Source of the DNA: a virus
Direction: 5' to 3' (one strand)
DNA: 28,534 bases
Virus record (IMG/VR): IMGVR_UViG_3300025872_000235
Coordinates: 1-28,534 of that record
How positions within the stretch are numbered: position 1 is the stretch's first letter; each line of letters begins with the position of its first letter. The position numbers and the translations under genes are program-made. The notes beneath the pieces were generated by a model, which had not been told where the DNA came from, ran no database searches, and saw only the letters and a list, made by a program, of their open reading frames with translations. Shown one piece after another: positions 1-28,534 of this stretch.

Positions 1-123
1 CTCCCGGCAGGCGTCTATCCCGCGTGTACGCGCGCGCGCGCGATCCCCCCCCCCACCATCGCTTTGGGGATTTAATAAATATATTCCTACCCCCCCCACA
101 CACAGGCCCCCTACCCTTGCAGC
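1..123. other. Non-coding left-end island with simple-sequence tracts
   Basis: No convincing gene lies here. Positions 21-44 are a 24-base strictly alternating pyrimidine-purine tract, mostly CG, a classical Z-DNA-prone sequence. A run of ten C follows at 45-54. Positions 70-85 are a 16-base A/T-only island inside otherwise GC-rich DNA, and a run of eight C follows at 90-97, then a short CA repeat. The AT island could hold a -10-like element (TATATT, 80-85), but no matching -35 is seen at proper spacing. The position upstream of the packaging genes would suit a genome end, a packaging site or a promoter region; the sequence alone does not decide. Confidence 0.5.
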
Positions 124-135
124 GTGACGCTACTC

Positions 136-474
136 ATGCTACGGGAAGGGATGCGGAAGCCGTGTGGGACGCCGTTGTGCGAGGGGGAGGTGGTGACGGC
201 GAGGGAGTGCCGACGATGCTACGAGCGGAGGCGGTGGGCTGACCCGGAGAGGAAGCGTGCGGCGAGGGGGTACGCGAGGAGGCCGGGGGCGCGTGAGGCG
301 CATCGTTTGGCGTGTCGGGATTACCGGGAGGCCGGGAAGGTGAAGCGAGGGATTTGCGAGGTTTGCGGTGGGGGGACGAGTGAGGAGAGGGCGAGGCGGT
401 GTTTGAGGTGTTTTCGGGAGAGGGTGTTGCCGGGAGCGAGGGTGAGGGGGCTTGAGGCGATGAGGAGGAAGTGA
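136..474 (+). CDS. Small Cys-rich zinc-ribbon protein
   Basis: Function unknown. The protein has about 112 residues, is very basic, and carries two cysteine clusters: near the N-terminus a CGTPLC motif followed by a CRRC motif, and near the C-terminus CEVC followed by CLRC. Each pair looks like a treble-clef or zinc-ribbon knuckle. The middle is Arg-rich (RRRWADPERKRAARGYARR). Similar CxxC/Arg-rich halves occur at the N-terminus of phage HNH endonucleases, but no HNH catalytic motif is visible here, so DNA binding is only inferred. The start is uncertain: GTG 124, ATG 136 and ATG 151 are in frame; the GGGAAGGG before ATG 151 sits too close to be ideal. Its TGA overlaps the ATG of the methyltransferase (TGATG), implying translational coupling. 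The codon use is odd, with many GGG and AGG codons. Confidence 0.6.
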   Translation: MLREGMRKPCGTPLCEGEVVTARECRRCYERRRWADPERKRAARGYARRPGAREAHRLACRDYREAGKVKRGICEVCGGGTSEERARRCLRCFRERVLPGARVRGLEAMRRK

Positions 475-1757
475 TGGGAAGCGTGGATTTGCGGCTGGGC
501 GATTGCACTGAGGTTCTGAAATCTTTGAAAGATGCAAGCGTGGATTCGGTAGTGACCGACCCGCCGTACGAACTTGGGTTCATGGGCAAGGGTTGGGACT
601 CAACCGGCATCGCGTACAACGTCGGGCTGTGGCGCGAGTGCCTGCGGGTGCTGAAGCCCGGAGGGCACCTGTTGGCGTTCGGCGGGACGCGGACCTATCA
701 CCGCATGGCTGTTGCCATCGAGGACGCGGGCTTTGAGATCCGAGACTCGCTGCACTGGATTTACGGAAGCGGGTTCCCGAAGTCGTTGAACGTCGCCATC
801 GCTATCGACAAGGCCGAGAGAGGGTTTCCGCAGGGCGGCGCAGACCCCTCTAGTTCCGCGCACGGAAAGTTCAAGACCCAAAAGACCGAAGGCTCCCGTG
901 GGGCCGGGGACGCGGGCCGAGGGTATGGTGCGGGGCCGGGACAGTTCATGCGTGAGGCTGCCAAGGGAACCCGCGCTATCACATCAGAAGCAGCGAAAGC
1001 GTGGGAAGGCTGGGGCACCGCGCTCAAGCCCGCGCATGAGCCGGTGGTCGTGGCCCGCAAGCCGCTCGTCGGCACCGTCGCAGCAAATGTGCAGGCGCAC
1101 GGCACCGGGGCGCTGAACATCGACGGGTGCCGGGTTGGAGTTGACGGGGGCACGCGCAAGTCTGGGCCGCCATCAATGAAGCCGGGAAACTCGCTCAACG
1201 GCTCGCTTAACGGCTCGCTCAACGGCGGCGGTTGTGAGCCAATCGACGCTGGCCGCTGGCCCCCGAACATCCTGCTTTCCCACACGCCCGAGTGCGGCGA
1301 GGCGTGCGCCGAGGATTGTGCGGTGGCCGGGTTGGACAGGCAGAGCGGGACAAGCAAGAGCGTAGGAAAGGCGCAGTTCAAGCCACGATCAATCTACAGC
1401 GCGGACGCAGAGGGTTACGACATCACGGGTACGGAGATCGGATACGGCGACAGCGGCGGCGCGTCCCGCTTCTTCCCGGTCTTCCGCTATCAAGCCAAGG
1501 CGTCGAGGTCGGAGCGGGAGCGCGGGTTAAATGAAGGTCAGAAGGCAAGCCATCCCACGGTCAAGCCTGTGGAACTGATGCGGTGGCTGGTGCGCCTTGT
1601 GACCCCTCCCGGCGGCGTGGTGCTGGACCCGTTCATGGGAAGCGGAACGACGGGCGTTGCAGTTGGAGCACTTGGTTTTTCGTTTATTGGGATTGAGCGC
1701 AACGATGAATATTTCAAGATCGCAAGCGCACGCATCACAAACATGGAGCGGAAGTGA
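474..1757 (+). CDS. DNA methyltransferase (beta-class N6-adenine/N4-cytosine)
   Basis: S-adenosylmethionine-dependent DNA methylase of 427 residues that should methylate an exocyclic amino group in duplex DNA. Catalytic motif IV, DPPY, lies at residues 29-32, and the SAM-binding motif I, DPFMGSGTTG, at about 385-394 after HPTVKP (from 360). IV before I is the beta-class order. The central region, roughly 115-355, is the likely target-recognition domain and includes the GTGALNIDGCRVG signature common in phage and mobile-element methylases. Residues 240-251 are SLNG repeated three times, encoded by three 12-base copies at 1191-1226. ATG 474 is preferred over GTG 471 because GAGGAGGAA lies just upstream. 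No restriction enzyme gene is adjacent, so it is probably an orphan methylase protecting phage DNA. Target sequence cannot be read from the protein. Confidence 0.93.
   Translation: MGSVDLRLGDCTEVLKSLKDASVDSVVTDPPYELGFMGKGWDSTGIAYNVGLWRECLRVLKPGGHLLAFGGTRTYHRMAVAIEDAGFEIRDSLHWIYGSGFPKSLNVAIAIDKAERGFPQGGADPSSSAHGKFKTQKTEGSRGAGDAGRGYGAGPGQFMREAAKGTRAITSEAAKAWEGWGTALKPAHEPVVVARKPLVGTVAANVQAHGTGALNIDGCRVGVDGGTRKSGPPSMKPGNSLNGSLNGSLNGGGCEPIDAGRWPPNILLSHTPECGEACAEDCAVAGLDRQSGTSKSVGKAQFKPRSIYSADAEGYDITGTEIGYGDSGGASRFFPVFRYQAKASRSERERGLNEGQKASHPTVKPVELMRWLVRLVTPPGGVVLDPFMGSGTTGVAVGALGFSFIGIERNDEYFKIASARITNMERK
1191..1226 (+). repeat. Three 12-bp tandem repeats inside the methyltransferase gene
   Basis: Three copies of TCGCTCAACGGC (1191-1202, 1203-1214, 1215-1226); the middle copy differs by one C-to-T change that is synonymous. 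The repeat is in frame and encodes SLNG three times in the presumed target-recognition region. Slippage could change copy number without breaking the frame. Confidence 0.9.
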
Positions 1758-2038
1758 TGGAAGAGATTTTAAGGGTGCGAGGGGAGTTGGAGCGGTTGAG
1801 GCGGGAGGGGGTTTTGGATGAGGACGTAGAGTCGGCGTACTGGATGCTGGGGCAAGGGCAAGAGTTGGGTTGGGCGAAGGAAGTGGTGGCGAGGTACGCG
1901 AAGGCGGTTGGCAAGAAGGTGGAGATGAAGGTCGCGCTGATCAGCCGTGAGGAGCATGAGAAAATGATGGGGCGGGAGGGGCCGCGGGAAGTGGGCAAGG
2001 AGGAGTACGAGCGGATGATGAGGGAGATGGAGTCGTGA
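1757..2038 (+). CDS. Small helical protein of unknown function
   Basis: Encodes 93 residues predicted almost entirely helical and highly charged, starting MEEILRVRGELERLRREG. A middle segment (SAYWMLGQGQELGWAKEVV) looks like a folded core, and the C-terminal third is rich in Glu, Lys and Met. I do not recognise the family. It sits two genes before the large terminase, where small terminases often lie, but it shows no clear helix-turn-helix, so TerS is only a guess. The ATG shares its A with the TGA of the methyltransferase gene (TGATG), and GGAGCGGAAG is upstream. Codons are strongly purine- and G-rich, like the gene at 136-474 and unlike the methyltransferase between them. Confidence 0.7.
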   Translation: MEEILRVRGELERLRREGVLDEDVESAYWMLGQGQELGWAKEVVARYAKAVGKKVEMKVALISREEHEKMMGREGPREVGKEEYERMMREMES

Positions 2039-2127
2039 GCGAGCACTGGGGGCGGGAGTGGGGCGAATACGAGGGGGCGGGCGAGGGGGAAGCTGCGGGA
2101 GCGCGAGTGCGCGGGAGGGGATGTTGA
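2035..2127 (+). CDS. Possible 30-residue linker ORF
   Basis: A GTG at 2035 overlaps the upstream stop (GTGA) and opens a 30-codon frame that ends with TGA at 2125-2127, one base before the terminase ATG. The peptide (MSEHWGREWGEYEGAGEGEA, then a basic tail) is low in complexity and matches nothing I know. Support is only the exact fit between two genes and the GGAG before it. It may be a leader that couples translation of the terminase, or chance. Confidence 0.25.
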   Translation: MSEHWGREWGEYEGAGEGEAAGARVRGRGC

Positions 2128-2128
2128 G

Positions 2129-3622
2129 ATGGTGAAGGAAGACCTTGAGAAGTTGATTGCGAAGATGACGCCGCAGGAGCGGAGCGAGTTTTTCGCCTTG
2201 GTTGCGGCGGAGAAAAAGGAACCGGTTTTCCGGAGTACGGACCACGTTTGGCAGAGCAAGTTCTTGGACGATCCGTCGCGAATGAAGGCGTTGCTGTGTA
2301 CGCGGCGGGCGGGGAAGTCGTACGCGGCGGGGTTGATGTTGCTGGAGGCGGCGTACAAGAACCCCAACGTGTCTTGCTTGTACGTCGCGCTGACGCGCGC
2401 TTCGGCCAAGCGGATCATGTGGAAGGACGTTCTGAAGACGATTGACCGCGAGCAGGGGTTGAATTGTCGGTTCAACGAGACTGAGTTGAGCGTGACCCTG
2501 CCCAACGGCAGCATCATTTACCTGCTGGGCATGGACGCGGACGAGCAGGAAAAAGAGAAGGCGCTGGGGCAGAAGTTCAAGGCGGTGGCGGTGGACGAGG
2601 CGGCGTCGTACAACGTGGACTTGAACGAGATCGTGTACGGTATTTTGAAGCCGGCGACGGCGGACTACCGCGGCACGATTGCGATGATCGGAACGCCGGG
2701 CAACATGAAGCGGGGATTGTTTTACGAGTTGACCAAGGGGCAGAACCCGGGCGAGGCGGGGCAGTGGACGAAGGACGGATGGTCCTGCTACCGCTGGACG
2801 GCGTTTGAGAACCCAAAGGTGGCGGACCAGTGGAAGGCGGAGATCGAAGATTTGCGGTTGGCGAACCCGCTGATCGAAGAGACGCCGCTGTTCCAGCAGC
2901 ACTACTTGGGCAAGTGGGTCGTGAACACGACGAACCTTGTCTACAGGTTCAACGATGAAAGGAACGTGTTTGACGAACTTCCCAAGCTTGGGCTGGGCGG
3001 ACGCTGGCGCTATGTTCTGGGGATCGACTTGGGGTTCAACGATCCGACGGCATGGGTTGTTTGCGCCTACCATGACTTCGACCGGACGCTGTACATCTTG
3101 GGCGCGCACAAGAAGGAGCGCTGCGACATTACGGAAGTCGCGGACCAGACGCGAAAGCTGATGGGGCGTTTCGAGTTTGACCGGATCATCATCGACAACG
3201 CGAACAAGCAGGCGGTCGAAGAGATGCGGAGGCGGCACGACATTCCGTTGACGGCTGCGGAAAAAACGGGGAAGTCGGATTTTATTGAACTGATGAACGC
3301 GGATTTCGTGAGCGGCTGGATCAAGCTGCACCGGAAGGCGGCGGCTCCGTTGATCGACGAGTACGGGTTGCTGATTTGGGACGAGCGGAGCCAGCGGCGC
3401 GAGGAGCATCCGGCGGCCCCCAACCACTGCGCGGACGCGGCGCTTTACGCATGGCGGCACTGCTACCAGTGGCTTGCGGATGCGAGACAGCCGAATGGGC
3501 TGCGCTACGGCCGGGAAGAGGCCGATTGGATGATCTTGCAGGAAGAGCGCGAGTTGGAGTTGTTGCAGCAGGAGCGGCGCAACCGCGAGGGAGAGATCGC
3601 GTTGTGGGGGACGGAGTCTTGA
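2129..3622 (+). CDS. terL: Terminase large subunit
   Basis: ATP-driven DNA packaging motor and nuclease that docks on the portal. The 497 residues have the two-domain TerL plan. The N-terminal ATPase has a Walker A-like CTRRAGKS at 57-64, Walker B AVAVDEAA at about 153-159 with D156/E157, and the coupling motif GTPGN at 188-192. The C-terminal RNase H-like nuclease has the three acidic residues in GIDLG (D300), IIIDN (D356) and HCADA (D436). The arginine before the Walker lysine is usual in TerL. GGGAGGGG at 2113-2120 gives a good ribosome binding site. The length is typical of podovirus-like terminases. No small terminase was recognised next to it. Confidence 0.96.
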   Translation: MVKEDLEKLIAKMTPQERSEFFALVAAEKKEPVFRSTDHVWQSKFLDDPSRMKALLCTRRAGKSYAAGLMLLEAAYKNPNVSCLYVALTRASAKRIMWKDVLKTIDREQGLNCRFNETELSVTLPNGSIIYLLGMDADEQEKEKALGQKFKAVAVDEAASYNVDLNEIVYGILKPATADYRGTIAMIGTPGNMKRGLFYELTKGQNPGEAGQWTKDGWSCYRWTAFENPKVADQWKAEIEDLRLANPLIEETPLFQQHYLGKWVVNTTNLVYRFNDERNVFDELPKLGLGGRWRYVLGIDLGFNDPTAWVVCAYHDFDRTLYILGAHKKERCDITEVADQTRKLMGRFEFDRIIIDNANKQAVEEMRRRHDIPLTAAEKTGKSDFIELMNADFVSGWIKLHRKAAAPLIDEYGLLIWDERSQRREEHPAAPNHCADAALYAWRHCYQWLADARQPNGLRYGREEADWMILQEERELELLQQERRNREGEIALWGTES

Positions 3623-3665
3623 TTGGCATCTGGACAGTGGGTCTTGGGGCGGGTACGGTGCGGCC

Positions 3666-3938
3666 ATGACGCAGGGAGACGCTGAGGGCTGGATTAGGTT
3701 CATGCGGCAGCATGGCGTGCGTCGGCTGCGCGTGAACGAACTTGAGATCGAACTTGACCCTGTGGCGGTGCGGCAGGCGAATGACGTAGCGCCGGCTCCC
3801 GTGATGTCGGCGTTTGAAGATGCGACGGGTTCGCTGTGCGCGTGCGGTCACTCTTGGATGACGGAGCACAACGAGTCGGGTTGCCTGCTGGGATGCTCGC
3901 ACCAGCAGTGCGGCAAGCAGGAGACGCTGAATGCGTGA
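3666..3938 (+). CDS. Small protein with C-terminal Cys/His metal-binding motif
   Basis: Unknown function, 90 residues. The first half, GWIRFMRQHGVRRLRVNELEI, reads as a helix followed by a beta strand. The second half carries a compact CACGH...H...GC...C...C cluster: C58, C60, H62, H68, C73, C77 and C82, consistent with a small zinc site. It is separated from terL by 43 bases and lacks a strong ribosome binding site (GGGGCGGG lies rather far upstream). It overlaps the next gene by eight bases. The place between terminase and portal suggests a packaging or head-assembly accessory, but this is inferred from position alone. Confidence 0.7.
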   Translation: MTQGDAEGWIRFMRQHGVRRLRVNELEIELDPVAVRQANDVAPAPVMSAFEDATGSLCACGHSWMTEHNESGCLLGCSHQQCGKQETLNA

Positions 3939-4248
3939 CGAAGAAAAGCCGGCGGAGGGCGGGAAGCATCCGCGGGATGAACTTTGGCGCGCGGCGTTGT
4001 GGGCCGGATTTGCAAATCAAGAGAAGATCGTGGAGGATCTGAAGGCGATGCGCCGTCCTTGGTACGGCGAACTTGCGCCGTTGACCGCTGAGGAGAGGGT
4101 CTTCATCGTCTTCCAGTTGTGCAAGGCATGGTACCCGCAGATGGACGCGGACCGGCAGAAGCAGTCGTTCAAGATGCTGTGGCGGTTGTTCGGGGCGCGG
4201 AAGCGTCCGGTCGGGTTTGAGAAGGAGTCTGCCAATGGCCCCCATTGA
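3931..4248 (+). CDS. Conserved-looking small protein between terminase and portal
   Basis: Unknown function, 105 residues, largely helical, with Trp/aromatic-rich blocks such as DELWRAALWAGFANQEKIV and FQLCKAWYPQMDADRQKQSF. The frame overlaps the previous gene by eight bases (ATGCGTGA) and the portal start by fourteen. CAGGAGACG precedes the ATG at suitable spacing. No membrane segment or cysteine cluster is seen. Being wedged between terL and portal it may assist packaging; a small terminase is conceivable but no DNA-binding motif supports it. Confidence 0.75.
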   Translation: MRDEEKPAEGGKHPRDELWRAALWAGFANQEKIVEDLKAMRRPWYGELAPLTAEERVFIVFQLCKAWYPQMDADRQKQSFKMLWRLFGARKRPVGFEKESANGPH

Positions 4249-6178
4249 ATTCCGCGATTTTTCGGTTGGCGGCGAGCGTTCCGGCGTACCGGGGAAGTTT
4301 CCGGACAACAAGGAGACGCGCTGGTGGATGCTGGAAGGGCAGCAGGCCGCGGATGTTATTTCGGGCACGCTGAATCTGATCCGCGACACGCAGTCGTTCC
4401 GGGCGACCCAGTGGATCGTCTCGTCGCGTTTGTACGGCAACCTTGCGCCTACGACGCTGGCGGGCGTGTCGTTCAGCAAGATCGCGGCGGCGCAGCCGGC
4501 ATTGCGCGACCGCATCAGCTACAACTTGGTTCAGAGCGTGACGGATACGGCGGTGGCGCGGATCACGCGGAACCGTCCGCGGCCGTTCTTTCTGACCAGC
4601 GACGGCGACTACCGGAAGCAGCGTGAGGCGAAGAAGCTGAACACGTTCCTTGAGGGCGTGTTCTACGAGAACGGCACGCACTCGATTGGCGTTGATGTCT
4701 TCCGCGATGCGGCGGTCTGGGGCGACGGGTTCATCCATGTGTTCGCCAAGGGCGGGCGCGTTTGCCATGAGCGCGTCATGTGCAGCGAGATTTTTGTGGA
4801 TGACGTTGAGTCGCTATACGGGATGCCGCGGCAGATGCATCGCGTGAAGCAGGTTGACCGGCAGGTTCTGTTCGACATGTTTCCGGATGACGCGGCCAAG
4901 ATTGGCGGAGCCAAGCCCAGCCGGACGGAAGAAAACGGACGCAGCATCGTGGCGGACATGCTGACGGTGCGCGAGTCTTGGCACTTGCCCAGCGGTCCCG
5001 GGGCGAACGACGGGAAGCACTGCATCACGATTGACGGCGCGGTGCTGGGCGAGATGGAGCCTTGGCCGCATCAGTGGTTCCCGTTTGCGCGCGTGCAGTG
5101 GAGCAAGCGGCTTTACGGGTTCTGGGGGCAGGGTCTGGCGGAGCAGCTTCAGAACATCCAGTTGGAAATCAACAAGCTGCTGTGGGTGATCCAGCGGTCG
5201 TTCCACCTGTCTGGCACGTTCAAGGTGTTCATTGAAAACGGCAGCAAGATCGTGAAGGAGCACTTGAACAACGATGTCGGCAGCATCATCAACTACACGG
5301 GCACGGCACCTTCGTACGTCGTGCCGCCGACCGTTGCTCCGGAGATCTTCAGCCACCTCCAGAATTTGATCAACAAGGGCTACGAGCAGGCGGGTATTTC
5401 GCAGCTTGCGGCGTCCAGCTTGAAGCCGGAAGGCTTGAACAGCGGACGCGCGATCCGCGAGTACAACGACATCCAGCAGGACCGCCTGCACACGCCGGCC
5501 AAGATGTACGAGACGATGTTCATGGACGTTGCGCGGCTTTCGATTGAAGTCGTGAAGATGATCGCGGAGGAGCATGGCGGTTACGCGGTGCGCGCGCCCA
5601 GCCGGAAGTCGGTCGCCAAGGTGGATTGGAAAGACATCAAGTTGAGCCAAGACGATTACGTCATGCAGTGCTACCCGGTGTCTTCGCTGCCGAATGACCC
5701 GGCTGGCCGGCTCCAGACGATCCAAGAGTACGCGCAGGCGGGCTTTCTGTCGCCGCGGCAGGCGCGTCGGCTTCTGGACTTCCCCGACCTTGACCAAGTC
5801 GAGTCGCTGGCGAACGCGGAGGAGGACTACCTCACCAGCCTGCTGGATCGGATGATTGATGACGGCGAGTACACCTCGCCCGATCCGCTGGACGATCTTG
5901 CGCTCGCGCGTCAGCTTGCGCTTGAGTACTACGCCAAGGGCAAGTTCAATAACCTGCGGGAGGACCGTCTGGATCTGATCAAGCGATTCTTGGATCAGAT
6001 CAAGGAGGTCGAGCAGGACATCGTGAAGAAGACCGCTGAGGAGGCCGCGCAGGCCAGCATGGCCGGACAGGCCGCGCTTGCCGCAATGATGCCGCAGCCC
6101 GGAGCGACGGGCCCTGCGCTTTCGCCTCCGATTCCGATTGGGCCTAGTGACCTTGTACCGAATGTCCCGGTACAGTAA
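4235..6178 (+). CDS. Portal (head-tail connector) protein
   Basis: Forms the dodecameric ring at one capsid vertex through which DNA enters and leaves. The 647-residue product matches podovirus portals in length and content: an N-terminal wing region, a core with SYNLVQSVTDTAVARITRNR, a WGDGFIHVF segment, a stem/crown region with GLAEQLQNIQLEINKLL and KPEGLNSGRAIREYNDIQQD, and a C-terminal helical barrel-like tail ending in Ala/Pro-rich sequence. The motif pairing SG-AIREYND-QQDR is typical of portals. ATG 4235 is chosen because AAGGAG lies at 4222-4227; an in-frame TTG at 4217 is less likely. The following scaffold gene supports the call. Confidence 0.93.
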   Translation: MAPIEFRDFSVGGERSGVPGKFPDNKETRWWMLEGQQAADVISGTLNLIRDTQSFRATQWIVSSRLYGNLAPTTLAGVSFSKIAAAQPALRDRISYNLVQSVTDTAVARITRNRPRPFFLTSDGDYRKQREAKKLNTFLEGVFYENGTHSIGVDVFRDAAVWGDGFIHVFAKGGRVCHERVMCSEIFVDDVESLYGMPRQMHRVKQVDRQVLFDMFPDDAAKIGGAKPSRTEENGRSIVADMLTVRESWHLPSGPGANDGKHCITIDGAVLGEMEPWPHQWFPFARVQWSKRLYGFWGQGLAEQLQNIQLEINKLLWVIQRSFHLSGTFKVFIENGSKIVKEHLNNDVGSIINYTGTAPSYVVPPTVAPEIFSHLQNLINKGYEQAGISQLAASSLKPEGLNSGRAIREYNDIQQDRLHTPAKMYETMFMDVARLSIEVVKMIAEEHGGYAVRAPSRKSVAKVDWKDIKLSQDDYVMQCYPVSSLPNDPAGRLQTIQEYAQAGFLSPRQARRLLDFPDLDQVESLANAEEDYLTSLLDRMIDDGEYTSPDPLDDLALARQLALEYYAKGKFNNLREDRLDLIKRFLDQIKEVEQDIVKKTAEEAAQASMAGQAALAAMMPQPGATGPALSPPIPIGPSDLVPNVPVQ

Positions 6179-6193
6179 CCAAGGAGTGACTGC

Positions 6194-7081
6194 ATGGGCG
6201 TCGAGGGAGTGATCACCAACATGACCGTAGGTGCGGAGACTGCGCCGACTGTAGAGTCTGCGCCCGCTCCGGAGGTTGTTCCGGAGGCTGCGCCTGTGGC
6301 GGAGCCTGCTCCGGAGCGACCGCGTGCGGACCGCTTTGCGGTTCTGGCGCGCAAGGAGCAGGAGGTCTTCAAGAAGCAGCAGGCGGTTCGCGCGCAGCAG
6401 GCGGAACTTGCCCGGCAGGCTGAGGAGATCCGCGCGTTTCAAGCGGCCAAGCAGCAGGCGCTGACAAACCCGATTGAGGCGTTGAAGCAGCTTGGGCTGA
6501 CCTACGAGGACATCACCAAGTTCGTTCTGAACGACAACCAGCCGACGCCCGAATTGGAGACGGCTTCGCTGCGCCGCGAGATCGAAGAGGTCAAGCGCCA
6601 GACGCAGGCGGATCGTGAGCGCCTGTTGAAGGAGCAGCGCGATGCCGCGATGCAGGAGCAGCAGGGCATCATCGCCGCGTTCCGCGAAGAGGTTGCGGAT
6701 TACGTCGGCCAGCACGCGGACACTTACGAGTTGACAAACCTTTACAAGGGTGAAAGCCTTGTTTCGGATGTGATCGAAGAGCACTACAACGAGCAGGTTC
6801 GCGCGGGCGTCCGCAATCCCAAGTTGCTGACGATTCCGGAGGCGGCGAAGCAAGTTGAAGAGTACTTCGAGTCTGAGATTCGCAAGGCTCAAGCGACCAA
6901 GAAGTTCGCAGCTACGACGCAGGCAGTGGCTTCACCGCAGAATGGATCGCCGGCGGCGGCTCCGAAGCTGGGACCGACGCTGTCGAACAATCTGAGTGCG
7001 AGCGTGACCTCCAACCCGCAGCGACCGCGCACTGAGGCGGAACGGGTTGCGGCTGCGCTGGCCCGGCTTGAAGGACGTTAG
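6194..7081 (+). CDS. Capsid scaffolding protein
   Basis: Directs procapsid assembly and leaves or is degraded before DNA filling. The 295-residue protein has the usual features: a Pro/Ala/Glu-rich disordered N-terminus (about 15-45), a long charged coiled coil rich in Gln/Glu/Ala (about 48-160), and a basic C-terminal segment (PRTEAERVAAALARLEGR) suited to shell binding. It lies between portal and major capsid genes, the standard place. AAGGAG at 6180-6185 precedes ATG 6194. No protease motif is seen, and no separate prohead protease gene is present nearby. Confidence 0.87.
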   Translation: MGVEGVITNMTVGAETAPTVESAPAPEVVPEAAPVAEPAPERPRADRFAVLARKEQEVFKKQQAVRAQQAELARQAEEIRAFQAAKQQALTNPIEALKQLGLTYEDITKFVLNDNQPTPELETASLRREIEEVKRQTQADRERLLKEQRDAAMQEQQGIIAAFREEVADYVGQHADTYELTNLYKGESLVSDVIEEHYNEQVRAGVRNPKLLTIPEAAKQVEEYFESEIRKAQATKKFAATTQAVASPQNGSPAAAPKLGPTLSNNLSASVTSNPQRPRTEAERVAAALARLEGR

Positions 7082-7209
7082 CCACTAGGAACGGCAGCGA
7101 CGTAAGGCGAAGTTCCGTCTCTCTCAATCAACCCGCCGACTAGGACGCATGGCGCGATCCTTACGGCTTTGCGGGCGCGAATGAATCGCAGCCTGCCACA
7201 GGTGCTCGT
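7082..7209. other. 128-base gap before the major capsid gene
   Basis: The longest gap among the head genes. It contains a short inverted repeat, GGAAC (7088-7092) with GTTCC (7112-7116), followed by a pyrimidine stretch GTCTCTCTC, a weak terminator-like arrangement. A 7-base direct repeat ACTAGGA occurs at 7084-7090 and 7139-7145. No standard promoter is evident, although a phage-specific or late promoter for the capsid gene would be expected in such a gap. Confidence 0.3.
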
Positions 7210-8538
7210 ATGGCTTGGCCTTCTGGTAACCCCGGTTATACGCCCGTCCCGTCGGGCGGCATCAGCACGAACCCCGGCCCCTCGCCCGTTCTGAACCAGA
7301 GCGGCGGCCCCTCGTTCTCGTTCGACCTTGGCGCTGCGAACGCGGCGCTCAAGGAGCTTTACGATGACCAGAAGATCGCGAATCTGGTCTACAAGAACAA
7401 CCCGTTCCTTGCGATGGTCCCGAAGATGGAGGAGTTCGGCGGCAAGTACATGCCGATTCCGCTGATCATCAACACCTCGCAGGGCCGCAGCGCGACGTTC
7501 TCCAACGCGCAGGGGCAGCAGACCGCGGCGACGATTCAGTCGTTCGCGCTGACCCGCGCGGCGAACTACAGCATCGCGCAGATCGACAACCAGACGATGC
7601 TGGCGTCGAAGACCGACAAGATGGCGTTCATCAACGGCGCGCAGGTTGTGATTGACGGCGCGATCCGGGCGCTGACCAACTCGCTCGCCACGCAGATTTT
7701 CCGCAGCGGGTCGGGCGCGATTGGCGCGATTGGCGGCTGGAACTCGGTGACCGGCCTTGTGACGCTGGCGAATGCGTCGGACATCGTGAACTTTGAAGTG
7801 AACATGACGCTCCAGACGCGCAACCCGACTTCGGGTTCGATCACCAGCAGCGCGAGCGCCTACGTCATCTCCGTCAACCGCACCGCCGGCACGTTCGTTG
7901 TGTCGGGTTCGATGGGCGGCTCGGCGGGCTTCGCGTGGGGCCCGTCCGTTGGCGACACCATCAACGTGGTTGGCGACTACAACCTTGCGATGAAGGGTCT
8001 GTCCGGCTGGCTCCCGACCACGGCTCCGACTTCGGGCGACAACTTCTTCGGCGTTGACCGCTCGCAGGATCCGACCCGTCTGGCCGGCGTGCGCTTCAAC
8101 GGCTCGTCGGAGTCGATTGAGGAGGCCGTGATCGACGCCTCGCTGCTGGTCGCCCGCGAGGGTGGCACGCCCGACGTTTGCATCATGAACTTCGCCTCGT
8201 ACGCGGCGCTTGAGAAGTCGCTTGGTGCCAAGGCGCAGTACATCAGCTTCGACGGGCCGGCGAAGATCTCGTTCCCGGGCATCCTCATCAACGGCGCTGC
8301 GGGCCAGATCAAGGTCTTCCCCGACCGTTCCTGCACGGCGAAGACGGGCTACCTGCTCCAGATGGACACTTGGAAGCTGTACTCGCTGGGTCCGGCCCCG
8401 CACATCAGCAAGTACGCTGACGGGCTGGAGATGCTCCGCGTGTTCAACAGCGATGCTGCTGAGCTTCGCGTCGTGTCCTACTCCAACCTTGGCTGCAACG
8501 CTCCCGGCTTCAACGCCGTGGTGCAGCTTGGTGCGTAA
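7210..8538 (+). CDS. Major capsid protein
   Basis: Main shell subunit, 442 residues, expected HK97 fold. It follows the scaffold directly and has typical stretches: an N-terminal arm rich in Gly/Pro/Ser, then LKELYDDQKIANLVYKNNPF and PKMEEFGGKYMPIPLI, an inserted beta-rich segment at about 195-262 (possible I-domain), GLSGWLPTTAP with FFGVDRSQDP and RLAGVRFN, then the P/A-domain core ESIEEAVIDASLLVAREGG and a C-terminal SNLGCNAPGFNAVVQL. The start at ATG 7210 lacks a strong Shine-Dalgarno (only AGGTGCTCGT). A strong hairpin follows the gene at 8553-8583, common after highly expressed capsid genes. Confidence 0.92.
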   Translation: MAWPSGNPGYTPVPSGGISTNPGPSPVLNQSGGPSFSFDLGAANAALKELYDDQKIANLVYKNNPFLAMVPKMEEFGGKYMPIPLIINTSQGRSATFSNAQGQQTAATIQSFALTRAANYSIAQIDNQTMLASKTDKMAFINGAQVVIDGAIRALTNSLATQIFRSGSGAIGAIGGWNSVTGLVTLANASDIVNFEVNMTLQTRNPTSGSITSSASAYVISVNRTAGTFVVSGSMGGSAGFAWGPSVGDTINVVGDYNLAMKGLSGWLPTTAPTSGDNFFGVDRSQDPTRLAGVRFNGSSESIEEAVIDASLLVAREGGTPDVCIMNFASYAALEKSLGAKAQYISFDGPAKISFPGILINGAAGQIKVFPDRSCTAKTGYLLQMDTWKLYSLGPAPHISKYADGLEMLRVFNSDAAELRVVSYSNLGCNAPGFNAVVQLGA

Positions 8539-8552
8539 CCACTAACAGGCAT

Positions 8553-8583
8553 GGGGCGGCTCCAGCACGGCTGGGGTCGCCCC
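8553..8583 (+). terminator. Strong hairpin after the major capsid gene
   Basis: The stem is 8553-8566 with 8570-8583, 14 base pairs around a 3-base ACG loop, starting GGGGCG and ending CGCCCC. The two non-Watson-Crick pairs are G-U on the + strand RNA (they would be A-C on the other), so the functional RNA is the + transcript. Only a poor T-run (TTGTC) follows, so it may act as a partial terminator or a 3' stabiliser of capsid mRNA. Confidence 0.75.
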
Positions 8584-8601
8584 TTGTCATAGGAGACAAA
8601 C

Positions 8602-9105
8602 ATGGCCAATCGGTTTTTCAACCAGTTTGGCGGCACGCTTGAGCGCAAGGTGGTCAAGCTGTTCGCCAAGATCCTCTACACGGGCGGCGCTCCCACGCTG
8701 GTGGACAGCACGGTGTTGAACAGCGGCACCTCGCCCGTCACCGTCAACGAGTCGCAGGGCTTTGAGTCGCTGGTTCCGGGCAACAGCGGCTTCCAGCTTG
8801 TGCTGGGCAACAACAACGGCGGCGTTCCGGAGTACGACACTTACGTTCGCTTGCTGAATGTGTCGTTCAGCACGGTCATCCCGTCGGGCGGAATCCCCGG
8901 CTCATTCGTCTCTAGCGTGATCGTTCAGAACGACAACGTGAACGGTGCTGTGGGTGGCGTTCCTACGATTGATCTGATTACGTTGGTGAATTCTCCGTCT
9001 GCGCCGCCTCCGCCGTTTACTCCGACGGGGATCGCGCCCGGCGTGCCCGACAACGGCACGATCCTGTACGTCGAGTTGACGCTGTCGAACACCACGGCGT
9101 ACTAA
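8602..9105 (+). CDS. Putative virion accessory protein (possible capsid decoration)
   Basis: Function not recognised. The 167-residue product is beta-rich, with an N-terminal basic helix (MANRFFNQFGGTLERKVVKL) and then Gly/Ser/Thr/Asn-rich strands, a proline run (SAPPPPFTPTG) and a C-terminal strand LYVELTLSNTTAY. It lacks a signal peptide or membrane segment. The position just after the capsid gene and the composition suit a decoration or head-associated protein; this is inferred from context. AGGAGA at 8592-8597 provides the ribosome binding site. Confidence 0.72.
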   Translation: MANRFFNQFGGTLERKVVKLFAKILYTGGAPTLVDSTVLNSGTSPVTVNESQGFESLVPGNSGFQLVLGNNNGGVPEYDTYVRLLNVSFSTVIPSGGIPGSFVSSVIVQNDNVNGAVGGVPTIDLITLVNSPSAPPPPFTPTGIAPGVPDNGTILYVELTLSNTTAY

Positions 9106-9117
9106 CTGGAGGCTGTC

Positions 9118-9384
9118 ATGGTTCACCACGACAAGGCCACGGTCGCGATCATCCTTGGCAAGATGAAGCCGAAGTCTGCTCCCGATCACATGGCGGAGGA
9201 GCACGCGGAGGCCCATCCGGACGAGTCGCTGCACGCCTGCGCTGAGGATCTCCTTGGCGCGATTGCGGCCAAGGATGCTGCCGGTGTCGCGGATGCGCTC
9301 AAGGCGTTCTTCCACATTGCGGACGCCATGCCGCATGAGGAAGGTGAGCACATCAGCGAAGAGGAAGAGCACGGTCCGTACTGA
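9118..9384 (+). CDS. Small acidic helical protein in the head cluster
   Basis: Encodes 88 residues rich in Glu, His and Ala. It reads as a helical core (ACAEDLLGAIAAKDAAGVADA followed by LKAFFHIADA) flanked by acidic tails (EEHAEAHPDE and EEGEHISEEEEHGPY). Short proteins of this design, a single alpha-helical AADALKAFF-like unit with an acidic tail, recur next to capsid genes of podoviruses, but their role is not known to me. GGAGG lies upstream of ATG 9118. A large hairpin follows at 9395-9447. Confidence 0.75.
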   Translation: MVHHDKATVAIILGKMKPKSAPDHMAEEHAEAHPDESLHACAEDLLGAIAAKDAAGVADALKAFFHIADAMPHEEGEHISEEEEHGPY

Positions 9385-9394
9385 CTAGGGCTTG

Positions 9395-9447
9395 CAAGGG
9401 TCGCTCTAGCATCAACGCCGATCCGGGTTGGTGCTAGAGTGCCCTTG
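9395..9447 (+). terminator. Long imperfect hairpin before the adaptor gene
   Basis: CTCTAGCATCAAC (9404-9416) pairs with GTTGGTGCTAGAG (9427-9439), and outer AAGGG pairs with CCCTT. In all about 20 pairs form between 9395-9416 and 9427-9447, with one bulged base and three G-U wobbles on the + strand. There is no T-run after it, so simple intrinsic termination is unlikely. An RNA processing or stability element between capsid and tail genes is the better reading. The downstream GGAGG (9456-9460) stays outside the structure. Confidence 0.65.
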
Positions 9448-9464
9448 GCCCGTGCGGAGGCATC

Positions 9465-10475
9465 ATGGCGATCTACCCGAAAATGTCTCTGCCGCAGTTG
9501 CGAGTCGCCAGCCGCCAGCGCGCGGACATGGTCAACTCGCAGTTCATCACCAACGATGAACTGAACAGCTACATCAACGCCTCGTACTTTGAACTTTACG
9601 ATCTGCTGGTTCAGAAGTACGGCGATGACTACTACGTCGAGCAGTACAGCTTTCCGCTTTCGCAGAACATCACCCGCTACGACCTCCCTGCGGACTTTTT
9701 CAAGTTGCTGGGCGTCGATCTCCAGATCAGCGATGGTCCGGACGGGTACGTTTCTCTGAGGCCGTTCACGCTTGCTGAGCGCAACCGCTACAGCACGGCG
9801 AACGTGCAAACTTGGATCGGCGTCACGAATCTTCGGTACAGGCTGAGCGGGAACAAGCTTTGGTTCACGCCGTCTCCGCAGAGCGGACAAACGATCCGCA
9901 TTTGGTACATCCCGCGCCTGCGCGAGTTGACGGATCCGGTGACGCTGACGCTTTCGGGCGTCATTGCCGGCGACACGCTCAACTTCGGCAACACCTCGTT
10001 CATCGCGGGCGTGGATTTTGTGATCGGCGCGACCGACACGATCACCGCGCAGAATTTGGCGACGGCGGTCGAGACGGCGTTTACGGATTCGACGGCGACC
10101 GTGGCGAACGCCGTGATCACGTTTGAAACGACGGACACCACGGGGTACGCGCTTTCGGTCAGCAACGCAACGACCGTCGGCGTTGACCTTCGCATGGCGC
10201 TTTCGGCGGCGCTTGTGGTTGAATCCAGCGAGGTCGCGGACGGCATCTCTGGTTGGATGGAGTACGTCGTTACGGACGCGGCGATCAAGATGATGCAGAA
10301 GGAGGAGTCGGACACGACGGTCCTCCAGATCCAGAAGCAGGCGCTGATCAAGCGGATTGAAGCTGCTGCTGAGAACCGCGATGCGGGCTCGCCGGCCACT
10401 GTTGCCGACGTTCAGTGGACTAACGGTACTTGGCCGTTCGGCAACGGGTTTGGCGGCGGCGGCGGAATCCCTTAG
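9465..10475 (+). CDS. Head-tail adaptor (T7 gp11 / tail tubular A-like) with inserted domain
   Basis: Adaptor ring between portal and nozzle, 336 residues. The adaptor fold is recognisable in two parts: residues 1-156 (PQLRVASRQRADM, TNDELNSYINASYFELYDLL, LPADFFKLLGV, then IRIWYIPRLREL) and 250-316 (GISGWMEYVVTDAAIKMMQK, then ESDTTVLQIQKQALIKRI and NRDAGSPATVADV). Between them, at about 157-249, lies a Thr/Ala-rich beta module (AGDTLNFGNTSFIAGVDF, TAQNLATAVETAF) of a type seen as separate domains in phage surface proteins. Typical adaptors have about 200 residues, so the extra length is this insertion. GGAGG precedes ATG 9465. Confidence 0.87.
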   Translation: MAIYPKMSLPQLRVASRQRADMVNSQFITNDELNSYINASYFELYDLLVQKYGDDYYVEQYSFPLSQNITRYDLPADFFKLLGVDLQISDGPDGYVSLRPFTLAERNRYSTANVQTWIGVTNLRYRLSGNKLWFTPSPQSGQTIRIWYIPRLRELTDPVTLTLSGVIAGDTLNFGNTSFIAGVDFVIGATDTITAQNLATAVETAFTDSTATVANAVITFETTDTTGYALSVSNATTVGVDLRMALSAALVVESSEVADGISGWMEYVVTDAAIKMMQKEESDTTVLQIQKQALIKRIEAAAENRDAGSPATVADVQWTNGTWPFGNGFGGGGGIP

Positions 10476-10477
10476 CC

Positions 10478-11848
10478 ATGCCGACGATCAAGCAGCTTTC
10501 GCGCATCATCAGCACGGACGCTTCTTTGAATCGTCTGCAAGACCAGCTTGCTTCCGCGTTGAACCCCATCTTGCGGGAAGTGAAGGGCGACCTCACGGGG
10601 CCGCTTGAAAGCCCCATCGTGACGGGGCTGCAAGGCATTTCTGTTTCGACCGCGGTCCCGACCACGGGACAGGCGTTGGTCTACGACGGAACGCAGTGGG
10701 CTCCCGGCTCTGGCGGTGGAGGCGGCGGCGTTACTGCGGTGACGGCGTCATCTCCGCTGGCTTCTTCGGGCGGTACGACGCCGAATATTTCGTTGACCGG
10801 CGTGGTTGGCGCAGCCAACGGCGGTACCGGACTTTCAACTTCTGGAACGGCCGGCTGGGTTTTGACCGCGGACGGTCTTGGCGGCTGGACGAGCGGGCCT
10901 GCCCCGGGCGGAGCGCCTACCGGACCCGCCGGCGGCGTCCTTGGGTTCCCGGGAAGCACTTACCCCAACCCGAATGGGCTCGCGTGGACTACTTACGCGC
11001 CACTTGTAGGCAAGAACTTCATCGACATCGCCGCGCCTTACAACCTGTTGCCGATCACGTTCAAGCCGCAGGACGGCTACCCGGCAGGGTTCAATTACAA
11101 AGAAGGGCAGTCGCTTGAGGTTCAAGGCAGCGATGCTGCGTATTACAACGGCGTCGGAGGTGCCGCGCGACTGCTCGGAGGCAACGGGGGCGGCGGCGAC
11201 TCGGCGTCCTATGGTGGCGGCGGCGGTGCTGTCGAGATGATCGGCGGCATGGGCAACTACGGAGGTCTTGGGCCCAACATCGGCGGGAACGCCTTGGTGT
11301 CTGGCGGTCCCGGGACCAATGCCTACAACGGCAGCGGCGGCGGGTCGGCCACCATGCGAGGCGGAACCGGGTTGAACGGCCCGGGCGGTCACGCCTACGT
11401 TCGCGGCGGGTACGGCGGGTTTACCGGGACCAACGGCAAGGCGTACATCGGAGACATCGAAACCGCTGAAGTCCGGCTTGCTGCAACGAGCATCCTCACG
11501 ACGATCAACGGGCCGACGAAGCTGACGCCTGCCGGTACGGCGACGATCACGGCGGCGACCTACCAGTTCTCGCCTACCACGACTCTGCTGCCGTTTACCT
11601 CGTCTGGCAACCACACGCTGACTTCGACGCCGACCATCGTGACGGCCGGCGTGCCGTTCGGGCAGTTGGTGTTGCTGTACAACGCAGGAGCGCCGGGCAC
11701 TGGTCACATCCAACTGAATCGGGGCGCAGCGGAGGCGTTGTCGTTGAGCAACGCAAACCCTCGGATTGACGAAGGCGGATCCATGCTGCTGATGTTCGAC
11801 GGCACCTACTGGATCGAGATCATGCACACGCAAGCCACCAACGTCTAG
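10478..11848 (+). CDS. Tail fibre / receptor-binding protein with glycine-rich repeats
   Basis: Probable host-recognition protein of 456 residues. It begins with a helix (TIKQLSRIISTDASLNRLQ), followed by fibre-type modules GDLTGPLESPIVTGLQGISV and ANGGTGLSTSGTAGWVL. Residues about 227-324 contain repeated GG-x-A-x-x-x-GG-x-G units (for example GGHAYVRGGYG, GGSATMRGGTG, GGNALVSGGPG), suggesting stacked glycine-rich rungs or a polyglycine-II sandwich as known in the S16 gp38 adhesin. The C-terminal domain ends MLLMFDGTYWIEIMHTQ, a closing seen in many phage fibres. ATG 10478 is used; an upstream in-frame start at 10430 lies within the adaptor gene and adds an Arg-rich stretch of another frame. 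Confidence 0.8.
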   Translation: MPTIKQLSRIISTDASLNRLQDQLASALNPILREVKGDLTGPLESPIVTGLQGISVSTAVPTTGQALVYDGTQWAPGSGGGGGGVTAVTASSPLASSGGTTPNISLTGVVGAANGGTGLSTSGTAGWVLTADGLGGWTSGPAPGGAPTGPAGGVLGFPGSTYPNPNGLAWTTYAPLVGKNFIDIAAPYNLLPITFKPQDGYPAGFNYKEGQSLEVQGSDAAYYNGVGGAARLLGGNGGGGDSASYGGGGGAVEMIGGMGNYGGLGPNIGGNALVSGGPGTNAYNGSGGGSATMRGGTGLNGPGGHAYVRGGYGGFTGTNGKAYIGDIETAEVRLAATSILTTINGPTKLTPAGTATITAATYQFSPTTTLLPFTSSGNHTLTSTPTIVTAGVPFGQLVLLYNAGAPGTGHIQLNRGAAEALSLSNANPRIDEGGSMLLMFDGTYWIEIMHTQATNV

Positions 11849-11856
11849 GAGACGCC

Positions 11857-12999
11857 ATGAGCACGCCCAACATGAACTTGACGGTGCCGATTGTGAGCCA
11901 GACGGTCGGCCCGACTTGGGCCAACCAGATCAACGGCGACCTTTCGCTGATCGACGCGCACGATCACACTCTTGGGTGTGGCGTGCCGGTTCCGGTCGCC
12001 GGGCTGAACATCAACGGCAACCTGTCGTTTTTTAATTCCGCTGGGAACTTTTCTGTCACCGATCTTGAGAGCGTTCAGTTCTACAACCAAACAACCCTTG
12101 CTTCGGAACGGTCGCTCTACACGATTGGTGACAACCTTTACTACAACACGACGGGCGGCGCTTCCGTTCAGATCACCAACGGAACGAACGTCAACGCCGG
12201 CGCTGGCAGCATCACCGGCATGACCGGCGGCGCGAATGTCGCGTTCAATCCGGGCACTGGGGCTTTCACGTTTGAGCAGTCGGCCGGCTTGCCGGCGACT
12301 CTGGATGTCGGCACGGTGATCGTGCGCCCGCAGTCCATCGGCTCAAGCGGAATTGAAATTACCGCCCCGGCTGGTGCATCCCCGTACATTCTGACGCTGC
12401 CCATGAGCCTGCCGCCGTCGCAGGTTCTCATGTCGCTTGCGTCCAACGGCGACATCATCAAGCTGAGCATTGATGCTTCTACCCTCGTTTACCAGACTTC
12501 GACCCTGTTGAAGGTCGGCGTCATCGGAACCGCGAACTTGGGGGCCAGCATCGTTACGACCGCCAAGATCGACAATCTTGCCGTGACGGGCGAGAAGTTG
12601 GCTAGTCCGATCACGACCAACACGGGCGGTGTTGCCACTTACACGATTAGCGGCAACGGAACGTGGCAGAGCGTTTACACGATCCCGGCCACGATCAGTC
12701 TTACGACGCTGCGACCTTTGATGATCGTGTTTGAGGGTGACGGCAACGGTTCCGTTGGCGGCTACATGGAAGCCAGCACGACGGACGCCGAAACGCAAGT
12801 TTTGATCTACCAGAACTTGACCAACATCACGCAGAACCGCATCACGATCACCAACGGCATCAAGTACGCCCCGGGCGTCATGTCTTGCATTTTTTCGCCC
12901 ACCAACACGGGCACATGGACGATCAATCTTCAAGTGAAGCAGACCAGCGGCTCGTCAACGGTCTTCAAGAACGTGAAGTTCTTTGCCTATCAGATCTGA
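11857..12999 (+). CDS. Tail fibre-like virion protein
   Basis: The 380-residue protein begins MNLTVPIVSQTVGPTWANQI followed by NGDLSLIDAHDHTLGCG and VPVPVAGLNINGNLSF. This 'Asn-xxx-IDxHDHxxGxG' opening is a well known N-terminal module of phage fibre and minor tail proteins. Residues about 220-255 (IVTTAKIDNLAVTGEKLA) show the repeating pattern of fibre shafts that trimerise. The C-terminal 125 residues are beta-rich and probably form the distal domain. AGGAGA before ATG 11857 gives the ribosome binding site. With the preceding gene it forms a two-gene receptor-binding block placed between adaptor and nozzle. Confidence 0.8.
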   Translation: MSTPNMNLTVPIVSQTVGPTWANQINGDLSLIDAHDHTLGCGVPVPVAGLNINGNLSFFNSAGNFSVTDLESVQFYNQTTLASERSLYTIGDNLYYNTTGGASVQITNGTNVNAGAGSITGMTGGANVAFNPGTGAFTFEQSAGLPATLDVGTVIVRPQSIGSSGIEITAPAGASPYILTLPMSLPPSQVLMSLASNGDIIKLSIDASTLVYQTSTLLKVGVIGTANLGASIVTTAKIDNLAVTGEKLASPITTNTGGVATYTISGNGTWQSVYTIPATISLTTLRPLMIVFEGDGNGSVGGYMEASTTDAETQVLIYQNLTNITQNRITITNGIKYAPGVMSCIFSPTNTGTWTINLQVKQTSGSSTVFKNVKFFAYQI

Positions 13000-13008
13000 G
13001 AGGCCGCC

Positions 13009-16000
13009 ATGCTTGATCGGCAGAACATCACCATGCCGTTCGCCAACGGCGTGGACACCAAGACCGACGCCAAGCAGGTTGTCGCCGGCAAACTGCTTCG
13101 CCTTGAGAACGGCGTGTTCACGCGGCTCAAGTCGATTGAGAAGCGGCGCGGAAACGTCGCGCTGGGCTCCCAGATCGTGAATGCGCCGGGCACGGTTGTG
13201 TCGAACGGGATCGGTCTGGCAACTTATTCCGACGAGCTTCTCTTGGCCGGATCGGACAAGGTTTTCAGCTACGAGCAGGGCAGCGACGGCTGGGTCAACA
13301 AGGGCAAGTACGTTCCCATGAAAGTGACCAAGCAGTCGGTCATCAAGGATTCCAACCAGCAGTACAATCCCGACGGCGCTGTTCACGCAAACGGGCTTCA
13401 GCTTTACGCATGGGAAGAGGTTCCGACCGCGGGCACCACGATCATCAAGTACAACGTGATCGACACGATGACCGGGCAGGTTGTGGTGACCGCGCAGCAG
13501 TTGGCGACCACGGCGGTCATGCCGCGTGTCATCGTGAACAGCGGCTCGTTTCTGATCTACTTTTGCGATGCCTCACAGACGCGGCTGAAGCTTGCGGTCA
13601 TCTCCGCAAGTGCTCCTGCGTCAACGCCGACGTTCTACACATTGACCGCGGCGGGAGTGAACGACAACAGCCTTTCGGTGGACACGCTGGCCTACGACGT
13701 TTGCGTGATCCCGACGCAGGCTGGCAACCAGATTTATTTGGCGTTTGGCAACAACAACGCCGGCACCACGCTGCGGGCCTACCAGTACAGCGATCCCAGC
13801 TTGCAGATCACTGGAGCAACGCAAGTCACGCTTCCGGGCATCACGCGGTGCGTGACGGTGTTCGGCGCAAACACGATTGCGGCCGGCAACCAAGGTCCGG
13901 TCGTTGTTTATTCAAGAGACAACGGACTGAGCCCGTACACGGCCAGCATCTTGTTTGGCGCGTACACCTACCTGCTAAGCGCGGTTGGATTCGGCACAAT
14001 TGCGACGGGACTTGACTACCGTGCAGCGCGGCTGATCACCGGCTGCAACACGGCAACCGGCGCGGTTGGGTTTACGGTGTTCTTCGCCAAGGCCAGCGCG
14101 TTTCCGGAGTACACCTCCAAGGCGGTTGTTGACTCCGCCTATGCCGTGACGTTGACCGCTAGCTGGCAGATCACCGCTGCTCCTATCGGCAAGGCGTTTG
14201 TGCAGAACAACACGGTCTACCTGCCGATTGTTTTTTACTTCCCATTCACGTTGGGCGGCGACGGCGACACGAATCAGCAGAGCGCGTACTTTTTGGTGGA
14301 CGCCAACACCAACATCGTGGCGCGTGCGATGGACAGCTACGCCGCCAACTACCGGCAGCTAACATGGTACCCGGGTAGCTTGGCCTACCTTGCGTCGGCT
14401 CCATTGGCGAACGTGTTTTCGCCAGTAGCGAACACGTTTTCCTTGGCGGTCCTTGAGCAGGTCTTGATCCAAGGTTCGTTGCAGGATACGACCACTAACG
14501 TCTCTGAGTTGACGTTTGCGTTCAACGATCCGCAGACCGTCGCCATGCACAGCGAACTTGCTGGCAATCTGCACCTGTCTGGTGGATTTTTGCAGATGTA
14601 CGACGGCGTGAGCGTGGTGGAACACAACTTCCACCTGTACCCGCTTGTGTTCCCGTCCACGCCCGTGAGCGGCGGCAGCATCGCGGCCGGCACCTACCAG
14701 TACACGGTTTGCTACGAGTGGGTAGACAACGAGGGCAACGTCCACCAGAGCAGGCCGGCGGCTCCAAAGACCGTGATCGTGCCGACCGGCAGCATGCGCG
14801 TGCCGCTGAACATCAGCTATCTCCAGTTCACGGCCAAGCGCGCGGATCGTCCGGTTCAGATCGTGATTTACCGGACGGAGGCGAGCGGCAAGATCTTCTA
14901 TCGTGCCTCCAGCCTCACGACGCCCGACTTGAACGTGATCGGCGGCTCGCCCACGCTGACCGCTTACGATGGGCTTTCGGATGCCGACCTTGCGCTGCGC
15001 CCTGCGTTGTACACGCAGCCGCTGGTGACTACGGCTCCGACCGAAGTTGAGAACGCGCCCGCGCCTCCGACGGCGCTTGTGCAGTTGCACCGGAACCGTC
15101 TGTTCGTTCTGGACTCCACCAACCCGCTGCAAGTCTGGTACAGCAAGCTGCCTAGCGCAGGCACGCCGGTCGCGTTCAACGACGCTTGGATCAAGCAGAT
15201 TGACCCGCGCGGCGGCAACGTCACCGCGCTCGCCACGGTTGATGACAAGCTTCTTGTTTTCAAGCAGAACTTCATCTTTTACATCGTCGGTCAAGGTCCG
15301 AATAATCTTGACCTCAACAACGACTTCTCCGACGCGATCATGGTTACGTCGGACGCCGGATGCATTGACCCGCGCAGCATTGTCGGGACGCCCGTCGGCA
15401 TCATGTTCCAAAGCCGCAAGGGCATCTACTTGATCGACCGATCCTTGGCGGTGCAGTACGTCGGCGCTCCAGTGGAGGCGTTCAACGGCGAGACGATCAC
15501 CTCCGCCACGCTGGTCGCAGACACCAACCAAGTCCGCTTCACCCTCCAGAGCGGCAGCGTTCTGGTTTACGACTACTTTGTCGATCAGTGGGCGGTGTTC
15601 ACCAACTTGAACGCCGTTGACTCGCTGATCTGGCAGTCGAGCGTGATCGTCCTCCGGGCGAACGGGCAGACGCTGCGGGAGACGGCGGGCGTCTACACCG
15701 ACGCCGGATCTCCGATCCAGCTTCGGATTGAGACTTCTTGGCTCTCGTTCTTGAACATCCAAGGGTTCCAGCGGGTTCGCCGGATGCTGGTTCTTGGCGG
15801 TTGGCTGAGCCCGCATCAGCTTCGGATCGGCGTTTGCGTTGACTTTGACGAGACGATTGTTCAGCAGGTGACTGCAAACCCGACAACGCCGACGGCGTTT
15901 GGCGGTTCCAGCCCCTACGGCGAAGACGTTTACGGCGGACAGTTCCAGCTTTACCAGTGGCGGTTGGATCTTGCGCGACAGAAGTGCCAGACGGTAAAGT

Positions 16001-16125
16001 TCACCATTGAAGACTTGCCCGCAGCGACGGCGACAGGACAAGGCGTTTCGCTTTCCTCGCTTGCATTTGAGGTTGGCGCGAAGGTGGGCCTCGCGAAGGT
16101 TCCGGCTTCCCGCACCGTCAGCTAG
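13009..16125 (+). CDS. Tail nozzle / hub protein (P22 gp10 or T7 gp12-like)
   Basis: Large beta-rich protein of 1038 residues expected to form the short tail tube below the adaptor. It starts LDRQNITMPFANGVDTKTDA and LLRLENGVFTRLKSIEKRRG, the usual opening of this group, and ends with the conserved C-terminal block: VQLHRNRLFVLDSTNPLQVW, VTALATVDDKLLVFKQNFIF, ASTLVADTNQVRF-like strands, LVYDYFVDQWAVFTN and FQRVRRMLVLGGWLSPHQL. The pattern suggests a propeller-like fold of repeated strands. It is longer than P22 gp10 (472) or T7 gp12 (794), probably by extra domains near 150-600. GAGAGG precedes ATG 13009. The family assignment rests on pattern and position, not on an alignment. Confidence 0.82.
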   Translation: MLDRQNITMPFANGVDTKTDAKQVVAGKLLRLENGVFTRLKSIEKRRGNVALGSQIVNAPGTVVSNGIGLATYSDELLLAGSDKVFSYEQGSDGWVNKGKYVPMKVTKQSVIKDSNQQYNPDGAVHANGLQLYAWEEVPTAGTTIIKYNVIDTMTGQVVVTAQQLATTAVMPRVIVNSGSFLIYFCDASQTRLKLAVISASAPASTPTFYTLTAAGVNDNSLSVDTLAYDVCVIPTQAGNQIYLAFGNNNAGTTLRAYQYSDPSLQITGATQVTLPGITRCVTVFGANTIAAGNQGPVVVYSRDNGLSPYTASILFGAYTYLLSAVGFGTIATGLDYRAARLITGCNTATGAVGFTVFFAKASAFPEYTSKAVVDSAYAVTLTASWQITAAPIGKAFVQNNTVYLPIVFYFPFTLGGDGDTNQQSAYFLVDANTNIVARAMDSYAANYRQLTWYPGSLAYLASAPLANVFSPVANTFSLAVLEQVLIQGSLQDTTTNVSELTFAFNDPQTVAMHSELAGNLHLSGGFLQMYDGVSVVEHNFHLYPLVFPSTPVSGGSIAAGTYQYTVCYEWVDNEGNVHQSRPAAPKTVIVPTGSMRVPLNISYLQFTAKRADRPVQIVIYRTEASGKIFYRASSLTTPDLNVIGGSPTLTAYDGLSDADLALRPALYTQPLVTTAPTEVENAPAPPTALVQLHRNRLFVLDSTNPLQVWYSKLPSAGTPVAFNDAWIKQIDPRGGNVTALATVDDKLLVFKQNFIFYIVGQGPNNLDLNNDFSDAIMVTSDAGCIDPRSIVGTPVGIMFQSRKGIYLIDRSLAVQYVGAPVEAFNGETITSATLVADTNQVRFTLQSGSVLVYDYFVDQWAVFTNLNAVDSLIWQSSVIVLRANGQTLRETAGVYTDAGSPIQLRIETSWLSFLNIQGFQRVRRMLVLGGWLSPHQLRIGVCVDFDETIVQQVTANPTTPTAFGGSSPYGEDVYGGQFQLYQWRLDLARQKCQTVKFTIEDLPAATATGQGVSLSSLAFEVGAKVGLAKVPASRTVS

Positions 16126-16143
16126 GCGCGCTAAGGAGATCAC

Positions 16144-17133
16144 ATGGGACTTGCTCAGTTTTTGGGGTTTACGCCCCCAGAGTACGCTGATCCTGCGAGC
16201 GAGGAATTTCGCCGCCGGCAGCAGGCGTTGCAGGTTGGGCTTGAGGCTCCGAAGACCGCGAGCGCGTTCGGGCGTTCGGAGGCGGCGACCTTTGCCGGCC
16301 TTGAGTCGGCGGAGCAGACGGGCCGCGAGCAGGCGCAGCTTGCTGCGGCGCTCCGGGCGCAGGCTGAGGGGAAGGCTCCTAGCCTCGCCGCGCAGCAATA
16401 CGCGCGCGCGCTTGAGCAGTCGCAGGCTGCGGCTCAATCGCAGATTGCTTCCGCCCGTGGACTTTCGCCCGCGCAGGCGCAGCGGCTGATGCTGACCCAG
16501 CAGGCGCAGTCGCGGGCGGACATGGCCCAGCAGTCGGCCATGCTTCGCTTGCAGGAGCAGCAGGCCGCGCAGGCGGCGCTTGGCAACCTACTTGGTCAGC
16601 AGCGTCAGCAGGCGTTGCTGGGCGGGCAGCTTGCGGCCGGGATGTACGGTACGGCTGGCGGGCTGGGCACGACGGCAGCGGTCGAGCAGGCGCGACTTGA
16701 GCAGGCCGCCAAGCAGCAAGTGTTGACGCAGGCCCAGCAGGAGCAGGCGCAGCGGGCGCAGATTACGGCGGCGACAATTGCTGCGGCTGGCGAAATTGCG
16801 GGAGAGGGCGTTAAGGCGGCGGGCGCTAAGACTTCCGCGCGTGGCGGCAAGATGACCGCGCTGGTCCCGGGCGAGGCCAAGTTCAAGGGTGACACGCGGT
16901 CGAACGACACCGTGCCCGCTTTGCTTTCGCCCGGAGAGATCGTCCTTCCGCGCAGCGTGGCGCAGGATGAGGACGCTCCGGAGAAGGCCAAGAAGTTTGT
17001 CGAGGCGATCAAGGCTCAGAAGCGGCCGTCGCCCAAGGCTTTCGCTGAGGCTATGGCGCGGCTGCGTGATCTTGAGTCGCGGCTGGATGCAATGGAGGCG
17101 CTGGCGGATCTTGAAGCTGAGCGCGAGGGCTAA
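16144..17133 (+). CDS. Internal virion (ejection) protein, small member
   Basis: A 329-residue protein, mostly Ala/Gln-rich helix (about 60-215), which suggests coiled coils and oligomer formation. Near residues 240-275 is GDTRSNDTVPALLSPGEIVL, a motif I recognise as recurring in phage internal or tail-associated proteins, followed by PRSVAQDEDAPEKAKKFVEA. A Gly-rich stretch (GNLLGQQRQQALLGGQLAAG) resembles a membrane-active segment. It is first of three consecutive large virion proteins after the nozzle, matching the order of ejection proteins in T7 (gp14-gp15-gp16) and P22. AAGGAGAT before ATG 16144 is a strong ribosome binding site. Confidence 0.75.
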   Translation: MGLAQFLGFTPPEYADPASEEFRRRQQALQVGLEAPKTASAFGRSEAATFAGLESAEQTGREQAQLAAALRAQAEGKAPSLAAQQYARALEQSQAAAQSQIASARGLSPAQAQRLMLTQQAQSRADMAQQSAMLRLQEQQAAQAALGNLLGQQRQQALLGGQLAAGMYGTAGGLGTTAAVEQARLEQAAKQQVLTQAQQEQAQRAQITAATIAAAGEIAGEGVKAAGAKTSARGGKMTALVPGEAKFKGDTRSNDTVPALLSPGEIVLPRSVAQDEDAPEKAKKFVEAIKAQKRPSPKAFAEAMARLRDLESRLDAMEALADLEAEREG

Positions 17134-17134
17134 A

Positions 17135-19102
17135 ATGCAGAAGCCGACGTTGCGGTTCCGGCAGGTTTTCGAGGCTCCGACGCACTTCAAGGTCATGCGT
17201 CCTATGGGCAACCCGCTTCTGATCGCCAAGAAGGGGATTTCGCCTCAGTTGCAGGCGCGGCTGCGGAAGTTCGCTCGCGGCCCGGAAGTTGGCGAGCCCA
17301 CCGCGGAGGACGCCGAGAACGCCAAGATTCTTGAGCCCGCGCTTGCTCGCGAGGCTTTTGCGACGGGCGAAGACATTGCGGCTGCGGCGATGGGGCCGGG
17401 CATGGGCGTCGAGCGAGTGACCGGCGTCGAGCCGATCATCCGTCCTTCGGAGCCTGTTACTGGCGTTTATGTCCCGCGGCCCAAGCAACCATTTGAAGTC
17501 GAGATGGAGCAGAAGCCGCTGTTTGGAACCAAGGCTCCGGTAGACGTTGAGTCTGATGATCTTGAAATTGAGCCTGTCCGCGAGACGCCTGCGATGCCGC
17601 CCGCTGCCGCGATTGCGGCGAAGCCCGCGGCCGAAAAGCCCGCCGAAGAAGAGGTTGAGGCGGAGGAGCCGTCGGCGGAGCCGGTCAAGGAGCCCGGGAA
17701 GCCGGGAGCAAAGCCCGCGCTTGAGGGCGTTGAGTTGCAGCGCGCCAAGGCGATTGAGGACTTGCTGGCGAGGATCCCGCAGGCTGAGGCTCAGCGGATC
17801 CAGAAGGAACAGGAAGCGGTTGACTTCGCTAAGAAGGAAGCTGAGCTTCGTTACGACCAAGCCAAGATCGCGCAGGACACGGCTTGGAATGAGTTTCAGC
17901 GGGCCAAGGAGGAGCAGGGCTCCTACCTGTCGCGACTGAGTGCGCCCCGCAAGGTCGGCACTCTGATTTCGCTTGCGCTGGGCGCTTTCGCTTCGGGTTG
18001 GAAGGGAATCCCGAATTTTGCTCGCAAGTCTTACGATGACGCCGTGGCGGAAGATCTCGCCAAGCAGCGCGAGGATCTGAACAGCCACTACAACCGCTTC
18101 TTGCAGGCGGGCATGCAGACGAAGGACGCTGAGGGCATGGTTCGCGCCATGCATGAGAAGGCGTTCGCGGCGGAACTTCAGTCGGCTGGTCGCGACACGC
18201 TGAACCTCAAGGCACAGGTCGAGGCGCTGAAGACCGCGGCCAAACTGGACACTGACGCGAACATCGCGATCAGCACGATCAATCGCAACATCGCGCAGAC
18301 GGCGGCGGCTGAAGCTTCGGCTAAGGCGACTCCGGAGCGCACCGCGATTATGAGGACCGAAGCTGAGCGCAAGAAGGCCGCGGATGTCGCCGCCGCGGGT
18401 CTTGCGCGCGACGAGTACAAGCGCAAGCTGGACAAGGACGCGGCTGAGGAGCGGCAGCGTTTGTTTGAGCGTGGCGTGCGCGGCCGTGAACTTGCCCAGA
18501 AGGATGCGGACATCCAGTTGAAGAAGGACAATCTGCTTCTGGATTACGACATCGCGCTTGGCAAGGAGGACGCGAAGGACGAAAAGGCCAAGGCTGACGC
18601 TGAAGAACGGCTGATGAACATTAACGGCGTGGCGGTGCCTGCCTCGCAGAAATTCACCATGCGGAAGGGCGAGACTGCAATTCGCGGCATGGACTCGTTC
18701 ATTAACCTTGCAGAGGATGTCAGCAAGGTCTTCAAGGAAAATCCAACCGCGGTTTTTATCCCGCGCACTGAAGCAAATGCTGAAGCAAAGTTGAAGCTTG
18801 CACAGCTTCTTGAGCGTTATCCCAAGTCTGAGCAGTTTGAGCGTCCGCTAAACTACACCGCGTCGAAGGTGATCAAGGCTGGCATGCAAGACCCGACCAG
18901 CTTTACCTCTGCCGTGTTTGGCGAACCCGAATTTGTTCTTCGCGAACTGGTTAAAGACGCAAAGCAGAACCGAGCCGCAGCGATTCGTTCTTACGCGGTT
19001 CCCACGCCGGGAGGCTTGGCGGCAGCGGCGGAGGCGATCAAGAGCTACGAAGATTCCGGATCGTTAGACGCGGCGCTTGGTGCTAAGAAGCCGGGGCAGT
19101 AG
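17135..19102 (+). CDS. Internal virion (ejection) protein, middle member
   Basis: Encodes 655 residues. An acidic, Pro/Ala/Glu-rich disordered region lies at about 120-210, followed by a very long charged helical region (about 215-535) with heptad-like Ala/Lys/Glu sequence. Inside it, IPNFARKSYDDAVAEDLAKQ and REDLNSHYNRFL follow a short hydrophobic LISLALGAFASGW, a pattern of podovirus ejection proteins. A compact C-terminal domain is at about 560-655. ATG 17135 is one base after the previous TAA, with an upstream GAGGG; in-frame starts further upstream read through the preceding gene in another frame and are rejected. Role by position: part of the ejectosome that carries DNA across the envelope. 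Confidence 0.75.
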   Translation: MQKPTLRFRQVFEAPTHFKVMRPMGNPLLIAKKGISPQLQARLRKFARGPEVGEPTAEDAENAKILEPALAREAFATGEDIAAAAMGPGMGVERVTGVEPIIRPSEPVTGVYVPRPKQPFEVEMEQKPLFGTKAPVDVESDDLEIEPVRETPAMPPAAAIAAKPAAEKPAEEEVEAEEPSAEPVKEPGKPGAKPALEGVELQRAKAIEDLLARIPQAEAQRIQKEQEAVDFAKKEAELRYDQAKIAQDTAWNEFQRAKEEQGSYLSRLSAPRKVGTLISLALGAFASGWKGIPNFARKSYDDAVAEDLAKQREDLNSHYNRFLQAGMQTKDAEGMVRAMHEKAFAAELQSAGRDTLNLKAQVEALKTAAKLDTDANIAISTINRNIAQTAAAEASAKATPERTAIMRTEAERKKAADVAAAGLARDEYKRKLDKDAAEERQRLFERGVRGRELAQKDADIQLKKDNLLLDYDIALGKEDAKDEKAKADAEERLMNINGVAVPASQKFTMRKGETAIRGMDSFINLAEDVSKVFKENPTAVFIPRTEANAEAKLKLAQLLERYPKSEQFERPLNYTASKVIKAGMQDPTSFTSAVFGEPEFVLRELVKDAKQNRAAAIRSYAVPTPGGLAAAAEAIKSYEDSGSLDAALGAKKPGQ

Positions 19103-19122
19103 GTCAACAAGCGAGGCTGCGA

Positions 19123-22100
19123 ATGGCCGATCAGTACTTCGTAAGCCCCGAGTCGAACGAAGTTGTCGCGATCCCAGAGGAGAACGCCCAGAAGGCGCTT
19201 TCTCTCAAGTACGCGCCGGCCAGCGAATCCCAGATCGCGGCGTTCAAGGCGAAGGACGAGGCGCTGAAGTCGCCCGTGTCCTCGTTTTTTAAGCGCGCCG
19301 CGGAGTCCGCGGTTAGTGCGCTCAGCCCTACGGACATTGCTTACGGAGCCTTGGCTCTTCCCACCGCTACTGAGGCGGCTGAGATCGTCGGCAAGACGCT
19401 GGCGGACTACACGCCCGATTGGGCCAAGAAGGCTAGCGCGGCGCTGACGGTTGGAACCGCGCTTGAGAAGCAGCGGGCGCTTGAGAAGTACGGCGTGGCG
19501 GATGTCGAGCGCGCCGGCCGCGAGACGATGCAGGCTGCGATCCGGCCGCTCACAGTGGAAAGTCTAGAGATCGCGTCGGGACTCACGACCCCGGAAGCTT
19601 ACCGGGCGCGCGCCGAAACGGGGCCCAAGGTCACGCTGCCGCTGCTGGGCGAGACGCCGGTCGCGGATCTGGTCGGCCTTGTCGGTGCGGCGACCTTGCC
19701 CCGGAAGCTGGCGAAGGTTGCGATCAGCGGGCGAGCGAAGGCCGCGGAAGCCGCTGCGGCGGAGGCGGCGCATGTTGACGCGCTGGATTCCGCTCGCCGG
19801 TTGTTGGCGGAGAAGGCCAACGCCAGCGCGCTGACGCGCGAGGCCGCGATCATCGGCCAGCCTTCGGTCCTGTTAGGGCCGGAAGAGCAGATCGCGCAGC
19901 GTATGGCGCGAGTACTAGAAGCGCCGACTCCGGACCTTGCGGCGACCATGAAGGCGGCCACTGAGGCCGGCGAGAAGGTAGTCGAGTCGGCTGCGGCGGC
20001 TGAGGCTCGCGCGCAATTGCTGGCGAAGATCCCGGGCGGCGAGAAGATCGCTCGCGGTTTCGAGAAGGCGCTCAAGGCTGGCGCGGACGCGAACGCGCTT
20101 GAACTTGTGGGCAACGTCGCCGGCCGCCCGGTGTCGCGCCTTGTCGAGACTTCGGCCCGCAATCTGATTGAGAAGGCCCCTGCGTTGAGCAAGGCTCCGC
20201 AGGCCGTGAAGGACATCGTAGCGCGCGCGCTGGCGACCGGAGCGGGCTCCGCCGCGGACATGGCGCTGCTCTCGCTGGGACAGATCCCGCAAGAGGAGTT
20301 GCTGGGCGACACGCGAGTGACGGCGGAGCAGGCGCTCGCCAACATGAAGAACGCGGCGCTTTCCGGATTCAAGCTTGGCGCGGTGATCGGCGGCGCTCCG
20401 CCCGCGATTGTGAGCGGCGTAGACGCGATTGGCGCGGCCAGCAGCAAGATCCGGAACGCCTTTCTTGATCTGTACCCGCGCGTGTCCGCGCCGCTGACGG
20501 GGGCGTCTGCCGAAAGCTACGCCGCGCTTGAATCCATGCGGGACTCGCTTTCGCGCCCGGATGCCGTGGATCTGATTGAACGGAAGATCGCGGAGACGAT
20601 GGGCCCAGAGCCGAAGCCTCCGACGCCCATGCCTGCCGCGCCGACCGTTGCGGTAACGACCGATCTTCCGACGGAGCCTGCGGCGTACGAGGCGCGTCCG
20701 CGTCCGACGCTTGAGTTTGATCAGCAGGCCCCCGGAAAGCCCAAGTTGTGGGACTTGGTTTCGGTCCCGAAGGCCAACGAGGTCAAGCTGAAGCCGGTCG
20801 ATTTCGACCGTGTAGCCAGTGAACTTGCAAAGGAAATGCAGGGTCGCAGCGACATGGTTGACGATCTTCTGGTCAACTTCAACACCAAGATCCGCCGCGC
20901 CGAAGAGGCTCCGCTGATCAACCACTACTACGACGTTCTTGCTGAGCAGGTTCGTTCCGGATTTGAGGAGCAGTTGGCCGGGCGCAAGCCTACGGCGAAG
21001 GACAATCAGTTCCTCATGGGACTAATGCAGAAGGTCTACGAGGTGCCTCGCGACGAGGCGACTAGGCTTTCGACCAAGGCCAAGGAGATCATCAAGCAAG
21101 TCGCCAATGACGAACCGCGCGCGGTGCCGTTGCAGACGCTGATGAAGCTGGACGCGCTTGCGGATGAAATGGCAAATCTGGCGACCGACCAGCGTGCGCT
21201 GCCCAGCGATGTTGCCGACAAGATCGGAGACATCAAGCGTCGGGCTTTCGATTTGACCAAGCCGCGCGTTCGCGGCGAGGTGATCTCGCAGGAAGAGCAG
21301 ATCGCGCGCCGGGCCGCCAACGACTTCGGGCATGAGATCATCCGGTCGCTTGAGAACGAAAAGCTGTGGGGCGACAACGCCGTCCGCGAGCAGTTGGTGA
21401 ACAAGGCGCTCACCAATTACACGACCTCGCGCGCGAACGTCCTTGGCGACCTTGGCGTGACGGAACAGGTCGGAATCAAGACCAAGGAGAAGATTTTCGA
21501 TCCGGGCGAGATCAAGAAACTGTTTTCCAAGTTGACCAGCGCGGAGCAGGACACGGTCCTTCGGCACTTCCAAGAGCATGAAGCCGCGGTGGACGCCTTG
21601 GTCAACCAGATCAAGATTTCGGCCAAGAAGTACGAAGGCCCGCACAACTTGTCCGCCGTGTCGGAGGCGATGGGGCGCACGGCGAAGGCGTACACGGCTG
21701 CGGAAAGCGAATTCTTCTCTAAGCTGGACAACGATTACGCGCTCCAGATGAACGAGAAGTTGCGCGCGGACGCGGAGCAGTTCAATCGCTACCTCAAGAA
21801 GCTGAACAGCGACTTGACCTCCGACTACAAGAAACAGGTCAAGGCGTTTGAAGAGGCTGAGGCTGAGGCGCAAAAGAAGTTTGAGCAGGCCAAGCTGGAG
21901 TACGTCGAGCAGGAAGGCGTCCGCCGCTTGGAGGCGTCGGAGGCTATGGCGAAATACAAGGCTGAAATCGAAGACACCAAGAACGCGCTGGCGCAGGCCA
22001 AGCAGGCGTTTAAGGAACGTCAGCAGACGATTGACGCTGAGAACCTGCGCGCCAAAGAGGCGTTCGACAACCAGCTTGCCATGCGCCGCGGGGCTGTTGA

Positions 22101-23064
22101 CCGCCAGATCAAGCTTCTGAACCAAGGGGCGAAGCTTGGTGCGCTTGGCGACACGGTGAAAATGTTGAAGTACTTCGGCGGTCGCGTGGTCGCCGGCGGC
22201 GCTGTGCTTTCCGGGCATCCTGTCTTGGGCGCTGCAATTGCGACGGGCGACGTTCTTTACAACCCGATCCGCACTTATCGCACGATCTCTGCGCTTGAGA
22301 AGGCTGCGCGCAAGACGCAGGCGGCGACTGAGGACTTTGTGGATTGGGCCGCGGGTTACCGGAAGTCCGTTCCTGCGGAGTACAAGCCGGAAACGGCGGG
22401 CATGTCCGCGGCACAGAAGCGGAAGCTGTTTGAGGAGCGGACGCGGATGGTTGAGGATCTGAGCACGCCGCGCGGGATGGAAGATCACTTGGACCGCATG
22501 GCGTCGGAGATCGACGGCGCGGCTCCCAAGATCGCGGCCTATTCGCGCACCGTGAGTGCAACCGCACTTGCCTACCTGCGAAACGCGATTCCGCAGCCGC
22601 CGCCCGGACTTTCGCCCATGCAGCAGGCGGCCTATGTCGCGCCGGACAATAAGGTCAACGAGTACATGCAGAAGCATGACACGGTCGAGAACCCGACGGG
22701 CGCGCTCTACCGGGTCGCTGAGGGCTCCGCCACGCAGGCGGAGGTGAACACGCTGAATGCGGTTTACCCGCTGATGATGCAGGACGTTCGCCAGCGGATG
22801 CTGAAGCGGCTGCGCGAGACGCCGGACATGCCGGCGAACCGGCGGCGCGTGATCTCGCGGATGCTGGGGATCGACATTGACGGCGCGATTTCGGCCGGCG
22901 CTACGGCCCAGAAGACCTATTTGGAGCAGAACCGGCCGCCGGCGATCCCGAAGCCGATTGGGAGCCAGATCCCGTCGGGGCGTGCCGCGGCGTTGAACGT
23001 CGCTGGGCGCGAGGCGCAGGACACTGTTGATCGTAGGGAAGACCAGCGCGGCGCTAGACGCTAA
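19123..23064 (+). CDS. Giant internal virion (ejection) protein
   Basis: At 1313 residues this is the largest gene here and close to T7 gp16 (1318). The N-terminus (FVSPESNEVVAIPEENAQKA then LSLKYAPASESQIAAF) matches a short 'P-e-A-...-G/y-...-as' module found in phage virion proteins. Several small-residue hydrophobic stretches could insert in membranes, such as GFKLGAVIGGAPPAIVSGVD (about 415-436) and GRVVAGGAVLSGHPVLGAAI (about 1018-1040). A long coiled coil lies at about 885-1000, and the C-terminus is Pro/Arg-rich. I see no lytic transglycosylase ESxxxP signature, so peptidoglycan cutting cannot be claimed. The ribosome binding site is modest (GCGAGG). Confidence 0.75.
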   Translation: MADQYFVSPESNEVVAIPEENAQKALSLKYAPASESQIAAFKAKDEALKSPVSSFFKRAAESAVSALSPTDIAYGALALPTATEAAEIVGKTLADYTPDWAKKASAALTVGTALEKQRALEKYGVADVERAGRETMQAAIRPLTVESLEIASGLTTPEAYRARAETGPKVTLPLLGETPVADLVGLVGAATLPRKLAKVAISGRAKAAEAAAAEAAHVDALDSARRLLAEKANASALTREAAIIGQPSVLLGPEEQIAQRMARVLEAPTPDLAATMKAATEAGEKVVESAAAAEARAQLLAKIPGGEKIARGFEKALKAGADANALELVGNVAGRPVSRLVETSARNLIEKAPALSKAPQAVKDIVARALATGAGSAADMALLSLGQIPQEELLGDTRVTAEQALANMKNAALSGFKLGAVIGGAPPAIVSGVDAIGAASSKIRNAFLDLYPRVSAPLTGASAESYAALESMRDSLSRPDAVDLIERKIAETMGPEPKPPTPMPAAPTVAVTTDLPTEPAAYEARPRPTLEFDQQAPGKPKLWDLVSVPKANEVKLKPVDFDRVASELAKEMQGRSDMVDDLLVNFNTKIRRAEEAPLINHYYDVLAEQVRSGFEEQLAGRKPTAKDNQFLMGLMQKVYEVPRDEATRLSTKAKEIIKQVANDEPRAVPLQTLMKLDALADEMANLATDQRALPSDVADKIGDIKRRAFDLTKPRVRGEVISQEEQIARRAANDFGHEIIRSLENEKLWGDNAVREQLVNKALTNYTTSRANVLGDLGVTEQVGIKTKEKIFDPGEIKKLFSKLTSAEQDTVLRHFQEHEAAVDALVNQIKISAKKYEGPHNLSAVSEAMGRTAKAYTAAESEFFSKLDNDYALQMNEKLRADAEQFNRYLKKLNSDLTSDYKKQVKAFEEAEAEAQKKFEQAKLEYVEQEGVRRLEASEAMAKYKAEIEDTKNALAQAKQAFKERQQTIDAENLRAKEAFDNQLAMRRGAVDRQIKLLNQGAKLGALGDTVKMLKYFGGRVVAGGAVLSGHPVLGAAIATGDVLYNPIRTYRTISALEKAARKTQAATEDFVDWAAGYRKSVPAEYKPETAGMSAAQKRKLFEERTRMVEDLSTPRGMEDHLDRMASEIDGAAPKIAAYSRTVSATALAYLRNAIPQPPPGLSPMQQAAYVAPDNKVNEYMQKHDTVENPTGALYRVAEGSATQAEVNTLNAVYPLMMQDVRQRMLKRLRETPDMPANRRRVISRMLGIDIDGAISAGATAQKTYLEQNRPPAIPKPIGSQIPSGRAAALNVAGREAQDTVDRREDQRGARR

Positions 23065-23149
23065 ACTGGGATCATGCTAGCCTGCCGTTGCCCTCAGTGA
23101 ACGGCATCATTCCACTGGAAGCGGCGGCCAAGCCGCACTGAGAGGCACC
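23065..23149. other. Intergenic region with a short inverted repeat
   Basis: The gap between the giant ejection protein and the zinc-ribbon gene holds TGCCGTT (23083-23089) and AACGGCA (23100-23106), a 7-base-pair hairpin with a 10-base loop, and no T-run. No good promoter pair is seen. It may be a weak 3' element or operator-like dyad. Confidence 0.3.
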
Positions 23150-23806
23150 ATGCCGTACAAGTCTGAAGCACAGCGTAAGCTCATGCACCATCTTGTGGCG
23201 CAGGGCAAGCTTTCCCCCAGCGTGGTCAAGGAGTACGACCGCGAGTCGAAGGGCAAGGATCTTCCGGAGTACGTCGGGAAGAAGGCTTTCGGAGGCCGGG
23301 TCGCCGCCAAGCATGGCGTGCGCTGCCCCGCTTGCGATTACCCCATCGACCAGAGCGGCCTTGCGCTGGACGCTGGCGAGGCGTGTCCTCGTTGCGGTTA
23401 TGGCAGCGCCAAGGATGTTCCGCACCGCGCCCGCGGCGGCATGCACTACGGCATGCCCAAGTCGAGCAGCGGTCGCGGCGGCGAGGTCATGGACACGACG
23501 GCCTACCGTGCGCGCGGCGGCGTGACGCAGCCGCATGGCGGTGGCGGCGGCCTTGAGACGGCGTCTATGGCGGTCGCTCGCGGCGGCGAGATGAAGTGCT
23601 CGCATTGCGGCTACGCCCACGGTGGAACGGTCAAGAAGTGTGCGCGCTGCGGCTATGCGATGGGCGGCGAGGTTGGCGGCCCGCTGCACGCGGATCTGAA
23701 GGAGATGTACCCGACCAAGCCCGAGCGTGGTGCGGATCTGGATGACGGTCAGATCCGTAACTTCGGCAACCTGTTCGCCAAGGCGATCAAGCTTCGGAGG
23801 CGCTAA
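23150..23806 (+). CDS. Two-zinc-ribbon, RGG-rich phage protein
   Basis: A 218-residue protein of unknown role. The N-terminal part (MPYKSEAQRKLMHHLVAQGK, then EYDRESKGKDLPEYV) is a module I have seen at the start of many small phage proteins. It is followed by a zinc ribbon with C59/C62 and C79/C82, an Arg-Gly-Gly-rich linker (RARGGMHYG, RGGEV, ARGGV, HGGGGG), and a second ribbon with C150/C153 and C164/C167 (CSHCGY...CARCGY). The mix of zinc ribbons and RGG repeats suggests nucleic acid or protein binding. GAGAGG precedes ATG 23150. Its TAA overlaps the next ATG by one base. Confidence 0.75.
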   Translation: MPYKSEAQRKLMHHLVAQGKLSPSVVKEYDRESKGKDLPEYVGKKAFGGRVAAKHGVRCPACDYPIDQSGLALDAGEACPRCGYGSAKDVPHRARGGMHYGMPKSSSGRGGEVMDTTAYRARGGVTQPHGGGGGLETASMAVARGGEMKCSHCGYAHGGTVKKCARCGYAMGGEVGGPLHADLKEMYPTKPERGADLDDGQIRNFGNLFAKAIKLRRR

Positions 23807-24162
23807 TGCGTAGCCTTGTCACTCAGTGGTCCGCGTCCACGGGCTCCAGCGGAGCCAGCGACTGGTTCCAGATCGCCAACATGTCGAAGCTGTCGGCGCT
23901 GATCGTGACGGCGGGCGACAACACGGCCGCCGGTACCGTCGCGCTTGAGGTCAGCAACGAATCGACCACGGGCGGCGGATCCATGATGTCGTTCTCGCCC
24001 TCCACCTCCGCCACCGTTTCGGGGTTCACGACAACCGTGACCGGAAACGGAACCGGGCTGGTCGCGCCGTTCGACGTTGCGTACCAGTGGGCGCGTTTCA
24101 CTTGGACCCGGAGCGCGGGTTCCGGCGGAACGGTGACCGTCTACCTGTCCGGCCACGATTAG
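23806..24162 (+). CDS. Small beta-rich putative virion protein
   Basis: The 118-residue sequence alternates hydrophobic and Ser/Thr/Gly residues over its length (MSKLSALIVTAG, VALEVSNESTT, YQWARFTWTRSAGSG, VTVYLSGHD), typical of a beta-sandwich. It resembles jelly-roll proteins of about 120 residues found in phage head or tail decoration, but no specific family is recognised. The start overlaps the preceding TAA (TAATG) with GGAGG at 23796-23800. It lies just before the endolysin, so it could be the last structural gene of the late operon. Confidence 0.7.
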   Translation: MRSLVTQWSASTGSSGASDWFQIANMSKLSALIVTAGDNTAAGTVALEVSNESTTGGGSMMSFSPSTSATVSGFTTTVTGNGTGLVAPFDVAYQWARFTWTRSAGSGGTVTVYLSGHD

Positions 24163-24176
24163 GCCGCGAGGCGAAC

Positions 24177-24725
24177 ATGGCCGACATGATGGATTGCCCA
24201 GCTTGCTGGGGAGCCAAGCCGGCCTGCAAGCGTTGCAAGGGGGCCGGCAAGCTGCCGGATCGGTTGCTCGCTCCGCACTTCAAGCTGTCGGAATTGGTGA
24301 ACAGCCCGACGGCGCGGAAGCTTGGGCTGTCGAACGATCCGACTCCGGAGATCGAAGGCAACCTTGAGCGCCTGTGTGTCGAGGCGCTTGAGCCCATCCG
24401 ACAGGTTGTCGGCCCCCTGCGGATCAACAGCGGGTACCGTTCCGACGCCGTGAACAAGGCGGTTGGCGGAAGCACGACCAGCGCGCACTCCTACGGGCTG
24501 GCGGCTGATCTCAATCCGGTCAAGATGGATTGGAAGCGGCTGATGGACGCGATCATCGCGACCGGGATCAAGCTTGATCAGTTGATCTACGAGCACACTT
24601 GGGTTCATGTCGGGCTCGCGCATCCCAAGTTCAAGAAGCAGCGCAACCAGACGCTGACCATGTTCAAGGTTGACGGCAAGCCGGTGTACGAGCCGTACAA
24701 TCCCGAAGATGAGAGGTTGGCGTGA
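24177..24725 (+). CDS. Endolysin, M15-type zinc peptidase with N-terminal zinc knuckle
   Basis: Likely cuts peptide bridges in the cell wall at lysis (VanY / M15 D-Ala-D-Ala carboxypeptidase fold). In the 182-residue product the peptidase domain starts at about residue 34 (FKLSELVNSPTARKLGLS). The zinc ligands are H104 and D111 in SAHSYGLAAD and H144 in WVHVGL, with E139 as probable catalytic acid; INSGYRSDAVNKAVGG is also typical. Unusual is the N-terminal CPAC-x6-CKRC with GAGKL (C7, C10, C17, C20), a DnaJ-like zinc knuckle. There is no signal peptide, so holin-type release is expected. GCGAGG precedes ATG 24177; the TGA overlaps the next ATG. Confidence 0.9.
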   Translation: MADMMDCPACWGAKPACKRCKGAGKLPDRLLAPHFKLSELVNSPTARKLGLSNDPTPEIEGNLERLCVEALEPIRQVVGPLRINSGYRSDAVNKAVGGSTTSAHSYGLAADLNPVKMDWKRLMDAIIATGIKLDQLIYEHTWVHVGLAHPKFKKQRNQTLTMFKVDGKPVYEPYNPEDERLA

Positions 24726-25072
24726 TGGATAGCCAGATCATCATCGCGATCACGGTTGTGAACCTGCTTGCGTGGCTTTTAACCTTCGCCGCCGGCGTCT
24801 TGAAGGCGCGCGATTGGGTCGAAGCCGTAGCCTTGTCGGCGCTGAAGTCCGGATCGGGACGATCCATCGTGACGGAGTCGGTCCAAGAGCGGCACTCGCG
24901 GCTTGAGGACAAGATGGATTCGCTGACCAAGAGCCTTGAGGTTGTCGCGGACCGCCTTGAGAAGCGGATCGACGCGCTGGCGACCCGGATGGAATCGCGT
25001 CTTGACCGGCTGGACAAGGACACGCACGCGATTGACGTTCGGCTGTCCGTGATTGAGAGCAACAAGCCGTGA
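24725..25072 (+). CDS. Membrane protein with coiled coil (holin or spanin candidate)
   Basis: The 115-residue protein has an N-terminal membrane segment at about 4-25 (IIIAITVVNLLAWLLTFAAG) and then a charged coiled coil (RLEDKMDSLTKSLEVVADRL, KRIDALATRMESRLDRLDKD). The tail after the membrane helix would face either side; such one-helix plus coiled-coil proteins serve as spanins or as partners of holins. ATG 24725 overlaps the endolysin stop (TGATG), and its own TGA overlaps the next GTG. The location directly after the peptidase strongly suggests lysis, but which role is not decided by sequence. Confidence 0.7.
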   Translation: MDSQIIIAITVVNLLAWLLTFAAGVLKARDWVEAVALSALKSGSGRSIVTESVQERHSRLEDKMDSLTKSLEVVADRLEKRIDALATRMESRLDRLDKDTHAIDVRLSVIESNKP

Positions 25073-25749
25073 ACGGTGACGGGCCGGACGTTTGCGATCT
25101 GCCGGCCAAGCCGACGATTGCAGACTTCGTCCGCGTCGGTCGGAACGATTGCGTCTTCAACTTTGGAGACGCCGGAAGCATGTCGTTTGCGGTTCCGGTG
25201 GACGATGAACGGGAGAGGTCGCCCATGCGGAAGTCGCGAAAGAAGGATCAACCGGAGGAGGGATCGCCCATGTCCGTTGACGCATCCACGCCGATCACCA
25301 CGACCGCGACGATGCCGCCGGTTGCCGGGCCGACTACGGCGACCATCGGAGTGGCGGACAACGCCATTTCGGAAGTGAAGTCGCTGGTGCCTGCGGACGG
25401 CAACGCGAACATGATCACGGTCGCGCTGGCGGTTGTGGGCGTGGCCGGCGGCGGTGCGGCGTTCAAGCTGTACCAGAACATGGTCAAGTCGAAGCATGAA
25501 AAGGAAATGAAGAAGCTTGAGATCGAAGAGCAGCGCAGCCAGAAGCAGGATGACCAGCATTCCCAGTGCAACGCCGCTCGCGTGGCGTTGGAAGCCAAGG
25601 TCGCGGCGCTCATGGCTCGCGTGGAAGAGTTGGCGGCGAAGCCCGCTGGCGCTCCGTCCGTTGATCTTGGCGACTTCAATCCGGAGGAGATCGAAGACCG
25701 GCTTGCCAAGGTTGAATCGCTGGTGAAGCCGAAGGCGAGGAGGCGGTAA
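25069..25749 (+). CDS. Single-pass membrane protein, uncertain start (lysis region)
   Basis: The long form has 226 residues and starts at GTG 25069 within the previous stop (GTGA). A shorter form from ATG 25270 has 159 residues and a far stronger ribosome binding site (GGAGGAGGGA at 25253-25262); ATG 25225 after GGGAGAGG is a third option. The shared part has a membrane helix at about 113-133 of the long form (MITVALAVVGVAGGGAAFKL), then a Lys/Glu-rich coil with one Cys, and a Pro/Ala linker. Residues 1-67 hold two Cys and look soluble. The two-start design resembles genes making long and short forms, but this is unproven. Probably a lysis-related membrane protein. Confidence 0.62.
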   Translation: MNGDGPDVCDLPAKPTIADFVRVGRNDCVFNFGDAGSMSFAVPVDDERERSPMRKSRKKDQPEEGSPMSVDASTPITTTATMPPVAGPTTATIGVADNAISEVKSLVPADGNANMITVALAVVGVAGGGAAFKLYQNMVKSKHEKEMKKLEIEEQRSQKQDDQHSQCNAARVALEAKVAALMARVEELAAKPAGAPSVDLGDFNPEEIEDRLAKVESLVKPKARRR

Positions 25750-25994
25750 TGTCGCGCGAAGAGAAGATCCAAACCGTGTTGGCGTTCATGGGCGCGCTGG
25801 TGCCGCTGATGTCGGCGCTGGCGTCCCTGCTGAATCACATGGTGCGCGAGCGCGAGGCTCGCGGCGAGGCGGTGCCTTCGGCCATGCTGAAGGCGGGCGT
25901 GGTTCTGAACGCCGGCGCGGTCAATCTGGACAAGGCGCTACAGCTTGCGAAGAAGGCGCGCGCCGGGGCCAAGGAGGCCGCCAGTGAAGGCTAA
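25749..25994 (+). CDS. Small hydrophobic/amphipathic protein (lysis region)
   Basis: An 81-residue protein beginning MSREEKIQTVLAFMGALVPL with a hydrophobic stretch at about 8-31 interrupted by a His and Asn, followed by basic, Ala-rich helix. It could be membrane-associated and is a candidate small holin, although the C-terminal half is unlike a second membrane helix. The start overlaps the preceding TAA (TAATG), with AGGAGGCGG just upstream. It overlaps the next gene by eleven bases. No family recognised. Confidence 0.65.
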   Translation: MSREEKIQTVLAFMGALVPLMSALASLLNHMVREREARGEAVPSAMLKAGVVLNAGAVNLDKALQLAKKARAGAKEAASEG

Positions 25995-26271
25995 GCTGCT
26001 GGGACTCTGGCTTGGTGTTCTTGCTGTTCTGGCCGCGATTGCGGCTTGGTTCAAGGCCAAGTCGGACGAAGAGGCCGCCCGCGAGGATGACACCAAGAAG
26101 CGCGCGGAAGCGTTGAAGACCAAGGTCGCGGAAGTGAAGGCTGAGCAGGCTGCGCGCAAGGAGGCAACTGATGCTGCCGTGGCGAAGGTGGATGATGCCG
26201 CTAGGGTGGACGCCGCGCGTGATCCTGTGGCTCTCGCTAACGATCTTCTGGCGGATGCCGGCAAGAAGTGA
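25984..26271 (+). CDS. i-spanin-like protein (N-terminal membrane helix plus coiled coil)
   Basis: GTG 25984 is the chosen start because AAGGAGG lies at 25971-25977; longer in-frame forms only add Arg/Pro-rich sequence read from another frame. The 95-residue product has a membrane helix at 4-23 (KLLGLWLGVLAVLAAIAAWF), then a Lys/Glu/Ala coiled coil to about residue 80. This is the plan of Rz-type inner-membrane spanins. The next gene starts inside its last third in a different frame, which also recalls nested Rz/Rz1 pairs. No proof of function; a generic one-helix membrane protein is the alternative. Confidence 0.65.
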   Translation: MKAKLLGLWLGVLAVLAAIAAWFKAKSDEEAAREDDTKKRAEALKTKVAEVKAEQAARKEATDAAVAKVDDAARVDAARDPVALANDLLADAGKK

Positions 26272-26641
26272 GGAACAGCCCTGCCGCTACGAAGGCGACC
26301 GGGTTTCCTGCACCAAAGACGGGTTCAAGTCTCTGACAGAGATTCTGATCCAACATCGTTCGCGTGCCGACAAGTGCGAGGTAGTCTTGGCGGACGAGCG
26401 GAAGAACGCAGAACAGGAAGCCGCGATCTTGGCTAGCTGCCAAGAGATCGTGGCGGCGATCAAGCCTTGCCCGCCCAAGCGTTCGCCCGTGTGGCCGCTC
26501 GCCGGGATCGGCGCTGCGGTTGTCGGGACCGTTCTTCTGTCGGCGGGGTTCGTCGCGAACGTGCCCGACAGTGCGCGCCTTGTGATCATCGGATCCGGCG
26601 TTTCCGCGATTGCGGGCGGCGTGATCCTAGCTTGGCCTTGA
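26195..26641 (+). CDS. Exported Cys-rich protein with two C-terminal membrane helices
   Basis: Starts inside the preceding gene in another frame; ATG 26195 is favoured by GAAGGTGG just upstream, with GTG 26219 possible. It encodes 148 residues: a signal-like N-terminus (MPLGWTPRVILWLSLTIFW), then an ectodomain with five Cys (CRYEG, VSC, DKC, ASC, PCPP) that could form disulfides, then two hydrophobic segments (PLAGIGAAVVGTVLLSAGFV and ARLVIIGSGVSAIAGGVILA). There is no lipobox, so it is not a classical o-spanin. Position after the spanin-like gene points to a lysis partner or envelope protein. The family is not recognised. Confidence 0.6.
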   Translation: MPLGWTPRVILWLSLTIFWRMPARSEEQPCRYEGDRVSCTKDGFKSLTEILIQHRSRADKCEVVLADERKNAEQEAAILASCQEIVAAIKPCPPKRSPVWPLAGIGAAVVGTVLLSAGFVANVPDSARLVIIGSGVSAIAGGVILAWP

Positions 26642-26648
26642 GTCCAAC

Positions 26649-27068
26649 ATGCCCAACATCCCGGTAAACAAGGCGCTGTACGAGCGGATCAAGCAACGGA
26701 TCAAGCGGAAGATGGTTTGGCCTTCCGCGTACGCCAGTGCGCGATTGGTGCGCGAGTACAAGGCCGAAGGCGGCAAGTACCGTGCAATGGCGCGCGGAGG
26801 CTTGACCAAGTGGTTCGGTGAAAAGTGGGTTGATCTTTCGCGGCCCAAGCCCGGCGGCGGATTTGAAGAGTGCGGGCGCGAGCGCGCCGAAGGCCGGAAC
26901 TACCCGAAGTGCGTGCCTGCGGCGAAGGCTGCGGCGATGACGCCGGCGGAGCGGGTCAGCGCCATTCGACGCAAACGCACCGCGCAGGGCGGCCGGATGC
27001 GATCCAGCCCGACGCGAGTGGCGACGTTTGCGGACGCCTTGAAGAAGAGGAAGGCCCGCGCCGATTGA
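26649..27068 (+). CDS. DUF5872-like conserved phage protein
   Basis: The 139-residue sequence has the conserved order PNIPVNKALYERIK, KMVWPSAYASARLVREYK, then GGLTKWFGEKWVDLSRP, GGGFEECGRERAEGR and YPKCVPAAKAAAMTPAERV, which I recognise as the DUF5872 type found in phages and large DNA viruses. Function is unknown. The Cys, Trp and basic residues spread through the motifs could bind nucleic acid or metal. The C-terminus is Arg/Lys-rich (AIRRKRTAQGGRMR). The ATG has a weak ribosome binding site. It is the last + strand gene before the convergent junction. Confidence 0.8.
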   Translation: MPNIPVNKALYERIKQRIKRKMVWPSAYASARLVREYKAEGGKYRAMARGGLTKWFGEKWVDLSRPKPGGGFEECGRERAEGRNYPKCVPAAKAAAMTPAERVSAIRRKRTAQGGRMRSSPTRVATFADALKKRKARAD

Positions 27069-27120
27069 TCACAGTTGCGAGATGCAACCGGCTCCCGGTT
27101 TGATCTTTCGACGCGGGCCT
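27052..27120 (+). terminator. Possible terminator at the convergent junction
   Basis: AACCGG (27086-27091) and CCGGTT (27095-27100) form a 6-base-pair hairpin with a 3-base loop, followed by TGATCTTT on the + strand. It is enclosed by a perfect 9-base inverted repeat, AGGCCCGCG (27052-27060) and CGCGGGCCT (27112-27120). It lies between the last + gene and the tRNA gene that comes from the other side, so it probably ends one or both transcripts. The T-run is imperfect. Confidence 0.5.
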
Positions 27121-27122
27121 AT

Positions 27123-27197
27123 TGGCTGGACGGGTAGGAGTCGAACCTACGATAGGCGAATTAACAGTTCGCTGCCGTGCCGCTTGGCTACCGTCCA
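27123..27197 (-). tRNA. tRNA-Asn (anticodon GTT)
   Basis: Reading the - strand, acceptor TGGACGG pairs fully with CCGTCCA, followed by G discriminator and an encoded CCA. The D arm is GCC...GGC. The anticodon arm is GCGAA-CTGTTAA-TTCGC, giving anticodon GTT (Asn). The T arm is GTAGG-TTCGACT-CCTAC with the usual TTCGA loop. U1-A72 and G73 fit bacterial asparagine tRNA. The 5' end lies one base after the stop codon of the gene at 27199-27501, so it is likely co-transcribed and cut out of that mRNA. Confidence 0.96.
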
Positions 27198-27198
27198 A

Positions 27199-27501
27199 TT
27201 ACTTCTTGCGGGCGCGCTCCAGCTTGCTCAACTGTGAAAGCGCCCATCGCCGGCCGGCAGTGCCGCCCCACAGTCGCCAAGCGATGGACGCTGCGCTGGA
27301 CTTGTCCTGCTTCGGATCGACGCTGTGGCGGGCGAAGAAGGACTTCATCCGCTTGAGCGTGGACTCGCTCATGCCCTTTCCGTTGGCAAGGTCGCGCGCA
27401 CGGGCCACGCCGACCTCAGTGCCTCCGCGGCCATGCGTGGCGCGATCCTCAAGCGCCTTGCGGGCGATCTGTCGAACGACGGCGGGGGGCTTGGGGTTCA
27501 T
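27199..27501 (-). CDS. Conserved small phage protein (LWGG motif)
   Basis: The 100-residue protein contains the series VARARDLANGK, SESTLKRMKSFFARHSVD, SSAASIAWRLWGGTAGRRWA, which I recognise as a recurring phage module seen both alone and attached to head proteins; its function is not known to me. It is basic and helical, with a conserved Trp-Gly-Gly segment. The ATG overlaps the stop of the upstream RHH-like gene (ATGA), and the tRNA follows one base after its TAA. It may act with the small DNA-binding protein. Confidence 0.78.
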   Translation of the reverse strand: MNPKPPAVVRQIARKALEDRATHGRGGTEVGVARARDLANGKGMSESTLKRMKSFFARHSVDPKQDKSSAASIAWRLWGGTAGRRWALSQLSKLERARKK

Positions 27502-27677
27502 GGCGTCTTCTCCGGTTTCTGGCGCAGGCGCAAGTTTATCTCACGGCGCACCGCGTTGGAAACCCAGCGCGAGATCGTCTCGCGATCCAGATCCGCGAAT
27601 TCGCGAAGCTGCGACCGCTCGTAATCGTTCAGATCGTAGAAGACGATGCGCCGCTTGAGCGCCGGTCGGTTCGGCAT
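27498..27677 (-). CDS. Small ribbon-helix-helix-like DNA-binding protein
   Basis: A 59-residue gene. The sequence MPNRPALKRRIVFYDLNDYE gives a short beta strand, then helices ERSQLREFADLDRETISRWV and SNAVRREINLRL, matching the strand-helix-helix order of Arc/MetJ-type repressors. A dimeric DNA-binding regulator is inferred; no strict signature is complete. The stop overlaps the next start (ATGA). A -35/-10 pair ends only six bases before the ATG, which would make a nearly leaderless mRNA. It lies after the SSB terminator, so it begins its own transcript. Confidence 0.6.
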   Translation of the reverse strand: MPNRPALKRRIVFYDLNDYERSQLREFADLDRETISRWVSNAVRREINLRLRQKPEKTP

Positions 27678-27683
27678 GGCGTG

Positions 27684-27712
27684 ACGTTACACTTCAGCCG
27701 GCCATGCGTCAA
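27684..27712 (-). promoter_or_regulatory. Candidate sigma70-type promoter for the RHH-like/tRNA operon
   Basis: On the - strand TTGACG (27712-27707) and TAACGT (27689-27684) are 17 bases apart. The -35 box matches five of six consensus bases; the -10 box only three. The expected start site coincides with the A of ATG 27677. It stands just downstream of the SSB terminator, a sensible place for a new promoter. Confidence 0.45.
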
Positions 27713-27716
27713 GCGC

Positions 27717-27755
27717 AAAGAGAAGGGGCGAGCCCGGGATCACCGGACCCGCCCC
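27717..27755 (-). terminator. Intrinsic terminator after SSB
   Basis: On the - strand a 13-base-pair stem begins GGGGCG (27755-27750) and ends CGCCCC (27730-27725) with a 5-base loop, followed by TTCTCTTT (27724-27717). Both wobble pairs are G-U only in the - strand RNA, confirming direction. It lies about 20 bases beyond the SSB stop codon. Its GGGGCGG...CGCCCCTT plan is very close to the hairpin after the capsid gene. Confidence 0.85.
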
Positions 27756-27774
27756 AAATAAAGCCAAGCGTGGA

Positions 27775-28152
27775 CTAGAAGGGCATGTCCTCGTCATCGT
27801 GCGCGGCGGCGGCAGGGCGGCCCGTAGCCGCATGCGTAGCCGCGGGCTGCGCCTCGCCCGTGCGGAACGACTGCACCGACCCGGCGTTCATCTCAAGGCT
27901 CTGCTGCTTGCCCTGCTTGCCGTCAAACTCGCGCATCTCAATCTCGCCAGAGCACGACACAAGCGAGCCCTTGCGGATGTACTGCTCCACAAAGTCCGCG
28001 GTCTTCCCCCAAGCCGTCACGCGAACCCAAGTGGTCGGCTTGTCGCGACCCTTGCTGACCGGGACCGAAAACCCGACCGCCTTGCCGTTGGCCTTGCGCG
28101 CAGGATCCTGCGCCACAAAGCCCGTCACCGTACCCGAAAACGCACCAGCCAT
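27775..28152 (-). CDS. ssb: Single-stranded DNA-binding protein
   Basis: Coats single-stranded DNA during replication and recombination. The 125-residue product has an OB fold from residue 1 (GAFSGTVTGFVAQDPARKAN, VGFSVPVSKGRDKPTTWVRV, WGKTADFVEQYIRKGSLVSC, SGEIEMREF) to about 95, a Gln/Ala-rich linker, and the acidic tail DDEDMPF, the partner-binding tip of bacterial SSBs. It lacks extra domains. The start at ATG 28152 is preferred to upstream in-frame starts because GGAGG lies eight bases ahead and homologues begin at this point. It is followed by a strong terminator. In tandem with the small genes upstream it suggests an early replication module on the - strand. Confidence 0.94.
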   Translation of the reverse strand: MAGAFSGTVTGFVAQDPARKANGKAVGFSVPVSKGRDKPTTWVRVTAWGKTADFVEQYIRKGSLVSCSGEIEMREFDGKQGKQQSLEMNAGSVQSFRTGEAQPAATHAATGRPAAAAHDDEDMPF

Positions 28153-28171
28153 TGGACTTGCCTCCGCGCCT

Positions 28172-28369
28172 CTATTGGCGCTGTTCAGCCGGCTGCATGC
28201 CGGCATCCTTGAGCCCCGCGGCTTCCTTGATCCACTGGGGCAGTCTGTCGAATTCCCATCTGTGAATTGCGCCAAGGCGGCGCAACTCAGCCATTGCTTC
28301 CGGCTTGTGAAGCTGGCTCGCCAACTCGCACAGGCGCGCGTACACCAGCTTGCTCTCCGCGTCGTTCAT
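28172..28369 (-). CDS. Small helical protein upstream of SSB
   Basis: The 65-residue protein is largely helical: DAESKLVYARLCELASQL, KPEAMAELRRLGAIHRWEFD, RLPQWIKEAAGL. Unknown family; no cysteine cluster or membrane segment. AAGGG lies upstream of the ATG at a slightly long distance. It ends 19 bases before the SSB start, so both are probably in one operon. Its first third overlaps the end of the frame at 28287-28475. Confidence 0.6.
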   Translation of the reverse strand: MNDAESKLVYARLCELASQLHKPEAMAELRRLGAIHRWEFDRLPQWIKEAAGLKDAGMQPAEQRQ

Positions 28370-28475
28370 CTTCGTAAGCCCTTCGGATTAGCGTTTCGGC
28401 TTCTAGCTGGTCGCGCCGGGGCGCTCCCTTGCGCTGCGACCAGATCCACGCTTCCACCGCTTGCCGCAGTGTCAT
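28287..28475 (-). CDS. Possible small basic protein overlapping the next gene
   Basis: ATG 28475 with GGAG eight bases upstream opens a 62-residue frame, MTLRQAVEAWIWSQRKGAPR then RDQLEAETLIRRAYEDERRG. This first part is convincing helical sequence with GC-rich third positions. The last 25 residues, which overlap the 28172-28369 gene by 83 bases, are low in complexity. Either a true overlap exists or this frame is only partly coding. Function unknown. Confidence 0.45.
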   Translation of the reverse strand: MTLRQAVEAWIWSQRKGAPRRDQLEAETLIRRAYEDERRGEQAGVRAPVRVGEPASQAGSNG

Positions 28476-28534
28476 TGGGCGACTCCGAAGGCGAAGGCCC
28501 ACAGTACCAGATCGCCTTTCGCTTGCCCAGCTTG
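28366..28534 (-). CDS. Open frame entering from the window edge (partial)
   Basis: A frame open from the right edge reads KLGKRKAIWYCGPSPSESPN and ends with TGA inside the ATG of the 28369 gene (ATGA). The start is outside the window. Codon pattern looks coding only until about 28475, after which the 28475 frame looks better. It may be the C-terminus of a neighbouring gene or chance. Confidence 0.25.
   Translation of the reverse strand, partial: KLGKRKAIWYCGPSPSESPNDTAASGGSVDLVAAQGSAPARPARSRNANPKGLRR

Follow-up and report, generated by a model that had tools for sequence, protein, structure and literature searches.

A chain of up to five small membrane-protein genes accompanying a phage M15 endolysin, with a probable role in lysis control

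A group of little-known, uncultured bacterial viruses carries up to five small membrane proteins in company with a cytoplasmic endolysin, and these proteins most likely time and execute the bursting of the host cell. In the phage considered here the five genes, g1 to g5, probably constitute the lysis-control cassette that serves an M15 endolysin. The set departs from the textbook lysis set in having no outer-membrane lipoprotein of the usual kind. The genes and the selection on them, their hydrophobic segments, their conservation, their association with the endolysin and the lack of a lipobox protein in the scanned loci are matters of observation, while from these we infer membrane topology (by the positive-inside rule), a dual start in g2 and every functional role.

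Layout and conservation of the gene chain

The window, that is, the whole stretch of DNA analysed, is a complete IMG/VR record of 28,534 bases in which terminase, portal and capsid genes are present; it is possibly a fragment of the phage genome. On its plus strand the endolysin gene (24177..24725) is followed by g1 (24725..25072, 115 residues), g2 (25069..25749, 226 residues), g3 (25749..25994, 81 residues), g4 (25984..26271, 95 residues) and g5 (26171..26641, 156 residues). The endolysin stop and the ATG of g1 have one base in common (TGATG, 24723-24727), g1 and g2 overlap at GTGA (25069-25072), g2 and g3 at TAATG (25747-25751), g3 and g4 by 11 bases (GTG at 25984, stop at 25994), and the last overlap, of g4 with g5, spans 101 bases in differing frames (26171-26271). 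The original prediction of five overlapping hydrophobic genes at 24725-26641, behind the endolysin, proved correct in coordinates, in order and in every junction that it quoted. Among the 28 plausible genes of the window, only these five, which are consecutive, exceed 1.8 in a 19-residue Kyte-Doolittle window, the next-highest value being 1.62 in a protein of 1313 residues. Directly after g5 comes a DUF5872 gene (26649-27068, plus strand), the last gene of that strand, and just past it an inverted repeat without strand assignment (27052-27120) that is the probable end of the late operon. It is at this repeat that minus-strand genes and a tRNA-Asn (GTT; 27123-27197, minus strand) converge on the plus-strand operon. 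The DUF5872 protein also follows the cassette in two related loci (L006 and L042), and another (L086) has a truncated relative close to its end. Upstream of the endolysin, both in the window (23150-23806) and in L042, is a gene for a protein in which zinc-ribbon-like CxxC motifs recur in Gly/Arg-rich surroundings. Long antisense open reading frames across the cassette, such as 24664-25560, were taken as high-GC artefacts.

Comparison of the cassettes of relatives had been proposed as a check on the chain, and it found the chain intact in L006 and L042 and recurring, in diverged form and with mostly unchanged junctions, in L076. The first two loci hold all five genes in unchanged order with 51-70% amino-acid identity to the window, and a further locus, L005, holds g1 to g3 up to the point at which the contig ends. 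For the pair L006 and L042, dN/dS is 0.07 for g1, 0.16 for g2, 0.09 for g3, 0.57 for g4 and 0.29 for g5; the last two values are raised because the overlapping stretch inflates both, and outside the overlap they are 0.31 and 0.13. All five genes are under purifying selection. In L076 the order is g1-like, g2, g3, g4, g5, on the opposite strand to the endolysin of that record and 5 kb away from it; g2 to g5 are 27-36% identical to those of the window, g2 and g3 meet at ATGA, g3 and g4 at GTGA, and g5 again starts out of frame within g4. The g1-like gene of L076 is not contiguous with g2 and shares 28% identity with g1 over a short protein, and its likely correspondence to g1 rests on layout more than on sequence. 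Because dN/dS lies between 0.07 and 0.57 and the chain is conserved in L006, L042 and L076, g1 to g5 are not chance open frames.

Inheritance with the endolysin

The endolysin is a peptidase of the M15_3 family (Pfam PF08291, E = 1e-15; phrog_894, endolysin, 6e-36) without a signal peptide, and a 7-sequence alignment gives it an N-terminal four-Cys knuckle. Its start (24177-24270) has the conserved form MDCPxCWGxxxxCxxC, with Cys7, Cys10, Cys17 and Cys20 invariant in all close homologues. The knuckle is probably a small zinc module before the M15 domain, and is perhaps an element that targets the enzyme to the wall or the membrane.

A distribution survey was seeded by this endolysin, an endolysin of the same type being defined as at least 60% identical to that of the window (15 records, window included). 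Within this small and phylogenetically structured sample, which includes fragments and near-duplicates, g2 is encoded in 14 of the 15 records with an endolysin of this type; the 14 records whose endolysins are more diverged all lack it. The gene lies directly upstream of the endolysin in L002/L003/L004 and L024, a few kb upstream in L026, and directly downstream in L029, where it is alone of the set. In three records (L030/L076, L008 and L031) g2 is not adjacent to the endolysin, and the way in which loci were fetched does not explain these unlinked cases. The other genes recur as well: g3 in L076, L083, L084 and L082, g4 in L076, L024 and L007, with a weak candidate in L085, and g5 in L026, L024, L007 and L076. 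The portal of the window, by comparison, has a counterpart in L042 (84% identity) and in none of the other related records tested, 15 in all. Because the portal match is so restricted, endolysin and cassette must move jointly between phages whose virion genes differ.

Predicted topologies and resemblances to known lysis proteins

Family searches name none of the five proteins. Pfam and NCBIfam gave nothing above cut-off for g1 to g5, and their PHROGs matches are weak, coiled coils accounting for part of them. A collection of cultured phages (50,697 records), searched by nucleotide comparison and by tblastn, gave no DNA match, no match for g1 to g4, and one insignificant match for g5.

By hydropathy and charge, g1, which is kept in L005, L006 and L042, has an acidic N-terminus of 4 residues, one transmembrane helix (residues 5-23) and a charged coil tail of 92 residues (37% KRDE). 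From the flanking charges and the positive-inside rule it is predicted to be N-out/C-in, with the tail in the cytoplasm. This is the layout of the Mu gp25 releasin of the DUF2730 family (PMC9239132), with about four residues outside, one transmembrane helix, and a long, charged cytoplasmic tail, and g1 too is found just downstream of an endolysin. Membership of DUF2730 itself was rejected: PF10805 does not match g1 and gives one below-cut-off match elsewhere in the window, and, in a further difference from Mu, the endolysin beside g1 is not a SAR endolysin.

In an alignment of 8 homologues, g2 has an N-terminal two-Cys module, a Pro-rich linker, a Gly/Ala-rich transmembrane helix (residues 116-134) with three to five basic residues behind it, and an extended charged helical coil with an invariant Cys (Cys167). 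The charges flanking the single helix predict that the C-terminus is inside. The linker contains an in-frame ATG behind a Shine-Dalgarno-like site in 9 of 9 lineages (duplex -5.6 to -12.6), and the duplex is -6.4 or stronger in eight of the nine, as against 10% of 128 background internal ATGs; in the window the upstream start itself has a weak Shine-Dalgarno site. Two putative internal products result in the window, one from M53 (25225..25749; MRKSRKK...; duplex -8.4) and one of 159 residues from M68 (25270..25749; GGAGGAGGGATCGCCCATG; duplex -12.6), the latter predicted to be N-out/C-in. Synonymous recoding does not reject chance for these sites (combined p 0.52), since the Lys-Glu codons themselves spell the site; the site of L029, in another codon phase, is alone individually unusual (p 0.015). 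Because recoding leaves chance standing, dual initiation at residue 53 and/or residue 68 is no more than suggested. Between them, the two best internal starts of the window enclose MRKSRKKDQPEEGSP, a basic extension. In the holins of lambda and phage 21, it is an extension of this kind that makes the long forms inhibitory. A review of dual-start holins is included in PMC13056207.

The same source describes a close parallel to the layout of g3 beside g1 and g2, namely LysF1a and LysF1b of mycobacteriophages Girr and NBJ, a small two-transmembrane protein and a single-transmembrane N-out/C-in protein whose genes overlap by 4 bases alongside a signal-less endolysin (PMC13056207). Efficient lysis requires both proteins, and deleting lysF1b severely impairs it (PMC13056207). 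LysF1b has basic residues after its transmembrane helix and a charged, helical cytoplasmic tail, as in g1 and g2; the mycobacteriophage system differs in its mycolate Gram-positive host and in having two membrane genes rather than five, and the likeness noted is one of layout.

Among the five proteins g3 is the likeliest holin. Family members have 70-81 residues and up to two transmembrane helices, and g3 of the window has a strong helix (residues 10-28), a charged loop and a weaker second hydrophobic helix, and is taken as a holin candidate, perhaps of class II; in the L076 homologue two segments exceed 1.7 and the second helix is clearly hydrophobic. An earlier description of g3 as short and amphipathic is thus too simple.

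The remaining two genes, g4 and g5, form a pair. The g4 gene has a GTG start preceded by AAGGAGG and encodes a basic N-terminus, a single transmembrane helix, a charged coil and a C-terminal D-x-V-x-x-A-N motif. Hydropathy and charge predict an i-spanin-like N-in/C-out topology with a periplasmic coil in the window, L006, L042 and L076, while the g4 proteins of L024 and L007 are without a full transmembrane helix; matches are weak, to phrog_20 (holin, 6e-5) and to Rz-like proteins. The g5 gene starts inside g4, at 0.66 of its length and in the +1 frame, with an AAGGAGG that is conserved in L006 and L042. Its product has a signal peptide (recognised, as were the others, by visual inspection of n-, h- and c-regions), an invariant Cys38 and Cys47, a Cys69 present in most members, and C-terminal transmembrane helices, one in L024 and L007 and two in the window, L006, L042, L026 and L076. 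AlphaFold models of g5 and g2, built from 7-8 sequences, are too uncertain to rely on (pLDDT 55.6 and 51.5); in the low-confidence g5 model a short beta hairpin forms at the Cys pair and a helix comes after it, and Foldseek found no match to this model at E<=0.001.

The arrangement recalls Rz/Rz1 (PMC6139136): g4 has the topology of the first partner, and g5 occupies the position of the second, its gene overlapping that of g4 in a different frame and its product carrying a signal peptide and Cys residues on the periplasmic side. The differences are that g5 lacks a lipobox and carries C-terminal transmembrane helices, and that g4 is sometimes without a full helix. There is no Cys at +1 of the g5 signal end, as an o-spanin lipoprotein would have, and a C-terminal transmembrane helix without a lipobox does not make a unimolecular spanin; nor did any plus-strand open reading frame encode a lipoprotein in the five cassettes scanned (window, L006, L042, L076 and L087). 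A search for an o-spanin hidden in another frame yielded one antisense chance match. Because the defining lipoprotein is missing, g4 and g5 are not classed here as a spanin pair; of the original label of g4 as spanin-like, the topology stands and the outer-membrane lipoprotein partner does not. A second likeness, again in layout, is that of g5 to the T4 antiholin RI (PMC8385771), which shares a cleavable-type signal peptide and a Cys-containing periplasmic domain, and from which g5 differs by its C-terminal helices. Spanin-like work and a sensor of the RI type are both live options for the pair.

Lysis control and competing readings

An endolysin without a signal must exit through a lesion in the inner membrane. 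In the lysis-control reading, g3 would make this lesion as a holin, and g1 together with the short form of g2, both N-terminally anchored and N-out/C-in, would assist or time it in the manner of LysF1b and releasin. The longer g2 products, with a basic segment and the Cys domain before the helix, may represent a restrained, antiholin-like form. The g4 and g5 proteins might then act as a periplasmic pair, replacing i- and o-spanin without a lipid, or alternatively might sense the periplasm and gate the holin, as RI does in T4. The fullest form of this proposal, whereby g4 and g5 are a lipid-free outer-membrane-disruption or periplasm-sensing pair, with a disulfide-bearing, C-terminally anchored protein that has a signal peptide in the Rz1 position and an overlapping frame, and the five-protein apparatus is swapped with its endolysin between unrelated phages, is tentative and rather unlikely. 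Several points weigh against lysis control in general: no family model names the proteins, the set lies away from the endolysin and near tail genes in three phages, its composition varies (g2 by itself downstream in L029, g4 without a full helix in L024 and L007), and the structural models are poor.

A conventional Gram-negative cassette would have g3 as holin, g4 and g5 as a true, overlapped two-component spanin whose outer-membrane partner is anchored through a hydrophobic hairpin at its C-terminus rather than through a lipid, and g1 and g2 as accessories. The topology of g4 and the position, frame, signal peptide and periplasmic Cys residues of g5 fit it, and in a published spanin survey the overlapped architecture was the commonest (228 of 677 phages). 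We nevertheless consider it unlikely, given that no lipobox was found in five loci, that the C-terminal helices of g5 resemble inner-membrane segments, and that two loci have a g4 without a full helix. Small membrane proteins with a secreted, Cys-rich ectodomain that could meet an incoming phage would also suit superinfection-exclusion or membrane-immunity genes at the end of a late operon, an idea that the original prediction had entertained. Beyond membrane location nothing positive speaks for it; the late-operon position, the tight coupling and co-inheritance with the endolysin, and the lack of family support in the Pfam search make it very improbable. Equally improbable is that the five are virion or ejection-apparatus components set beside the endolysin by an accident of gene order: g2 and g3 do lie between tail-fibre and tail-tube-like genes in L083 and L084, but in most relatives these are small, mostly overlapping genes of endolysin operons, and their distribution does not follow that of the portal.

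Of the suggestion of a new or enlarged lysis system, the enlargement finds support in the linkage of the genes to the endolysin and their shared inheritance with it, in their late-operon position, and in their likeness to published cassettes with many transmembrane proteins. What is new is the protein families and the presence of g5 in the o-spanin position; the principle is already known. Gordonia phages have cassettes of three or four overlapping transmembrane genes, beside lysA or, as a 'holin cassette', distal to it, which include one-helix N-out/C-in proteins and one with a signal sequence and a helix (PMC9671378), and phage P1 has several holin-like proteins (PMC9025707). The present cassette differs from those of Gordonia phages in its five genes and different families. 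Its predicted N-out/C-in proteins place this one-helix class, the need for which in mycobacteriophage lysis was shown only recently, beside an endolysin outside actinobacteriophages and Mu-like phages. The survey also recorded, for Gram-negative hosts, 91 of 677 phages without a spanin that satisfied its localisation criteria, and g5, a protein that is conserved, lacks a lipid anchor and is encoded where Rz1 would be, offers a candidate for how some phages manage. A profile of the g2 or g5 family would make lysis regions recognisable in many unannotated viral contigs.

Two loci deserve separate mention. The L042 contig (JAGWVT010000014.1), which carries the cassette, is binned in an Actinomycetales MAG whose other contigs read alongside it have 60-62% GC, like the phage; this is either a clue to the host or, as likely, misbinning of a free phage. 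In L085 (3751-8930 of the reverse complement) the membrane genes ahead of the cytoplasmic M15 endolysin form a still longer series, consisting of a protein with a transmembrane helix and coil, g2, a possible g4, two tiny transmembrane proteins, an N-terminally anchored peptidase judged by eye to be M15-like, a two-helix protein and g5, such that this cassette possibly contains two M15 enzymes.
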